DNA of 64,000 nucleotides from Alphaproteobacteria bacterium (GTDB lineage: Bacteria; Pseudomonadota; Alphaproteobacteria; UBA9219; RGZA01): positions 1-64,000 of the forward strand of contig JANRLI010000013.1 in NCBI GenBank assembly GCA_033762625.1, in the 5' to 3' direction. The translations under genes were made by a program, and so were the position numbers. This document shows positions 1-64,000 of this stretch, one piece after another; position 1 is the first letter of the stretch, and each line of letters starts with the position of its first letter. The notes beneath the pieces are model-generated. The model had not been told where the DNA came from. It did no database searches and saw only the letters and a program-made list of their open reading frames with translations.

Positions 1-78
1 GATAACCTGCTCGGTTGGGTGCTTTGCCGTGCTTTTGACGTTTTTTTTGCTCTGTAAAATGAGGTGCTGGGGTTCACC

Positions 79-146
79 TGGGGGTTGACGTTTCACCCCC
101 ATCCGCCACGCGTCGCTCGCCTGTCTGGGCGTGCGAGCGACGGTGG
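79..146. repeat. Two adjacent inverted repeats at the left edge
   Basis: The first hairpin pairs TGGGGGT (79-85) with ACCCCCA (95-101). The second pairs CGTCGCTCGC (111-120) with GCGAGCGACG (133-142), and flanking CCAC (106-109) and GTGG (143-146) extend the stem past a one-base bulge. They lie just downstream of the minus-strand gene ending at 164. No T tract follows on either strand, so they are not typical terminators. A protein-binding or transfer-related site of the island is possible but unproven. Confidence 0.5.
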
Positions 147-163
147 CTCCAGGGGGATGATTT

Positions 164-436
164 CTAGGCAGCCTTATGCGGCGGGCGATAGCCGCGTTGT
201 TCTTGCTGATTGATCCAGTGAAGCAGCACTGTGCGGCGCGCGCACAGAACCGAACCCAGCCGGAAGATGGGAAGGCGGGAGGTCCCCGCAAGGTGATAGA
301 CTTTGCGCCTTTGCGTAGCATCGCCAAATAGGAAATCGGCAATCGCTTCGGCACCACGTAGTACGTCGTCGGCAAGAGCTTCATTGACAAGCATTGGGGC
401 GGTCGAGTGTATGGGTGTCGCAAGAACATTCATCAT
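164..436 (-). CDS. AlpA/excisionase-like small DNA-binding protein
   Basis: This is a 90-residue protein. The segment from about residue 28 (GAEAIADFLFG) through KVYHLAG and LPIFRLGSVLCARR to LLHWINQQ has the layout of a winged-helix excisionase/AlpA-like domain: a first helix, a recognition turn, a strand giving the binding surface and a last helix. The start is well supported by a GAGGAGG ribosome binding site a few bases upstream. Such proteins in mobile elements often act as recombination directionality factors or activators of excision, so a partnership with the integrase at 4040-5350 is a reasonable inference. A palindrome, GTTGATGTCAAC (458-469), lies upstream and could be its operator. 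The family call is moderately sure; the specific role is inferred. Confidence 0.6.
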   Translation of the reverse strand: MMNVLATPIHSTAPMLVNEALADDVLRGAEAIADFLFGDATQRRKVYHLAGTSRLPIFRLGSVLCARRTVLLHWINQQEQRGYRPPHKAA

Positions 437-943
437 AGGGCCTCCTCATATATAAGTGTTGATGTCAACGATCGACACATTTTCACCGCTAAACGAGTTT
501 CAAAAGGACAGATCGAATGGATTATTCGATTCATAAAGCGTATAGTTTTGTTATTCAATAAGTACTGTATTATTATTCATTCGGATGCGTAGGAATGTTT
601 GGGAATCTCTTTTGTACGCCAGGGCCATCTCGCATCAACCACAATATATTGCGGTGAAAGGTCCTTAGTCACACAAGGGCGATGCAGCATGACGTCAATG
701 CGTAAACGGAAATGGCACTGTCTCGATGCGGCACACCGTAATCGCAATCAACCTGTCTACGAACGACGCGATTTGACAAAGATCTTTAGACGATCAGGCC
801 GGGCGGCCGGAAGTCGATGTTTGGGGATTGAGCGAACCAATCGACAATCGTTCCCATCCATTGACGGACCTCCTCATTGAACGGAGGCAGGGCGCAGCAG
901 CAGGATGAGGCCGACTTCAATCACTCAACGAAGGAGGCCTACC
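437..943. other. Intergenic region with probable divergent promoters
   Basis: About 500 bases without a convincing gene lie between the leftward excisionase-like gene and the rightward gene at 944. The stretch from about 480 to 600 is AT-rich, unlike the surrounding island, and would suit promoters. The perfect palindrome GTTGATGTCAAC (458-469) lies just upstream of the ribosome binding site of the leftward gene. The open frame at 599-880 has no good ribosome binding site and an arginine-rich, low-quality translation, so I do not call it. Confidence 0.5.
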
Positions 944-1453
944 ATGAACAACGTCATTACTATCGGCAAGCGACTGATCCCCATCGAGCACATCGCGTTT
1001 GTCGAACCCTATGATCCCTCGACCAATCCCAAACTACAGACGAGCCGGGACTACAAGTCGCGCATCGTGATGATCAATCGCGAAAGCATCCTCACCGAAC
1101 AGACACCGCAGACCTTTGCCGAGGCGCATGGGTTCCGGGTGTTGGAAGCGGATCAGATCGCGACCAACCCTTCCATCGGCTTCCGTGTCGAGACCTTCGA
1201 GCCAGCGGACGGGTTCACTCCGAGCAAGGCATTTGCGACGCGGCTCTTGTGGCGTGACCGAGACGGCAATGATCAGAGCAAGTTGCTGCTTGCGACGCCG
1301 GAAACGGTTCTCGCGGTTGTCTTACGCGGTGACACTGATAGAAGCATCGCTTCTCCAAGCATCGCATCCGAATTGCCAGATGAAAGTATGGTGCGCCGAC
1401 AACAGCGAAGACGGCAAGTGAATGGTGCGGCAGAACCTACGCCCCAGCAATAA
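944..1453 (+). CDS. Conserved hypothetical protein of the island
   Basis: This is a soluble protein of 169 residues with no signal peptide and no membrane segment. The start is set at the ATG at 944 (MNNVITIGKRL) because AAGGAGG lies about 8 bases upstream; an in-frame ATG at 905 lacks such a site. The N-terminal half (ITIGKRLIPIEHIAFVEPY, residues near 4-22) reads as mixed alpha/beta, and the C-terminus is rich in Arg and Gln. I do not recognise a characterised family. The style and codon use match the island rather than the host chromosome. A strong terminator follows the gene. Confidence 0.65.
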   Translation: MNNVITIGKRLIPIEHIAFVEPYDPSTNPKLQTSRDYKSRIVMINRESILTEQTPQTFAEAHGFRVLEADQIATNPSIGFRVETFEPADGFTPSKAFATRLLWRDRDGNDQSKLLLATPETVLAVVLRGDTDRSIASPSIASELPDESMVRRQQRRRQVNGAAEPTPQQ

Positions 1454-1475
1454 AATGACTTCTAGGTTTCTATCA

Positions 1476-1511
1476 CACCCGCGAGCTTTTAGCTCGCGGG
1501 TGTTTTCGTTT
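1476..1511 (+). terminator. Rho-independent terminator after the gene at 944-1453
   Basis: A perfect 12-bp stem, CACCCGCGAGCT (1476-1487) with AGCTCGCGGGTG (1491-1502), has a 3-base loop and is followed by TTTTCGTTT. It ends the rightward transcript and also lies just beyond the 3' end of the leftward arsenic operon. Confidence 0.9.
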
Positions 1512-1542
1512 GAAAGGGTCGCCATCGCCACCGTGTCGACAT

Positions 1543-2253
1543 TCACACAGATTTCGTTCCTTCGCCGCTGGCACGGTCGGATTGCTTCGAAAGATCGCCG
1601 ATGAGCCAAGCCATCAGACGCCATCCGGCCAATGCGCCGAGCAACTGCGCAATTATAAATGAAGCGACATGCAGTGGATTTATGCCGGCAAACGTGTCTG
1701 TCAATGCGCGTGCGATCGTCACTGCGGGATTTGCGAACGAGGTCGATGCGGTGAACCAATAGGCGGCGGTGATATAGAGCCCAACAGCGACCGCGACAAA
1801 GTCTGGCTTGAACCGCACGCAACCAAGGATGGTGACGAGCAATCCGAACGCGGCAACAAACTCGGCAAACCATTGGGATGGTCCTGTCCGTGCCGTCGTT
1901 GAAAATTGGAGCAGTGGCAGGTCGAACATGGCATGCGCGGCCATGGTGCCCAAACAGCCGCCGATAATTTGCGCAATGATGAAAGGAACGAGTTCTGCTT
2001 TACTAAGATCGCCACGCATCGCCATGACGAGGCTGACGGCTGGATTGAAATGGGCACCGGAGATCGGCCCCAACACCGTGATCAGCACGACAAGAATTGC
2101 GCCGGTGGGAAGCGTATTGCCGAGAAGGGCAAGTGCGATATTGCCGCCCGCAAGCTTGGCGGCCATGATGCCGGAGCCGACGACGGTTGCGACAAGCAGG
2201 CCAGTGCCCAAAGCCTCGGCGGCCAGTCTTTGATTGCGATCAAACGTTTCCAT
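1543..2253 (-). CDS. aqpS: Aquaglyceroporin of the arsenic operon (AqpS-like)
   Basis: This is a membrane channel of the MIP family, about 236 residues with six hydrophobic helices and the two pore half-helices. The first NPA motif is in HFNPAVS (residues 70-72) and the second in FANPAVT (175-177). In water-only aquaporins the second NPA is usually followed by Arg; here it is Val, as reported for the Sinorhizobium meliloti AqpS channel of an ars operon. With arsenate reductase next door, the likely role is downhill exit of arsenite made inside the cell. I prefer the METFDRN start at 2253, which has GGGGAA just upstream and a short overlap with arsC; an upstream ATG at 2274 would lengthen the overlap and lacks a clear site. 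It is the last gene of the operon. Confidence 0.88.
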   Translation of the reverse strand: METFDRNQRLAAEALGTGLLVATVVGSGIMAAKLAGGNIALALLGNTLPTGAILVVLITVLGPISGAHFNPAVSLVMAMRGDLSKAELVPFIIAQIIGGCLGTMAAHAMFDLPLLQFSTTARTGPSQWFAEFVAAFGLLVTILGCVRFKPDFVAVAVGLYITAAYWFTASTSFANPAVTIARALTDTFAGINPLHVASFIIAQLLGALAGWRLMAWLIGDLSKQSDRASGEGTKSV

Positions 2254-2698
2254 TATTCCCCACACGGCGGCCATGTTCGTCTATGACACGCTCACCATCT
2301 TCTTTTTGAAACGCGCCGCGCTGCGCTGTCGGCAATAAATCTAGGACCGCTTCGGATGGGCGACACAATTTGACACCGAGCGGCGAGACAACAACCGGAC
2401 GATTGATCAGGATAGGGTGTGCCATCATCGCATCTAGCAGTTGATCGTCGGAGAGTGATGGGTCGCCTAGCCCAAGCTCGGCAAAGGGCGTGCCTTTTTC
2501 GCGCAGCACACTACGAACCGAAACGCCCATGCGCTTGATGAGCGAGATCAAAAGTTCGCGGTTCGGCGGCGTTTTCAGATATTCGATGATGTGCGGCTCC
2601 AAGCCGGCGTTACGAATCAGACCCAATACATTGCGAGAGGTGCCGCAATCCGGGTTGTGATAGATGACGATGTCGATGGGGTTCTTGATGTCGGCCAT
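2240..2698 (-). CDS. arsC: Arsenate reductase, glutaredoxin-dependent type (ArsC)
   Basis: This 152-residue member of the ArsC/Spx thioredoxin-fold family reduces arsenate to arsenite in the cytoplasm using glutathione and glutaredoxin. The catalytic motif HNPDCGTSRN carries the active Cys at residue 18. The later segment LINRPVVVSPLG contains the Arg that helps bind arsenate in the E. coli plasmid enzyme. Length and domain layout are normal for the family. It lies one base downstream of the second, unrelated arsenate reductase and overlaps aqpS, so the three are surely co-transcribed. Two mechanistically different reductases in one operon is notable. Confidence 0.93.
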   Translation of the reverse strand: MADIKNPIDIVIYHNPDCGTSRNVLGLIRNAGLEPHIIEYLKTPPNRELLISLIKRMGVSVRSVLREKGTPFAELGLGDPSLSDDQLLDAMMAHPILINRPVVVSPLGVKLCRPSEAVLDLLPTAQRGAFQKEDGERVIDEHGRRVGNNGNV

Positions 2699-2699
2699 C

Positions 2700-3239
2700 T
2701 CAACCCGCTTTCGGTGTGGGGATCGACGCGCCGTTCAATCGTCCAATCTCGCGAAGTCTCGATCTGAGAGAGAGTTCGTCGATCGATTTGAGGGGAAGAT
2801 TGGTGAAAGCGAGAATGCGATTTTTCATGTAGCGAAACGCTGTGACGAACGCCGCCTCTTTCTGAATATCCGTTCCCTCGACGGCGGCGGGATCTTCAAT
2901 GCCCCAATGCGCGGTCATTGGCTGCCCTGGCCAATAGGGACAGGCCTCGCCGGCAGCGTCGTCGCAGACCGTGAAGACAAAATCCATCTGCGGCGCTTCT
3001 GGTCCAGCAAACACATCCCAGCTTTTCGAGGACATGCCATCGGTTGGATAGCCAAAGCTGCTCAGAACTTTGAGTGCGAAAGGGTTCACCGCGCCTTTGG
3101 GTTGGCTACCTGCTGAGAAGGCTTGGAACCGGCCAGCACCTTCTTTGCGCAAGATTGATTCAGCCAGGATCGAACGCGCCGAATTGCCGGTGCAAAGAAA
3201 CAGAACATTATAGACGCGATCACTTTTTTGCACGGACAT
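2700..3239 (-). CDS. Arsenate reductase, low-molecular-weight phosphatase type
   Basis: This 179-residue protein belongs to the low-molecular-weight tyrosine phosphatase superfamily. The phosphate loop CTGNSARS (Cys16 to Arg22, the CX5R signature) sits right after the first strand VLFLC, as in all members. A later FTVCDDAAGEACPYWPG segment gives two further cysteines about 8 residues apart, the pattern used by thioredoxin-coupled ArsC enzymes to relay the disulfide, and an Asp-Pro (IEDPAA) matches the general-acid loop. It overlaps the end of arsR by 20 bases and precedes the glutaredoxin-type arsC. Reduction of arsenate is therefore the likely job; a protein phosphatase role is less likely given the operon. 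Confidence 0.88.
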   Translation of the reverse strand: MSVQKSDRVYNVLFLCTGNSARSILAESILRKEGAGRFQAFSAGSQPKGAVNPFALKVLSSFGYPTDGMSSKSWDVFAGPEAPQMDFVFTVCDDAAGEACPYWPGQPMTAHWGIEDPAAVEGTDIQKEAAFVTAFRYMKNRILAFTNLPLKSIDELSLRSRLREIGRLNGASIPTPKAG

Positions 3240-3591
3240 GGCGGGAGCCTCCTTTGGGCTGACAACAGGGGTTGAGTTCGGCGATGAGCGGGGCGCAAAT
3301 TTCGGGGCGACCTCCGCAGCAATCCTTCAAAAGAAATGTCACCACTCCGCGCAACTGATCCAAGCTTGCCTGGTACACGATGGACCGGCTGTGCCGTGTG
3401 AATTTCACGAGACCGGCGCGAGCTAAGATCGAGAGATGGGTCGACATCGTGTTGTGCGGAACATCGAGGGCTTGCGCGATTTCACCGACCGGCAATCCGC
3501 CGGGCTCGTGACTGATCAACAAGCGGAATACCGCGAGCCGTGTTGGTTGCGCCAAAGCAGAGAGCGCCGATATGGTTGCTTCATCGTCCAT
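3220..3591 (-). CDS. arsR: ArsR-family arsenic-responsive repressor
   Basis: This is a winged helix-turn-helix repressor of about 123 residues. The N-terminal half (ALAQPTRLAVFRLLI, then VGEIAQALDVPHNTMSTHLS as the recognition helix near residues 35-53) is typical of ArsR/SmtB. Cysteines cluster late: Cys91-Cys92 (LKDCCGG), Cys99 and Cys109-Cys110 (NPCC), a likely arsenite site placed at the C-terminus rather than in the E. coli-type helix. I choose the ATG at 3591 (MDDEAT); the open frame extends 22 residues further, but that extension is unlike the family and runs through the promoter. ArsR should release the operon promoter when arsenite binds. Confidence 0.92.
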   Translation of the reverse strand: MDDEATISALSALAQPTRLAVFRLLISHEPGGLPVGEIAQALDVPHNTMSTHLSILARAGLVKFTRHSRSIVYQASLDQLRGVVTFLLKDCCGGRPEICAPLIAELNPCCQPKGGSRHVRAKK

Positions 3592-3598
3592 ATGTCGA

Positions 3599-3627
3599 GA
3601 TATACAGATATATTGGGTAACGGTCAA
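3599..3627 (-). promoter_or_regulatory. Sigma70-type promoter of the ars operon
   Basis: On the minus strand, TTGACC (3627-3622) is followed after exactly 17 bases by TATATC (3604-3599), a good -35/-10 pair. The start of transcription would fall about at the arsR ATG (3591), implying a leaderless message. AT-rich repeats (ATATATCTGTATATC) cover the spacer and -10 region and are the likely ArsR operator. Confidence 0.6.
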
Positions 3628-3860
3628 TAGAGATGTGCATTGGCCAAGCACCATCATCTGAGGCCGTTTGTTGGGAACGTGCTCCTTACATGAAGACTAA
3701 AAATATAGCCTAGTAATATCCGGGAAAACGACGAAGCACGTTCGATCCTCTGGTGATGTTTTGGAAACTCCGCGAACCAATGCGCCAACGGATTGAAATG
3801 GAACATTCTTTCTGAGAGCATGCCATCAAAGCTATCAAATAATGCAACTGGCCAACGCGC

Positions 3861-4130
3861 ATGAAAGACGAAACAGCATACATGATCGAGCGCATTGAAC
3901 GTGCTCTGATGTTGCTCGCAGCATTCATTGAAATGGATGGCGACGCGCATGTGCCGATGTACGAGCGGTTTGAAGCCGAACTTGAGCGGCTGCAACGTGC
4001 GGAGACCACCAAAGATCGCGCGCGCCGATTGCTCTCAAGCTACAACCGCAGTGGTGGATTGAAGGCGATTGCCGATAAGAATTTGAGTTTGAGCTCCAGC
4101 GACGGCCCTTTTCCGTACTTAGGTTTGTAG
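3861..4130 (+). CDS. Small conserved mobile-element-type protein, unknown function
   Basis: This 89-residue protein has a long amphipathic helix (AYMIERIERALMLLAAFIE, residues 6-24), then a charged helical region (RFEAELERLQRAE), then the tail SSYNRSGGLKAI. The helical core and the end near SGGLKAI look like a genuine protein of the type found in alphaproteobacterial islands. The last 25 residues run antisense into the 3' end of the integrase gene, so the original stop may have been lost or replaced there. The ribosome binding site is weak. Function unknown. Confidence 0.5.
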   Translation: MKDETAYMIERIERALMLLAAFIEMDGDAHVPMYERFEAELERLQRAETTKDRARRLLSSYNRSGGLKAIADKNLSLSSSDGPFPYLGL

Positions 4131-5350
4131 GTTTTGTGACCCATCAAGCTATCGATGAGACTGTCGGGAGCTTCCGCGCCAATTAGCCTGTCCTTGAAAT
4201 TGTGACGCAGCGAATAGACCGTATGACCCCGCGTGGGTCGCAGCTTATTCTCGGTCAGATATTTGTTGAGCGTCGCTGATAGACTCGATGATTTGTCGCG
4301 GTATCGCGGAAAGCCGTCTGGATGCAGACGCAGTGCGGCGAGAGCCACGCCAACCAACGGTATTTCGCGCTCTGAATCCTCCGTCTTCAACCGCCGACCT
4401 TCTGGCAGAATTTTCACATGTGGAATCGGCGTGTCCAGGCATATCGTTGCCGACGTCAGGTTGACCACCTCTGATGGCCGAAGCCCCGTATCAGCCATAA
4501 CGTAGATCACGCTACGAGCCTCCTCATTGAGTCCATCTAGCGCTCCTTCTGCGAGCAAGATGTTTTGGATGAAGTTTGTTTCGAAGGGCACGCGGGCGTT
4601 CTCTGTCTCCCCGCGCAGGCGAAGCCCTTTAAAGATCTCCGGAATTTTGAGGCGCCGCCTGACGCTCACATCCTTCAACATCCGGCTAATTTGGCCAATG
4701 TCGCGATTGGCGCTCTTTGCGACGGCGTTGCCAGCGGCGATACGGCTGCGCCACCATTCGACGTAATCCAACCCGTCATCCTCGGTGACATGGGTCAACG
4801 GTTTATCGCCGACGCGACTGACAAATTGTTTGACCGACCGCGCACGAGACGTGCGCCAGATGCGCAGTTGTTCGGGTGAAAGGCCCTTCGTCTCGTCCAC
4901 AACAAGAGCCTCGAACTCTTCGCACAGCTTGGAAAGCATCGGGATCGGGCGCTTCTCTGTCCCAAGCACCGCTGCCCGTGCGACCGGTTTGTCGGCGACA
5001 CCCTTGCTGACTAAGGATTCAAGGCGTTCTAGTAGTCGTTCGATGGGAAATTGGAGTAGCTGTTCACCTTCCACATAGTCATAGCCGAGGGCACGCGCGC
5101 ACTGCCGGGCTGTCTCAAACCGCTCGGTGGTCTCCCACGTTTGACCAAGGGACGCAGCGTGCCAGGAGGCCTCAAGATCGGCGTTCAATTTCTCAGCTAT
5201 CTGGGAGGCGCGACGGCCATTGCGGTCGTCCTGCACTTTTACCTTCGTCGATTGCCATACGATGACCCGCTCGTCGAACGACGCGAACTCCAAAGGGACG
5301 CGGCGGACGAAGTACCAAGTACCATTGCGGCGGGTCAAAAAATCGGACAT
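4040..5350 (-). CDS. Tyrosine recombinase (island integrase)
   Basis: This is a phage-type integrase of about 436 residues. The N-terminal part (MSDFLTRRNGTWYFVRRVP) is the SAM-like/arm-binding region; the catalytic part carries the first Arg in GLRPSEV, the second in YSLRHNF, the His in LMGHKT and a Tyr in PKYGKG as nucleophile. The ATG at 5350 is preferred: it opens the typical integrase N-terminus, while the frame continues open to 5527 through a tandem repeat. The gene starts about 190 bases from the tRNA-Gly 3' end and reads away from it. It should integrate and, with a small helper, excise the island at that tRNA. Its last 91 bases overlap the convergent ORF at 3861-4130. Confidence 0.9.
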   Translation of the reverse strand: MSDFLTRRNGTWYFVRRVPLEFASFDERVIVWQSTKVKVQDDRNGRRASQIAEKLNADLEASWHAASLGQTWETTERFETARQCARALGYDYVEGEQLLQFPIERLLERLESLVSKGVADKPVARAAVLGTEKRPIPMLSKLCEEFEALVVDETKGLSPEQLRIWRTSRARSVKQFVSRVGDKPLTHVTEDDGLDYVEWWRSRIAAGNAVAKSANRDIGQISRMLKDVSVRRRLKIPEIFKGLRLRGETENARVPFETNFIQNILLAEGALDGLNEEARSVIYVMADTGLRPSEVVNLTSATICLDTPIPHVKILPEGRRLKTEDSEREIPLVGVALAALRLHPDGFPRYRDKSSSLSATLNKYLTENKLRPTRGHTVYSLRHNFKDRLIGAEAPDSLIDSLMGHKTYKPKYGKGPSLELKLKFLSAIAFNPPLRL

Positions 5351-5360
5351 GCGGCGGCGG

Positions 5361-5396
5361 TTTGTTAGACGATTTGTTAGACAGTTTGTTAGACGA
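5361..5396. repeat. Three 12-bp direct repeats between integrase and tRNA-Gly
   Basis: TTTGTTAGAC occurs at 5361, 5373 and 5385, each followed by GA or AG to give a 12-bp unit, with a degenerate fourth unit starting at 5397. They lie just upstream of the integrase ATG, between the gene and the attachment site. Position and repetition suit arm-type integrase sites or a directionality-factor site. They are also in frame with the integrase. Confidence 0.7.
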
Positions 5397-5540
5397 TTTG
5401 CTTGCTCTGCCGGAGTGACGCACTGGCAGTGCGCGCCAAGCATAGCGCGGCCTTTCCCGGAAAGGCTTGTAATGATTGGTAATTTCATGGATTGGCTCTC
5501 CTCGTTGGAGAGCGCTTCGAGCTTCAATCGATCAGAAGAT

Positions 5541-5614
5541 TGGAGCGGGTGAAGGGAATCGAACCCTCGTAGCTAGTTTGGAAAACTAGTGCTCTACCAT
5601 TGAGCTACACCCGC
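5541..5614 (-). tRNA. tRNA-Gly (anticodon UCC), with encoded CCA
   Basis: The acceptor stem pairs GCGGGTG with CACCCGC, the anticodon stem pairs CTAGT with ACTAG around the loop TTTCCAA, giving anticodon TCC, and the T loop is GTTCGATTC. The 3' CCA is encoded (5541-5543). The gene is intact and marks the chromosomal side of the island junction. Confidence 0.95.
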
Positions 5615-5643
5615 TTATGTCGGCGCTGGCCACCAAACATATA

Positions 5644-6330
5644 TTATTTTTCAGCTGGTTTTACAATAACTGTAATGGTGCTGCCAAAAATAACAACACG
5701 TTCACTGCCTACTTTTGCGCCAGTTGCGAAGACGGCACGTGCAGGCACAGCCCCACCACAGCGCCTGCTATCGCGTTCATAGACGCCGCCATCCGAAAAC
5801 TGAACAAGGTCGGTGATGGGTAAGCGTGCCTTGGTGTCTTCCCATTTAGGTGCTTCCTTAAGGAGGCACTTGCGCTGGCGGGCGGCGGCAATGGGTTTGG
5901 TTTCACCGACTGCAACAGCAAAAATCTCGTTATCGTTTGGTAGAATAGAACTTAGGTTTTTGGGAAGATTTTTTAAATCAATCTTTGCCTGGGCTTTTAT
6001 GTTCAGTTGCTTTGCTTTTTCTTCTGCTTCAAGCATCTCTTTGGTTTTTTCCGCAGGCTTTACTGCTGCGTTTGCATCAGCAGGCGGCGCAACCGTCTTT
6101 GGATCCTGCTTGGGTAATTCTTTTACATCAGGCTTAGACGTTTCGGTTTTAGGTTCTGTTTTTGCTGCGGGTTGCTTTTCATCCATAGCTGGTGTTTTTA
6201 CATCTGCTGGTACAGCTATTTTTGCATCGACTTTTACGGATGCTGGGCTTTCCGCAACCACGGGGTGCGCCATGCCAAAGAAGGCTAGCGTAAAAACAGC
6301 AATCAGGAAGCTTTTGCCGATACTCATCAT
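5644..6330 (-). CDS. Exported protein with Lys/Pro/Ala-rich linker, unknown function
   Basis: This is a 228-residue protein. Residues 1-26 are a signal peptide (SFLIAVFTLAFFGMAHPVVAES). Residues 28-100 are low complexity, rich in Lys, Pro, Ala and Glu, and look like a flexible periplasmic linker. The C-terminal domain from about residue 115 (KIDLKNLPKNLSSILP onward) looks folded and contains two cysteines (KCLL and RRCGG) that may form a disulfide. The start at 6330 has GGAGA about 6 bases upstream. I do not recognise the C-terminal domain. It reads toward tRNA-Gly and is divergent from the autotransporter gene. Confidence 0.75.
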   Translation of the reverse strand: MMSIGKSFLIAVFTLAFFGMAHPVVAESPASVKVDAKIAVPADVKTPAMDEKQPAAKTEPKTETSKPDVKELPKQDPKTVAPPADANAAVKPAEKTKEMLEAEEKAKQLNIKAQAKIDLKNLPKNLSSILPNDNEIFAVAVGETKPIAAARQRKCLLKEAPKWEDTKARLPITDLVQFSDGGVYERDSRRCGGAVPARAVFATGAKVGSERVVIFGSTITVIVKPAEK

Positions 6331-6569
6331 TGCAATCTCCGTTCAAGGGGCAAAATATTGTGCGTAACCGATACCATAATGCGCATCAAAAAAACAAGCA
6401 ATACCGGCACATTAATAGCAATCCAGCTTGCCGATAGTTGGCGTTTTTTGTGGTTTTGGTATGAATTCCGCCATTCATAACGTGTTCAGCTAAACGGCTT
6501 GTGCATTTCATGGGTTATCAATACTGTACGTGCACCACGCGCTATTCTCTTGCACCAATCCCTATTTCA

Positions 6570-9140
6570 ATGAAAAGCAAAAAAGCTGTCATTTTTGTTG
6601 TTGCGCTGTTTTTGCTGTTTAGCGGGTCGCCGGGGTTTGCTGCCACGACAACATTTAATAACGGTAATGGTGATGTTGACTGGTTCAATAACGGTAATTG
6701 GACAGCCGGAACACCAAGCGTGTCGGATGATGCAATCGTCGATGCAGGGCTGCCAGGTTATGTGCTTACGCTTACTGCTCCTGCGCACATGCAGTCGCTA
6801 CGCCTTGGGAATAGCAATCTAATTAATTTATTAAGCACGACGCTGAGTGCAAGTGGTGCGCTGACGATTGGCAGTGTAGGCGGTATTTCTACACTTAATA
6901 TTATTAACGGTAGTGTGGTTACATTTGATGCTGGTGTGATCTCAACGAATAGTGGTCAAGGCCATATCATCGTCAACGGAGGAGGTTCAAAGCTATCAGG
7001 TCGCACATTGATTGTTGGCAAAGATCTGGGTGGTGTTGTCACAGTTGAAAATGGCGGTGAGCTAAATATTGACAATGGCGCAGGTACAATTGTGCTTGGA
7101 GATGTTGGTAGCGGGAGATTAAAAGTTGGTGATCTTAGTGCTCACGGAATAATAAGGGCTGCCCAAATACACATGGCAACGTCTGGCTCCAGAATAGATT
7201 TCGATTTTACTGATAGCTACACACTCGATGCGTCAATTACTGGAGACGGTATTATCATAAAAGATAATGTTGGTACCTTGGTGCTTACCGGTGCGAATAC
7301 CTTCACCGGCGGCACAAGTATTTATGGCGGCACAATTGAACTTAGAAATGCTCAGGCGCTTGGCACTGGTCTTGTTGCGCTAAATGATGGCACATTTTTA
7401 AGGGCGGGTATTAACAATATGGTCATCGCAAATGACATCATTACAGGTTGCCCATGCACCTTTGGAACTATTGATACACAGTCATTCGATATGACATTGA
7501 ATGGAGCCATATATGGTATCGGGGGATTAAGGAAAGATGGTGCTGGCACATTGACCTATAATGGCGATGGATCGTCATTTGGAGGTGTGCTGTATCTTGG
7601 TGGTGGTACATTCAAAATCGGTGATGATGCCCATTCTTCTGCAACACTTGGCGATAGTTCGAGCGTTGCGTTTATTCTTCCAAACGCCACATTGGCAGGG
7701 CACGGGACGTTTGATGGCAGTGTTTTGAATGATGGAGGAACAATTAGTCCCGGTGGTTCGATCGGCACACTGACGATAACGGGTAATTATATCCAATCCA
7801 GCGCAGCTACTCTGGCGGTTAGCGTATCACCATCTGCATCGTCGTTATTGGATGTTCAGGGCGTAGCAAGTGTAAATGGCGGGTTGAATATTATATTTGA
7901 ACCCGGTGTTTATACACCAAAAACCTACACGTTCCTAACGGGTGCCGGCGGTGTTAGTGGGCAATTTGCAACCATCACAGTAGCACAAGTTACGGATGCA
8001 GGCATCGTCACACTGCAAACCGCAGTACCCACACTTTATGACGCAACATCAGTCAGCTTTAGCGTTAATGCATTTACGGTAAGCTCAACGCCGAGCAATT
8101 CAACAAGCTTTATGGGCTTAACCTCAACTGCTATTCAATCAAGTATCCGCGCTGGTAATACGATTTTTGATCAGCTTTCCGGCAATACGAATAATTCGAA
8201 TGACCAAACAGCCGCGTTGGCATTCAGCAGTATCGGCAATAGTCAGCTAGTGAACGCCGAAAACGCGGCGGGCATAAATGATATTGCTAAGGCATTGCCC
8301 GCTGTAATGAAAGATAAAGGCGGCTGGTTTAAAGCCTATGGCAATCTGGGTGCGGTTGATAGCACCAGCGCCAATACGGGATACAGTAGCCAAAGCGGTG
8401 GGTTTATGTTTGGTGCAGATAAGGCGATTTCCAAAACATTACGTATCGGCGCGGCAGGTGGTTATGAACACACGGATGTTGACGGGTTTACAGTAACCAA
8501 GAGTGAAGGCGCTGCCGACACGATGCGCGTTGCATTATATGGCCGTCAGATGGTGTTTGATGAAATTGCGCTTGATGGGCAGGCTGGTTATGCCTTGCAC
8601 ATGTTCGATAATCAGCGCTTTGTTGGCATAACGGGTACCGATGCAACCAGCAATCATCATGGCCATGAATTTTCTGGTGCCTTCCAAGGTTCCAAGGACT
8701 TCCGTGCAGCGGGCTTTAAATTAACTCCGCGCGCAGGTTTGCATTTCACGCATTTATACGAAGACGCCTTTAGCGAAAGCGGCGCAGGCGCATTTAATGC
8801 AACCTTTGCGGAGCATGATACGGATAGTCTCCAATTATTCACGAGTTTTACTGCTGTTGCTCCAACGAAGGATATCGAAGGTTATTTTGTAACGCCTGAA
8901 GCGCATATTAAATACAGCTATGAAGCATTGGATGCTTCGCGTAAGGCAAACGGCACGGCGCGCGGGGTTGCATTTAGCGCATCAGGCGTAGCGGCAGCAA
9001 AAAATACATTGTCACTGGGAACGAGTGCTAGCGTGAAGCTGGATGATATTGTTGACGGGTTCATCAGCTATGATGTGAGACTTCCGGTCAGCACCATGTT
9101 TGACCAGACCTTTGCGCTGGGCGTTAAGATCAAATTTTAA
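6570..9140 (+). CDS. Autotransporter (type Va secretion) with passenger repeats
   Basis: This protein of about 856 residues has a signal peptide (AVIFVVALFLLFSGSPGFA), a long Gly/Asn/Thr-rich beta-helical passenger with autotransporter-associated repeats (TFTGGTSIYGGTIELRNA, and a GNYIQSSAATLAV-type strand), and a C-terminal beta-barrel of about 270 residues. The barrel starts near GGWFKAYGNLGAVDS and ends in VKIKF; a terminal Phe is the signal recognised by the outer-membrane assembly machinery. The start is set at MKSKKAV (6570), since the upstream extension to 6501 would spoil the signal peptide. No protease or lipase motif stands out in the passenger, so adhesion is a guess. It stands alone. 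Confidence 0.88.
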   Translation: MKSKKAVIFVVALFLLFSGSPGFAATTTFNNGNGDVDWFNNGNWTAGTPSVSDDAIVDAGLPGYVLTLTAPAHMQSLRLGNSNLINLLSTTLSASGALTIGSVGGISTLNIINGSVVTFDAGVISTNSGQGHIIVNGGGSKLSGRTLIVGKDLGGVVTVENGGELNIDNGAGTIVLGDVGSGRLKVGDLSAHGIIRAAQIHMATSGSRIDFDFTDSYTLDASITGDGIIIKDNVGTLVLTGANTFTGGTSIYGGTIELRNAQALGTGLVALNDGTFLRAGINNMVIANDIITGCPCTFGTIDTQSFDMTLNGAIYGIGGLRKDGAGTLTYNGDGSSFGGVLYLGGGTFKIGDDAHSSATLGDSSSVAFILPNATLAGHGTFDGSVLNDGGTISPGGSIGTLTITGNYIQSSAATLAVSVSPSASSLLDVQGVASVNGGLNIIFEPGVYTPKTYTFLTGAGGVSGQFATITVAQVTDAGIVTLQTAVPTLYDATSVSFSVNAFTVSSTPSNSTSFMGLTSTAIQSSIRAGNTIFDQLSGNTNNSNDQTAALAFSSIGNSQLVNAENAAGINDIAKALPAVMKDKGGWFKAYGNLGAVDSTSANTGYSSQSGGFMFGADKAISKTLRIGAAGGYEHTDVDGFTVTKSEGAADTMRVALYGRQMVFDEIALDGQAGYALHMFDNQRFVGITGTDATSNHHGHEFSGAFQGSKDFRAAGFKLTPRAGLHFTHLYEDAFSESGAGAFNATFAEHDTDSLQLFTSFTAVAPTKDIEGYFVTPEAHIKYSYEALDASRKANGTARGVAFSASGVAAAKNTLSLGTSASVKLDDIVDGFISYDVRLPVSTMFDQTFALGVKIKF

Positions 9141-9142
9141 GA

Positions 9143-9259
9143 GAAATGGTGGATGGGGTAGGATTTGAACCCTTGGGCGCGCTTTGTGCGCCACATATAA
9201 GACGTAGGTTCTTTTAAAACAAAATTTAGGGAAATGGTGGATGGGGTAGGATTTGAACC
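9143..9259. repeat. 29-bp direct repeat duplicating the tRNA-Tyr 3' end
   Basis: The 29 bases at 9231-9259, covering the tRNA-Tyr 3' end with CCA and part of the T arm, are repeated exactly at 9143-9171, 88 bases away. The first copy is followed by unrelated sequence with a small hairpin, so it is a tRNA fragment, not a second tRNA. This is the footprint expected of an old integration or excision event at a tRNA 3' end. Confidence 0.85.
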
Positions 9260-9320
9260 TACGTAGACGTGAGTCGACTGATTTACAGTCAGTTGCCATT
9301 GACCGCTCGGCCACCCATCC
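9235..9320 (-). tRNA. tRNA-Tyr (anticodon GUA), class II with variable arm
   Basis: The acceptor stem pairs GGATGGG with CCCATCC, the anticodon stem-loop is GACTGTAAATCAGTC with anticodon GTA, and there is a long variable arm and a T loop GGTTCAAATCC. CCA is encoded (9235-9237). The length of 86 bases is normal for tRNA-Tyr. Confidence 0.95.
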
Positions 9321-9431
9321 TGAAGGCGTATTGCTTAAAAGCTGTTTTGGCATAGGTCAAGAAGGATTGTAGCAAATTGCCGCTTTTTTCAGTAACTTAA
9401 ACAAAACTGTTACTTATAAAGGTGAAGTCGC

Positions 9432-10232
9432 TTGCGCAATTCCAGACAGCAACATGCCAGAAATGACCATAAACCCGGTGGTAATAAACGTGGCGGGGGC
9501 GTGCAGATGTTCGGCTTTCATGCCGCATCGGCGGCTTGGCTGAACCCTTCGCGCAATTGCCATCGTTTGCTTCTGACCCAGACAAGCCTTCGCCAGTTTG
9601 AACCCATCATCGCGCAGGCAAAAAAACTGAACCTGAAGCGTCCATCGCCGGAAATAATCGACCCGCGTGCAATTGACAAGCAATTACCCAATGGCACAGT
9701 GCATCAGGGAATTTTATTGGAAGCAGAAAATCTGCCTGATAGGGAATTGGAAGATTTGCTAGAACTAGAAAATCTTCCGTCCGCCATCGTGGTGTTAGAT
9801 CAAGTCACCGACCCGCACAATGTCGGTGCAATTTTGCGTTCGGCCTGTGCATTTGGAATTGGTGCAGTGTTGGTTACCGAACGAAACGCTGCATCACAAA
9901 CAGGCGTGCTTGCCAAAACCGCGTCAGGCGCATTGGAACATACGCCGATTTTTCGCACGGGTAATCTTTCGCAAAGTCTCAAGAAGTTACAGAATGCCGG
10001 ATATTGGTGCATCGGCCTTGATGAAACGGGTAAAAGCGCACTGCACCACATAAAAATGCCAGCCAAAGTTGCGCTGGTGCTGGGCGCGGAAGGTGAGGGG
10101 CTGCGCCGCCTTACTATTGAAAGTTGTGATGAAATTGCAAAGCTTCCAACTGCGCCACCGGTGGGTAGTTTAAACGTATCAAACGCAGCAGCGGTTGCGA
10201 TGTATGAAGTGATGCGGCAATTAAAAAACTAG
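9432..10232 (+). CDS. rlmB: 23S rRNA (guanosine-2'-O-)-methyltransferase RlmB, TrmH family
   Basis: This SPOUT-family RNA methyltransferase is about 266 residues long. The small N-terminal substrate-binding domain starts at FGFHAASAAW; the SPOUT domain carries motif 1 (LDQVTDPHNVGAILRSA), motif 2 (LVLGAEGEGLRR) and motif 3 (VGSLNVSNAAAVAMYE), which form the knot that binds S-adenosylmethionine. The likely product is ribose-methylated G in domain V of 23S rRNA. The start is a TTG at 9432 with AAAGGTGA about 8 bases upstream; the added basic, Gly-rich tail (KPGGNKRGGG) is common in alphaproteobacterial RlmB. It converges on yqgE. Confidence 0.9.
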   Translation: MRNSRQQHARNDHKPGGNKRGGGVQMFGFHAASAAWLNPSRNCHRLLLTQTSLRQFEPIIAQAKKLNLKRPSPEIIDPRAIDKQLPNGTVHQGILLEAENLPDRELEDLLELENLPSAIVVLDQVTDPHNVGAILRSACAFGIGAVLVTERNAASQTGVLAKTASGALEHTPIFRTGNLSQSLKKLQNAGYWCIGLDETGKSALHHIKMPAKVALVLGAEGEGLRRLTIESCDEIAKLPTAPPVGSLNVSNAAAVAMYEVMRQLKN

Positions 10233-10242
10233 GCCAAAAAAA

Positions 10243-10803
10243 CTAGGCATGGCCTGTTTCGGTTGACAGCAACCATGGGCTAAAGCCCAATTTGGCGATG
10301 GCCCGTTCCCATTTGGTATCGTTATCGGTATCAAACAAAATATCCAAATCTGCTGGCGCGGTAAGCCAGCCGCCCGCCTGAATTTCCTGTTCCAATTGCC
10401 CTGCACCCCAACCGGAATAACCAAGGCTGACAAGGCAACGCGCAGGCCCACGATTTTCTGCAATAGCGCGCAGAATATCGATGGTCGCTGTAAGCGCAAC
10501 ATCGTTTTCCAACCGCATGGAAGCATCCAGCGTATAATCATCGCTATGCAAAATAAAACCGCGCCCTGTTTCAACAGGACCACCAAAATAAATCGGATAT
10601 TCGGGTGTTTGTTCTGTCGTTGGAATAGTAAGTTGTTCCAAGAGGCCCTTCATATCAATCGCGCCATAAAGCCGATTGATAATAAGCCCCATCGCGCCGG
10701 TTTCATTATGCGTACAGATAAACACGACCGCGTGCGAAAAACGCGGGTCGTTCATGTTGGGCATGGCAATAAGGAATTGACCAGTGAGGGGCGTAGCTTT
10801 CAA
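10243..10803 (-). CDS. yqgE: YqgE/AlgH family protein
   Basis: This 186-residue protein of the YqgE/AlgH (DUF179) family is recognisable by LTGQFLIAMPNMNDPRFSHA at the N-terminus, GAMGLIINR near residue 37, IYFGGPVETGRGFILH and SLGYSGWGAGQLEQE. Length is normal and the fold is complete. The molecular function is unsettled; it was once named as a transcriptional regulator of alginate, but it has no DNA-binding domain. The gene is divergent from the DsbD-like gene. Confidence 0.9.
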   Translation of the reverse strand: MKATPLTGQFLIAMPNMNDPRFSHAVVFICTHNETGAMGLIINRLYGAIDMKGLLEQLTIPTTEQTPEYPIYFGGPVETGRGFILHSDDYTLDASMRLENDVALTATIDILRAIAENRGPARCLVSLGYSGWGAGQLEQEIQAGGWLTAPADLDILFDTDNDTKWERAIAKLGFSPWLLSTETGHA

Positions 10804-10919
10804 GCTGTAACTCTTTCTAATATCTTTACGAATCCTAAATTAAAGTAATTCAGGCGGCAACACAATTTGTGCATTATTTTGGTATAAGCTGCCGACTACG
10901 CCACTTAAGGGAATACCCG

Positions 10920-12893
10920 ATGCAAATGCTATTACGAATTTTATGCGCTGTTTTTCTTTTTACAGCCGCTATGCCACTCCATGCACAAGCGCAGGCAAGT
11001 GAATGGCAACATCATGAATCCTCCGATGCGCGATTGATTGCATCAACGAAGGCTTCTGCTGATGGCGCATTATATGTTGGATTGCATGTTAAATTAAAGC
11101 CGAACTGGCATACCTATTGGCGTTCTCCGGGTGATGCAGGTTTTCCGCCAGCGCCCGAATGGAAAGAAGCGGTCAATCTTGAAAAAGCAGAATTACTGTT
11201 TCCATGGCCACATCGCTATGCGATGCAGGGTTTGGAAACCTACGGCTATGAAGGGGAGGTTGTATTCCCCATCAAGATTACAAAAAAAGACCAGGCAGCT
11301 GATATAGATTTGAAGGCGAAGCTGAGCCTGCTGGTTTGCTCCGATATTTGTATACCGGCAGATTTTACATTTGATTTGCCGCTTGCCGGATATTTCCAGT
11401 CGGCAGGAGATGATGAAGCGACAAAGTTGATCAAAGACGCGCTGGCCCGTGTGCCCAAAAAAGATGATGGGCAGGGGCTAAGCATTTTGTCTGTCAAGCT
11501 GGACGAGGCAAGTGGCGCACGCATGCTAGCGCTGCAATACAATTCACTACAACCCGCTTCAGACCTTGAAATTGTTGGCGAAGTAGGGGATGGCAGCACA
11601 TTACCTTATACTGATTTAAAGCATGATGCGCAGACCAAGACCGTTACGGTCACGCTAACCAAAGATGCGCCCAAGGAATTGAACGGTAAGGAAATGATCT
11701 TCACGCTGATTGATAATACCAATCAAGCAGCGGTAGAGAAGAAGCTGGCGATTAACAGCGGGGCGGCGCTGGCATCAGCGCCTATTTCAGCTCCGGCGGT
11801 GGTATCGCATGCCGCAGCCGCTGAACAACCAAATCTGGTTGCAATGATATTATTCGCATTGCTGGGTGGGTTGATTTTGAATTTGATGCCATGCGTATTG
11901 CCTGTTATTGCGCTGAAATCCATTTCATTCATAAAGCATGGCGGCGGTACGCCATCGGGCGTGCGCTTAAGCTTCCTTGCAACTAGCGCGGGTATTATTT
12001 TCTCATTTCTTGTCATGGCAGGAATTATTATTGCGCTGAAAGATATTGGGATGAGTGTAGGGTGGGGGGTGCAATTCCAGAACCCGATATTCCTTTCTGT
12101 GCTGATTGTGATATTGGTTTTCTTTTCCCTCAATCTGTTCGGTTTTTATGAAATACCCTTGCCGCGTTTTTTGGCGGACCGTTTAAGCTGGACGCATGGC
12201 CATGGAAGTTTAACAAAAGACTTCTTTTCCGGCGCTTTTGCCACCGTTTTGGCAACGCCTTGCACCGCCCCATTTCTGGGTACGGCGGTTGGTTTTGCGC
12301 TGGCTGGCGGGGCATTTGAAATTCTTATCATCTTTGCCGCGCTGGGTATTGGACTGGCTGCGCCATTCCTTTTAATCGCTATTTTTCCGCATTGTGCCAC
12401 CTGGTTGCCAAAACCCGGCGCGTGGATGGAAAATGTACGCAAGTTTTTGGGAGTATTACTAACCATCACCGCGTTATGGCTTGGATATGTGTTATACAAC
12501 CAATTAACACCGGAAGCGCCAACGACGCATAGCCAAGCCATGAAAGAAAAATGGGAAGTATTTGATGAAAAGAGAATTCCCGAACTGGTATCGCAAGGCA
12601 AAATTGTATTTGTCGATGTGACAGCGGATTGGTGTTTGACATGTCAAGTCAATCGCAAGCTCGTGTTGGAAACTCCCGATGTTCAAAAAATATTGTCCGA
12701 CCCCAAGGTTGTAGTGATGATTGCCGATTGGACAAAGCGCGATGAAACGATTGGCGCATATCTGAAAAGTTTCATGCGTTATGGTATTCCATTTAATGTC
12801 ATTTATAGTGCCGCTATGCCTCAAGGGATGCCTTTGCCAGAATTATTAAGCAAAGAAGCGGTGCTGGATGGCCTTAAAAAGGCAGGCTTATAA
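10920..12893 (+). CDS. DsbD/ScsB-like thiol:disulfide reductase
   Basis: This inner-membrane protein of about 657 residues carries reducing power from cytoplasmic thioredoxin to the periplasm. After a signal peptide (CAVFLFTAAMPLHAQA) comes a periplasmic domain of the ScsB/DsbD-like type (residues about 20-280) with its own Cys pair (LLVCSDICIPADF). The eight-helix DsbD core follows, with the two redox cysteines in LMPCVLPVIALK and ATPCTAPFLG. The C-terminal thioredoxin-like domain has WCLTC. The start is set at 10920 with AAGGGA upstream. Its neighbours are a Prx5 peroxiredoxin and YqgE; supply of electrons to a periplasmic thiol system is likely, but the partner is not shown. Confidence 0.9.
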   Translation: MQMLLRILCAVFLFTAAMPLHAQAQASEWQHHESSDARLIASTKASADGALYVGLHVKLKPNWHTYWRSPGDAGFPPAPEWKEAVNLEKAELLFPWPHRYAMQGLETYGYEGEVVFPIKITKKDQAADIDLKAKLSLLVCSDICIPADFTFDLPLAGYFQSAGDDEATKLIKDALARVPKKDDGQGLSILSVKLDEASGARMLALQYNSLQPASDLEIVGEVGDGSTLPYTDLKHDAQTKTVTVTLTKDAPKELNGKEMIFTLIDNTNQAAVEKKLAINSGAALASAPISAPAVVSHAAAAEQPNLVAMILFALLGGLILNLMPCVLPVIALKSISFIKHGGGTPSGVRLSFLATSAGIIFSFLVMAGIIIALKDIGMSVGWGVQFQNPIFLSVLIVILVFFSLNLFGFYEIPLPRFLADRLSWTHGHGSLTKDFFSGAFATVLATPCTAPFLGTAVGFALAGGAFEILIIFAALGIGLAAPFLLIAIFPHCATWLPKPGAWMENVRKFLGVLLTITALWLGYVLYNQLTPEAPTTHSQAMKEKWEVFDEKRIPELVSQGKIVFVDVTADWCLTCQVNRKLVLETPDVQKILSDPKVVVMIADWTKRDETIGAYLKSFMRYGIPFNVIYSAAMPQGMPLPELLSKEAVLDGLKKAGL

Positions 12894-12937
12894 GCTTTAG
12901 CCAAGGTTTTCTGCGGGTTGCAGGGTGGGGCTTGCAC

Positions 12938-12960
12938 GATTTAGGCAAAACGCCTAAATC
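12938..12960. promoter_or_regulatory. Perfect palindrome upstream of the peroxiredoxin gene
   Basis: GATTTAGGC (12938-12946) and GCCTAAATC (12952-12960) form a perfect 9-bp inverted repeat around AAAAC. It ends 33 bases before the peroxiredoxin ATG. No T run follows, so a simple terminator is unlikely; an operator or a 5'-leader hairpin fits better. Confidence 0.45.
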
Positions 12961-12993
12961 CTATGCACCTGTTACCCGTTTGGAGCAATAAAC

Positions 12994-13476
12994 ATGACCA
13001 TTAAAGTTGGCGATACCTTTCCATCCGTGACCTTGAAGCATCTCACGACTAACGGTCTTGAAGATGTCAGCACCGAAAGCCTAATGAAGGGCAAGAAGGT
13101 GGTTCTATTTTCGGTACCGGGTGCGTTTACCCCAACATGTTCTGCCAAACATCTTCCTGGCTACGTGAACCATATTCAGGAATTCAAGAGTAAAGGCATT
13201 CAAGAAGTTGTGTGCATGGCTGTGAATGACCCGTTCGTGATGAACGCATGGGCAAAAGCAAACAGCGCCGAAGGCAAAGTCACCATGCTGCCTGACGGGA
13301 ATGGCACGTTGACCCGTGCGCTTGGTTTGGAAATGGATGGCGCAGGTTATGGCCTTGGCCAACGCAGCCAGCGTTTTGCAATGCTGATTGATAATGGTGT
13401 TGTCAAAGCGGTTAATGTTGAAAAGCCAGGAAGCTTTGAAGTTTCCAGCGCTGAAGCGATGCTGAAAATCGCTTAA
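12994..13476 (+). CDS. Peroxiredoxin, Prx5/PrxV type
   Basis: This 160-residue thiol peroxidase has the peroxidatic Cys in the motif [16 protein letters not shown] and the family-typical [11 protein letters not shown] strand before it. Further family marks are [13 protein letters not shown] and a Gly-rich [16 protein letters not shown]. It reduces hydrogen peroxide and organic peroxides in the cytoplasm, usually with glutathione/glutaredoxin in proteobacteria. The gene stands 100 bases after the DsbD-like gene and is tail-to-tail with rnhA, overlapping it by four bases. Confidence 0.92.
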
Positions 13477-13931
13477 AGCAGGTCTCTTATTGCATTTGTA
13501 GCCAATGCGTCGGCGCGGTCATTTTCAGGATGACCGCTATGGCCTTTGACCCAATGGACTTTAACGTCATGTTTGGCCGCGATGGCATCCAGCCGTTGCC
13601 AAAGATCGGCATTTTTTAAGCCGCCTTTTTTTTTCCAGCCATCAGCCTTCCATTTTTTTATCCATTGTTCTATGCCGCCGCGAACATATTCGCTATCGGT
13701 ATATAAATCGACCTTGCAGGGTCGTTTCAGGGATTCCAGCGCCATAATGGCGGCCATGAGTTCCATGCGGTTATTGGTTGTTTCTGCTTCTGCGCCACTG
13801 ATTTCTTTTTCCTTATCGCCATAGCGCAATATAGCGCCCCAGCCGCCAGGGCCGGGATTACCGCTGCATGCACCATCTGTATAAATTATCACGCGATTTT
13901 TTTGGTTTTGTTTCTTTTTCTCAGCATTCAT
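13473..13931 (-). CDS. rnhA: Ribonuclease HI
   Basis: This protein of about 152 residues cleaves RNA in RNA-DNA hybrids, for example primers and R-loops. The catalytic acidic residues are visible in [14 protein letters not shown] (Asp), NNRMELMAA (Glu), [11 protein letters not shown] (Asp) and [11 protein letters not shown] (Asp), with the basic protrusion [13 protein letters not shown] between them. The start is set at MNAEKKK (13931), where the start overlaps the thrB stop by 11 bases, as in many alphaproteobacteria where thrB and rnhA form an operon. Confidence 0.95.
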
Positions 13932-14874
13932 AAGGAAAACTCTGGAAGTATTTGAGTTTAGCTGCATATTCAAGCGGGTCTTTTGGTTTTACTAATGCGC
14001 CTTTGGGATGGTTCAAAAGGTCATATAAGCGCGTTAAGAGAAAGCGTAATGAAGCGCCGCGCAGCAGCACGGGCATTGTTTTTTTCTCGTGTGCATCCAG
14101 TTTGCGCACGGATTGATAACCATCCATCATCGCTTGCGCATGCAACGCTTGAAATTGATGCGCATCATTAAAACACCATGCATTCATTGAAACTGCAAGG
14201 TCGTAAGCAAGAAAATCAGAACATGCGAAATAGAAATCAATCAACCCGCATAGTTTGTCTTTTTCAAAGAACACATTATCCGGAAACAAATCGGCATGAA
14301 TAACGCCGTAGGGCATAGTCCCCATATCGGGCCAGTGCGCGACAAGATACTTCAATTCGTTGACCAGATTATGGGTAAGGCCCGGTTGCACGGTATCGCC
14401 CTTTTCAAGGCAACGGGTAATAAGTCCTGCCCAGCCTTCCAGCGATAGATTGTTCGCACGGCTTTCCATGAAATCGGCTGTGGCGATATGCATCTGTGCC
14501 AGCGCAACCCCCACCTGACGGCAGTGTTCGACCGAAACCGCATGGGTTGCGTTGCCATTTAAAAAACTGACGAGCGCTGCGGGCTTACCTGCTAAACGCT
14601 GTAAAACCGCGCCTTTTTTATCAGTAATCGGCGCAGGACAAGGAATACCCTTGGCCGCAATATGGCGCATTAAATTGATAAAAAACGGCAAATCTTCTTC
14701 GCGCGTGCGCTTTTCATAGATGGTGAGGATGTATTTGCCGGTTTCGGTAGTCAGGAAAAAATTGCTGTTTTCCACACCGGATAAAATATCTTTTACATCA
14801 ATCACTTTGCCAATCGCATAGCGGTTTACAAATTCGGATAATTCATGATCAGTAATACGTGTATAGACAGCCAC
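13921..14874 (-). CDS. thrB: Homoserine kinase (APH-fold, ThrB2 type)
   Basis: This 317-residue kinase of the aminoglycoside phosphotransferase fold makes O-phosphohomoserine for threonine synthesis. The signature is the N-terminal [15 protein letters not shown], the nucleotide loop [12 protein letters not shown], and the catalytic loop [13 protein letters not shown] followed by LIDFYFA in place of the kinase DFG. Length is normal. It lies between the penicillin-binding protein gene (9-base gap) and rnhA (overlap), so the three are likely one minus-strand transcript. Confidence 0.93.
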
Positions 14875-14883
14875 AACTACCTC

Positions 14884-16881
14884 TTATCGTTTATCTCGTG
14901 GATAGTCTTGTTCAATCTTCATTTTCTTGCTGCTTTCGAACAAATTATCGAGGAAGCGCGAGAAGCTGCCAGATTGTTCTTTCGTATAGGCGGGCTGGTT
15001 GTCCTGCTCTTCATGGGTGTAGGCGGTTTTCATATAATCGTGCCAAAGCTCCGCTGGCAGGCTGCCGCCCGTTACCTTATTCATCGCCTGATTGTCGTCG
15101 TTACCCATCCAAATCCCTGTTGTCATACGGCCAGTATAACCAATAAACCATGCGTCCCTGTAATCTTGCGTAGTGCCCGTTTTGCCTGATACGGGCACGG
15201 ATAGTGCTGCCTTCTTTCCCGTGCCATAGCTTACGCAAGCTTGCAGCATATCATCAAGCGCTGCAACATTATCGCTATCCACCAGCTGTGGCATGGTCGG
15301 CGCATCGCGTTCATACAGCACCGTGCCGGATTTGGTGGTAATTTTTTCAATAGCATAGGGAATAATTGCGCGCCCACCATGGGCCAATACCGCATAAACT
15401 GTTGTCATATCCATGACGGTTACTTCATTGGTGCCAAGCGCAAGGCTAAGCTCCCGGTGTAGCGGTGTGCTGATCCCCAAAGTACCAGCCATTTTTTGAA
15501 TACGCCCCGCGCCAACTTTTTCTGCCAAACGAACTGTGGCGGTGTTGATGGAGTAGGCGAGCGCATCCTTCATGCTAATCTCGCCACGATAATTTTCGGT
15601 ATAGTTTTGTGGTGACCAATTGCCGATTTTCAGCGGCGCATCGAGCAGCTTTTCATTTTTGTCGATGCCTTTTTCAAGCGCAGCTAAATAGACAATCGGT
15701 TTAAACGATGAACCTGGTTGGCGCTTGGCCTGCGTTGCGCGGTTATAGCTGCTTTGTGCGTAATCACGCCCGCCTACTAATGCACGCACTGCACCATTTT
15801 GCCCGATGCTGACCAGCGCCGCCTGAGTAACCGCTGCTTCCTTGCCCTTACTTGCAAGGATATTATCAATCTGGCGTTCGGCTTCGCGTTGCATTGATAA
15901 ATCAAGGGTGGTGCGGATAATCACATCTTCATCCTGCTCGTCAATCAGATCGCCAAGCTGGTCCATCGTCCAATCGACAAAGTATTTTCCATCACCGCCA
16001 CCGCCTGGTTTTTGCGTAGGTATCGGGGCTTGGGTAACCGTTTCAATTTTTTGTGTCGGCAGCAGAAATTTGGCATCCACCATGGCTTGAATTACAACGC
16101 GGCTGCGCGCTTCGGCTGCTTCGGGATTATTCAATGGTGAATAACGTGAGGGGGCTTTAGGCAAGGAGGCGAGGATAGCAGCTTCACGCAGCGTTACATC
16201 ACGCGCCGATTTATTGAAATATAAATGCGCGGCCGCATCAACACCATAAGCACCCGAACCCAGATAAATACGGTTTAAATAGGCGGCAAGAATATCATCT
16301 TTGCTGAGTTTATTCTCGAGCCACAGCGATATCATGACTTCCTGAATTTTGCGCCGGAAGGTGCGTTGGGAACCAAGAAACAGGTTTTTGGCAAGCTGCT
16401 GTGTAATGGTGGAGCCACCCTGCACCAAATGGCCTGCAAGCAGATTGCTGAAGCTGGCTCGTAAAATGCCCCATACATCCACGCCGCCATGTTCATAAAA
16501 GCGCCGGTCTTCAATCGCCAAAAATGCTTGTACAAGATAAGGCGGTAAATCTTTTATCGCCAACGTGTCGCCATGATATTCGCCATAGCGGTCAAACACT
16601 GTACCATCACGTGCTTCGATAATCACCGATGGATGGCGTTTCAAATCAGTGCGCCGCAGGATGTCGGGAATTTCATATGCAAAGTAGGCAAGAATGATGC
16701 CGCCAATCACTGTTCCCCAAATCGCAACAAGCAACGTAAACTTGAGAAGATTTTTGCGTTGACCAATTTCATTGATAACTGCGCCAAGCCTTTTGAAAAA
16801 AGAGGGGCCTTTACGGCGCGCTCCGCGTGGCTTGTAACTCGACCTTGTGCGTTTGTGTTTAAAGGGTTTGCTATTGCGCAC
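14884..16881 (-). CDS. Class A penicillin-binding protein (bifunctional peptidoglycan synthase)
   Basis: This protein of 665 residues has a basic cytoplasmic tail (1-47), one membrane helix (about 48-68), a GT51 glycosyltransferase domain (about 85-270, with EDRRFYEHGGVD at 124-135 and GGSTITQQLAKNLF at 155-168) and a transpeptidase domain (about 320-640). The transpeptidase motifs are complete: SSFK at 391-394, SIN at 444-446 and KTGT at 567-570. It polymerises and cross-links peptidoglycan in the periplasm. The size suits the shorter PBP1/PbpC-like group without an OB domain, rather than MrcA. It starts the transcript that continues into thrB and rnhA. Confidence 0.92.
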   Translation of the reverse strand: MRNSKPFKHKRTRSSYKPRGARRKGPSFFKRLGAVINEIGQRKNLLKFTLLVAIWGTVIGGIILAYFAYEIPDILRRTDLKRHPSVIIEARDGTVFDRYGEYHGDTLAIKDLPPYLVQAFLAIEDRRFYEHGGVDVWGILRASFSNLLAGHLVQGGSTITQQLAKNLFLGSQRTFRRKIQEVMISLWLENKLSKDDILAAYLNRIYLGSGAYGVDAAAHLYFNKSARDVTLREAAILASLPKAPSRYSPLNNPEAAEARSRVVIQAMVDAKFLLPTQKIETVTQAPIPTQKPGGGGDGKYFVDWTMDQLGDLIDEQDEDVIIRTTLDLSMQREAERQIDNILASKGKEAAVTQAALVSIGQNGAVRALVGGRDYAQSSYNRATQAKRQPGSSFKPIVYLAALEKGIDKNEKLLDAPLKIGNWSPQNYTENYRGEISMKDALAYSINTATVRLAEKVGAGRIQKMAGTLGISTPLHRELSLALGTNEVTVMDMTTVYAVLAHGGRAIIPYAIEKITTKSGTVLYERDAPTMPQLVDSDNVAALDDMLQACVSYGTGKKAALSVPVSGKTGTTQDYRDAWFIGYTGRMTTGIWMGNDDNQAMNKVTGGSLPAELWHDYMKTAYTHEEQDNQPAYTKEQSGSFSRFLDNLFESSKKMKIEQDYPRDKR

Positions 16882-16907
16882 GAGGGACGGCTTAAATGCG
16901 AGTGGAA

Positions 16908-16982
16908 TGGTGCCGTTGGAGGGAATTGAACCCCCGACCTTGGCTTTACGAAAGCCCTGCTCTACCCCTAAGCTACAACGGC
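16908..16982 (-). tRNA. tRNA-Thr (anticodon CGU)
   Basis: The acceptor stem pairs GCCGTTG with CAACGGC, the anticodon loop is TTCGTAA (anticodon CGT), the T arm is GGGGGTTCAATTCCCTC and CCA is encoded (16908-16910). The closing base pair of the anticodon stem (27-43) appears mismatched, which is tolerated. Confidence 0.93.
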
Positions 16983-17071
16983 GATTGTGACGGCTTTGGA
17001 ATGGGCGAAACTAGCGCAAGCGCCTTTCAATTACAAGGGCGCGTCATGTGGAAATCAAAGCTAAATAACGA

Positions 17072-17488
17072 TTATTTCTTGTCTTTTATCTTAACGCCGT
17101 ACAATTCCAGCTTGTGCCCGATGAGCTCGTACCCAAGTTGTTTGGCAACTTCTTCTTGCAGGCGCTCAATGGCTTGGTTGGTGAATTCAATCACTTCGCC
17201 TGATTTCACATCCATCAGGTGGTCATGATGTTCATCACTGCTTTCTTCAAAACGGGCGCGGCCATCGCCAAAATCATGCTTCCGGATCACGTTTGATTCT
17301 TCCAAAAGACGCATGGTGCGATAAACGGTTGCTATGCTAATTTTTGGATCAATCGCGCTGGCTCTGCGGTAAACTTGTTCCACGTCGGGGTGGTCAGACG
17401 AATCAGACAGGACACGGCAAATGGTGCGCCGTTGTTCGGTCATCTTAAGACCGCGTTCAATACAAATCTGTTCCAATCTAGAGGCCAT
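17072..17488 (-). CDS. fur: Fur-family transcriptional regulator (Fur/Mur type)
   Basis: This 138-residue metal-responsive repressor has the N-terminal winged helix (GLKMTEQRRTICRVL, then DVEQVYRRASAIDPKISIATVYRTMRLLEE) that matches Fur. The regulatory metal site is in HDFGDGRARFEESSDEHHDHLMDVKSGEVIEF with three His residues. The C-terminal CXXC zinc site of E. coli Fur is absent, as in alphaproteobacterial Fur/Mur proteins, which often sense manganese; so Fur, Mur or Irr cannot be separated with certainty, though Irr is less likely. Only 46 bases separate it from the divergent hpnA. Confidence 0.85.
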   Translation of the reverse strand: MASRLEQICIERGLKMTEQRRTICRVLSDSSDHPDVEQVYRRASAIDPKISIATVYRTMRLLEESNVIRKHDFGDGRARFEESSDEHHDHLMDVKSGEVIEFTNQAIERLQEEVAKQLGYELIGHKLELYGVKIKDKK

Positions 17489-17534
17489 AAGTCTATATAA
17501 CCATGAACTGCCAAAAAGACAAAAGGTTTAACGA

Positions 17535-18521
17535 ATGAAGGTTTTAATCACAGGTGCGACGGGGTTTGTAGGCGCAGCCGTGGCCCGGCACTTTCTAAAT
17601 GCCGGCTATACCGTGCGCTGCTTGGTGCGCCCGGGCAGTGACCGCCGCAACGTATTAGACCTGCATTCCGAACTGGTTGAAGGCAGCCTTGAGGATGAGG
17701 CGTCACTTATCCACGCGGTAAAAGGCTGTGAAGGCTTGCTGCATGTGGCGGCGGATTACCGCATTTGGGTTCCAAACCCCAAGGAGATGTATCAGGCGAA
17801 TGTGGTTGGAACCAGCATGCTGATGGAAGCCGCGCTGAAAGCCGGCGTGAAGCGGATTGTTTATACCAGCTCGGTTGCAACCCTAGGGAGTAACAAAGAT
17901 GGCACGCCAGCCAATGAAGATACGCCAGTAACCGAAGCCGACATGATTGGCGTTTATAAACATTCCAAATTTTTGGCTGAAGATGTTGTTCGCAAAATGA
18001 TTATTGAGCAAAAACTTCCAGCTGTAATCGTCAATCCATCTACCCCAATCGGGCAGCGCGATATTAAGCCAACGCCAACAGGCCGCATTATTGTTGATAG
18101 TGTGCGCGGCAAAATTCCTGCCTATTTAGATACGGGTTTAAATATAGCCCATGTGGATGATGTGGCGAATGGCCATTTGCTTGCCTTCCAAAAAGGAAAA
18201 ATTGGCCAGCGTTATATTCTGGGCGGCGAAAATCTGTCGCTGGAGCAGATTTTGGGAATGATTGCCAAGGAAGCAGGATTTAAGCCGCCGCGCATTAAAT
18301 TGCCGCGCAATGCTTTGTTTCCCGTAGCTTATGCGATGCAGGCGATTGGTCGTATCACAGGCATTGAGCCGATGCTGACAGTCGATGCGCTTAAAATGGC
18401 TGCAAAAAAAATGTATTTCAGCAGCAAGAAAGCAGAAGTGCAACTGGGTTATACCCACCGCCCGGCGCGTGAAGCCATCCATGATGCAACCGTATGGTTT
18501 AAGTCAAATGGCTATTGCTAG
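17535..18521 (+). CDS. hpnA: Hopanoid-associated sugar epimerase HpnA
   Basis: This 328-residue extended short-chain dehydrogenase/epimerase has the NAD-binding GATGFVGAAVARH at residues 7-19 and the catalytic YKHSK. HpnA-specific features include the RPGSDRRNV segment after the second strand and VNPSTPIGQRDIKPTPTGRI. Its role in hopanoid side-chain formation is inferred from genome linkage in the family, not settled biochemically. It starts the hpn cluster but is separated from hpnC by a restriction-modification system. Confidence 0.92.
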   Translation: MKVLITGATGFVGAAVARHFLNAGYTVRCLVRPGSDRRNVLDLHSELVEGSLEDEASLIHAVKGCEGLLHVAADYRIWVPNPKEMYQANVVGTSMLMEAALKAGVKRIVYTSSVATLGSNKDGTPANEDTPVTEADMIGVYKHSKFLAEDVVRKMIIEQKLPAVIVNPSTPIGQRDIKPTPTGRIIVDSVRGKIPAYLDTGLNIAHVDDVANGHLLAFQKGKIGQRYILGGENLSLEQILGMIAKEAGFKPPRIKLPRNALFPVAYAMQAIGRITGIEPMLTVDALKMAAKKMYFSSKKAEVQLGYTHRPAREAIHDATVWFKSNGYC

Positions 18522-18578
18522 GCAGTAAAATTAAGTATGCTGAGTTATCGAATCTTTTGGCGCGCAACGGGGTAGCTT

Positions 18579-19379
18579 ATGAAGCCATTTTTGAAATGGG
18601 CCGGCGGAAAGTACCGTATTGTAGGCAAAATTAAGGATGCGCTTCCAGCAGGTAAGCGGCTGATCGAGCCGTTTGCAGGTTCGGCAGCCGTTTTTTTGAA
18701 TACTGATTATCGCGATAATCTAATTTCTGATTCAAACGCTGATATTATAAATATTTATCTACACCTACAAGAAAACGGCAAAGATTTCATTGATTATTGC
18801 AGAAAATTTTTTATTAAAAGTAATAATACTAAAGAAAGATTTTATGAGTTGAGAGAGAGGTTTAACCAGACTTCAGTTTTAGAATTGAAAGCTGCGCTAT
18901 TTCTTTATTTAAATAGGCACTGCTTTAATGGTCTTTGTCGTTATAATTCCAGAGGGAAGTTCAATGTACCTTTTGGTAAATATACAAACCCTTACTTTCC
19001 TAATGATGAAATGTTGTATTTTTATGATAAAAGTAAGAACGCGACATTCATTCGTGCTGATTTTAAGGAGATTATGAGAAAAGCTAGACGTGGTGATGTT
19101 GTATATTGCGACCCTCCTTATGTTCCCTTATCTAAAACCTCAAATTTCACGGCCTATACTCAGAGTGGGTTCGGGCCAGTAGAACAGCAGGATCTCGCAG
19201 ATATTGCCGAAGAGTTGCAGGCCCAAGGTGTTACGGTCGTTATTTCAAATCATAATACTGCATTTACTCGTAGTGCATATAAATCAGCAAAAATTAAAAA
19301 ATTTGATGTGCAAAGGTTCATTTCTAGTGATGGCGACAACCGAGGGGCAGCGCAAGAATTGTTAGCTGTGTTTTCCTAA
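18579..19379 (+). CDS. DNA adenine methyltransferase, Dam/DpnM-like (GATC)
   Basis: This 266-residue alpha-class N6-adenine methyltransferase (D12 class) has the AdoMet motif FLKWAGGKY at residues 4-12, catalytic DPPY in VVYCDPPYVPLS near residue 180, and the long match to E. coli Dam around NRHCFNGLCRYNSRGKFNVP, NPYFPNDE and ISNHNT. That places its target as GATC with good confidence. The gene is markedly AT-rich. It opens a three-gene set whose members touch or nearly touch (one-base overlap, then one-base gap), and it protects host DNA from the partner nuclease. Confidence 0.93.
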   Translation: MKPFLKWAGGKYRIVGKIKDALPAGKRLIEPFAGSAAVFLNTDYRDNLISDSNADIINIYLHLQENGKDFIDYCRKFFIKSNNTKERFYELRERFNQTSVLELKAALFLYLNRHCFNGLCRYNSRGKFNVPFGKYTNPYFPNDEMLYFYDKSKNATFIRADFKEIMRKARRGDVVYCDPPYVPLSKTSNFTAYTQSGFGPVEQQDLADIAEELQAQGVTVVISNHNTAFTRSAYKSAKIKKFDVQRFISSDGDNRGAAQELLAVFS

Positions 19380-20251
19380 TGCGAGCGTCGCAGTCTAAAA
19401 AAGTTAAGTTAGACGACGCGATGCTGGCGCAACCCTCATCGTTTGTACTTGGTTTTTCAGAACCTCAATTTAAAAATGCGCTTGCATATGAAGATGGCAT
19501 AAACGGAATATATCTCTATCAGCAAGACTGCTTTGAATTGATGGATAAGATTGCACAGAAATATCCAGACGGATGTTTTGATATGGTCTTTGCAGATCCT
19601 CCTTATTTTTTATCAAATGGCGGTATTACTTGCCATGCTGGAAAGATGGTGAAGGTTGATAAAGGAAAATGGGATAAATCAAAAGGCGCGGAAAAAAATC
19701 ATGAATTCAATTTAGATTGGCTCTCACGCTGTCAAAAATTGCTCAAGCCAAACGGTACAATTTGGGTTTCTGGCACCATGCATGCAATTTATTCTATTGG
19801 TTTTGCTATGCAGCAGCTTGGGTTTAAAATGCTAAATGATATTGTATGGGAAAAACCAAACCCACCTCCTAATTTGGCCTGCCGCTATTTCACTCATTCA
19901 ACAGAAACTGTTTTATGGGCTGCAAAAAATGCCAAATCAAAGCATTATTTTGATTATGACTTTATGAAATCTGAAAATGATGGAAAGCAAATGAAATCTG
20001 TATGGCGTATTTTGCCGCCAGATAAATCAGAAAAATTGCATGGAAAGCATCCAACGCAAAAGCCAGTTTCTTTAATTGAGCGCTGTATTCTTGCTTCAAC
20101 TAAAGAGGATAATTTTGTTTTTGACCCTTTTGCAGGTAGTTCAACTACTGGTGTAGCGGCTATCAATACTGGACGACGATTTTGTGGCGTTGAAAAAGAA
20201 AAAGAATTTGTCGACTTGTCAATCAAGCGCTTAATAGCAGCGGGGGGATAA
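19379..20251 (+). CDS. Second GATC methyltransferase, DpnA-like
   Basis: This 290-residue beta-class DNA methyltransferase has the catalytic DPPY in FADPPYFLSNGGITCHAGK near residue 72 and the AdoMet motif DPFAGSSTTGVAA near residue 254. Long stretches such as NPPPNLACRYFTHSTETVLWA and HPTQKPVSLIERCI match DpnA of Streptococcus pneumoniae, which methylates GATC also on single-stranded DNA and so protects incoming transforming DNA. Its start overlaps the Dam-like gene stop by one base (TAATG), so translation is coupled. AT-rich like its partners. Confidence 0.9.
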   Translation: MRASQSKKVKLDDAMLAQPSSFVLGFSEPQFKNALAYEDGINGIYLYQQDCFELMDKIAQKYPDGCFDMVFADPPYFLSNGGITCHAGKMVKVDKGKWDKSKGAEKNHEFNLDWLSRCQKLLKPNGTIWVSGTMHAIYSIGFAMQQLGFKMLNDIVWEKPNPPPNLACRYFTHSTETVLWAAKNAKSKHYFDYDFMKSENDGKQMKSVWRILPPDKSEKLHGKHPTQKPVSLIERCILASTKEDNFVFDPFAGSSTTGVAAINTGRRFCGVEKEKEFVDLSIKRLIAAGG

Positions 20252-20252
20252 A

Positions 20253-20786
20253 ATGAAAAAAGGTGGCAAGGGCGGGGCAAATACTAAATCAGGCTTAATA
20301 TTCGAAAAAGCAATAGATTTTAAAACTATATTAATTGGCACTAATGGTTATGCAGTCCGGCCTGTTAAAGGCAAGGCGGGGACAGGGATATTTTATCATG
20401 ATAAATTAGTAGCTTTTAACTATGCAAAGAATGATTTTTATAAATTTCTTAAAGAGAGAAATGTTGTTTGGGAAGATAAAATTTCAAAACGTCTACTTCC
20501 AGACGATGCACTGCTTGTGATTATTCGCGATACTTTATTCATTATTGAGGTCAAAACTCAAACAGTAGAGGGATCTGTTGATGAAAAATTGCAAACTTGC
20601 GATTTTAAAAGGAAGCAGTACCAAAAACTTGTCGCCGACTTAGAATTAAAAGTTGAATATGTGTATGTTTTAAATTCTTGGTTTAAAAAACCAAAATATA
20701 AAGATGTTTTAGATTATATAAGCAGTGTTAATTGCCATTATGTCTTTGAAAAAATCCCATTAAAATGGCTCGGGCTTCCAACTTAA
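20253..20786 (+). CDS. Probable type II restriction endonuclease, PD-(D/E)XK type
   Basis: This 177-residue protein lies directly after two GATC methyltransferases and has a strong GGGGG site before its ATG. The motif PDDALLVIIRDTLFIIEVKTQ gives the Asp, then Glu-Val-Lys of a PD-(D/E)XK nuclease, followed by GSVDEKLQTCDFKRKQYQ, a segment common in small type II enzymes. The N-terminus GGKGGANTKSGLIFEKA is also typical. It does not read like DpnII/MboI or the MutH-like Sau3AI nuclease, so it may be an unrelated nuclease recruited to GATC. Specificity is inferred from its neighbours only. Confidence 0.72.
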   Translation: MKKGGKGGANTKSGLIFEKAIDFKTILIGTNGYAVRPVKGKAGTGIFYHDKLVAFNYAKNDFYKFLKERNVVWEDKISKRLLPDDALLVIIRDTLFIIEVKTQTVEGSVDEKLQTCDFKRKQYQKLVADLELKVEYVYVLNSWFKKPKYKDVLDYISSVNCHYVFEKIPLKWLGLPT

Positions 20787-20807
20787 TTGTATGTTCTAGT
20801 GCTAGAA

Positions 20808-21635
20808 ATGAAAATTCAATCTGAACAACCGATCAAAAACAAAAACACGGAAAACTTTCCGGTAGGATCGTTTTTGATTGCGGCGCATTTGCGTGGGCAT
20901 ATTCATGCCTATTATAACTGGGCGCGGGCTGCTGATGATATTGGCGATGACCCGCTTATGGACGCTGATGAAAAAATCAAACGCCTGACGCGATTTGAAG
21001 AATGCCTGAATGGCAATGGAACGGATGTTGCGGTTGCGCTGACATTGCGTATCAGTTTGCAGCAAACCCATATTTCATTTGCGCATGCGCTGGATTTAAT
21101 CCGTGCATTTAAACAAGACGCCATGAAGCGTCGTTATCAAAACTGGCAAGAGTTGCTGGATTATTGCCGTTATTCGGCATCGCCAGTTGGCCGTTATGTA
21201 TTGGCATTGCACGGTATTGGCGAGAAGGCCTGGCCATCGAATGATGCATTATGCACGGCACTGCAAATCATCAATCACATTCAAGATTGCGCTGATGATT
21301 ACCGCGAAGTGGACCGCGTTTACATTCCGCTGGATGATATGGAAAAAACCGGCGCTAACCCCGGCGATCTTGCCAAGGCCAAATCACCCGAAGCCTTGCG
21401 CAAGGTGTTGGATATGCAGCTGGAGCGGTTAAAACCGATGATGCTCATTGCCCGTGATTTGCCAAGAAATGTGCCGAATATCCGTTTAAAGCTGGAAACA
21501 TCGATTATTCATGCATTGGCTGAAAGCCTTATTAAGTTGCTGGAAAAACGTGACCCGCTTTGTGATAATGTAAAACTATCCAAGCCCGCCATGCTCATGG
21601 CTATTTTCAACGGTATCGCCCGCGCATTTTTTTAG
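20808..21635 (+). CDS. hpnC: Hydroxysqualene synthase HpnC (squalene synthase family)
   Basis: This prenyltransferase of about 275 residues converts presqualene diphosphate to hydroxysqualene. The first Asp-rich motif is WARAADDIGDDP near residue 45 and the second is IINHIQDCADDYREVDRVYIP near residue 160, both in the form typical of HpnC. The start is taken as the ATG at 20808; a TTG at 20787 is in frame but adds a tail unlike the family. It follows the nuclease gene by 21 bases and is directly joined to hpnD, so it may be transcribed from inside or upstream of the restriction system. Confidence 0.92.
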   Translation: MKIQSEQPIKNKNTENFPVGSFLIAAHLRGHIHAYYNWARAADDIGDDPLMDADEKIKRLTRFEECLNGNGTDVAVALTLRISLQQTHISFAHALDLIRAFKQDAMKRRYQNWQELLDYCRYSASPVGRYVLALHGIGEKAWPSNDALCTALQIINHIQDCADDYREVDRVYIPLDDMEKTGANPGDLAKAKSPEALRKVLDMQLERLKPMMLIARDLPRNVPNIRLKLETSIIHALAESLIKLLEKRDPLCDNVKLSKPAMLMAIFNGIARAFF

Positions 21636-22541
21636 ATGACTAACGACGCACCCCAACCATCGCCTGATGCATTACCCATAAGCGAAGCTATGATTTCGCC
21701 ATTGCTTTATGCAAAAGATGCGGAAGCAGTTCTGGATATTGTAAAAAATTCAGGCAGTTCATTTTTGCTGGGTATGATGGCGCTGCCGCATGAACGACGC
21801 ATGGGCATGTTTGGTCTTTATGCATTTTGCCGCGTAGTGGATGATATTGCCGATAGTGAATTGCCGGCGCCCGAGCGCCTTACCATGCTGCAAGAATGGC
21901 GCGTGCATACGGCTAATTTGTTTAAGGGACAGGCCAGCCATCCGGTTATGGAATTGCTCATTGATCCTGTGAAAGAATTCCAATTGGTTGAAAAAGATTT
22001 TCTATCTATCATTGATGGCATGGAAATGGATGCGCAGCAGGTGATTTTTGCGCCCACATGGGATGAACTGGATACATACTGTGATTGCGTTGCCAGCGCT
22101 GTTGGGCGTGTTTCGGTGCGCATATTTGGCGAGCCAACTGAAAACGGCAGCGAGGTTGCGTATCATTTAGGCCGTGCGCTGCAACTTACAAATATTCTTC
22201 GTGATATTGATGAAGATGCCTTGCGTGGGCGGTTATATATGCCCCTTGAAGCGCTTGAAGAAGCAGGTATCAGCATCGATAACCATGCTATGATTTTACA
22301 GCATGCATCGCTTGATCATGCGTGCCGCGCTGTGGCCCGCCGCGCGGTTGAACATTTTGGTGCAGCCGATGAGGCAATGGAAAAGTGCGAGCGCAAGGCA
22401 ATGAAGCCTGCACGCCTGATGCGTGATTATTATGAAAAAATTCTCCGCGTATTACTTGAAATAGGCTGGGATTATCCGCGCCCGCGCGTAAGCCTGACAG
22501 CGTTCGAGAAAATTGGTATGTTTATCAAATCGTGGTTTTAA
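21636..22541 (+). CDS. hpnD: Presqualene diphosphate synthase HpnD
   Basis: This 301-residue member of the phytoene/squalene synthase family couples two farnesyl diphosphates to presqualene diphosphate. The Asp-rich motifs are FCRVVDDIADSE (near residue 67) and LTNILRDIDEDALRGRLYMP (near residue 186). The ATG lies immediately after the hpnC stop, so the two are translated together. Together with hpnC and hpnE it forms the three-step bacterial squalene route that replaces a single squalene synthase. Confidence 0.95.
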   Translation: MTNDAPQPSPDALPISEAMISPLLYAKDAEAVLDIVKNSGSSFLLGMMALPHERRMGMFGLYAFCRVVDDIADSELPAPERLTMLQEWRVHTANLFKGQASHPVMELLIDPVKEFQLVEKDFLSIIDGMEMDAQQVIFAPTWDELDTYCDCVASAVGRVSVRIFGEPTENGSEVAYHLGRALQLTNILRDIDEDALRGRLYMPLEALEEAGISIDNHAMILQHASLDHACRAVARRAVEHFGAADEAMEKCERKAMKPARLMRDYYEKILRVLLEIGWDYPRPRVSLTAFEKIGMFIKSWF

Positions 22542-22544
22542 AAC

Positions 22545-23816
22545 ATGCCTGTTGGCACCATTCACATTATAGGGGCAGGGCTTGCCGGACTTTCAGCAGC
22601 GGTGCATTTAACAGCGTCGGGGCATAAGGTTGTGCTTTATGAGGCGGGGCAGCATGGCGGTGGGCGCTGCCGTTCGTACCATGATAAGGAATTGGATTGC
22701 CTGATTGATAACGGCAATCATCTGATGCTGTCATGCAATGAAGCGGCATTATCCTATTTAATGATGATTGGCGCGGAGGACACGTTACAGATTGCTTCAG
22801 CGCCCATTTTCCCGTTCATGGATATTCAAAGCGGAAAATGCTGGACAATCAGAATGGGGCAGGGGCGTTTTCCCGGCTGGGTGTTTGATAAAAATGCACG
22901 TGTTCCTGATACGAAGTGGAGCGATTATTTAGCAGCATTAAAACTAACATCGGCAGATCGCTGGGCGCATGTGGCGGATTGCGTGGATAAGAATTCGGTT
23001 TTATACCAGCGCTTCTGGCAGCCGCTGTGTGTTGCCATCATGAATACGCAAGCCCACGAAGCATCGGCGCAGGTGTTTGGCAATGTATTGCGTGAAGCAT
23101 TTGGCGCTGGTGGTATTGGTTGCAAACCGGTCATTGTAAAAGAAGGGTTGTCGCAAAGTTTTGTGGATCCTGCTGAACGCTATTTAAAAGAACGCGGTGT
23201 GGCTATCCACTATGGCAAGCGCTTGCGAAGCCTAGAAATGGAGGCAGATGAAATCAAAACCTTGCATTTCGTTGATCAGGACGTGGGGCTTGAACATCTT
23301 GATTGGGTCGTGCTTGCGCTGCCCGCATGGGTCATTAATGATTTACTGCCAACAATACCAACGCCAATTCATTTCCGCAGCATTGTGAACGCGCATTTTA
23401 AAGTCTCTGTTGCGTCCAAAAGCGAAACAGGCATTCTGGGATTAATTGGCGGCGATGTGGAATGGATATTTGAAAAGCCAAATATGATTTCAACCACCAC
23501 CAGCGCGGCTGAAAAAATTGTTGATAAATCTGCCGAAGAAATAGCAGCGCTGTTATGGGGCGATATTGCCAAGGTATATGGGCTTAATGTGCAGGAAATT
23601 CCACCTTATCGTATCGTAAAAGAAAAGCGCGCAACTTTTGCTGCAACACCTGAAGAAATCATCCGCAGGCCTGCAATTGCTGCGCGTAACACCAATCTTG
23701 TGGTATGCGGGGATTGGACCAATACGGGCCTGCCATCCACGATTGAAGGCGCCATTCGCTCCGGACGCAGCGCCGCTGAACAAATCATCCCCCCGCAAAA
23801 TCTTGCCAAGATTTAA
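22545..23816 (+). CDS. hpnE: Hydroxysqualene oxidoreductase HpnE (FAD-dependent)
   Basis: This 423-residue flavoprotein of the phytoene-desaturase-like amine oxidase family reduces hydroxysqualene to squalene. The FAD-binding motif IIGAGLAGLSAAVHLTASGHKVVLYE sits at the N-terminus (quoted only in part here as GAGLAGLSAAVHL), followed by GGGRCRS, and the C-terminal FAD contact is VVCGDWTNTGLPSTIEGAI. It is three bases after hpnD. Its stop abuts the stop of the convergent hydrolase gene, so the hpn transcript ends here or reads into antisense. Confidence 0.94.
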   Translation: MPVGTIHIIGAGLAGLSAAVHLTASGHKVVLYEAGQHGGGRCRSYHDKELDCLIDNGNHLMLSCNEAALSYLMMIGAEDTLQIASAPIFPFMDIQSGKCWTIRMGQGRFPGWVFDKNARVPDTKWSDYLAALKLTSADRWAHVADCVDKNSVLYQRFWQPLCVAIMNTQAHEASAQVFGNVLREAFGAGGIGCKPVIVKEGLSQSFVDPAERYLKERGVAIHYGKRLRSLEMEADEIKTLHFVDQDVGLEHLDWVVLALPAWVINDLLPTIPTPIHFRSIVNAHFKVSVASKSETGILGLIGGDVEWIFEKPNMISTTTSAAEKIVDKSAEEIAALLWGDIAKVYGLNVQEIPPYRIVKEKRATFAATPEEIIRRPAIAARNTNLVVCGDWTNTGLPSTIEGAIRSGRSAAEQIIPPQNLAKI

Positions 23817-24767
23817 TTAGCGTCCCATTTTTTCTTTTATACGTTCACGAATTTTATCTCGCAATTTGGTGCGAGGATTATCGATATTCGCATCTTTCGG
23901 CAAATCAACCTTGCCCATGCGGTTATCGTAATACAGCGCATGAACGTCATTAAGTTTTTCAATCAACAATTTTCCAGCCGATGCGTTACCTTTTAGGTAA
24001 TAATCAAAAAACGCCAATGAATAGCTGGTGATGCTGTTATGAAATGTGGTCACAGAATCCACCCATGCGAAATGGGTCGCTCCATCCAGTATCATCAAAT
24101 ACTTATCAGGATGCGTATGCGCAAAGACACCATCCGCTTTTTTAAGGAACGGCGTGATGAGAATGTCTCTTGTGCCGCCTTGATACATGATAGGTACATT
24201 GATGCTGCTTATGGTGTTTTTGTTCAAAAACGGCGCGTTATGTGGGGATAATGCTAACACAGCTTTTATGTTATGGTTTTTCCAGCTCGGCCAAGCCCCG
24301 CCCATTCCCATCGCGACATAGCCGCCAAGTGAATGGCCAGCCAAACCCACATGTTCAAAATCGATGTGTTTCAGGAATAAATCATTTTTTACCATCAATT
24401 CTAAAAGAGTGTTTATATCATCTCTGCGGTCGGCATAGGTCGTATCATCCCATTCCTCTGGCTTGCCGAACGGGACGGAAGGTTGCATTTTTGCAGCCTT
24501 TCTATTGGAGCACCCGCTATCCTTATGGTTTACGGCTGCGACCCAAAACCCATCTTCTGCCAGTGCCCGTGCAAGATATTTGAAATTATCCGCGCAACCT
24601 GAAAAAGCGTGGGAAAGTACAATCAGCGGTGCCTTGCGCGCGGTTTCCGGTGACCAATAATAGATTTTTTTGCCTTCCAATTCGATGGTCTGCATCTCGC
24701 CGGTTATGCCCTCGGCGATAGCATTGAACGAGAAGCAGCAAAGCAGGAGAGCAACAAAGAAGCGCAT
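23817..24767 (-). CDS. Exported alpha/beta hydrolase (dienelactone hydrolase/PAF-acetylhydrolase-like)
   Basis: This 316-residue protein has a signal peptide (FFVALLLCCFSFNAIAEG) and then an alpha/beta hydrolase domain. The nucleophile elbow is GHSLGGYVAMG near residue 145, the oxyanion strand is LIVLSHAFSGCADNF, a likely acid lies in GGTRDILITP and the His in DGATHFAWVD. The type resembles predicted dienelactone hydrolases and chlorophyllase/PET-hydrolase-like esterases. The natural ester is unknown. The last 30 residues are highly charged (DKIRERIKEKMGR). It is tail-to-tail with hpnE with no gap. Confidence 0.82.
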   Translation of the reverse strand: MRFFVALLLCCFSFNAIAEGITGEMQTIELEGKKIYYWSPETARKAPLIVLSHAFSGCADNFKYLARALAEDGFWVAAVNHKDSGCSNRKAAKMQPSVPFGKPEEWDDTTYADRRDDINTLLELMVKNDLFLKHIDFEHVGLAGHSLGGYVAMGMGGAWPSWKNHNIKAVLALSPHNAPFLNKNTISSINVPIMYQGGTRDILITPFLKKADGVFAHTHPDKYLMILDGATHFAWVDSVTTFHNSITSYSLAFFDYYLKGNASAGKLLIEKLNDVHALYYDNRMGKVDLPKDANIDNPRTKLRDKIRERIKEKMGR

Positions 24768-24780
24768 TATCTACCAACCC

Positions 24781-25488
24781 CTAGTCACCAGAAGGCGCTA
24801 TTTTAAATTCGTGAACAGTTTCCATGGCAATTAAATACTCGGCAAGACGTTTTACAGCAGTATGATCCTTGGTGCGGATAATAGATCGGTATTCTGAGAT
24901 TTCACCATCATCAACGATGTGATAGCTGACATTCCCTATGCTGAACCCATGTGATTTGAGTACTTGACGCAACTGATCTTCCGGCATTCGGCTTTTTCGA
25001 GCGAAGCTGATGTTAAAATGCACATAGCTGTGTTTTGGCATCCAGCGTTCCACGCGGTGGAAGAGGGAGAGAATACCAATCGTTCCAAAGGTGGCGAGTG
25101 TGGCAGGAAAATAAAGCCCAACGCCAAATAAAATACCAATCGCTGCCGTTATCCAAATGGATGCGGCAGTGGTAAGCCCGCGCACGGTAAAGCCTTCTTT
25201 ATAAATAACCCCTGCACCAAGAAAACCGATACCGGTCATAATGCCCTGTGCCATACGCGTAGGATCGGTCTTGATTACATCGGGAGTTGCTGTGCCCATC
25301 CATTCCAACTGGTTGACGGTAACAACCATCAATACGCTGGATGCGAGGCAGACAAGAGTGTGGGTGCGAAAGCCAGCAGGGCGGCCGTAATAGCTGCGCT
25401 CCAGTCCAATAAAGCCACCAGCAAGCATCGCAAAGCCGAGATGGCTGATGATTTTGATGTTTTCGTGCGTAAATAAAGTGTCGAGCAT
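24781..25488 (-). CDS. MgtC/SapB family membrane protein
   Basis: This 235-residue protein has an N-terminal domain of four to five membrane helices with the MgtC signature GFAMLAGGFIGLERSYYGRPAGFRTHTLVC (abbreviated here; GLERSYYGRPAGFRTH is the core) and MTGIGFLGAGVIYKEG. A C-terminal ACT-like cytoplasmic domain of about 85 residues follows. MgtC proteins help growth at low magnesium and inhibit the F-ATPase in Salmonella, but many SapB-type homologues have unknown roles. The position next to a hydrolase and an FkbM gene gives no further clue. Confidence 0.9.
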   Translation of the reverse strand: MLDTLFTHENIKIISHLGFAMLAGGFIGLERSYYGRPAGFRTHTLVCLASSVLMVVTVNQLEWMGTATPDVIKTDPTRMAQGIMTGIGFLGAGVIYKEGFTVRGLTTAASIWITAAIGILFGVGLYFPATLATFGTIGILSLFHRVERWMPKHSYVHFNISFARKSRMPEDQLRQVLKSHGFSIGNVSYHIVDDGEISEYRSIIRTKDHTAVKRLAEYLIAMETVHEFKIAPSGD

Positions 25489-25530
25489 CTGCTAAGCTTA
25501 ATCCTGCAGTAGAACGCAGCAAGGATTCGT

Positions 25531-26673
25531 TTAAAGGCTATAGGCCCGTAAACTCAACAGGCGAAATTCGGATGATTGCCAGCTGGTATTAATATTCTCT
25601 GCAACACATTGAAAATGGGTTTCGGTTGCTTCGTTGGCTTCGTGGATAAGGAGATGGATGATTTGCGGTTGCGGGCAGGCATGAATGCGCCGGCGCGTTG
25701 ACACATAGTTATTCTTGGAATCAACAATTCCAACAGAGATTTCGCCTTTCAAAACCTCGACCATCAATTCTGCAACCCACTGCTTTTTCTTTTTTACATC
25801 GGTGATAAAGCGAATAGCCATTGCCGCAGTATTGGGTTGCGCGGCCGTTGTAACCACATGCAGCGGATTGTGGGGTGGTTGGGGGCAGGTCAGGATTTCA
25901 GTGGTTTTCAGCGGGAAATCTTCCGCCAACTCATAAAACCCTGTATTGCGGTCATTGATGGCGACGTGATTGTTTGAATAGATAAACTCGAATGATTGCG
26001 CATCATTCTTTTTCACCTCGCGCTTTAGAACGATGTTTTCCTTATCAAGTATCAGACCCGTGCGATAGCCGCGTGTTGCAAACCATTCCATTAACGCCAT
26101 GCTGTCGGTTTGCCTTTGTAATAGCGCGGCGTTATTGAATTCGCAGATGATGGTTGGATTGAAGCTTTCGAGTACGTGCTGCGCGCCAATTAATACGTCC
26201 AGCTCATAACTATCGACATCAATTTTAATGCAATCGAGGCGGCCAATGTTGTGCTGGGCCACAAACGCATCAAGCGTGGTAAAAGGATAAACAGATTTCT
26301 CGGCTTCTTCGCCCCAGATACGAAAAATCTTGTCTTCTTTGGTTTCTACCCTGCTGCTAATCGCGGTGCGGTGAACATGCACATTCGTGCAATTGTTATG
26401 CGCCAGATTCTTATCCAGCATATCGGCCGTGCTGGTAGGCTCAAACGCGTGAACAATCCCGTTACTGGCAAGGCACGAAAACAAAATGCTGTAATAGCCA
26501 ATATTGGCGCCAATATCGAATATCGTCCAATCAGGTTGGATATTCTGCGCACACCATTGCTTGGTCTGCATTTCGCAATCCGCGAAATAGACTTCAAATT
26601 GCGGGTAATAATCGACCAGTTCAATTGCCGCCTGACCTGGAACAGGCGTGCGGATGGTGCGAAGCTTACTCAA
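25531..26673 (-). CDS. FkbM-family methyltransferase with extra C-terminal domain
   Basis: This protein of about 380 residues carries a class I methyltransferase core (IFDIGANIGYYSILF, HAFEPTSTADMLDKNLAHN, LDCIKIDVDSYELDVLIGA and ICEFNN) that matches the FkbM family of O-methyltransferases, often acting on sugars or polyketides. About 130 residues at the C-terminus (from HNPLHVVTTAAQ) form a second, unrecognised domain. I choose a TTG start at 26673: it sits in the last codons of nrdB with GGGAAGAGG just upstream, giving an 8-base overlap. An ATG at 26820 would overlap nrdB by 155 bases in a Pro-rich, unlikely frame. Coupled to nrdB. Confidence 0.78.
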   Translation of the reverse strand: MSKLRTIRTPVPGQAAIELVDYYPQFEVYFADCEMQTKQWCAQNIQPDWTIFDIGANIGYYSILFSCLASNGIVHAFEPTSTADMLDKNLAHNNCTNVHVHRTAISSRVETKEDKIFRIWGEEAEKSVYPFTTLDAFVAQHNIGRLDCIKIDVDSYELDVLIGAQHVLESFNPTIICEFNNAALLQRQTDSMALMEWFATRGYRTGLILDKENIVLKREVKKNDAQSFEFIYSNNHVAINDRNTGFYELAEDFPLKTTEILTCPQPPHNPLHVVTTAAQPNTAAMAIRFITDVKKKKQWVAELMVEVLKGEISVGIVDSKNNYVSTRRRIHACPQPQIIHLLIHEANEATETHFQCVAENINTSWQSSEFRLLSLRAYSL

Positions 26674-27628
26674 ATGCCTCTTCCCAAGAACCCTGGGTGG
26701 CGGCTTTGGAATATTCGGTGGCGCGTGCTTCAAAGAAGTTGGCGTGTTCCATACCGTTGAGCATTTCATCCATCCACGGCAGCGGATTTTTATCGGTCTT
26801 GTAGATTGGTTGCAGGCCAAGCTGTGTTAAGCGGCGATCGGCAATATAGCGGATATAGTTTTTGACTTCTTGCGCGGTCAGACCTTCAATCGAACCCATT
26901 TCAAATGCCAGATCGATAAACGCATCTTCGTGGTGAACAATGGTATCGCAGGATTTGTAAAGTTCCTTTTGGAATTCATCGGTCCATACGTTCTGGTTTT
27001 CTTCAATGAAGCTGCGGAACAGACGGATGATGGATTGGCAGTGCAGGGTTTCATCGCGCACCGACCATGTCACGATTTGCCCCATGCCCTTCATTTTATT
27101 GAAGCGCGGGAAGTTCATGAGAATCGCGAAAGAGGCAAATAATTGTAGGCCTTCGGTAAAGGCACCGAATACAGCAAGGGTAAGGGCGATTTGCGTGGGA
27201 TTGTCCACGTTGAAGCCCTGCATGTAATCGTACTTATCCTTCATTTCCTTGTATTTGAGGAATGCGGAATATTCAGCCTCGGGCATGCCGATGGTATCCA
27301 GCAAATGGGAATAAGCGGCAATGTGCACGGTTTCCATATTCGAAAACGCCGCCAGCATCATGCATACTTCGGTTGGCTTAAACACACGGCTGTAGTGGCG
27401 CATATAGCAATTATTCACTTCGACGTCAGCCTGCGTGAAAAAACGGAAAATTTGCGTCAGCAAATTCTGTTCACCGGGCGTCAACTTCTTGTGCCAATCC
27501 TTCACGTCATCCGCGAGCGGAACTTCTTCGGGCAACCAATGGAGTTGCTGTTGTTTTTGCCATGCTTCATACGCCCAAGGGTAACGGAATGGCTTATAGA
27601 CAGGATTTGCGGTGAGAAGATTAGACAT
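26666..27628 (-). CDS. nrdB: Ribonucleotide reductase class I, small subunit NrdB
   Basis: This 320-residue diiron protein generates the radical for ribonucleotide reduction. By spacing, the metal ligands are Asp68 (TQADVEV), Glu99 and His102 (NMETVH), Glu159 (AFTEG), Glu193 and His196 (RDETLH). The radical Tyr is at 106 (IAAYSH), in the normal position after the ExxH. No N-terminal ATP-cone is present. It is separated from nrdA by a small gene. The C-terminal tail (GSWEEAFE) resembles the part that docks on NrdA. Confidence 0.95.
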   Translation of the reverse strand: MSNLLTANPVYKPFRYPWAYEAWQKQQQLHWLPEEVPLADDVKDWHKKLTPGEQNLLTQIFRFFTQADVEVNNCYMRHYSRVFKPTEVCMMLAAFSNMETVHIAAYSHLLDTIGMPEAEYSAFLKYKEMKDKYDYMQGFNVDNPTQIALTLAVFGAFTEGLQLFASFAILMNFPRFNKMKGMGQIVTWSVRDETLHCQSIIRLFRSFIEENQNVWTDEFQKELYKSCDTIVHHEDAFIDLAFEMGSIEGLTAQEVKNYIRYIADRRLTQLGLQPIYKTDKNPLPWMDEMLNGMEHANFFEARATEYSKAATQGSWEEAFE

Positions 27629-27779
27629 GGTGCGGCTGTATTCCTGTAGTGATATAGAGTGTTTTTGAAATGTATGCTCATAGCATAAGCCATGAACGTA
27701 CGCGGTTCTCCTGTAAAACGTAGCTTGGGGCTAGATTCGTGTCAGTTTAGTGTGAACTTCTTGGGGGGTAGTTTGTGGG

Positions 27780-28103
27780 TTATTCGCTATCGATTTTGCC
27801 AGCACGTTGCAAACGACCAAGAATATCAAGGCACCACTCAACTTCTACTTCGGCAAGCTGTGTTTTTTCTTGGTCGGAGTACTGGGCTTTTTGCTCATGG
27901 GCAATATGGCGGAACATGCGCAATGCTTCGAACGCAGCCAGATAAGACATATCGCGGCCTTCCTGTGTAAGTTCAGGAAGCTTTTCGCCAAGTTGTTTTT
28001 TAACGGCTTTTTGCAACAGGGCAGAGGTATCAACCAGAATTTCCTGACGGAAACCCATCATGGTGTTTGGAGTATGTGGAAGAAGCGATGATGATTTTTC
28101 CAT
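27780..28103 (-). CDS. Small protein between nrdA and nrdB, unknown function
   Basis: This protein of about 107 residues starts at MEKSSSLLP (28103), where GAAAGAG lies 6 bases upstream; the frame continues to a TTG at 28142. It is predicted mostly helical and charged (DTSALLQKAVKKQLGEKLPEL, AAFEALRMFRHIAHEQKAQY) with one Cys and no membrane segment. It lies between nrdA and nrdB on the same strand, suggesting co-expression with ribonucleotide reductase, but no known family is recognised. Confidence 0.7.
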   Translation of the reverse strand: MEKSSSLLPHTPNTMMGFRQEILVDTSALLQKAVKKQLGEKLPELTQEGRDMSYLAAFEALRMFRHIAHEQKAQYSDQEKTQLAEVEVEWCLDILGRLQRAGKIDSE

Positions 28104-28172
28104 TTTGTACTCTTTCTCTACGCTTTTTGAGTTTTTAACCAACTGTACATACCCGTTAACAAATTGAGTATA

Positions 28173-30086
28173 TCACTGACAGGCTAGGCATTCCTCGTAT
28201 TTATTACTTTCATCATTATTTTCATGATTTTGAGGCTGAGTCATTGCTGCTGCTGCACTTGCAAGAGCGAGACCAACCCCCATCGGCAGGCGTGGTTCGT
28301 CATTTGCCGCATATTTGGCAGGGCCTGAAGCGCTGAAGTTAACCTTTGCCGATTCTACGCTTTCCGCGCGTTGGATAGAACGTGAGCGGCAGTAATAAAG
28401 GCTCTTCACGCCTTTCTTCCATGCCTGGAAGTGGATTTGGTGCAGGTCTTTCTTATGAACATTTGCAGGTAAGAAAATGTTCAAGCTTTGCGCCTGACAA
28501 ATGAACGGTGCGCGGTCACCGGCCAGTTCAATTACCCAGCGTTGATCAATTTCAAATGCAGTTTTGAAAACAGTTTTTTCATGCTCATCAAGGAAGTCGA
28601 GATGCTGCACGGAGCCTTCGTTTGTCGTGATGCTGCTCCATGTCGCTTCATCATTACGGCCATGTTTTTCTAAAGCTGCTTCCAAATACTTGTTGCGAAC
28701 AGGGAAGGAGCCGGAGAGTGTTTTATGGGTAAATGAGTTTCCAACGATAGGCTCAATACCGGGTGATGCACCGCCGCAGATGATGGAGATGGATGCGGTT
28801 GGAGCAATCGCAATCTTGTTGGAGAAGCGTTCCATGATGCCGTAATCCTTGGCATCGGGGCATGGACCTTTGGTTTCAGCAAGCATTTGCGATGCCGCAT
28901 CTGCATTGCGCTTGATGTGGCTGAACATGCGTTTGTTCCACACCTTTGCCATTACGGATTCCCAAGGAACATTTTGGGCCTGAAGGAATGAATGAAAACC
29001 CATCACGCCCAAACCGATAGAGCGTTCACGCATCGCTGCGTATTTTGCACGGCTCATATGGCTTGGTGCTTTTTCAATAAAGTCTTGCAAAACATTATCA
29101 AGGAAACGCAAGCAATCGGAAATAAAGGTCGGATGGTCTTGCCATTCCAGGAAATATTCCAGATTAAGCGAGGAGAGGCAGCATACCGCCGTGCGTTGTT
29201 CACCAAAACGGTCAATACCTGTTGGCAGGGTAATTTCACTGCACAGGTTTGACATCTTTACGTTCAAACCTGCAAGCTTGTGGTGTTCAGGGATGGCGCG
29301 GTTCACATGGTCGATGAACAACATGTAGGGTTCGCCCGTTTCGATACGTGCGGTTAAAATACGAATCCACAAGCCACGTGCGGAAATACGGCGGATGATG
29401 CTGCCATCTTTCGGGCTGGTTAAACCCCATTCTTCATCGTTTTCAACGGCGCGCATGAACGCATCGGGGATCACGATACCGTGATGCAGGTTAAGGGATT
29501 TGCGGTTTGAATCGCCACCGGTTGGGCGACGCATTTCGATGAATTCTTCGATTTCAGGATGACTGACCGGTAGATAAGTTGCAGCAGAGCCGCGGCGCAA
29601 GCTGCCCTGACTGATAGCAAGGGTAAGTGCATCCATCACTTTGATGAATGGCATAATTCCTGATGTTTTACCGCCGCCCTTCACCTTTTCGCCGATGGAG
29701 CGCAGATTACCCCAATAGCTGCCGATACCGCCGCCATTGGATGCCAGCCACACGTTTTCGTTCCAAAGGCCAACAATACCATCAAGGCTGTCGGATGCTT
29801 CGTTCAGGAAGCAGGAAATGGGCAGGCCACGTTCGGTGCCGCCATTGCTGAGCACGGGGGTGGCAGGCATGAACCATAGATTGCTAATGTAATCGTACAT
29901 ACGCTGCGCATGCGCCGTATCATCGGCATATTGCATGGAAACACGCGCGAACATGTCCTGCGGGTCTTCGTTTTGGATCAAATAGCGGTCAGCAAGCGTG
30001 GCCTGACCAAATGCGGTCAAACGACTATTGCGTGAGCGATCAATAATGACTTTAGGGCCTTGTTCAACCTGTACGATATCAAACAT
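28173..30086 (-). CDS. nrdA: Ribonucleotide reductase class I, large subunit NrdA
   Basis: This 637-residue catalytic subunit converts ribonucleotides to deoxyribonucleotides. Active-site residues are visible: Cys92 (LPISCFLNE), Asn280, Cys282 and Glu284 (SNLCSE), a second redox Cys at 302/303 (AVCCLSSLN), a Tyr pair in SLYYCRS and the C-terminal CLAC (633-636) that passes electrons from thioredoxin or glutaredoxin. The chain is short because the N-terminal ATP-cone is missing, so overall activity control by dATP through that site is not expected. A good ribosome binding site (TAGGAGAA) precedes the ATG. The upstream 1 kb is rich in regulatory signals. Confidence 0.95.
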   Translation of the reverse strand: MFDIVQVEQGPKVIIDRSRNSRLTAFGQATLADRYLIQNEDPQDMFARVSMQYADDTAHAQRMYDYISNLWFMPATPVLSNGGTERGLPISCFLNEASDSLDGIVGLWNENVWLASNGGGIGSYWGNLRSIGEKVKGGGKTSGIMPFIKVMDALTLAISQGSLRRGSAATYLPVSHPEIEEFIEMRRPTGGDSNRKSLNLHHGIVIPDAFMRAVENDEEWGLTSPKDGSIIRRISARGLWIRILTARIETGEPYMLFIDHVNRAIPEHHKLAGLNVKMSNLCSEITLPTGIDRFGEQRTAVCCLSSLNLEYFLEWQDHPTFISDCLRFLDNVLQDFIEKAPSHMSRAKYAAMRERSIGLGVMGFHSFLQAQNVPWESVMAKVWNKRMFSHIKRNADAASQMLAETKGPCPDAKDYGIMERFSNKIAIAPTASISIICGGASPGIEPIVGNSFTHKTLSGSFPVRNKYLEAALEKHGRNDEATWSSITTNEGSVQHLDFLDEHEKTVFKTAFEIDQRWVIELAGDRAPFICQAQSLNIFLPANVHKKDLHQIHFQAWKKGVKSLYYCRSRSIQRAESVESAKVNFSASGPAKYAANDEPRLPMGVGLALASAAAAMTQPQNHENNDESNKYEECLACQ

Positions 30087-30306
30087 GTGCCTGTTCTCCT
30101 ATGAACGAATCAAAACGAAAAGTTAAGTCTGCGGCAAAAGCAAAGAGCAGCAAAGTCTTGTTTTTGCTATGATTTTGTGTGGTTTTTGATGGTATTCTGC
30201 CGGAAAAAATACCCTTCGCTTCAAACAGGGTCGCAAGTACATCATTCAGGGGAAGTCCCCAGCTTTCTGCACAGCTCTGTTGAATGGTTGGGTTGGTGTT
30301 TTTCAC
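30079..30306 (-). CDS. Possible small ORF overlapping the nrdA start
   Basis: This 75-residue frame begins with GTG at 30306, with AGGAAAACCA just before it, and its stop overlaps the first codons of nrdA by 8 bases. The N-terminal part (TIQQSCAESWGLPLNDVLATLFEAKG) looks like a plausible helical unit; the rest is low quality. It may be a small upstream gene coupled to nrdA or a chance frame. Position and start site are the only support. Confidence 0.3.
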   Translation of the reverse strand: MKNTNPTIQQSCAESWGLPLNDVLATLFEAKGIFSGRIPSKTTQNHSKNKTLLLFAFAADLTFRFDSFIGEQAHV

Positions 30307-30351
30307 TGGTTTTCCTATTGGCAGAGAGGTAGTGCGTTTAAATTCTTAATT

Positions 30352-30386
30352 TTATCCACGGCCTTGTACTAAATGACTGTGGATAA
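30352..30386. promoter_or_regulatory. Pair of convergent DnaA boxes upstream of nrdA
   Basis: TTATCCACG (30352-30360, plus strand) and TTATCCACA (30378-30386, minus strand, perfect to the TTATNCACA consensus) face each other 17 bases apart. DnaA boxes control nrdAB in E. coli, so the same link to replication is plausible here. Confidence 0.65.
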
Positions 30387-30939
30387 GTTCAAAACATACC
30401 ACATCTTGTGTTGAACGGAACGCATCATACCAAACATAGTCCCCCTGTCACCTCCTAAACACACCATTCCGCATACAGAAAAATGCAGGATTAAGGGTGG
30501 AGGTCGTTTGATTTTGTTCAAAAAAAGGCAGACTCAAATTCCGAATTTCTTGTGGAAGAAATCAGGAAATCAAAAAAAGTAAAAACCATAGATGGAAAGT
30601 GCTTGAAGATTTTCAGACATCGTCTGCGTTCAATAAATACCGATATAATACACAAAACACAGCGCTGGGTTAGAAAACCTCGAACCAAAATGATGATAAG
30701 AATCCAAACAGAATCCGTTCAGAATCCAACATCAGTATGATTCAACCGCAGCCACTAATGACATAGTGCGCTTAGATAGTTTTCCGAATGCCAGTGCAGT
30801 GGGGGGAGTAGGCGGGCTTCTCTATAAGAATGTGCTGCACACTGGTTATGCGTTTTGTATGTCAGTTTATGTAAGTCCCATGGAATATTTATTGGCATTT
30901 TCCGGGTGATTGGATGTGATTAAAGGCATAGCTCCTTCA

Positions 30940-30962
30940 GATTCCAGCATATTTCTGGAATC
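30940..30962. repeat. Perfect inverted repeat with GANTC ends
   Basis: GATTCCAG (30940-30947) and CTGGAATC (30955-30962) are perfect inverted arms around CATATTT. Both arms end in GANTC. No T run follows. It is more likely a protein site than a terminator. Confidence 0.5.
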
Positions 30963-31045
30963 GGCAGAGATTCTCAAAATCCTGGTTTGTTCTTCTATTT
31001 AATGAAATATTAACCAAGCTGTAACAAGATGTGGTCACTCGCAGA

Positions 31046-31054
31046 TGTGGATAA
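31046..31054 (-). promoter_or_regulatory. Third DnaA box
   Basis: TTATCCACA, perfect to consensus, lies on the minus strand about 660 bases from the first pair and 126 bases upstream of the small gene at 31180. Confidence 0.6.
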
Positions 31055-31179
31055 CTCTATATCTGGTAGCCTTAGAACAAATATAAAACAATAGCTTGGG
31101 TTGTTGATAGAATCGGTTTTAAGCAGGAATTCGATAAATAGGACGGGTCAAAAAGAATAAACGTGGAAGGACACAAACC

Positions 31180-31371
31180 ATGGATACAGATTTTAAATCG
31201 CTTGAAAAGCGTTATGGCACCTCACTCGCGATGAAGATTTGCGAGGAGATTGCGAAAGCCGAGCAACGCCATTTCAATTATTATAACGCTAACATTGCCC
31301 TCCGCTCGATGAAGCGAATGACCGATTATGATTCCGATTATCTGGAAATACCCCAAAGCCGCGTTGCGTAA
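31180..31371 (+). CDS. Small helical protein, unknown function
   Basis: This 63-residue protein has a good ribosome binding site (GGAAGGA, 8 bases before the ATG). It is charged and helical (SLEKRYGTSLAMKICEEIAKAEQRHFNYYNANIAL), with one Cys and no membrane segment. It stands alone between a DnaA-box/GANTC-rich region and a terminator, so it is its own transcription unit. Not recognised; the upstream signals suggest cell-cycle-linked expression, which is inference. Confidence 0.6.
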   Translation: MDTDFKSLEKRYGTSLAMKICEEIAKAEQRHFNYYNANIALRSMKRMTDYDSDYLEIPQSRVA

Positions 31372-31535
31372 CTATCGGTTTTTATAACCAAACCATTCAA
31401 AAAGGCCATTTTACCAGTGTTTTCCTCAATAAAATCCACAATAAGTTAATATATTAATCTTTATAGCTCTTTTTTCTGACCCTTTTGATTAGTTTTGTGT
31501 TGATTTTTATATCCGGTTCCATTACAAAACAGTCC

Positions 31536-31568
31536 GCACGGTGAGTGATACTTAAGCCGTGCTTTTTT
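31536..31568 (+). terminator. Rho-independent terminator after the small gene
   Basis: GCACGG (31536-31541) pairs with CCGTGC (31557-31562) around a 15-base loop, followed by TTTTTT. Confidence 0.75.
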
Positions 31569-31582
31569 AGCTTTTAGATTCT

Positions 31583-31704
31583 GCGTTTGGGATGTGGTCC
31601 TGCTTAGACGCAATTTGTGAGTAGGACTTGTTTCCTTATTTATTTATCTATCCCAAAAGCAAAACTTTTATAACCCCGGTGGCTTATGCCCCGGGGATTT
31701 TTTT
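31583..31704 (+). ncRNA. Candidate structured RNA or attenuator leader upstream of prmC
   Basis: GCGTTTGGGAT (31583-31593) pairs with ATCCCAAAAGC (31650-31660) at 10 of 11 positions, enclosing a second helix, GTCCTGCT (31597-31604) with AGTAGGAC (31620-31627, one G-U pair). A terminator hairpin follows (31674-31704). ATCCC of the outer helix could instead pair with GGGAT inside the terminator's 3' arm (31694-31698), which would give two exclusive folds as in an attenuator. I do not recognise a known RNA family. A free small RNA ending at the terminator is the other reading. The 5' end is unknown. Confidence 0.45.
31674..31704 (+). terminator. Rho-independent terminator just upstream of prmC
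   Basis: CCCCGG (31674-31679) pairs with CCGGGG (31691-31696) around an 11-base loop, followed by A and seven T. It lies 47 bases before the prmC ATG. Confidence 0.85.
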
Positions 31705-31751
31705 GGCGGATTTTTTTGTTTTATTAAACCGCTCTGTGCTAACCCACATCT

Positions 31752-32669
31752 ATGAATACATTTCGCCAAATGCTTCAAGACGCAACGCAACGCTTACAGG
31801 TTGCCGGTGTGTATAGCCCTGATGCGGATGCAGCCATTATCATCAGTGCCATTTTGAAAACTACGCGCGAGCATTTGAAAGATCGGCTTGATGAAACCGT
31901 GCCCCCGGATGTGCATGCCAAAATAATCGAAGCCGTACAGCAACGTGAAAACCGTGTGCCGATTGCGCGCATATTCGGCCATACCATGTTTCGCGGGATC
32001 AGTATTAAAACGGGGGATGGTGTGTTTGAGCCCTGCATTGAAACCGAGACGCTAATTGAGCATCTGCATTTGGTATTAGAAAAAAATCCGCATAAGGGCG
32101 GGCTGCGCGTTCTTGATATTGGAACCGGAACAGGTTGCTTATTATTGTCTGCGCTGAATGAAGTGCCGCACGCTACAGGCGTTGGCGTTGATATCGCCGA
32201 TGAAGCGGTGGCGCTGGCCGCACAAAATGCGGTGGCAAGCGGAGTAGGCGTGCGCGCCGAATTCCGTAAAAGCAACTGGATAGAAGATATAACGGAGACG
32301 TTTGATATTGTCCTATGCAACCCGCCTTTTGTTCCAAGCGAACTCATCGCTACGCTTGTCCCTGAAGTGAAATCGCATGATCCCAAAGCATCGCTGGATG
32401 GCGGGAAAGATGGGTTGCGGTTTTATCGACAGCTGACCCGTGATTTTTTGAAGGTTAGCCATGCTGGCAGCATTGGCATATTCCATGTCAGCATGACCTT
32501 CATCGAACAGGTAAAGCGCATTTTCCAAAAAGCCGGATATGAAAGCGTGGAGGTGTGCCGGAACTATTACGGTGTGCCTATGGGTATCATTGTGATGCGG
32601 GATAGTTACTGTGAGACTCAGAACATATGGCAACAAATTGCCAGAATGTTTGCTTCAAAGAACCGCTAA
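31752..32669 (+). CDS. prmC: PrmC/HemK-like protein glutamine methyltransferase
   Basis: This 305-residue methyltransferase has an N-terminal helical domain (residues 1-75) as in PrmC, the linker IARIFGHTMFRG and VFEPCIETETLIEHL (family usually has PRPETE), AdoMet motif I LDIGTGTGCLLLSA near residue 122, catalytic NPPF (family NPPY) near residue 192 and DPKASLDGGKDGLRFYRQL. PrmC methylates the Gln of the GGQ motif of release factors. NPPF and the altered PRPET stretch differ from the norm, so a related methyltransferase with another substrate remains possible; no release factor gene is adjacent. Confidence 0.75.
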   Translation: MNTFRQMLQDATQRLQVAGVYSPDADAAIIISAILKTTREHLKDRLDETVPPDVHAKIIEAVQQRENRVPIARIFGHTMFRGISIKTGDGVFEPCIETETLIEHLHLVLEKNPHKGGLRVLDIGTGTGCLLLSALNEVPHATGVGVDIADEAVALAAQNAVASGVGVRAEFRKSNWIEDITETFDIVLCNPPFVPSELIATLVPEVKSHDPKASLDGGKDGLRFYRQLTRDFLKVSHAGSIGIFHVSMTFIEQVKRIFQKAGYESVEVCRNYYGVPMGIIVMRDSYCETQNIWQQIARMFASKNR

Positions 32670-32729
32670 CCCTTGAAAAAGATTAAGCTATCTACCATTT
32701 GCCTTGCAAAGGCGAGTTATGCTAGTTAA

Positions 32730-32758
32730 TTGACCCACTTGATTAAATACTGTATCAA
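32730..32758 (+). promoter_or_regulatory. Probable promoter of ispH-hpnH
   Basis: TTGACC (32730-32735), a 17-base spacer and TATCAA (32753-32758) give a reasonable sigma70-type promoter, with the start predicted about 35 bases before the ispH ATG. Confidence 0.5.
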
Positions 32759-32802
32759 TTTGGTACTGATTAAATATGGGGCATTCGCTCCACGGAGAAT
32801 GT

Positions 32803-33765
32803 ATGAAAGTTATTCTGGCACAACCACGCGGTTTTTGCGCAGGCGTTGAACGTGCGATTGAAATTGTAGAAGAAGCGCTGCTGCGTTTTGGCCCGCCCGT
32901 TTATGTGCGCCATGAAATCGTACACAACCCGCATGTGGTTGATCGTCTGCGTCAAAAAGGCGCCATCTTTGTTCAGGAAACGGATGAAATCCCGCAAGGC
33001 GCGATTACCATTTTCAGTGCGCACGGTGTTGCTGAAGCTGTTGAAGATCACGCAAAAACCCGCGGCCTCGAAATCATTGATGCGACCTGCCCGCTGGTTT
33101 CCAAGGTGCATACCGAAGGCCAGCGTTACACCAAGATGGGGCTCGAAATCATCCTGATTGGTCATGAAGGCCATCCGGAAATTGAAGGCACACTGGGCCG
33201 CGTTCCAGGAAAAATCCATCTGATTTCCGAAGTTGAAGACGTTGCCGATTTGCAAGTATCGGATCCTGAGAAACTGGCATACATCACTCAGACTACACTC
33301 AGCGTTGATGATACAAGAGAGGTGATTGAAGCGTTGCAAAAACGCTTCCCGGCGATTATTGGCCCATCCACCAAGGATATTTGTTATGCAACGCAAAACC
33401 GCCAAGCAGCAGTGCGTGATTTGTCAAAGCACGCTGATGTGGTTCTGGTGATTGGTGCGCATAACTCATCCAACTCCAACCGTCTTCGCGAATTGGCTGA
33501 GGAGCATGGCATCCCATCCTATCTGATTGAAGATGCCAGTAAGCTGAAACCCGAATGGCTCAAAGGCAAAAAGGCGGTGGGTATTACTGCTGGTGCTTCT
33601 GCGCCGGAAGATTTGGTTCAGGATTTAATCGAAGCCATTCGCAAGATTGAACCGGTTGAAGTTGAACTGCTTGATGGTGTTCAGGAAAATGTGAAATTCC
33701 GTTTGCCATTGTCCCTTACCAAGGCTGAACCCCGCGCAGAACGGTCCGCGCAAGGCGCTGCTTAA
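32803..33765 (+). CDS. ispH: 4-hydroxy-3-methylbut-2-enyl diphosphate reductase IspH
   Basis: This iron-sulfur enzyme of about 320 residues makes isopentenyl and dimethylallyl diphosphate in the last step of the MEP pathway. The three cluster cysteines are in [20 protein letters not shown] and [11 protein letters not shown]; other marks are [10 protein letters not shown] and GHEGHPE. The start is set at 32803 (MKVILAQ) with GGAGAA upstream, trimming a 9-residue extension. It is followed by hpnH 26 bases later, linking precursor supply with hopanoid modification. Confidence 0.95.
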
Positions 33766-33791
33766 TCATTCTATTATAATTCGAGGTTTTA

Positions 33792-34985
33792 ATGTCAGTA
33801 CCACTACAGCAACAAATCGACGTTGGTTCTTATATTATGGGCCAACACATCAGTGCATTCTTCAAAGGCAAGAAGGCGCGTTATCCCTTGGTGTTGATGC
33901 TGGAGCCATTGTTCCGTTGCAACCTTGCTTGCGCTGGCTGCGGTAAAATCGATTACCCGGATGCGATTTTAAACCAACGTATTTCCGTTGAAGATTGCCT
34001 TGCTGCAGCGGATGAATGCGGCGCGCCAATCGTTGTATTGGCAGGCGGTGAACCATTGCTGCACAAAGATGCCAAAGCAATCGTGGAAGGGTTGCTGGCC
34101 AAGGGCAAGTGGGTAACACTTTGCACCAACGCATTGCTGCTGGAAAAGAAAATTGATCAATTCAAGCCACACCCACGTTTCAACTGGTCGGTGCATTTGG
34201 ATGGTGCGAAGGAAGAACACGATCGCAGTGTATGCCAACAAGGTGTTTACGAAAAAGCGGTTGCCGCGATTAAAATTGCACAAGACAAAAACTTCCGCGT
34301 GAACATCAATGCGACCTTCTTTAAAGGTATCGCGCCAGAAAAAATTGCCAACTTCTTTGATGATGTCATGGCGCTTGGCGTAAACGCGATGACCATTTCC
34401 CCAGGTTATGCGTATGAACGTGCGCCAGACCAAGAACACTTCTTGAACCGCAAGGCGACCAAGGAATTGTTCCGCGATGTGTTCCGCATGGGCAAAGAAC
34501 GCGCATCCCAAGGCAAGCAGAAATGGCGTTTTAGCCAATCCAGCCTGTTCATGGATTTTCTTGCTGGTAATCAGGAATATCATTGCACCCCATGGGGCAA
34601 TCCAACGCGCACCGTATTCGGTTGGCAGCGTCCATGCTATTTGCTGGGCGAAGGCTATACCCAAACCTTCAAGCAATTGATGGAAGAAACCGAATGGGAT
34701 AAATACGGTACCGGCAATTACGAAAAATGTGCTGATTGCATGGTGCATTCCGGTTTTGAAGCAACAGCAGTTATGGATTCCGTGAAGAACCCGTTGAAGG
34801 CATTGCAAGCCGCATTGCACGGTCCAAAGACCGAAGGTGAAATGGCGCCTGAAATCTCGCTCGCGAACCAACGCCCTGCTGAATACGTATTCAGCCGTCA
34901 CGTTGAAAACCGCATGGCGAAGATTGAAGAGGATGCAAAGGCCAAGAACGCCGCTGTATCACGTTCTGCTGAAGCTGCCGAATAA
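33792..34985 (+). CDS. hpnH: Adenosyl-hopene transferase HpnH (radical SAM)
   Basis: This 397-residue radical SAM enzyme joins the 5'-deoxyadenosyl group to hopene, the first step of C35 extended hopanoids. The cluster motif CNLACAGC gives Cys43, Cys47 and Cys50; GGEPLLH follows, and later WRFSQSSLFMDFLAGN and CHCTPWG-like segment YHCTPWGNPTRT match HpnH. The C-terminal part carries further cysteines (ADCMVHSGFEA). It ends three bases short of the convergent hpnG stop, so the two steps of side-chain building are encoded tail to tail. Confidence 0.95.
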   Translation: MSVPLQQQIDVGSYIMGQHISAFFKGKKARYPLVLMLEPLFRCNLACAGCGKIDYPDAILNQRISVEDCLAAADECGAPIVVLAGGEPLLHKDAKAIVEGLLAKGKWVTLCTNALLLEKKIDQFKPHPRFNWSVHLDGAKEEHDRSVCQQGVYEKAVAAIKIAQDKNFRVNINATFFKGIAPEKIANFFDDVMALGVNAMTISPGYAYERAPDQEHFLNRKATKELFRDVFRMGKERASQGKQKWRFSQSSLFMDFLAGNQEYHCTPWGNPTRTVFGWQRPCYLLGEGYTQTFKQLMEETEWDKYGTGNYEKCADCMVHSGFEATAVMDSVKNPLKALQAALHGPKTEGEMAPEISLANQRPAEYVFSRHVENRMAKIEEDAKAKNAAVSRSAEAAE

Positions 34986-35636
34986 TTAAAGTTTAGCTAT
35001 AACCGCATCGAGTTGTTTGAGCGCAATGCCTGTGTGCTTGAACAGCTTCATCAATGCGGGAATTTGCAAGGGGTTGCGTAGCAGGCTTTTGTAAACCGCA
35101 TTCATGTTGTTTGTGCCATCGGGATTGATGCCGTTTAATGCGGCGTCCGGAAAGCTATCATTCACGCTATCACTTACCCCGCGTAGTACCGCAAACGGCA
35201 GGTTATGTTTGTTTGCAACCTGCGCTACTACATGGCTTTCCATATCCACAATCAGGCAGGATGTTTGAACATGCAGCTGCTTTTTTTCTTCCGGCGTTGG
35301 CACCAGAACGGTGCTGCCATAGACGCCGCCCGATAGCGCATAATTTGCAGCAGTTATGAAGCGTGAAACCAGCCCAGTTTCGCAACGCCATGTTTGGCCG
35401 CCTTTTCCGGCGACATGGCTTGCAACAACAATATTATGGCTACCTAAATCCGGCGCTAATGCGCCAGCCACGCCAAAGCTAACCAGCGCTTTTGCGCCAC
35501 GTTGAACAAGACTTTCCGCACGTTCAAAGGCGAGGGCTTCGACTGCGCCGCTGCATGCCACATGCTGCGTCAGTTTGCGTGCAACCATCGCTTCTGCTTC
35601 AAACCCGCAAAGGATGCCAATGGCTTTATTGTCCAT
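34986..35636 (-). CDS. hpnG: Hopanoid-associated phosphorylase HpnG
   Basis: This 216-residue purine nucleoside phosphorylase-like protein removes adenine from adenosylhopane to give (phospho)ribosylhopane. It shows the PNP/MTA-like start GILCGFEAEA, SFGVAGALAPDL, the ribose-contact helix VDMESHVVAQVA and GVSDSVNDSFPDAA. It overlaps the stop of the upstream CNNM/CorC-like gene by one base, so translation is coupled. Confidence 0.9.
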   Translation of the reverse strand: MDNKAIGILCGFEAEAMVARKLTQHVACSGAVEALAFERAESLVQRGAKALVSFGVAGALAPDLGSHNIVVASHVAGKGGQTWRCETGLVSRFITAANYALSGGVYGSTVLVPTPEEKKQLHVQTSCLIVDMESHVVAQVANKHNLPFAVLRGVSDSVNDSFPDAALNGINPDGTNNMNAVYKSLLRNPLQIPALMKLFKHTGIALKQLDAVIAKL

Positions 35637-36907
35637 TACGAAGTCTTCCGTATTCTGATTTTGACTTTGGAAATCTGCTTTTGTTTGCGTGCCAATACCT
35701 GAAATGCAAACGGGTCGAAATAGATCGTCTCGCCGGGTTCTGGAATGCGCTCGGCTACATGAATGATAAAACCTGCGATGGTGGTTGCGTTTTCGTCCGA
35801 TAATTCCCAGCCCATTTCACGGTTAAGCTCACGAATGGGAAAGCGGCCATCAATAATAATACTGCCATCGGGCTGGGCCTTGGGAACGGCGAGGGCATTG
35901 AACTGGCCCTTGTCATAATGGCCAACAATTTCTTCCAGAATATCGGCAAGGGTAAGCATGCCCTGCAATACGCCGTATTCGTCAATCACAAATGCAACGC
36001 GCACATCGCGAGCCCGGAAACTGCTTAGCTGGTCAAGCAGCCCGGTAGTATTTGGAATAAACCACGGCGTTGCAACGATATTAGCAACATCAATTCCTGC
36101 TGTGCTGCCTTCACGAATGGCAAGTTCGCTGATTAGTTTGCGCGCATCAATGACGCCAACAATGTCTTCCGGTGTTTTGCCCCATAATGGAACTTGGCTA
36201 TGTTTTGCATCCAGCAATGCTTTAATCAGCGTGTCAGCGGGTAGGGCTGATGAAACACTAACCATATCGCGGCGGTGGGTCATTACATCGGCAACCGTCA
36301 TTTCTTTTAAATCAACCACAGCGTGAAGCATGCTGGCGGTTGCTTGGCTAGCGCCGAGAATATCGGCATGCATATCAATCACGCCGCGGATTTCCTGTTC
36401 CGCGTTTTCTTCAATCTCGACATCCTGTTTGGCAAGTTTAAATGGCTTGAGAATGAAATTGATAATCGCGCGGCACACCATGGTGATGGGCACAAGAATA
36501 AACACTAGCAATTGTGCAAAGGGTGCAAGGAGCAACGCGGTGCCGTCTGGGCGTTGTAGCGCAACCGTTTTTGGCAGTATTTCAACAAACAGTACAATCA
36601 ACACCGACATAATGGCGGTGGCGTATGCCAAGCCCGCTTCGCCAAAAGCATCAATCATCGCAGCGGTCGTCAGGGCGGATGAGACAACATTAATAACATT
36701 GTACCCCACCAGAATAGCACCAATCAGCAAATCGGGCTGGCGCATAATACGGTTAACTAACGCTGCGCGTTTACTCCCTTCGTTTTCGAGAGTGAGCATG
36801 CGCGGCTTGGAGCAGGAGGTAAACGCGGTTTCAGCGGCCGATAGTAAGGCAGAGATAAACAACAGCAGCGCAATTGCCAATGAAAGCATAAGATGGTCAT
36901 GGGTCAT
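35636..36907 (-). CDS. CNNM/CorC-family membrane protein (DUF21, CBS pair, CorC_HlyC)
   Basis: This 423-residue protein has three to four N-terminal helices (LLLFISALLSAAETAFTS is the DUF21 hallmark), a CBS-domain pair (about 210-335, with VADVMTHRRDMVSV and VAFVIDEYGVLQGMLTLADILEEIVG) and a C-terminal CorC_HlyC domain ending near 415. Relatives bind adenosine nucleotides in the CBS pair and are linked to magnesium or cobalt efflux and to haemolysin-like proteins. The tight coupling with hpnG suggests co-expression with hopanoid genes, but any direct role is unknown. Confidence 0.9.
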   Translation of the reverse strand: MTHDHLMLSLAIALLLFISALLSAAETAFTSCSKPRMLTLENEGSKRAALVNRIMRQPDLLIGAILVGYNVINVVSSALTTAAMIDAFGEAGLAYATAIMSVLIVLFVEILPKTVALQRPDGTALLLAPFAQLLVFILVPITMVCRAIINFILKPFKLAKQDVEIEENAEQEIRGVIDMHADILGASQATASMLHAVVDLKEMTVADVMTHRRDMVSVSSALPADTLIKALLDAKHSQVPLWGKTPEDIVGVIDARKLISELAIREGSTAGIDVANIVATPWFIPNTTGLLDQLSSFRARDVRVAFVIDEYGVLQGMLTLADILEEIVGHYDKGQFNALAVPKAQPDGSIIIDGRFPIRELNREMGWELSDENATTIAGFIIHVAERIPEPGETIYFDPFAFQVLARKQKQISKVKIRIRKTS

Positions 36908-37054
36908 GCGACGTAGTATGGCATGTTAAATTTTCAGAACAAGGCCATCGCTGCCAAATCATCAAAAATTGAAGCGATTAGACCCCTCTATAAACCAGTA
37001 GCTTTATTGGCTTTTTTTGGCTATTTTGCCTTTTTTTAATTGCTAGGAACGGGC

Positions 37055-39022
37055 ATGTACACTCAGCCATTACGTAAGGAAAAGAATCTGGCCGATGCGG
37101 CGGGCTTCAGCATCGATGATGTTGCCAAGGGCGTGGATAACGCGCGCGATGCGTTACTTAAACTCCAAAAGGCGGATGGCCACTGGGCATTCCCATTGGA
37201 AGCCGATGCGACCATTCCTGCTGAATACATTTTGCTACAACATTTTCTGGATGAGATAAACCAGCCGCTGCATGACAAGATGGCGGTCTATTTACGTAAT
37301 GACCAATCGAATGTGCATGATGGATGGGCACTGTTTCATGGCGGCGATTTCAATATCAGTACCAGTGTGAAGGCGTATTTCGCATTGAAGGCCGCAGGCG
37401 ATAGCGCTGATGCGCCGCATATGATCCGTGGGCGTGATGCGATTTTAAAACATGGCGGCCTTGCCAAATGCAATGTATTTACCCGCATTCAATTGGCATT
37501 ATTCGGCATTTTGCCTTGGCATGCTGTGCCGGTCATGCCGATAGAAATTATGGTGCTGCCGCGTTGGTTTCCATTTCATTTATCAAAAGTGGCGTATTGG
37601 TCACGCACCGTGATTGTGCCATTGCTGGTTTTGATGACGTTAAAGCCGCAAGCTGTCAATCCAAAGAAAATTACATTGGATGAATTATTCGTTGCGCCAC
37701 CTGAAACGGTGAAAGATTGGAATTCGAATGAAACCAAATCCATACTCAACCCCATTTTTCGTGTACTGGACGATGTGCTGCGTTTCTTTGAACCCTACAT
37801 GCCAAAGGGGCTTCGGCAGTACTCGATTGACAAGGCGGTTGCCTTTGTAAAGGAGCGCCTGAATGGCGAAGATGGTCTTGGCGCGATTTATCCCGCTATG
37901 GCAAATGTGGTGATGATGTATTCCGCGCTGGGTTATGATAAAAATCATCCAGACCGCGTCATTGCAACCAAAGCCGTTGATAATCTGGTGATTGAAGAAA
38001 AAACCAGCGCTTATTGCCAGCCATGTTTCTCACCCATTTGGGATACAGCGCTCATGGCGCATGCCATGCTGGAAGACGGCAGCCCGGAAGCAATTGCGGC
38101 AACAAGGCGTGCAGCAGAATGGCTCAAAAAACTCCAGGTATTAGATGTCGTTGGCGATTGGGCAAATTGGCGCCCGAATGTTCGCCCAGGCGGTTGGGCC
38201 TTCCAATATAACAATGCGTATTATCCAGATTTGGATGATACCGCTGTGGTTGTTATGGCAATGGATAGATTGGATAGCGCCAAATACCGCGAAGCCATTG
38301 AGCGCGGCACGGAATGGGTATTGGGTCTGCAAAGCAAAAATGGTGGTTGGGGCGCATTTGATGCTGACAACACCTATTACTATCTCAACCACATTCCGTT
38401 TGCTGACCATGGCGCATTGCTTGATCCACCAAGCGCGGACGTGACAGCACGTTGTTTGGGTATGCTTGCGCAGCTGGGTTACAAAATTGACCATCCTGCG
38501 GTTGCAGCCAGCATTGCTTACCTGCGTAAAGAACAGGAAAAAGAAGGTTGCTGGTTTGGCCGTTGGGGCACGAACTATATTTACGGTACATGGTCGGTAC
38601 TGAACGCTCTAAACGCGATTGGTATAGGCAAGAATGATTTGATGGTTCGCCGTGCTATTAACTGGCTTGTATCCAAGCAACGCGACGATGGCGGTTGGGG
38701 CGAGGATGGCGCAAGCTATTGGAGCGATCAGCCGAAAGGTGAGGGCAAGGTAAGCACGCCTGCGCAAACCGCTTGGGCTATTCTTGGGTTGATGGCATTT
38801 GGTGAAATCGACAGCGATGCTGTGAATAAGGGCATAAACTACTTGCTCAAAACACAAACGCCGGAAGGCCTGTGGAACGAGGATTATTACACCGCTGTTG
38901 GATTCCCAAAGGTGTTTTATCTTCGCTATCACGGCTATAAGGCGTTCTTCCCGCAATGGGCGCTGGCACGCTATAAAACGCTAAAAAACAGCAATGCATC
39001 ACAAACCATGTTTGGAATGTAA
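37055..39022 (+). CDS. shc: Squalene-hopene cyclase
   Basis: This protein of about 655 residues is a membrane-associated class II triterpene cyclase that folds squalene into hopene/hopanol. The proton-donor motif DXDD is present as PDLDDTAVV; QW repeats are visible as GHWAFPLE, KNGGWGAFDADNTYY, EGCWFGRWGTNYIYGTW and DDGGWGEDGASYW. The start is set at the ATG at 37055 (MYTQPLRKE), with AGGAAC upstream; an in-frame TTG lies at 37040. Its stop overlaps the start of the KamA-like gene by one base. This is the central gene of the hopanoid pathway. Confidence 0.96.
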   Translation: MYTQPLRKEKNLADAAGFSIDDVAKGVDNARDALLKLQKADGHWAFPLEADATIPAEYILLQHFLDEINQPLHDKMAVYLRNDQSNVHDGWALFHGGDFNISTSVKAYFALKAAGDSADAPHMIRGRDAILKHGGLAKCNVFTRIQLALFGILPWHAVPVMPIEIMVLPRWFPFHLSKVAYWSRTVIVPLLVLMTLKPQAVNPKKITLDELFVAPPETVKDWNSNETKSILNPIFRVLDDVLRFFEPYMPKGLRQYSIDKAVAFVKERLNGEDGLGAIYPAMANVVMMYSALGYDKNHPDRVIATKAVDNLVIEEKTSAYCQPCFSPIWDTALMAHAMLEDGSPEAIAATRRAAEWLKKLQVLDVVGDWANWRPNVRPGGWAFQYNNAYYPDLDDTAVVVMAMDRLDSAKYREAIERGTEWVLGLQSKNGGWGAFDADNTYYYLNHIPFADHGALLDPPSADVTARCLGMLAQLGYKIDHPAVAASIAYLRKEQEKEGCWFGRWGTNYIYGTWSVLNALNAIGIGKNDLMVRRAINWLVSKQRDDGGWGEDGASYWSDQPKGEGKVSTPAQTAWAILGLMAFGEIDSDAVNKGINYLLKTQTPEGLWNEDYYTAVGFPKVFYLRYHGYKAFFPQWALARYKTLKNSNASQTMFGM

Positions 39023-40143
39023 TGTTAGTCGCGCAGCGTCAATTCATTGATACGCAAGAAGACCGCAATACAGCCTATGCTGCATTAGCCAAGACACATG
39101 GCTTGTTATCGGTAAAAGTTACGCCATTCTATCAAAGAAAAATTGATCAGGAAGTTGCAGCGCTTGGCCATTACGAAGGGCCGTTGGCGCGCACGGTATA
39201 TCCCAGCGCTGAACGTCTTACACTTCGTGCACCGGGAGAAGTGGCGGATTGGGTCGATGACCGCAGTAATATGGAAGATGATGCGAAAGATATTTTTATT
39301 CAAAAATATCCTGACCGCGTGTTGTTTACACCGACATCCACCTGCGCTGCGCATTGCCTCTATTGTTTCCGTCAGGATGTGCTAAGCCAACAAAAAACTG
39401 CACCGCGTCCAAGCATCGAACAGCAATGCGATGCGCTGATAAAGCATTTAAAAGCGCATCCGGAAGTGTATGAAGTGATTTTATCGGGCGGCGATCCGCT
39501 CACGCTTTCATACGGTGATTTGCAAACCATTTTTGAAAAAATTGCGACTGTAAAAACAGTAACCGATGTGCGAATTCACACACGTGTACCGATTTTTTCT
39601 CCCGCGGCATTGAAGAATGATGATAAATTGGCTCTGTTTGCAAAACATAATGTGCGGATGATTTTGCACAGCGTGCATCCTTATGAAATTTGTGATGAGG
39701 TGGCTGCGTTGCTGGAGCGCATGCATGCGCATGGTATTCGGTTATACAACCATTTTCCTATGCTACGTCATGTAAATGACCATGCGGATGTGTTATTGGA
39801 ACTGATGCAAAAACTCGAAGCGCATCATGTAAAAACACTTTCCATTTATGTGCCTGAACCCATCAATTTTTCTGCTACTTACCGTATTTCCTATGACCGC
39901 ATGTGCGCGATCATTGATGAGGTGAATGTGCGTGCATCTGCTTGGTTAAACAGTTTCCGATTTTGTTTGGATAGCCCGTTTGGGAAAGTGCGCCGCGAAA
40001 ACCTCAAGATGCGCGATAGGCTGAGCCAGCGTTTAGTCTTTATGCGTGAAAACCAGCGGATTGATTATCCTGACTTTCCAGCCAGCATGGATAGACCAGG
40101 AAATATCAAAACCATGTTGTGGAAGATGAAGAAAGCCACCTAA
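39022..40143 (+). CDS. KamA-family radical SAM enzyme (lysine 2,3-aminomutase-like)
   Basis: This 373-residue protein has the radical SAM motif CAAHCLYC (Cys108, 112, 115), followed by ILSGGDPLTL. The PLP-binding Lys of lysine 2,3-aminomutase is retained as Lys322 in LDSPFGKVRREN, about 207 residues after the last cluster cysteine, close to the spacing in the clostridial enzyme. The Gly-rich loop there is shortened (SPFGK instead of a run of Gly). Residues that bind the lysine side chain are not clearly conserved. It could act on lysine, another amino acid or a lipid-linked amine. It is translationally coupled to squalene-hopene cyclase, which is unusual; no EF-P gene is nearby to suggest EpmB. 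Confidence 0.82.
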   Translation: MLVAQRQFIDTQEDRNTAYAALAKTHGLLSVKVTPFYQRKIDQEVAALGHYEGPLARTVYPSAERLTLRAPGEVADWVDDRSNMEDDAKDIFIQKYPDRVLFTPTSTCAAHCLYCFRQDVLSQQKTAPRPSIEQQCDALIKHLKAHPEVYEVILSGGDPLTLSYGDLQTIFEKIATVKTVTDVRIHTRVPIFSPAALKNDDKLALFAKHNVRMILHSVHPYEICDEVAALLERMHAHGIRLYNHFPMLRHVNDHADVLLELMQKLEAHHVKTLSIYVPEPINFSATYRISYDRMCAIIDEVNVRASAWLNSFRFCLDSPFGKVRRENLKMRDRLSQRLVFMRENQRIDYPDFPASMDRPGNIKTMLWKMKKAT

Positions 40144-40282
40144 GCCTTTGATGCTTTTAGATTGTTAAAGAAACAATAACGCAGAAATTGCAGTTAAAAT
40201 TAAATAACCATTAGCACCCAACCAGTACACTAATCCTTATATTTTGCACACTTAGCGAAGACGAATTTCTATAGGATTACCT

Positions 40283-41368
40283 GTGGCGGATAATAAACCG
40301 TACATCCCAAATATGGATGGCCCGATTACGAACGATCTGATTGCGGCGTTCGATGCGCGCGTGCCTATTCGTGAGATGTCGAATGCTTGGGGTGTCTTTA
40401 GTGATATCTATCGGGATTATAGATTATTGCGTGGATACAAAGATCCAGATCCTACGGGTGCTGAAGCGGTTGCAAAGGCAGGTAGCTATTACAACATCTC
40501 CGCGCGCGAAGCTCAAGCTTTTGTTCAAGCGTATGATAGCATTTCGGGTGCTGCAAATCTAACGGAACGTATCTCGCAAGCATTGATTCAAAGTGAGGTA
40601 GCTAGGTTGCAAGCACGTGCACTTGATGCTGAGGAACTGACAACACCAACAAGTGCACCGTCATCTGCTCCATCTAGCGCGCCATCAAGTGCTCCATCAA
40701 GTACGCCATCAAGTGCTCCATCAAGTACGCCGTCCAGTGCACCAACAAGTACACTTTCAACTACGGCGATATCAGCACCCGGATGGAATGGCCCTTATAA
40801 GTTAACTGACAGACCAGAAATTACATTGGAGAGCCTTGCGGCAAGTACGCAGGCATCTGCGGTGCCATCCAGCGCGCCTTCTTCGGTACCATCCAGCGCG
40901 CCTTCTTCGGCACCATCTGAAGTTCCATCGAATGCTCCCTCTTCAGTTCCATCTGCTTCGCCACAACAACGCCCAACAGCCGTCTATGATCAGTTCAGAG
41001 ATAATCTTGCGCGCGCAGTGGGGACACCGAATGAAACAGACCTTTACCGGGCAGCAGAAGCATTTGGCAAAGCTCATACAGCCGCACTGCGTGGTAAGGG
41101 ATTGCATTTGACAGTGGAAGAACGCCAGAAATTCCAGCAATTCCTGTATGATTACGGTTATTACAAAGGTCAATTGACGCGGGAACAATTTACAGCTGGG
41201 CATTTTGGTCCTGAAACCAACATTGCTGCACGTGCTTTGCAAAAAGCAACCTTTGAAGCACAGCAGCAGTTATCCATGAATGCACCAGGCCGTACATTCA
41301 AAGATGGTATTCTGGGTGTAGAAACGGCGCGGCAATTTGAACGCCGTAATTTGCCGCCAAGCGCATAG
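40283..41368 (+). CDS. Ser/Ala/Pro-repeat protein with peptidoglycan-binding-like C-terminus
   Basis: This 361-residue protein starts with GTG (40283) preceded by AGGA. Residues 1-120 are helical and conserved-looking (DARVPIREMSNAWGVFSDIY). Two stretches of the four-residue unit SAPS/SVPS/STPS (about 124-156 and 192-225) form flexible linkers. The C-terminal 130 residues hold two repeats reminiscent of the peptidoglycan-binding fold: YDYGYYKGQ with FGPETNIAARALQ, and DGILGVETARQFE. No signal peptide is present, so the place of action is unclear. It stands alone. Confidence 0.7.
   Translation: MADNKPYIPNMDGPITNDLIAAFDARVPIREMSNAWGVFSDIYRDYRLLRGYKDPDPTGAEAVAKAGSYYNISAREAQAFVQAYDSISGAANLTERISQALIQSEVARLQARALDAEELTTPTSAPSSAPSSAPSSAPSSTPSSAPSSTPSSAPTSTLSTTAISAPGWNGPYKLTDRPEITLESLAASTQASAVPSSAPSSVPSSAPSSAPSEVPSNAPSSVPSASPQQRPTAVYDQFRDNLARAVGTPNETDLYRAAEAFGKAHTAALRGKGLHLTVEERQKFQQFLYDYGYYKGQLTREQFTAGHFGPETNIAARALQKATFEAQQQLSMNAPGRTFKDGILGVETARQFERRNLPPSA
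40652..40957 (+). repeat. Two arrays of 12-bp coding repeats (SAPS units)
   Basis: Units related to TCATCAAGTGCTCC, 12 bases long, recur at 40652-40750 and again at 40856-40957 within the gene at 40283-41368. Unit differences (GCT/GCG, ACG, GTT) show several rounds of expansion. Such arrays can change length by slippage, altering the linker without changing frame. Confidence 0.8.
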
Positions 41369-41418
41369 CACCTACCCCTTTATTGACAGCGTTTGCACAT
41401 CCGTTGCAAAGTGCGGCA

Positions 41419-42057
41419 ATGTCCAAATCGCAACTCCAACAAACCCAAAATCTTTTTCCGCAACATGGCACTGATGACCAGCTTCCATTTGTTGACTATC
41501 AATTTCCTACACAAAAAAGTGACCGTGGATTATTGGTGGTAGTGGGTGAGGCGCCTGGCGCAAATGAAGTAAAGCAGGGTAGGCCGTTTGTAGGACGTAG
41601 CGGGCAATTGCTGGAAAAAAATATGCAGAGCGCCGGTATTGTGCGGGCATCTATTCTGGTTGCAAATGTGTTCCGTTTCCAGCCGCCCAAAAATAAAGTC
41701 GATCATTTTTTCTCCTCCATTCGCGGCGCAATCGAGCGCGGGGAGGAGATTGAAGAAAAATATGGCCGCTTTGCCAGCAAATATGTTTTAAAAAAATATG
41801 CAGGTGAACTTGAGCATCTGGGTGAAACGCTTCGCGCCAAAAAACCAAAAGCGATTATCACGCTGGGCCGCACACCGCTTTGGGCGCTCACCGGTTTGGA
41901 AGGAATTTTGAACATTCGCGGACAGCAACAGGATTGCCGCCTTGCACCGGGCATTCCGGTCATTCCGACCTATCATCCCAGTTATATCATTCGTGGAAAC
42001 TGGGATTGCGAGTCTGTGTTGGAAGGTGATTTAAAAAAGGCGCTGGCGTTAACTTAA
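41419..42057 (+). CDS. Uracil-DNA glycosylase superfamily protein (family 4-like)
   Basis: This protein of about 212 residues has motif A GEAPGANEVKQGRPFVGRSG near residue 44 and motif B as YHPSYIIR near the C-terminus, both typical of family 4/5 uracil-DNA glycosylases that remove uracil from DNA. The four cysteines that hold the iron-sulfur cluster of family 4 are missing; only two cysteines occur, both late. A long charged insertion (RGEEIEEKYGRFASKYVLKK) lies in the middle. The start is the ATG at 41419; the frame opens with a TTG at 41383. It may be a cluster-free subfamily. Confidence 0.78.
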   Translation: MSKSQLQQTQNLFPQHGTDDQLPFVDYQFPTQKSDRGLLVVVGEAPGANEVKQGRPFVGRSGQLLEKNMQSAGIVRASILVANVFRFQPPKNKVDHFFSSIRGAIERGEEIEEKYGRFASKYVLKKYAGELEHLGETLRAKKPKAIITLGRTPLWALTGLEGILNIRGQQQDCRLAPGIPVIPTYHPSYIIRGNWDCESVLEGDLKKALALT

Positions 42058-42138
42058 ACGCGATTATTTCAAGAACTTAATGGCAACAAAGTGCCTGAAA
42101 CACCACAATAAATGTAGTCTTTAACGCTTTTTTCCCAT

Positions 42139-42164
42139 GCAAGCATTTCATTTGCTTGCTTTTT
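42139..42164 (+). terminator. Rho-independent terminator after the glycosylase gene
   Basis: GCAAGCA (42139-42145) pairs with TGCTTGC (42153-42159) around TTTCATT and is followed by TTTTT. It separates the glycosylase transcript from dxs. Confidence 0.85.
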
Positions 42165-42277
42165 AAGCACCGCTTTCGTTAAGGTCAGCACTTCGTATCA
42201 AGCCGTAAGATTCCCAGTAAAATTCTGAGTGAATCCCATCAGTTTGTTAACTTTTATTTTAGTAGTGGAGCGCATAC

Positions 42278-44233
42278 GTGCCAAATCCTTCAACTAATCC
42301 ACATCATAAAACCCCACTTCTGGACACCATTATTATTCCAGAAGACATGCGCAAACTGGCGCCTGAGCAATTGCAGCAAGTTGCTGACGAACTCCGCGCG
42401 GAAACCATCGACACTGTGTCAACTACAGGTGGTCACTTGGGCGCTGGATTAGGCGTTGTGGAGCTTACTGTTGCATTGCACTACGTGTTTAATACGCCGG
42501 ACGACAGATTAATTTGGGACGTTGGTCACCAAGCATACCCGCATAAGATTTTGACAGGTCGCCGTGACCGTATTCGCACGCTGCGTCAAGGTGGCGGCTT
42601 ATCCGGTTTTACCAAGCGCAGCGAAAGCGAATATGACCCATTTGGTGCGGCGCATAGCTCCACCTCAATCTCTGCTGGTTTAGGGATGTCGGTTGCGCGC
42701 GACGTATTGCAAAAACCAAATCACGTTATTGCAGTTATTGGCGATGGTTCTATCAGCGCGGGTATGGCGTACGAAGCAATGAACAACGCAGGCGCTATGC
42801 GCAGCAAGCTTATCGTTATCCTGAATGATAACAACATGTCGATTGCGCCGCCAACCGGCGCGCTCAGCGCATACCTGTCACGTATCGTGTCGTCCAAGGA
42901 ATATCGCGGTCTACGCAATCTTGCCAAAGACATGTCGAAGATTTTCCCCAAACCTGTTCGCGAAGCAGCGCGCAAGGCTGAATCCTATGCGCGTGGCATG
43001 GTGACCGGTGGAACCTTGTTTGAAGAATTAGGTTTTTATTATGTAGGCCCGATTGATGGTCATAACCTAGACCACCTATTGCCTGTGCTTGAAAATATCC
43101 GCGATGATGCAGATCCCGGTCCGGTTTTGATTCACGTCGTAACCCAAAAGGGTAAAGGCTTTGCGCCAGCATTAACCGCTGCTGATAAATGCCATGCCGT
43201 TAACAAGTTTGATGTCGTAACAGGCGAACAGGTCAAGGTAAAAGCATCTGCCCCAACCTATACGCGTGTTTATGCTGACGCACTGATTAAAGAAGCGGAA
43301 GCTGATGACAAGGTGGTGGCAGTTACCGCCGCAATGCCATCAGGTACTGGTATTGATATATTCGAAAAGCGTTTTCCGCAGCGTACCTTTGACGTTGGTA
43401 TTGCTGAACAACACGCGGTTACCTTCGCTGCTGGACTTGCAACCGAAGGCTTGAAGCCGTTCTGCACCATCTATTCGACATTCTTGCAGCGCGGTTATGA
43501 CCAAGTGGTGCATGACGTAGCAATGCAAAAGCTACCCGTGCGCTTCATGATGGATCGTGCAGGCTTGGTTGGCGCGGATGGTTACACCCATGCGGGCGCA
43601 TTTGATCTTGCCTATCTTGGTTGCTTGCCGAACATGATGTTGATGGCGCCAAGTGATGAAGCCGAATTGTTCCATATGGTTGCAACTGCTGCGGCCTATA
43701 ACGAAGGACCATGCGGTGTACGTTACCCACGCGGTGAAGGTTACGGCGTTCAATTGCCCGAACGTGGTCAGGTTTTAGAAATTGGTAAAGGTCGCATCAT
43801 CCGTGAAGGTACACGCGTTGCGATTTTAAGCCTTGGCACACGCCTGCAGGAATCATTGAAAGCTGCTGATGAGCTGGCCGCGCAAGGTCTTACCACCACC
43901 GTTGCGGATGCACGTTTTGCCAAGCCGTTTGATAAAGAACTCGTTCGTCAATTGGCCGCGGAGCATGAAGTGCTCATTACCATTGAAGAGGGTTCAGTGG
44001 GCGGCTTTGGCTCGCACATTTCGCATTTCTTGGCGAATGAAGGGCTGCTCGATAATGGCCTGAAGCTACGCACCATGACATTGCCGGATATCTTCCAGGA
44101 TCATGACAATCCTGTGAAACAGTATGACGAAGCGCAATTGAACGCGAAGCATATTGTTGCAACCGCGCGTGCGGCGATTGGCAATGCAGCTGCTGGTGGT
44201 AATGTGCAGCGTTTTGCCAAAGTTCGGGCATAA
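42278..44233 (+). CDS. dxs: 1-deoxy-D-xylulose-5-phosphate synthase
   Basis: This 651-residue thiamine-diphosphate enzyme is the first step of the MEP pathway, joining pyruvate and glyceraldehyde 3-phosphate. It carries the thiamine motif [20 protein letters not shown] (residues near 150-169), the N-terminal [12 protein letters not shown] with its catalytic His, the [20 protein letters not shown] and [15 protein letters not shown] region of the second domain, and a C-terminal transketolase domain. The start is a GTG at 42278 with GGAG 8 bases before. Together with ispH it supplies isoprenoids for the surrounding hopanoid genes; hpnM follows. Confidence 0.96.
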
Positions 44234-44281
44234 TTGTCGTTTAAACCGTTTTTTACTTAAACCTTTTCAGGAGTATTTGTG

Positions 44282-44917
44282 ATGCGCTTATTTGGTCTGT
44301 TGATCGTGATGATGCTTGGAATTGCAATGCCTGGCCATGCGGCCCGCGTTCAGGAAGTTGCGATGCGTCCACCCGCTGCAGCTAAGCAAAGTGCAAGTGA
44401 AGTCATCAGCAATTTTTATCGTACCTTGGAAGTGGTGATGAAAGAAGGCGATAAGCTTGGGTTTGAAGGCCGAGCACATAAACTGGAAGAAGCTGTTACG
44501 AGAACCTTCAGCGCAAGCGATATGACTCGCGTATCCTATGGTCCGTCATGGGTACAGGCTTCGCCGGAACAAAAAGATAAGCTAACCCGTGCTTTTCACA
44601 ACTTCACCGTTGCGAATTACGCAAGCCAGTTCAAAACCTATGATGGCGAAGAATTCACTGTAACTGGTGAAAAACCAGCGCCAAATGCCAATCAACGAAT
44701 TGTTGAAACCACATTGAAAAGCGGCAAAGACACTCACCAGCTCAATTACTTGATGGTCAACAACGGTAATGGTTGGCAAGTAGCCGATGTATTCGTGGAC
44801 GGCGCGATTAGTGAAATGGCAACTCGCCGTTCCGAATTCGGTTCGGTTATTCGTGCCAGTGGCGCAGATGGCTTGCTGAACGTGCTGGAACAAAAGAGCA
44901 AACAGCTCGCGCAGTAA
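44282..44917 (+). CDS. hpnM: Hopanoid-associated periplasmic protein HpnM (MlaC/Ttg2-like)
   Basis: This protein of about 211 residues has a signal peptide (MRLFGLLIVMMLGIAMPGHA) and the MlaC/Ttg2D-type phospholipid-binding fold, recognised by VTRTFSASDMTRVSYGPSW, ASPEQKDKLTRAFHNF and GNGWQVADVFVDGAI. The ATG at 44282 follows AGGAG; the base triplet before it is also a start (GTG). In hopanoid clusters such proteins are thought to carry hopanoids across the periplasm with HpnN. No hpnN transporter is in view. It follows dxs by 48 bases. Confidence 0.88.
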   Translation: MRLFGLLIVMMLGIAMPGHAARVQEVAMRPPAAAKQSASEVISNFYRTLEVVMKEGDKLGFEGRAHKLEEAVTRTFSASDMTRVSYGPSWVQASPEQKDKLTRAFHNFTVANYASQFKTYDGEEFTVTGEKPAPNANQRIVETTLKSGKDTHQLNYLMVNNGNGWQVADVFVDGAISEMATRRSEFGSVIRASGADGLLNVLEQKSKQLAQ

Positions 44918-44928
44918 TAACCACTAAT

Positions 44929-46221
44929 TTAAGCTTGTAAGTTCCAGTTTCTGTAAGTGATGCGAGGGCGTTGGCCGCTGGCTCTGCGTACTTTGCCACT
45001 GCGTACAGGACGGTTTGGAATGGTTTCCCCATGCGGCGTTCTTAATGCCGCAAGATTGCGGCGGCCTGATCCTGATTTAGGAAGCTGATCAATTCTGCGT
45101 TGTAGCTTTTCAACAGGTGTGACCCCGCCAAAAATGATTTGCGGTGCAGGAACATAACTGCGCACAGGCGTGATGGATGGCATCGCAGCATGCGGTATCG
45201 TTACTACTGCATGACTGCGGCGCAGGAATGCCGGCAGTTTAATAGGCCATGGTGTTGGTTTGCCGGATATTTTCTTTGTATCTTCAATGCGCGCAACAAG
45301 AAAGTTCGTTAAGCTTGAAGCTGAGGCGAGGAGGAAGTTCATATTCATAACACCTTGTGTCGCGGCGATGGTTGCAGCGATCGTGGTCATTCCTGTGCCT
45401 GCCAATACGCGGCCAAATGAACCACCCCAATTCGAATAACCAGCAACGCGCGCTGCCTGAAATGCAGCCGTGGTCACAAATAATGCGGAGCCAATAAGCA
45501 CGGGAACTTTTGTTGCTGCGGCATATAATGTTTGGGTTAGAGTGCTGCCAGCCTCAGCAGTCATGATAATACCCATGCCCAGCATGCTGATACCCCCCAG
45601 CATAGGCGGGAAATGTGTGCGCTGTGCCCATTTGCGGCCAATCGTCCGTTCTAAAAAACGGCCGTAAGCAGTATTGAACAGCGCAGTTTCAGGATCATTA
45701 CCTTTGTTGACTGCATCGGTTCGTAATCCCTGTAGCCAGTTGGATAAACCGCTAAAGCCTCCATACCATGCTCCAGCGATCATTGGCATGGCCGTCCCCG
45801 ATAACATTGAAAGGGCGCCAAATGCAAGCAGCGATAGACCTACCGCCTTTTGGGTTTTGATGGCACTTAGATTATTGTTCGAATAGGCCTCGGGTAAATA
45901 TTTGCCAAGTTTGGGAAACAAAATCGGCAGTCGTAACACAATATTATAAGCGGTTACAGCCGTGGCAAGACCGATGATGATTGGTATGGGCGCAACACCA
46001 ATAAACGGTAAAGCTGCGCCCCATCCAAATTTTGTTCCAATAATTGCGTAGAAAACAGGCGGATGAAAACTATTCAACATCCCCACATCAAGTACTTTGA
46101 GAAGCTTTTGCCATGCTGGTTTATTTTCTAGGCGGCGATATTGGGTAAGGATGTTTTCAGCAACCCCAACTGTGGTTGACCACACTGTGGTGGGTGCTGG
46201 TGAAGCGGGCGCGCTGCTCAT
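44929..46221 (-). CDS. Multi-pass membrane protein, unknown function
   Basis: This 430-residue protein has about six hydrophobic stretches (for example FIGVAPIPIIIGLATAVTA and GLSLLAFGALSMLSGTAMP, and TTIAATIAATQGVMNMNFL), an Ala/Ser/Pro-rich N-terminus without a signal peptide, and a basic C-terminal tail of about 110 residues rich in Arg and Pro that ends RITYRNWNLQA. No transporter motif is recognised. It is convergent with hpnM and divergent from the glucan synthase-like gene. Confidence 0.75.
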   Translation of the reverse strand: MSSAPASPAPTTVWSTTVGVAENILTQYRRLENKPAWQKLLKVLDVGMLNSFHPPVFYAIIGTKFGWGAALPFIGVAPIPIIIGLATAVTAYNIVLRLPILFPKLGKYLPEAYSNNNLSAIKTQKAVGLSLLAFGALSMLSGTAMPMIAGAWYGGFSGLSNWLQGLRTDAVNKGNDPETALFNTAYGRFLERTIGRKWAQRTHFPPMLGGISMLGMGIIMTAEAGSTLTQTLYAAATKVPVLIGSALFVTTAAFQAARVAGYSNWGGSFGRVLAGTGMTTIAATIAATQGVMNMNFLLASASSLTNFLVARIEDTKKISGKPTPWPIKLPAFLRRSHAVVTIPHAAMPSITPVRSYVPAPQIIFGGVTPVEKLQRRIDQLPKSGSGRRNLAALRTPHGETIPNRPVRSGKVRRASGQRPRITYRNWNLQA

Positions 46222-46371
46222 AATGATCCTGAAAAATCAATTAAAAATAATGATGTTTTATATTCAGCCAAAAGGCTTCCGGCAACGATAAATCATGGTT
46301 AATATTGTTTCATTGGCGCAAGTTAAATGCTATTTATACTGCCCAATTTACTGACTTTATGCCTTCATCCG

Positions 46372-48969
46372 ATGAAAAAACGCCCATCTGCCTTACGCAT
46401 TATTTTTGTGCTCGCCTTTGTATTTATGGTGAACATCACATTATGGGGCGTAATCAATCTCAGCCGCGACAGCAGCGCATGGGATGGCGTGATAGCTGGC
46501 GTTTCGTTTACCCCGTACCGCGACGATCATAATCCCGCCAAGCATAATTTTCCTACCCCGCAGGAGATTGAAGAAGATGTGCGCACGGTTGCGCCTTATG
46601 TCCGCTCTATTCGTAGTTATGGCGCGACCAATGGATTAGAAACTATTCCTGCGGCCGCCAAAAAATATGGTCTGTGGGTCACCATGGGCTCGTGGTACGG
46701 CACCAATGCCAAAGAAAACTTGGCAGAGCTGAACAGCCTTGTGGAACTCACCAACAAGAACCGCAACATCAACCGCATTCTGGTTGGTAACGAAGCCATT
46801 CTGCGCGGCGATATAAGCGTTGATGAAATGGTCGATATGATCCACTGGATTAAGCGCCGCGTGAAGGTACAGGTAAGTACCGCAGAACCTTGGCACGTAT
46901 GGCTAAAAAATCCGCGTCTTGCGGCGGCTGTTGATTTTATTACCATCCATACACTGCCATATTGGGAAGGAAAGCCTGCAAATGAAGCTGTTGCCTATGC
47001 GTTGCAGCGTTATGATGAAGTGCACACCGCTTTTCCATCGAAGCATATATTAATCGGCGAAATTGGCTGGCCCAGCAAGGGGCAATGGATTTATGGCGCG
47101 GAGCCAAGCCAGGTCAACCAAGCGCGGTTCATCCGTGATTTCCTAAACATTGCGACCGAGCGAAAGCTGGATTACATCATCGTTGAAGCGTTTGACCAGG
47201 CTTGGAAATGGGAAATTGAAGGCACGGTTGGAACAGGGTGGGGTATTTGGGATAATCATCGCCAGCAGAAATTCCCGCTGTTTGGTAATGTGAATGAACG
47301 CCGCAACTGGCCGCAGGCCTGCTTGATTGCGATGTTGCTTGCGCTGTTACCTATTATTCTTTTCATGCGCAAGGCGGGGCATATTTCATGGCCGGGTCAG
47401 GCATTCTTTGGTCTGCTTATTCAGGGCATATTCTCCGTATTGGTTTGGAGCGTATTATCCGCGCATGGCGAGGTCTATACCGCAACCATTGGGTTTGCAT
47501 GGGCAGGCCTTGTACTGTTCCAGCTGTTTTTATTTGCTGTTTTGTTGGTGGATGGATTGGAATTTACGGAAACCGTATGGACCGAAAATTGGCGCCGCAA
47601 GGTTGATGTTTCAGGCAGTGATGCGCATGAAAATGCCCGCAAAGTTTCCATTCACATACCCTGCTACAATGAACCACCGCAGATGGTTATGGAAACACTT
47701 GATGCTATTGTGGCGATGAAATACCCAAATTACGAAGTGCTGGTGATTGACAACAACACCAAAGACGAAGCGGTATGGAAGCCTGTGCAGGATTATTGTG
47801 AAAAACTTGGCCCGCGTTTCCGTTTTTATCATCTGCCCAAATGGCCTGGCTTCAAGGCAGGGGCACTGAACTTTGCGCTCGAACAAACTGCTCAGGATGC
47901 AGAAATCATCGCGGTTATCGACAGTGATTATCAAGTAGATAGCCATTGGCTGTCATCGCTTGTCCCATTATTTGAAAAGCCGAATGTCGGATTTGTGCAA
48001 TCGCCGCAGGATTACCGCGATTGGGAAGGCGACCAGTTCAAAACCATGTGCCATTGGGAATATGCGGGCTTCTTCCATATCGGCATGGTTCAACGTAATG
48101 AACGTAATGCGATTATCCAGCATGGTACGATGACGCTTATCCGTAAAACCGCATTGCAGCAGGTAAAGGGTTGGGCCGAATGGTGTATATGTGAAGATGC
48201 CGAATTGGGCCTGAAGCTGTTCGAGCATAAATATGAATCCTATTATCTATCGCAAAGTTTTGGTAAAGGCCTTATCCCGGATAGTTTTGCGGGCTATAAA
48301 TCACAGCGTTTCCGCTGGGCTTATGGCGCGATGCAGATTATGAAACGGCACTTGCCGTTATTCGCGCCCGGCCGTAGGGAGCTAACCTTCGCGCAGAAAT
48401 ACCATTTTATTGCGGGCTGGCTACCATGGATTGCTGATGCAGCAAATTTGACGTTCGTATTGGGTTCGTTGGTTTGGTCAATCTTGCTGTTTCTTGAACT
48501 GGTGGAATTTCCACCAGAAATTTTTCAATGGCCGACGCTCGCGGTATTTGCATTCAAAATCCTGAGCGGATTCATGATGTATGGCCTTCGTGTAAAAATT
48601 GGCTGGCCTGAACGCTTTGGTGCGGCAATCGCAGGCACCGCGCTCAGCCACGTGGTAGGCACGGCCATGTTGCAGGGCTTGTTTACTAGCGGCAAGCCGT
48701 TCTTTAGAACACCTAAATGCGAGGATAAACCCGCGCTCTATCAAGGTTTCGCGATGGCCAGAGATGAAATCATCATCTTTATTGGCCTGCTGGTGTGCTC
48801 CATTGGCCTTGTGATGCAGTATAGCGCTGCGAATAATCAGGCCCTGCTGTGGTCGGGTATTTTAATTGTCCAGAGCCTGCCTTATCTTTCGGCGATTGTG
48901 CTTTCGTTTATTAATGTTTGGCCACGTCGTAAGCCAAAAAATAGCATAATTGTGCCTGCAACTGCGTAA
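46372..48969 (+). CDS. GH17-GT2 fusion, beta-glucan synthase-like membrane protein
   Basis: This membrane protein of about 865 residues has an N-terminal helix, then a GH17-type domain (about 40-310) with both catalytic glutamates present (VGNEAILRG and ILIGEIGWPSKG), then membrane helices, then a GT2 glycosyltransferase domain with IPCYNEPPQ, DSDYQ, CEDAELG and QRFRW (the QxxRW motif), then four or more C-terminal helices. The layout resembles the beta-(1,3)/(1,6)-glucan synthases NdvB/NdvC of Bradyrhizobium. The product is therefore probably a beta-glucan, perhaps periplasmic. The start is set at MKKRPSALR (46372); an ATG at 46327 is also in frame. Confidence 0.85.
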   Translation: MKKRPSALRIIFVLAFVFMVNITLWGVINLSRDSSAWDGVIAGVSFTPYRDDHNPAKHNFPTPQEIEEDVRTVAPYVRSIRSYGATNGLETIPAAAKKYGLWVTMGSWYGTNAKENLAELNSLVELTNKNRNINRILVGNEAILRGDISVDEMVDMIHWIKRRVKVQVSTAEPWHVWLKNPRLAAAVDFITIHTLPYWEGKPANEAVAYALQRYDEVHTAFPSKHILIGEIGWPSKGQWIYGAEPSQVNQARFIRDFLNIATERKLDYIIVEAFDQAWKWEIEGTVGTGWGIWDNHRQQKFPLFGNVNERRNWPQACLIAMLLALLPIILFMRKAGHISWPGQAFFGLLIQGIFSVLVWSVLSAHGEVYTATIGFAWAGLVLFQLFLFAVLLVDGLEFTETVWTENWRRKVDVSGSDAHENARKVSIHIPCYNEPPQMVMETLDAIVAMKYPNYEVLVIDNNTKDEAVWKPVQDYCEKLGPRFRFYHLPKWPGFKAGALNFALEQTAQDAEIIAVIDSDYQVDSHWLSSLVPLFEKPNVGFVQSPQDYRDWEGDQFKTMCHWEYAGFFHIGMVQRNERNAIIQHGTMTLIRKTALQQVKGWAEWCICEDAELGLKLFEHKYESYYLSQSFGKGLIPDSFAGYKSQRFRWAYGAMQIMKRHLPLFAPGRRELTFAQKYHFIAGWLPWIADAANLTFVLGSLVWSILLFLELVEFPPEIFQWPTLAVFAFKILSGFMMYGLRVKIGWPERFGAAIAGTALSHVVGTAMLQGLFTSGKPFFRTPKCEDKPALYQGFAMARDEIIIFIGLLVCSIGLVMQYSAANNQALLWSGILIVQSLPYLSAIVLSFINVWPRRKPKNSIIVPATA

Positions 48970-49010
48970 ATCTACTGACAATAAAAAGCGGCTCGGCCTA
49001 TAATAACGGC

Positions 49011-50744
49011 ATGTCAAAAACAGCTCAAAAACCAACTGATGATCTGCGCGAACGCTTTGAAGATGTGTCGCGCCTTGTGCAATCCGGAAATCTGAAACAG
49101 GCGAATATCAAGGTTGAATCCGCGCTTGCTGATTATCCGGATAACATCAATTTCTTACACCTTGGCGGCATCATCAAACAAAATGTCGGCGAGATTGAAT
49201 TAGCAGATAAGCTGCTACGTACGGCGCATGCGCTGCGCCCAGACCAGCCCGATATCATGCATAACCTTGCGGTATTTTTGCTGGCTACCAACCAGCCTAA
49301 AGATGCTGTGCCATTATATGAACAACTCGTGCTGCTTGCGCCAACGCGCGCGCATTTGTGGGCGAATTTTGGTCATGCGCTGCGCCAAAGCGGCATGCTG
49401 ATGGAAAGTATTCCTGCCTTTCAAAAAGCGCAGGAATTAGACCCAAAAAACCACGATATGGAAGCCGTGATTGCGATGACGCGCCGCCAGATGGCGGATT
49501 GGAGCGGGAAGGAACTGCCGCTGGATAAAACGCCTGCTAATCTTGCACCTGTGTTTATTGATGATGCATTCAAGCATCTGGAATGCGTAAAAAAAGGTGC
49601 GGGGAGTATCAAACCCGTTGCGCAATTTGATGCCAAGCCATCACCAACTGCATCGCGCCTGCGTATCGGCTACCTGTCAAATGACTTGCATGAACACGCA
49701 ACCAGTTATTTGTTGGCCGAATTATTCGGTTATCATAATCGTGGCCAGTTTGAAGTGTTTGTTTATAGCTATGGCCAGGCGGGCGAAAGCCCCATTCGTA
49801 CGCGCATGCAGCGCGGCGTGGAGCACTGGGTGAATTGCGCAGGCCAACCGCCTGTTGCGATAGCCGAGCGTATTTTCAATGACCGCATCAATATTCTGGT
49901 TGATTTAAAAGGCTACACGCGTGGTGGCTTGCCCGAAGTGCTCGCATCGCGCCCTGCGCCGGTTATCATCCAATGGCTGGGCTACCCCGGTAGTATGGGA
50001 GCTCCATTTGTTGATTACATTATAGCCGATGAAACGATTATTCCAGTTGAACAAAGCGCGGCGTATTCTGAAAAAATTATCCGGTTGCCTAACAGTTATC
50101 AAATCAACGACCGCGAACGACCATTACTTGCAGCAAAAAAACGCAGCGAATACCATCTGCCAGAAAATGCGACAGTTCTATGCTGCTTTAACCAAACTTA
50201 TAAAATCACACCTTCCGTATTTGATGTATGGATACGCATATTAAAAGATGATGTGCAGACGGTACTGTGGCTCTTTGCGCCACAAGCGATTGTTCAGGAA
50301 AATCTGCGCAAAGAAGCCGAGAAGCGCGGCGTGGCAGGACAGCGTTTAATATTCGCTGACCGAATGAACCAAGCCGACCATATTGCGCGTTACCGCCATG
50401 CCGATGTGGTGCTTGATACGGCGCCCTATGGCGGGCACACCACTACCAGCGATGCGTTATGGGTGGGTGCGCCTGTGGTTGGATTGATGGGCAAAAGCTT
50501 TGCCTCGCGTGTTTCCGCAAGCCTGTTGAAAGCCGCAGGGTTGCCCGAACTGATTGCGCCGTCGCTTGATATTTATGAAACTAAAATCCGTGAATTGCTC
50601 AAAGATGAAGGCAAGCGTTCAGCCATTCGGCATCATTTGCAGCAGGGCCGCGAGAAGTTGCCGTTATTTGACAGCCAGACCTTTGTTAAAGATCTTGAAG
50701 CAGCGTATGTCAACGCATGGAATGAAACAGGAAAAAGCAAATGA
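49011..50744 (+). CDS. TPR protein with SPINDLY/OGT-type glycosyltransferase (GT41)
   Basis: This 577-residue protein has TPR repeats in residues 10-150 (ANIKVESALADYPDNINFLHLGG, LRTAHALRPDQPDIMHNLAVFL and following; abbreviated) and a GT41 catalytic domain from about 215 (RIGYLSNDLHEHATSYLLAELF) through DLKGYTRGGLPEVLASRPAPVIIQW, NQTYKITPSVFDVW and DTAPYGGHTTTSDALWVGAPVVG (each shortened). The family transfers sugars to proteins (O-GlcNAc or O-fucose in plants). Bacterial members are found near surface polysaccharide or flagellin genes. It shares an ATGA overlap with rmuC. Confidence 0.85.
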   Translation: MSKTAQKPTDDLRERFEDVSRLVQSGNLKQANIKVESALADYPDNINFLHLGGIIKQNVGEIELADKLLRTAHALRPDQPDIMHNLAVFLLATNQPKDAVPLYEQLVLLAPTRAHLWANFGHALRQSGMLMESIPAFQKAQELDPKNHDMEAVIAMTRRQMADWSGKELPLDKTPANLAPVFIDDAFKHLECVKKGAGSIKPVAQFDAKPSPTASRLRIGYLSNDLHEHATSYLLAELFGYHNRGQFEVFVYSYGQAGESPIRTRMQRGVEHWVNCAGQPPVAIAERIFNDRINILVDLKGYTRGGLPEVLASRPAPVIIQWLGYPGSMGAPFVDYIIADETIIPVEQSAAYSEKIIRLPNSYQINDRERPLLAAKKRSEYHLPENATVLCCFNQTYKITPSVFDVWIRILKDDVQTVLWLFAPQAIVQENLRKEAEKRGVAGQRLIFADRMNQADHIARYRHADVVLDTAPYGGHTTTSDALWVGAPVVGLMGKSFASRVSASLLKAAGLPELIAPSLDIYETKIRELLKDEGKRSAIRHHLQQGREKLPLFDSQTFVKDLEAAYVNAWNETGKSK

Positions 50745-51952
50745 ACTTTCCAATTGAGTGGGTTGCATGTGGTCTTGGCGGAATAGTTGTTGGGTTTGTG
50801 ATTGCAACACTTTTGCAAAGCTTTAATCGCAAGCGCCTTAGCGAACAATTTAAAGCGTTATCAAATGAAGCATTGACACAAAATTTAGATGTATTGTTGA
50901 ACCTAGCAAAAAATGAATTGTCGCATGAACGTGAAAATACGCGTGCCGATTGGGAAAAGCGCACCAGCAGCGTTGCGGAAATGCTTAAACCGCTGGAAAT
51001 GCGACTAACGCAATTGCACACGCAAACAGGCGAAATGGAAAAGGCACGTATCGGCGCTTATGAGGGATTAAAGCAGCATCTAAGTCAGATGTCAGAAACC
51101 CAAACGCAACTGCGTTTTGAAACAATACAATTGAAACAAGCGCTGCGTAAACCGGAAGGTCGGGGGCGCTGGGGTGAAATGCAGTTGAAGCGCGTGCTTG
51201 AAATGTCAGGTATGATTTCGCATTGCGATTTCACCGAACAAACCAATACCACAACGCAAGATAACAAACGCCTACGCCCGGATGTAATTGTGCATTTGCC
51301 CGGCAATCGCCAAATTGTGATTGATTGTAAAACCCCGCTGGAAGCATTGTTGGATGCAACAAGTGCAGAACCTGAACAGATTTTACTAACCCACCAACGT
51401 CATGCGCGACATTTACGCGACCATGTGAAAAGCCTCAGCCAAAAAGCCTATTGGGATCAGTTTGATGAAACGCCTGATTTTGTGGTTATGTTTGTGCCGG
51501 GGGAGCATTTTTTGTCAATCGCACTACAAAACGACCCTGAGCTCTTTGATTTCGCATTTTCCAACAAGGTAATTCTGGCAACGCCAATTAATTTGATTGG
51601 TCTATTAAAAACGATTGCCCATGCGTGGCGTCAGGAAAAGCTGGCAGACCAGGCACAGAAAATCGCTGGTCTTGGAAAAGATTTGTATGAAGCGATGGCA
51701 TCTTTTGCAACGCATTTTGAAAATATTGGTGATAATCTGCGAAAGACTGTAGAGCATTATAATAGGTCTGTTGGTTCGTTTGAGAGCCGTGTCTTTTCCC
51801 GTGCGCGCCGCCTAGCCGACGAATACAGCATTGATAGTGATAAGAAAATTGATGTCCTCGAAACGGTGGATATTGCCCCACGGCAATTAACTATAACGGA
51901 AGATGATGTATTTGCTCCGCAAATACCCAATAAAAAGCAAGAAGTTGCCTAA
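50741..51952 (+). CDS. rmuC: DNA recombination protein RmuC
   Basis: This 403-residue protein has an N-terminal membrane anchor (WVACGLGGIVVGFVIATLL), a coiled-coil segment (about 30-115), and the RmuC nuclease-fold domain with RGRWGEMQLKRVLEMSGM, RLRPDVIVHLPGNRQIVID and CKTPLEAL (the Asp and Cys-Lys line fits a PD-(D/E)XK-like fold), and MFVPGEHFLSIA. RmuC limits DNA inversion at short repeats in E. coli. Its start overlaps the glycosyltransferase stop (ATGA). Confidence 0.92.
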   Translation: MNFPIEWVACGLGGIVVGFVIATLLQSFNRKRLSEQFKALSNEALTQNLDVLLNLAKNELSHERENTRADWEKRTSSVAEMLKPLEMRLTQLHTQTGEMEKARIGAYEGLKQHLSQMSETQTQLRFETIQLKQALRKPEGRGRWGEMQLKRVLEMSGMISHCDFTEQTNTTTQDNKRLRPDVIVHLPGNRQIVIDCKTPLEALLDATSAEPEQILLTHQRHARHLRDHVKSLSQKAYWDQFDETPDFVVMFVPGEHFLSIALQNDPELFDFAFSNKVILATPINLIGLLKTIAHAWRQEKLADQAQKIAGLGKDLYEAMASFATHFENIGDNLRKTVEHYNRSVGSFESRVFSRARRLADEYSIDSDKKIDVLETVDIAPRQLTITEDDVFAPQIPNKKQEVA

Positions 51953-52017
51953 ACAGCCTTGAAATCAGCATGTTAAGGCACATATATTTCCTTAAATCTT
52001 TTATGTGAACATGAATT

Positions 52018-52554
52018 ATGGTTTTGAAACTACGTATCGTACCTGACCCTGTTTTGCGCAAGCTTGCGGATCCTGTGAAAACGGTTGACCGCGAGGTGAG
52101 CCGCTTTATGCACGAAATGTTAGAAACCATGTATGCTAGCGCAGGCGTTGGTCTGGCTGCGCCACAGGTTGGTGAATTAAAACGCGTAATCGTGGTTGAT
52201 GTGGAAGAGGAACAGAACGCCGCTAAGGCTTTCATGATGGCGGATCCTGAAATCACATGGCGAAGTGAAGAATTATTTACCTACCGTGAAGGCTGCCTTT
52301 CCATCCCCGGCCAATATGCTGAAGTTACACGCCCGAAACACATTAAGGTCAGCTATACCGATGTGAACAATAAGCGTATTGAAATGGAAGCCCAAGATCT
52401 GCTTTCTACCTGCATCCAGCATGAAATTGACCATTTAAATGGTGTGTTATTCGTTGACCATGTATCAAAGCTGAAACGCGATATGATGCTGAAACGCGTT
52501 GAAAAAGCGCAGCGTTTAGCCGCAGAAGAAAAGCAGGATGGTAAGGCGCTATAG
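52018..52554 (+). CDS. def: Peptide deformylase
   Basis: This 178-residue metalloenzyme removes the N-formyl group from new proteins. All three family motifs are present: [21 protein letters not shown] (metal Cys) and [11 protein letters not shown] (two metal His and catalytic Glu). The gene is followed 20 bases later by fmt, the partner that adds formyl to initiator tRNA. Confidence 0.96.
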
Positions 52555-52574
52555 TTTCGTCTACTTTTCTTGTT

Positions 52575-53510
52575 ATGGTCACAGCATCTAAGCCCCTTCG
52601 TATTATATTCATGGGAACGCCGGAGTTTTCCGTTGGCGCGCTGAATACGCTGCGTGGGGCTGGGCACGATATAATATGCGTGTATAGCCAGCCGCCGCGC
52701 CCAGCAAATCGTGGTCATGCAGTACAAAAATCAGCAGTGCATCAGGCCGCCGAAGCGCATGGTATTGAAGTGCGTACACCGCTTAGTTTGAAAGTACCCG
52801 AGGAACAAAAAGCCTTTGCAGATCTGAATGCAGATGTTGCGGTGGTGGTTGCGTATGGGCTTTTGTTGCCCAAACCCGTACTTGATGCGCCGCGCTATGG
52901 CTGTATCAATATTCATGCGTCTTTATTACCGCGTTGGCGCGGGGCTGCGCCCATTCAGCGCGCGATACTGGCAGGGGATGCCGATAGCGGTATTACGATT
53001 ATGCAGATGGATGTCGGGCTTGATACCGGCGCGATGTGGTTGAAGCGCAGCGTGCCCATCACCACCCAAACTACAGCTGGCGCCTTGCATGATGAATTGA
53101 GCAAACTAGGCGCGGAAATGATTGTCGAAGCCTTGCCGCAGATTGCCAGCGGCAGCATCAAGCCAATCCCGCAGCCTGAAGCAGGTGTTACCTATGCAAC
53201 CAAGTTGACCAAGGATGAAGGTCGCATCAACTGGCAGGAAAGCGCAGCAGAAATTGAACGCAAATTACGTGGTTTGTCGCCATGGCCCGGTGTTTATTTC
53301 GAAAGCAAGGGCGAGCGTATCAAAGTTCTGGAGGCGGCCGTGGTCTTCGGCATGCACGGCGCAGCAGGTACTTTGCTAAAGGATGACTTCACGGTTGCTT
53401 GCGGCGAAGACGCGATTACCCTCACGAAGGTGCAGCGCCAAGGCCGTAGTGCAACAGATGGCGCATCGTTTCTGCGCGGGTTTTCTGTTAAAGTGGGCGA
53501 ATTATTATAA
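52575..53510 (+). CDS. fmt: Methionyl-tRNA formyltransferase
   Basis: This 311-residue enzyme formylates initiator Met-tRNA. Marks are [15 protein letters not shown] at the N-terminus, [21 protein letters not shown] with catalytic Asn and His, and [14 protein letters not shown]; the C-terminal domain ([12 protein letters not shown]) binds tRNA. Its stop shares one base with the truA start, so def, fmt and truA form one operon. Confidence 0.96.
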
Positions 53511-54250
53511 TGCAACGCTGGAAACTTACTGTAGAATACGATGGCGCAGGCTTTTCCGGCTGGCAGTTGCAAAAAGACGCGCGTTCCGTTCAAGGCACAA
53601 TTGAAGAAGCAATAAAAAAATTCTGTGATGAAGATGTACGCATTCACGTAGCTGGCCGCACCGATGCAGGCGTTCATGCACTGGCGCAGGTGTGCCATGC
53701 GGATATTGACCGCCCAACGGATGCGGACACTGTGCGAGACGCGATTAATTATTACATGCGGCATCATCCTGTGATTGTGCTAAAGGCGGAGCCCGTAACT
53801 ACTGATTTTCATGCGCGGTTTTCTGCCGTATCACGCAATTATATGTTCCGCGTAATTAACCGCCCGCGTCCGCTGACCATTGATCGTGGCTATGCCGTGC
53901 ATTTTTATAAACCCCTAACATTAAAACCGATGCAAGAAGCGGCCGCGCTATTACTTGGCCATCATGACTTCACATCTTTCCGCGCTGATGGGTGCCAATC
54001 TCCATCACCGATGAAAACCATGCTTGATGCACGGGTTGAGCAAAATGGCGAGGAATTTCGTTTCCATTTTGGTGCTAAGTCGTTCCTCTATCATCAGGTA
54101 AGAAATATGGTTGGAACACTGTTCTTTGTTGGAACAGGGCAGTGGAGCGTCGAAGAGTTCAAGCGCGCCTTTGAAGCCAAGGAACGTGCCAAGGCAGGGC
54201 CAACCGCACCGCCCCATGGCCTATATTTTACAGGCGTTACCTACAAATAA
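53510..54250 (+). CDS. truA: tRNA pseudouridine synthase A
   Basis: This 246-residue enzyme makes pseudouridine at positions 38-40 of tRNA anticodon arms. The catalytic Asp is in AGRTDAGVHALAQV near residue 52; other marks are YDGAGFSGWQ, FHARFSAVSRNYMF, FTSFRADGCQS and FLYHQVRNMVGTL. It starts within the fmt stop (TAATG). Confidence 0.96.
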   Translation: MQRWKLTVEYDGAGFSGWQLQKDARSVQGTIEEAIKKFCDEDVRIHVAGRTDAGVHALAQVCHADIDRPTDADTVRDAINYYMRHHPVIVLKAEPVTTDFHARFSAVSRNYMFRVINRPRPLTIDRGYAVHFYKPLTLKPMQEAAALLLGHHDFTSFRADGCQSPSPMKTMLDARVEQNGEEFRFHFGAKSFLYHQVRNMVGTLFFVGTGQWSVEEFKRAFEAKERAKAGPTAPPHGLYFTGVTYK

Positions 54251-54337
54251 CGATACCGAAACAAACTGCCATAATTCGCTCTTTCAGTTTAAATGGAGGC
54301 CAGTTAAAACATATCCCAATATTCATAAGGGTATTTT

Positions 54338-56287
54338 ATGCGTTTTTGGGCTCTGCTTTTACTTTTACTTCTTCCGGTTACAGCCTGTAACGAGATGCAG
54401 CTGGATAAAATCGATCCTGTAATGGATTTGAATCGCGATGATTATCGCGATTTGCGCCGCGAGCGCGAACAAGCCGATGGCCCGCCCATTCCCTATGTTC
54501 CTTTTAAATCAAACCGTCAGGCAAAAAATAAAATTGCTAACGACAAAATCATTTCTATTTCAATCACTGAAAAAGTTCCGGTCAAAGATGTGTTGCAGGA
54601 ACTGGCAAGCAAGGCAGAAGTAAATCTGGAGCTTGATCCGCGTATCACTGGCGGCGTGATTTTTACCGCCATTCGTCAGCCTTTTTCAAAAGTGCTTGAT
54701 CGTTTGTGTAGCATGGCTGGCCTGCGTTACACGGTTGAAGATAATTTCCTGCGCATCGAACTTGATGAACCGTATATCAAAAGCTATCCGATTGATTATT
54801 TAACCCTTATCCGTAAATCAAACAGTGAAATCGGCATTGCAACCAATGTATTTTCCAGCATTCAGGGCACAGGCAGAAACAGCAATGTAAATAATGGAAG
54901 CGATGTCACTAGCGGCAATAATTCAACAACCAAGGTAGAAACACAGGCGATTGCCGATTTTTGGGGCGAAATTGAGACGAATATTGAAGCGATTATGACG
55001 AATACTAAAGGCGCACGAACCATGCGCGTTGATAGCGACACGGCGAAGGAATTAAAACAGGAAGGCATTTCACCAACTAAAGCCTTCGCGGTAAACAAGC
55101 AGGCCGGATTGATTAGTGTCTTTGGTAATGAACGCCAACACAAAGCGGTTGAAGCTTATCTTGGAAAAATAAAGCATAACGTAAATTCGCAGGTTCTGAT
55201 TGAAGCGCGAATTATGGAAGTAGAATTAAATGAAGATTACAAAAGTGGCATTAACTGGCGCACCCTATTAAACAACACGGCAAATGTTGCGGCGCGTTTT
55301 GGTCCTGTTGCAGCAGGCGCTCCTTTCGCAACTGCTGGAACCGCGACTGACGGTGTTGTGACGTTATCGCTTAAAGATAGTGATTTTGGTGGTATTCTGA
55401 ATTTTGTGCGCAGCTTTGGTACGTCGCGCACGCTATCCAGCCCACGTTTAACAGTGCTCAATAACCAGCCTGCCGTTTTAAAGGTTGCGCGCAACGAGGT
55501 CTATTTTACATCGACCATTGAAACAACGCCGATTATCGGTACGAATGGCGGCAGCCCCGTGGGGGTAACACGTACCGTAAACAGCACACCAAACACGGTA
55601 CCCGTTGGGTTTTTAATGACCGTGCAGCCATCGATTAATGAAAACAGAGATGAAGTGACGCTGAATTTGCGTCCAACCGTTTCTTTCATCGTTGACCGTG
55701 TGGAAGACCCCGGTGTGAAGATTGCCGCGGCGGATGCCAATGTGCCAGAAGTATCATCATCCGTTCCTGTTGTTGCGGTACGTGAGATGGATAGCGTGCT
55801 TACCCTTAAATCAGGCACGGTGGCGGTGATGGGTGGCCTTATGCAGGATTCATCCGGCAATCTTGAAAAGGGTGTGCCGTTTGTTGATGACGTGCCGATT
55901 GTCGGCAACCTTGGAAAATCGCGTAGCAATTCATCGAAGCTGACGGAGCTAGTCATTCTACTGCGGGCAACGGTTGTGAATGACGGAGTAAAACCGGATG
56001 ATGCCGATGCAGAGTTATATCACAAATTCAATCATGACCGTCGCCCATTGCCGATTGCACGCAATAAACCTCGTGATAGGGATGATGATGAAATTGATGG
56101 TCAGTTTGTGGATGATGGAAAAGTGCCGCTGCCCCAAGCTGCTTCAATCCAAGCCGTAGATGTTCTGGACGAAAGCGAAACGACAGCCCAAGCGTTGCCT
56201 GTTAGAAAAGCAGCCAAACCACTGGCCCAGCACAAGAAGAAACACAAAGTCAAAAAGCACAAAAAGAAAAAGCATTCCAAGCACTAA
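54338..56287 (+). CDS. Outer-membrane secretin lipoprotein (MshL/PilN-like)
   Basis: This 649-residue protein has a lipoprotein signal (LLLLLLPVTACNEMQ, lipobox Cys at residue 17), periplasmic N domains from about 70 (DVLQELASKAEVNLELDPR) and the secretin core from about 285 (VLIEARIMEVELNEDYKSGINW) through SSPRLTVLNNQPA to VAVMGGLMQDSSGNLEKGVPFVDDVP (shortened). This matches MshL-type secretins of mannose-sensitive haemagglutinin pili and type IVb pili. The C-terminal tail is a run of Lys and His (KKHKVKKHKKKKHSKH), unusual for a secretin. It opens a pilus operon, with AAGGGTA before the ATG. Confidence 0.9.
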   Translation: MRFWALLLLLLLPVTACNEMQLDKIDPVMDLNRDDYRDLRREREQADGPPIPYVPFKSNRQAKNKIANDKIISISITEKVPVKDVLQELASKAEVNLELDPRITGGVIFTAIRQPFSKVLDRLCSMAGLRYTVEDNFLRIELDEPYIKSYPIDYLTLIRKSNSEIGIATNVFSSIQGTGRNSNVNNGSDVTSGNNSTTKVETQAIADFWGEIETNIEAIMTNTKGARTMRVDSDTAKELKQEGISPTKAFAVNKQAGLISVFGNERQHKAVEAYLGKIKHNVNSQVLIEARIMEVELNEDYKSGINWRTLLNNTANVAARFGPVAAGAPFATAGTATDGVVTLSLKDSDFGGILNFVRSFGTSRTLSSPRLTVLNNQPAVLKVARNEVYFTSTIETTPIIGTNGGSPVGVTRTVNSTPNTVPVGFLMTVQPSINENRDEVTLNLRPTVSFIVDRVEDPGVKIAAADANVPEVSSSVPVVAVREMDSVLTLKSGTVAVMGGLMQDSSGNLEKGVPFVDDVPIVGNLGKSRSNSSKLTELVILLRATVVNDGVKPDDADAELYHKFNHDRRPLPIARNKPRDRDDDEIDGQFVDDGKVPLPQAASIQAVDVLDESETTAQALPVRKAAKPLAQHKKKHKVKKHKKKKHSKH

Positions 56288-56368
56288 AAGAACTTCTCGC
56301 CCACCCCCGCATACGCTAAAAACGAATACGGGATTATTCAGGTTCACTTTCGTTTCATGAGGTTACAA

Positions 56369-57022
56369 ATGTATGCGCGACTAACGAAAAATAATAATTC
56401 CGGTTTTACCCTTGTTGAAGTTTCAATTGTGCTTGTCGTGATTGGCCTGCTGATTGGCAGTATTCTGGTTGCGGTGAATATTTTACAAAATGCGCGCATC
56501 ACCAGCACCATAAGCACATTGCAAAGCATTCAATCTGCGGTTTCCACATATAATCAAAATTACGGTGCAGTGCCGGGGGATGATGCCAAGGCAGACACAC
56601 GTTTTGGTCTTGCCAATAAAGGTGGCGGTGATGGTATCGTGGGGAATGCTACAAGCTACAATACAGCTGCTGCTCTGGCCAATGGTAATGGCCCCGCAGA
56701 AAGCCGTATGGTGTGGACCAATCTTCGCGCTGCAGGGCTGATTAAAGGCGATAAAAACGATACAGGATTTCCCGGTAATTCGTTCGGCGGTGTATTCGGA
56801 ATACAAAACGGTGCATTCACAACAAATGGCATTTCTGCTGGCACGAATGTGATCTGCATTAATAATGTGCCCGGTTCAGCAGCTGCGATTATTGACCAGC
56901 GGCAGGATGATGGAAACCCGCAGGAAGGAAATATACGATCTGGCACAGCGATTGATGGTGCGGCCGCTGCAAATCCATATGTAGAAAACAATACCTACAT
57001 TTTATGCACCCGCGCGCTCTAA
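56369..57022 (+). CDS. Type IV prepilin-like protein 1
   Basis: This protein of about 217 residues has a short basic leader ending in Gly before FTLVEVSIVLVVIGLLIGSI, the class III signal cut by prepilin peptidase with Glu at +5. The long amphipathic helix continues to about residue 65 (LQSIQSAVSTYNQNYGAVPGD), then an Asn/Gly-rich globular domain with two Cys (VICINNVP and YILCTRAL). The ATG at 56369 is preferred because GAGG lies 6 bases before it; another ATG is at 56357. Likely the major subunit. Confidence 0.85.
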   Translation: MYARLTKNNNSGFTLVEVSIVLVVIGLLIGSILVAVNILQNARITSTISTLQSIQSAVSTYNQNYGAVPGDDAKADTRFGLANKGGGDGIVGNATSYNTAAALANGNGPAESRMVWTNLRAAGLIKGDKNDTGFPGNSFGGVFGIQNGAFTTNGISAGTNVICINNVPGSAAAIIDQRQDDGNPQEGNIRSGTAIDGAAAANPYVENNTYILCTRAL

Positions 57023-57798
57023 TCCTAAATCAGCAGGGATTTTCGCTGGCCGAAACAGCAATTGCTTTGGCTGTGATAGCTGTTGTGATCGGATTAATGG
57101 TGCCTACGCTGTTATCGGTGCGCGTTGCCGAACAAGCAAGAGCTACAACACAAAATCTACAAACCGTGATGCGTTCGATTGCGGCGTTTGTGCAGGCATC
57201 GGGTTATGTGCCGTGTCCAATCGATCCAGGCGCTCCGTTTAGTGAAAGCAAGCGCGATTGCGATATTGCAGTTGGGGTCGTGCCGTTTCAGTCATTAGGA
57301 TTATCACAAAGCTTTGCTAAAGATGCTTATGGGCGCTGGTTAACTTATGCAGTTGACATAAATTTAGCGAAATTTGCTGTCACACCGCCTAGCAAGATGT
57401 TACCTGTAAATGGGCCAGATGGTCTGTGTAGCCTTGCATTTTCATCCGCTACATCACTGAAAGTCAGATTAAGTGGAGCGAACGAACAGCAAAACATTGC
57501 TGTTGTATTGCTAAGCCATGGTGCAAATGGTCGCGGTGCATATAAAAATACTGCAACTGATGAGACTGACCTATTTCCTTTTCCTAACACTGTACCAGCA
57601 TGTTCAACGACTGAAGGCGCAGAAAGATGCAATGCTGATGGAAACATAAGTTTTGTTGCAGGATTACCTGGACAATTTTCAAAAGTCGTAAATGGAACGC
57701 CAGTAGATGACCCATTCGATGATGTGTACCTTTATTTAGACCGAAATGCGTTGGTGACGTATTTAGGCAACCAGCCATGCACGACGGAGTGGAAGTGA
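57004..57798 (+). CDS. Type IV prepilin-like protein 2
   Basis: This 264-residue prepilin-like protein has a leader ending QQG, then FSLAETAIALAVIAVVIGLM with Glu at +5. The rest is larger than the first pilin, with five or six Cys (YVPCPIDPG, KRDCDIAVG, GLCSLAFSS, PACSTTEGAERC, NQPC), a likely minor or tip pilin held by disulfides. It overlaps the first pilin gene by 19 bases and the ATPase gene by one. Confidence 0.85.
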   Translation: MHPRALILNQQGFSLAETAIALAVIAVVIGLMVPTLLSVRVAEQARATTQNLQTVMRSIAAFVQASGYVPCPIDPGAPFSESKRDCDIAVGVVPFQSLGLSQSFAKDAYGRWLTYAVDINLAKFAVTPPSKMLPVNGPDGLCSLAFSSATSLKVRLSGANEQQNIAVVLLSHGANGRGAYKNTATDETDLFPFPNTVPACSTTEGAERCNADGNISFVAGLPGQFSKVVNGTPVDDPFDDVYLYLDRNALVTYLGNQPCTTEWK

Positions 57799-59507
57799 TG
57801 AACGTCTTAAACTTCCCTGAAGCAAATCCTAAACGCATGATGCTTGGCGAATGGTTATGTGCGCATGGAATGCTAAATGAAGATCAGCTGCGGCTTGCAT
57901 TGCATGAACAAAAGCAGCATCCGGATTTATTGGGGCGCGTGTTGCTGAAACTGCGTTTTGTGCAGGAAAACCAGCTATTGGAAGCGTTAAGCCAACAAAC
58001 CGGCTATCCTGCCATTCATTTGCATCAACAGTTGGTTGATGAAGATGCCAGCAGCTTTTGGGATAAAGATACTGCATTAAGGTTTAAAGCTGTTGGCTTT
58101 GCAATTGATGATAACGCGTTATATGTCGCGATGGCAGATCCTCTGGATATTCGCGTTACTGATCATTTAAAGCGCATGTTACCGCAAGGGTTGGCTTTAC
58201 GTTTATTTATTGCTGCGCAAGATGATGTTTTAGCATTTATTGCCCGTGTCTATGGCGGCGCTGAAAATTTCAAATATCACTTAAGTGAGATGGAGCAGGG
58301 GATTATCGCCCCCGCGCCAGAAACGCATGATAACCATCCGGTAATTGCAACCGTAGAAGCATTATTGGCAGAAAGCGTGGCCGCCGGCGCATCCGATATT
58401 CATTTGGAGCCGGAAGAAAAAAGCGTGCGGATTCGCCTTCGTATTGACGGACTTTTAAAAACGCTGACGCTACTGCACCGTGCGTCATGGCCGCGTCTTG
58501 CGCAGCGGATTAAAGTGCTGGCGGGGATGGATATTGTGGACAGCCGCAATATTCAAGATGGCCGTTTTCATCTGCAAATTGGCAGCAAAAACGTCGATTT
58601 TCGCGTTTCCATTTTGCCAACGCAGCATGGCGAAAATATCGTAATCCGCATTCTTGATCAGGCGCGGGCATTATTGCCGCTTGAAAAACTTGGTTTTAGT
58701 GAACCGCAGGAACAATTGCTGCGCCGTTTGTGTTTGCGTCCGAATGGTATGTTGGTGCTCACAGGCCCTGTGGGTTCCGGTAAAACCACAACGCTTTATG
58801 CGCTGTTGCAATTATTGGATAAAGCAACGCGTAGCATTCGCACTTTAGAAGACCCAATTGAATATCAACTCGATGGCATTCGTCAAACGCAGGTACGTGA
58901 AAATTTTGGATTAAGTTTTGCCGAAGGCGTTCGTGCTATTCTTCGCCAAGATCCCAACGTATTGCTGATTGGCGAAATCCGTGATGCTGATACCGCGCAA
59001 ATGGCGCTGCGCGCCGCCATGACGGGCAGCCAGATATTTACAACGCTGCACACGCAAGACAGTTTTGGCGTGTTTGCGCGCTTGCGCGAATTCGGGCTCA
59101 CATCTGGCCTTATGTCGGGGAATATCACGGCGGCGGTGGCGCAGCGTTTGGTGCGTGTGTTGTGCCCACAATGCCGCCAGATGCGACCGCCAGACGCGCA
59201 TTTAAAGGCTTTATTGGCATCGTCAGTCAGACTACCCGCGAAGGTTGGTCATGCGGTGGGGTGTGAAGCATGCGACCACACTGGACATAAAGGCCGCATG
59301 GTCATTTCTGAAATCTTGCCGATTGATAGTGAGTTGGATGAGTTGGTGGTAAATGATGCGCCCCGCAGTCAATTATTCAAATGCGCAAGCGCCAAAGGCT
59401 TTATGAGTATGGCGCAAGATGGTCTTATGAAACTGGAAGCAGGGGTGATTAGTCTTGAAAGCCTGATGGCGGAGGTTGATTTAATCCAGAATGCGGGAGC
59501 CGTATAA
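57798..59507 (+). CDS. Pilus assembly ATPase, PilB/GspE/MshE family
   Basis: This protein of about 569 residues powers pilus extension. An N-terminal MshEN/N1E-type domain (LGEWLCAHGMLNEDQLRLAL) is followed by the ATPase with Walker A GPVGSGKTTTLYALL, Asp box, Walker B LLIGEIRDADTAQMALRAA and His box; a zinc-binding CPQC...CEAC motif sits before the C-terminus. The start is set at 57798 (TGATG overlap with the pilin stop), trimming seven residues. The EN-type N-terminus often binds cyclic di-GMP in MshE, which could regulate this system. Confidence 0.93.
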   Translation: MNVLNFPEANPKRMMLGEWLCAHGMLNEDQLRLALHEQKQHPDLLGRVLLKLRFVQENQLLEALSQQTGYPAIHLHQQLVDEDASSFWDKDTALRFKAVGFAIDDNALYVAMADPLDIRVTDHLKRMLPQGLALRLFIAAQDDVLAFIARVYGGAENFKYHLSEMEQGIIAPAPETHDNHPVIATVEALLAESVAAGASDIHLEPEEKSVRIRLRIDGLLKTLTLLHRASWPRLAQRIKVLAGMDIVDSRNIQDGRFHLQIGSKNVDFRVSILPTQHGENIVIRILDQARALLPLEKLGFSEPQEQLLRRLCLRPNGMLVLTGPVGSGKTTTLYALLQLLDKATRSIRTLEDPIEYQLDGIRQTQVRENFGLSFAEGVRAILRQDPNVLLIGEIRDADTAQMALRAAMTGSQIFTTLHTQDSFGVFARLREFGLTSGLMSGNITAAVAQRLVRVLCPQCRQMRPPDAHLKALLASSVRLPAKVGHAVGCEACDHTGHKGRMVISEILPIDSELDELVVNDAPRSQLFKCASAKGFMSMAQDGLMKLEAGVISLESLMAEVDLIQNAGAV

Positions 59508-60712
59508 TGCCGCATTACGCATATCGCGCAGTTGATGAATATGGCGCAATCAACAAGGGTGAAACCGCCGCCGCCAATGAAAATGAATTATTCGCCAAGC
59601 TGCATCACCAAGGGCTCAACCTAATTGATTGCCAAAGCAGCGATAGGCCCACACAGTTTTTGTTTAATAAAAAAGTGCCATTACCAGAACAGGTACTGCT
59701 ATGCCGGCATTTGGTCATGCTGACGAAGGCCGGTGTTCCTGTGCATACTGCATTAGAAGATGTGCTACCAGCACTGCCATCAGCTTTGCGCCGCAATGTC
59801 GCGGCGATATTGCAGAACGTCACGGGTGGAGCCAGCCTTTCATCCGCTTTTGCATCATCACGTATGGAATTTGACCCGCTAGTACCGCTGTTGTTAAGCG
59901 CGGGGGAAAAAACCGGTAAAATTTGCGAAGCCTTGGGCTTTCTCTATCAAAGCCTGAGCTGGAAGCGGGAATTTAATGAAAAACTGCGACGCGCATTATC
60001 CTATCCCGCGCTTCAAATGCTGCTGGCGGGTACGGCTGTCGCAGTGTTGATGCTGATTGCTGTACCACAGATTATTCAATTGCTGGAGATGATTGGCGAG
60101 CACTTGCCGCTGGCTTCTGAAATCATTTTATGGAGCATGCGCGCATTTGGCGCAACCATAGCGCTAGTCATGGTTTTTGCTGCGCTACTTGCGGTTATTC
60201 TGCCGCTTATCAAAGCGCTACATCAGGATATTGCACTAATGGCTGACCGCGTTTTTCTATCGCTGCCTATTATTGGAACGCTATTCCGCAAAGTGGAACT
60301 TGCACAAATCACCCATGTATTTTCAGCCATGCTGGGTAGCGGGGTGCAGATGATGGAAGCATTGGCGGTATTGCCTACATTAACCCATAACCGGGCCATG
60401 GCTGCGGCCCTTCAAAATGTGGCAAGGGAGGTCAGCGGGGGGCAGGGGTTAAGCACCGTATTAACCAAAGAAATATTTATTCCCCCTTATGTCATCCGCA
60501 TTCTTAAAATCGGCGAAGATAGCGGGAAAATGAGCGAAAGCCTGCTTCATATATCCTCCGTTTATCAACAGGAGACCCAGCAGGCGCTCGACCAGCTGTT
60601 AAGAATTAGTAGTCTCTTCATCACTCTTGCGGTAGGCTTAACGCTGATATTGATGGTCAGCGGCGTTATGGGGCCGCTATACCGTGGCATTAGTCATATG
60701 GTGGCTGCATGA
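59507..60712 (+). CDS. Pilus inner-membrane platform protein, PilC/GspF/MshG family
   Basis: This 401-residue protein has two GspF domains, each with a helical cytoplasmic bundle and membrane helices (LLAGTAVAVLMLIAVPQIIQLL, and a C-terminal SLFITLAVGLTLILMVSGVM). Marks are RHLVMLTKAGVPVHTALEDV, ALSYPALQ and LARIL-like ILKIGEDSGKMSESLLHIS. Start shares one base with the ATPase stop. It anchors the ATPase and passes motion to the growing pilus. Confidence 0.93.
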   Translation: MPHYAYRAVDEYGAINKGETAAANENELFAKLHHQGLNLIDCQSSDRPTQFLFNKKVPLPEQVLLCRHLVMLTKAGVPVHTALEDVLPALPSALRRNVAAILQNVTGGASLSSAFASSRMEFDPLVPLLLSAGEKTGKICEALGFLYQSLSWKREFNEKLRRALSYPALQMLLAGTAVAVLMLIAVPQIIQLLEMIGEHLPLASEIILWSMRAFGATIALVMVFAALLAVILPLIKALHQDIALMADRVFLSLPIIGTLFRKVELAQITHVFSAMLGSGVQMMEALAVLPTLTHNRAMAAALQNVAREVSGGQGLSTVLTKEIFIPPYVIRILKIGEDSGKMSESLLHISSVYQQETQQALDQLLRISSLFITLAVGLTLILMVSGVMGPLYRGISHMVAA

Positions 60713-61986
60713 TTTTCTGTGGCGTTACACGTTTCACGCTTTTACTCAGCCCGCGTGCAGCAGTATTGATGCTGACCAACGCAAAAGAAATCGAAACCAG
60801 TTGGATACTGCCTTATCATAGTGACCAGTTTTTTGATACGCTGCTTGGTGCACTTAAACGCCATCCGTTTTACCCGTTAAAAATCGTTGTTGATTCTGCG
60901 CATCTTGATGTGCGCATGGAAATCTTGCCGCCCGTCAGCCCGTGGGCGCGTAAATCAATTGTCGAGCGCCAACGCGCGCATTTCTTTCCTAAGGCCCAAT
61001 TGGAAGTGTCGGAATCTTTCCATGATAAAGTTACGGGCAAATGGAAAGTGTTGCATGCCGCAACACCAGAAGAAGCATGGTTGCAACCGATTTTTGATCG
61101 TTTACAGCAAATAATGAACCCTATTGAGCCGTTGTCATTCTTTGCTACCGAATGGATGGATTACGCAAGTCAGGTTTCAGTGATGCCAAAAAAAGGCTGG
61201 GCGTTCGTGAATGTCTTGTGTGAAAGCTTTGGTCTTCGCCAGCTTGTGCTTAATGACGGCAAGCTTATCTTCACCCGCAGTCACCCGGATTGCGTGCCCA
61301 GCATGGCAAAGGATGAATTGGTTGCGCGCCTTAGTGAACATATCAAGTCAACGCTGGATTATTTGCCGCGTCTAAATAGCGATTTCGCAGGAAACATATC
61401 AGCACGCCTTTATGTTGCTGACCATTTAAGCAATCTTGAAGTGCCAAATGCGCAACTGATTGCTATTCCATCACCCAAAACAGCTCATGTGCCCCACGAA
61501 TGGGCTGCGGATATCGCATGGCTTCATATCGCTGCGCAGGAAAAGCATGCTGCATTATCCATTGATACCAGCTGGCTACGCCAGATGCGCGATGGCACAA
61601 TGAAGAAACAGATTGCCGTATGGGTCTTGATGGTATTTGGTAGTGCAGGGATTTTTGGTGGCATGTCCATTTTAACAAATGTTGGTAAATCAGAACATGC
61701 GGCGGCTGTGCCTGCAGTGATTGAGACTATAAAACCTGTTTCGCAATTGCCACCGGAAGCTCCGCTCGCCACGCCTCCGCAATTGACATTGAATGCTGTG
61801 ATTTACAATAACCCGCAGGATTGGGTTGTCTGGATTAATGGCGAAAAGCACGTGCCAGGCCAAACAATCAATCATTTAACAATGCTTGATGTGTCACCGC
61901 AAAGCGTGTCGGTGCATTGGAAAGACGGCAAAGCCGAACAGCAAATAACACTAAATCTATTGCCTGCGCACACAGCGCTGCGCTAA
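60709..61986 (+). CDS. Pilus accessory protein, PilM/PilN-like with GspB-type C-terminus
   Basis: This 425-residue protein has a cytoplasmic region of about 300 residues that reads like an actin-like/GspL-PilM type fold, one membrane helix (IAVWVLMVFGSAGIFGGMSIL, about 305-325), a short Pro-rich linker and a periplasmic C-terminal domain from about 360 (LTLNAVIYNNPQDWVVWINGEKHVPGQTI) resembling the T2SS-B/GspB domain. It would link the cytoplasmic ATPase to the secretin. The gene overlaps the platform gene by four bases. Homology is weak; the call rests on layout and context. Confidence 0.65.
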   Translation: MIFCGVTRFTLLLSPRAAVLMLTNAKEIETSWILPYHSDQFFDTLLGALKRHPFYPLKIVVDSAHLDVRMEILPPVSPWARKSIVERQRAHFFPKAQLEVSESFHDKVTGKWKVLHAATPEEAWLQPIFDRLQQIMNPIEPLSFFATEWMDYASQVSVMPKKGWAFVNVLCESFGLRQLVLNDGKLIFTRSHPDCVPSMAKDELVARLSEHIKSTLDYLPRLNSDFAGNISARLYVADHLSNLEVPNAQLIAIPSPKTAHVPHEWAADIAWLHIAAQEKHAALSIDTSWLRQMRDGTMKKQIAVWVLMVFGSAGIFGGMSILTNVGKSEHAAAVPAVIETIKPVSQLPPEAPLATPPQLTLNAVIYNNPQDWVVWINGEKHVPGQTINHLTMLDVSPQSVSVHWKDGKAEQQITLNLLPAHTALR

Positions 61987-62759
61987 TTGTTTTCTAGAAA
62001 TGTAATTCGTGCTTTGATGCTCTGTGCTGTATGGCTGTCGCCTTGCCATAGGCTTTGTGCCTTTTTATAAATGGCTAATGCCTCATCGGTTTCACCTTGC
62101 TCATCATAGCTGCGTGCCTGCTGAAGGAGCAGGGCAACGTAATTGCTACGAAGACCATCATCTGTGGGGCTTAATTGCACAGCGCGGCCGTAAAGTTGTA
62201 CCGCTTTTTGGACATTCCCATCAGCAATCGCTTCATCGGCTTGTTGCAGTAGGGTGGATGTTTTGCGTACAGCGCCAACCGTTTCAACTTCAATAAAATG
62301 GCTACGTTCTTTTACGGCTGGCTTTTCATAAAGCGGCAATTGGGCAAGCATTTTTGTTAAAGGTTGGGGCGCTAAATCTTTTTCTGTGGTCGTTGCTTTT
62401 GGCTGCTGGAAGTCACGCCCAATAATCAAGGCTTTGCTTGGCAGCGGCGTAATAGTTGTGGCTGGAAAAGCCGCTTCCGGTTCTGCTTCCTTCACGATTT
62501 GTATGGCATGTGCTGGCTGGTGCTGTGCTTCGCGAAATACATTATTCATCTGATCGCCAAGCAGAAACAATGCGCACAAGCTGGTGATAAGAAAGGAGGC
62601 AAGCGCGCCATAAGCAATATATAACGCCTTGGTTGACAATGTACGGGCGCGGCTTTTCTTAAAATCGATGACCATCGGCTGAATGCCGGTGGTCGCGTAA
62701 CCGCTAAGCGGTAACGACATGTTTGGTTGGTTGGCGGATTTTAGAATGCGCTGAGCCAT
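61983..62759 (-). CDS. TPR membrane protein (MshN-like)
   Basis: This 258-residue protein has one membrane helix (ALYIAYGALASFLITSLCALFLL, about 46-68), a Pro/Ala/Lys-rich linker and two TPR units near the C-terminus (ADEAIADGNVQKAVQLYGRAVQLSP and LQQARSYDEQGETDEALAIYKKA, shortened). Such a TPR protein (MshN) is a regular part of MSHA pilus loci. The gene converges on the operon, overlapping the preceding gene's stop by four bases. Confidence 0.7.
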   Translation of the reverse strand: MAQRILKSANQPNMSLPLSGYATTGIQPMVIDFKKSRARTLSTKALYIAYGALASFLITSLCALFLLGDQMNNVFREAQHQPAHAIQIVKEAEPEAAFPATTITPLPSKALIIGRDFQQPKATTTEKDLAPQPLTKMLAQLPLYEKPAVKERSHFIEVETVGAVRKTSTLLQQADEAIADGNVQKAVQLYGRAVQLSPTDDGLRSNYVALLLQQARSYDEQGETDEALAIYKKAQSLWQGDSHTAQSIKARITFLENN

Positions 62760-62836
62760 GTTTGTGTGCCTTGGTGTTCGACCATAGCACAGGCTCAGAT
62801 GCGAGCAAAGCGAAGCTTAGATAGGTTTTAAAACGG

Positions 62837-63349
62837 TTAGGCTACGTTTTTGACAGTATTTTTAAGCCTTTGGGCCATCTCGGTGGTCTGAACTTCTATG
62901 AGCTTCTTATCGTGTTCTGCACCAAGGTTTGTGCGAAGAAGCGCTTCGGCAGCTTTCAATGCGACATCAACGGCTTGGGCGCGGATTTCAGTTGCAGCTT
63001 GTTCTTGAAGCAATTGAATACGTTCAACCGCTTGTTGTTCGCGGCGCTTTAAGGTTGCTTCCAAATCCTTTTCAGCTTGAACTTGAAGCAGGCGCGCCTG
63101 TTCTTCCGCCCGGGCAATAATCGCATCAGATTCTTTAAATGCATTGTTATGCTTGGCCTGTGTATCGGCCAATAATTGCGCAGCTTCAGCATGAAGGGCG
63201 GCAGCTTGGTCCAGCTCTTGTTTTACCTTCACACCGTAATTATCAAGCGCAGAGGCAATCGCCGCGCCGCCAGCTTTCCATGCAATGACAAGGAAGATTA
63301 CAAATGAAATTGCAAACCATACTGTTGGGTCATTTAGTAATTCTTGCAT
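62837..63349 (-). CDS. atpF: ATP synthase Fo subunit b
   Basis: This 170-residue peripheral-stalk subunit has one N-terminal membrane helix (VWFAISFVIFLVIAWKAG) and a long charged coiled coil (AEAAQLLADTQAKHNNAFKES through VERIQLLQEQAATEIRAQAVD) that joins Fo to F1. It sits two bases downstream of the b' gene. Confidence 0.93.
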   Translation of the reverse strand: MQELLNDPTVWFAISFVIFLVIAWKAGGAAIASALDNYGVKVKQELDQAAALHAEAAQLLADTQAKHNNAFKESDAIIARAEEQARLLQVQAEKDLEATLKRREQQAVERIQLLQEQAATEIRAQAVDVALKAAEALLRTNLGAEHDKKLIEVQTTEMAQRLKNTVKNVA

Positions 63350-63351
63350 GC

Positions 63352-64000
63352 TTATGCTTTCCTTACTTTTTGTAGGGCATTTTCAATATCGCTGGTTGAT
63401 GGGTTGATGCCAGCAACGGATTGAACCAGTGCGCCAATCACGCTCACTACTTCTTTATCTAGTGCAGCAATCGCCCTGTTTTTTTCAGCCAGAATGCGCG
63501 CATCTGCTGATCTAATATCCGCATTGACCTTGGCCGTTTGCGATCCAAGCGCGTCGGCAGCTTTTTTAGCACTTTCATCTGTCACGGTTCGGGTTGCAGT
63601 TTGCGCATCCGAACGTGCCTTGGCAAGGCGGGTTTCATATTCAACCATCAGATGCTTGGCTGCTTCGTTTTTGGCCTTCGAGCCACCAATATCAGCCGAG
63701 ATGCGCTTTTCGCGTGTCTCCAGCGTTTTTTCAACGCCAGGCAATGCAACATGCTTCATCAGCAAATAAGTCAGAATGAAGGTAATGGTTAGCCAGAACA
63801 GTTGCCCCGGAAAACGGCTAATATCCATTTGCGGCAAGCCGCCTGAACCCTCTTCATGCGCGGCGGCTTCATGGCCTGCGCCATGTTCGCCTTCCGCAGC
63901 CGTTGTTTCAACAGCGACAGGAGGGGTAGGAGCATTTTTATGCTTTGCCGCATGGGCTGGCACAATGGCCAGCACAAGAGACATCATAAATAACGCACAA
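63352..64000 (-). CDS. atpG: ATP synthase Fo subunit b' (5' end outside the window)
   Basis: At least 211 residues of the second stalk subunit. The membrane helix (LFWLTITFILTYLLMKHVALPGVEKTL) is preceded by about 60 extra residues: a hydrophobic, signal-like stretch (MMSLVLAIVPAHA) and an Ala/Glu/His-rich linker. The frame is open upstream of the ATG at 63987 (CALF before MMSLV) to the window edge, so the true start is probably further upstream. Paired b and b' subunits are common in alphaproteobacteria. Confidence 0.85.
   Translation of the reverse strand, partial: CALFMMSLVLAIVPAHAAKHKNAPTPPVAVETTAAEGEHGAGHEAAAHEEGSGGLPQMDISRFPGQLFWLTITFILTYLLMKHVALPGVEKTLETREKRISADIGGSKAKNEAAKHLMVEYETRLAKARSDAQTATRTVTDESAKKAADALGSQTAKVNADIRSADARILAEKNRAIAALDKEVVSVIGALVQSVAGINPSTSDIENALQKVRKA

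Follow-up and report, generated by a model that had tools for sequence, protein, structure and literature searches.

The gene directly downstream of the squalene-hopene cyclase gene shc in this DNA, here called P0001, encodes a protein that resembles lysine 2,3-aminomutase (LAM), and the two genes overlap by a single base. This layout raises the question of whether a radical SAM aminomutase takes part in hopanoid synthesis. An earlier note on the window (the whole 64,000-nucleotide stretch analysed) had proposed such a role, in making an amino-containing side chain or a hopanoid-linked beta-amino acid, with an independent role in amino acid or osmolyte metabolism as the alternative. Here, we argue that P0001 very probably has no part in hopanoid synthesis. 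With a probability of roughly 0.72, it encodes a divergent KamA enzyme that takes the functional place of EpmB, providing EpmA with (R)-beta-lysine.

The overlap itself is as the earlier note described. Base 39022 is both the last A of the shc stop codon TAA and the first base of the P0001 start codon ATG, giving the junction TAATG. The cyclase gene is genuine (770 bits to TIGR01507, cut-off 431), and P0001 is an uninterrupted frame of 373 residues (Table 1). Since P0001 directly follows shc on the same strand in each of the five genomes that make up the window's family (G000-G004), their end-to-start layout is not due to chance. The exact junction differs among these genomes and reads TAATG, TGATG, or TAA with ATG right after it. 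The overlap suggests that the two proteins may be made together.

Table 1. Positions in the window of shc, P0001 and the residues of P0001 compared with LAM
Feature	Position	Strand	Basis or remark
shc, squalene-hopene cyclase	37055 (ATG) to 39022; alternative TTG start 37040	+	TIGR01507, TAATG sequence
P0001, divergent KamA-family radical SAM/PLP aminomutase (putative)	39022..40143	+	ORF, NCBIfam/Pfam scores, LAM fold match, EpmA co-occurrence
Radical SAM motif C108-x3-C112-x2-C115	39343..39366	+	invariant within P0001 clade
R117, LAM R134 equivalent (substrate carboxylate)	39370..39372	+	alignment
E279, LAM D293 equivalent (substrate epsilon-amino group)	39856..39858	+	alignment; D/E in every member
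D317-S-P-F-G-K322, LAM D330 and PLP lysine K337 equivalents	39970..39987	+	alignment

To read the active site, P0001 was aligned with 11 orthologs, 30 canonical alphaproteobacterial sequences and E. coli EpmB; LAM was aligned separately, with residue numbers and roles that we take to be those of the 2a5h structure. P0001 is a radical SAM protein (PF04055) that keeps the three cysteines and the PLP lysine of LAM-like enzymes, as had been noticed before, and D317, G321 and K322 are invariant across its clade. The shortening of the loop around this lysine is also real: the segment leading up to K322 lacks two residues relative to that of LAM (D330-APGGGG-K337) and to the usual alphaproteobacterial DIPGGHGK, and it is shortened clade-wide. 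The lysine-binding residues, which the earlier note had called not clear, can be matched one by one to those of LAM, and R117, D/E279, D317 and K322 are present in 12 of the 12 P0001-type members aligned. Judged from the alignment, every catalytic and substrate-binding position of P0001 appears compatible with lysine. An AlphaFold model built with 9 sequences (pLDDT 83, pTM 0.85) has LAM 2a5h as its best PDB fold match (E 3e-21, TM 0.74 by query, 24% identity), with the next other family, RlmN, far behind (E 5e-6).

The six best NCBIfam models of P0001 all describe KamA-family aminomutases, and none is above its curated cut-off: TIGR03822 (AblA_like_2) gives 152 bits against 396, TIGR03821 (EpmB) 150 against 369, TIGR00238 (KamA subfamily) 148 against 199, TIGR03820 (LAM/AblA) 123 against 525, TIGR04468 (arginine 2,3-aminomutase) 118 against 600, and TIGR04368 (glutamate 2,3-aminomutase) 95 against 650. 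Other full-length members of the P0001 type reach 129-150 bits to TIGR00238, also below 199, and each of the five members scanned has EpmB or AblA_like_2 as its top named model. For comparison, E. coli EpmB reaches 534 bits with TIGR03821. P0001 does stand apart from the named LAM, EpmB, arginine and glutamate enzymes, as the earlier note had expected. In the tree, the P0001 type forms one clade (support 100/100), whose stem is 3.4 changes per column long. The clade is placed weakly (85/55) beside LAM-like sequences and not beside E. coli EpmB, which is itself long-branched. It is a separate, fast-diverging group, and because the tree gives it no firm position relative to EpmB, the TIGR03822 type and the LAM-like sequences, we do not file P0001 as an EpmB member; our claim is that it would work in an EpmB-like way.

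Comparison with the known systems gives a similar picture. Like EpmB (YjeK), P0001 has the KamA fold, CxxxCxxC, the PLP lysine, the substrate arginine and acidic residues and a short C-terminus, and it occurs with EpmA and with an EF-P carrying the PGKG lysine; it differs in its score, its very long stem, its shorter loop and its location away from efp and epmA. AblA_like_2, the usual KamA of Alphaproteobacteria and often beside epmA, resembles P0001 in score, class and partner EpmA, but is only ∼30% identical, has the DIPGGHGK and DxAPGTxHFR motifs that P0001 lacks, and was never found together with the P0001 type in one genome. LAM offers the best fold match and the equivalent residues, and a DPIxxSAxFR-like motif in P0001 is common to LAM-like alphaproteobacterial sequences; unlike LAM, P0001 ends ∼50 residues past the PLP lysine.

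The assignment to the EF-P pathway comes from the company that P0001 keeps. The window's own genome has EpmA (379 bits, cut-off 287), an EF-P above cut-off with the PGKG lysine, and no canonical KamA above cut-off. EpmA is above cut-off in 11 of the 13 genomes with the P0001 type, and canonical KamA in none of them; the two in which EpmA was not found are the fragmented drafts G001 (98% complete, 290 contigs) and G004 (89% complete). Both EpmA and KamA were tested in 54 genome entries, and canonical KamA was above cut-off in no genome of the P0001 type. We also sampled 387 genomes evenly from the Alphaproteobacteria, counting as EpmA-bearing five whose EpmA-like frame is short and below cut-off; here, 104 of the 110 genomes with canonical KamA have EpmA. 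All six genomes with the P0001 type (seven of seven if G132 is included) also have EpmA, and none has canonical KamA as well. The mutual exclusion of the two types among EpmA genomes has a Fisher p of 5e-5, a value uncorrected for relatedness, in that related genomes are counted as independent and the P0001 type represents about five independent lineages, so the statistics rest on few events. YjeK/EpmB was first assigned to EF-P by the same co-occurrence reasoning (PMC2821294).

Several observations count against the replacement of EpmB: no P0001-type member whose surroundings were read adjoins efp or epmA, all scores lie far under the EpmB cut-off, the clade has a very long stem and is not placed beside E. 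coli EpmB, EpmA was not found in G001 and G004, and the independent lineages are few. The usual alphaproteobacterial KamA, which scores as the TIGR03822 type, helps to judge the first. Of 84 such genes, 44 have epmA no more than 3 kb away, which ties this type to EF-P, and 38 lie apart from epmA, so the location of P0001 is not unusual. In favour of the replacement, efp adjoins epmA in Zavarzinia and Phaeovibrio, and no canonical epmB was found there. The conserved EF-P Lys34 was uninformative as a discriminating test, because EpmA-less genomes keep this lysine too. We would like to point out that 19 EpmA genomes in the sample of 387 (e.g. G180, G199, G232 and G233) have no detected KamA-type protein, so EpmA does not strictly demand a KamA-type enzyme. 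These genomes suggest a lost beta-lysine supply, the use of alpha-lysine, or a further unrecognised enzyme.

The window's genome also encodes a second KamA-like radical SAM protein (L002, positions 802-2343 of contig C3 in G000; 513 aa), which is found in G002 as well. That this protein is the real EpmB is unlikely: it scores ∼71 bits to KamA models, was not found in G001 or G003, and has similar frames of 554-555 aa in G246 and G315 beside canonical KamA and EpmA.

Could P0001 instead be a free-standing lysine 2,3-aminomutase, serving lysine catabolism or a beta-lysine osmolyte and unrelated to EF-P? The retained lysine-binding residues and the weak grouping with LAM-like sequences would fit, and this independent role, which the earlier note had offered as its plain alternative, is nearer to our results than the hopanoid role. 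However, AblB, which is needed to make the N-acetyl-beta-lysine osmolyte, was absent from all 14 P0001-type holder entries searched; the osmolyte route is rejected on this ground, and EF-P modification is the better plain explanation. P0001 also scores lower as a LAM than as EpmB or as the TIGR03822 type, and the six sampled KamA genomes without EpmA all fall in a high-scoring, LAM-resembling group, whereas EpmA is present in every sampled P0001-type genome. We therefore consider a free-standing role unlikely.

It is likewise improbable that P0001 is a KamA-derived enzyme with a changed substrate, such as another amino acid or a residue in a peptide or protein, with the match to EpmA reflecting shared ancestry or chance. 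The very long stem of the clade, the replacement of LAM D293 by glutamate in part of it, the loop shortened in all members and the small number of independent lineages would speak for a changed substrate. Against it stand the lysine-compatible positions and the pattern complementary to canonical KamA, which is complete in the 387-genome sample.

How far the association with shc reaches is seen from the distribution of the P0001 type. Within the window's family, identity to P0001 ranges from 89% down to 47%, and the pairing with shc is found only there, in five genomes of two genera. In a scan of 84,980 species, the only further orthologs (47-51% identity) came from Chthonobacter albigriseus, Phaeovibrio sulfidiphilus and Zavarzinia; profile searches added further f45 genomes and G132. 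In a phylum-wide search with the clade profile, clear members were confined to Alphaproteobacteria; two weak matches outside the class had scores like those of canonical KamA. The expectation that the family would sit beside shc elsewhere thus held for the five genomes of the window's family and failed in three Zavarzinia, C. albigriseus, Phaeovibrio and G132, where the surroundings were read and the ortholog is not beside shc. Orthologs in such places are what the earlier note had named as speaking against its own hopanoid proposal. The neighbours of the ortholog, named by eye from the sequence, are hemW-like and ABC-transporter genes in Zavarzinia and ribosomal and elongation-factor genes in G132. 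No shc was found in Z. marina, Zavarzinia D_3_2, Z. aquatilis or Chthonobacter, all of which have the P0001 type; in Phaeovibrio shc is present, though away from the ortholog. Conversely, the P0001 type was not found in sister families of the same order that have shc.

The surroundings of the pair point to operon packing. The block CorC-shc-P0001 is kept in G000-G004, with UDG and dxs next in the four genomes that cover that side, and in the window hpnA, hpnC, hpnD, hpnE, hpnG, hpnH and dxs are near P0001. In the sister-family genomes G006 and G017 of the same order, hpnG immediately follows shc. A gene that overlaps or abuts shc is thus nothing unusual in this order, and P0001 fills the hpnG slot without being a hopanoid gene by family or distribution. 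The best reading of the overlap is that it reflects how the operon is packed and not hopanoid chemistry.

Several other features of this region were noted. Between hpnA and hpnC (18579-20786) lie genes for two DNA methylases, one a D12-class adenine DNA methyltransferase and the other of the N6/N4 type, and a 177-aa ORF that has no Pfam match and is a possible endonuclease; together they resemble restriction-modification genes that were inserted into the hopanoid operon. Just after P0001 (40283-41368) comes a protein of 361 aa that is rich in SAPS/APSS repeats and matches no Pfam family; a relative (72% identical) follows the P0001 type in G002, and no match was found there in G001. At the left edge of the window (1543-5527), a phage-type integrase (PF00589) stands next to genes that look arsenate-related by eye; together they are likely an integrated element.

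One might still ask whether the overlap was selected for, with the beta-lysine supply of EF-P coupled to hopanoid synthesis so that membrane lipids and polyproline-rich translation are co-regulated. We consider this very unlikely. Some closeness between the genes of the two pathways is seen elsewhere: in Phaeovibrio, efp-epmA lies ∼9 kb from shc. In G011, of a sister family (L193, 5285-8719 of contig C125), epmA, whose product is 48% identical to the EpmA of the window's genome, lies 470 bp downstream of shc; an shc-epmA operon was rejected there, with a probable opposite-strand tRNA seen by eye between the two genes. Hopanoid tailoring by P0001, despite the one-base overlap, the hopanoid genes nearby and an adjacency to shc kept in two genera while about half of the P0001 residues changed, is highly improbable and is rejected because orthologs occur in genomes without shc; the Phaeovibrio ortholog away from shc, the sister families with shc alone, the unrelated CorC, UDG and prmC in the conserved block, and a literature search that found no link between an aminomutase and hopanoid synthesis also speak against it.

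Returning to the replacement of EpmB, our inferred scheme, from the reaction and its stereochemistry through to EF-P as the end target, is as follows. P0001, as a radical SAM and PLP enzyme of the lysine 2,3-aminomutase type, would convert L-lysine to (R)-beta-lysine, which EpmA would ligate to Lys34 of EF-P, and the modified EF-P would relieve ribosome stalling at polyproline. The P0001 clade may have taken over from the usual TIGR03822-type EpmB of Alphaproteobacteria in a few lineages, and in the window's family its gene would have come to occupy the position right after shc that hpnG holds in related families.

The finding is a useful correction of annotation and a modest discovery, and not new hopanoid chemistry. 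The case also cautions against inferring function from a tight overlap, as P0001 sits in a hopanoid operon slot and has relatives in genomes without the hopanoid cyclase. The 19 EpmA-bearing genomes without KamA suggest that more variants of the beta-lysine supply step exist. If our reading is right, a KamA clade that falls below current NCBIfam cut-offs can carry out the EpmB function, and the P0001 type would be the 'missing EpmB' in several Alphaproteobacteria whose genomes hold EpmA and EF-P and no recognisable enzyme for making beta-lysine.
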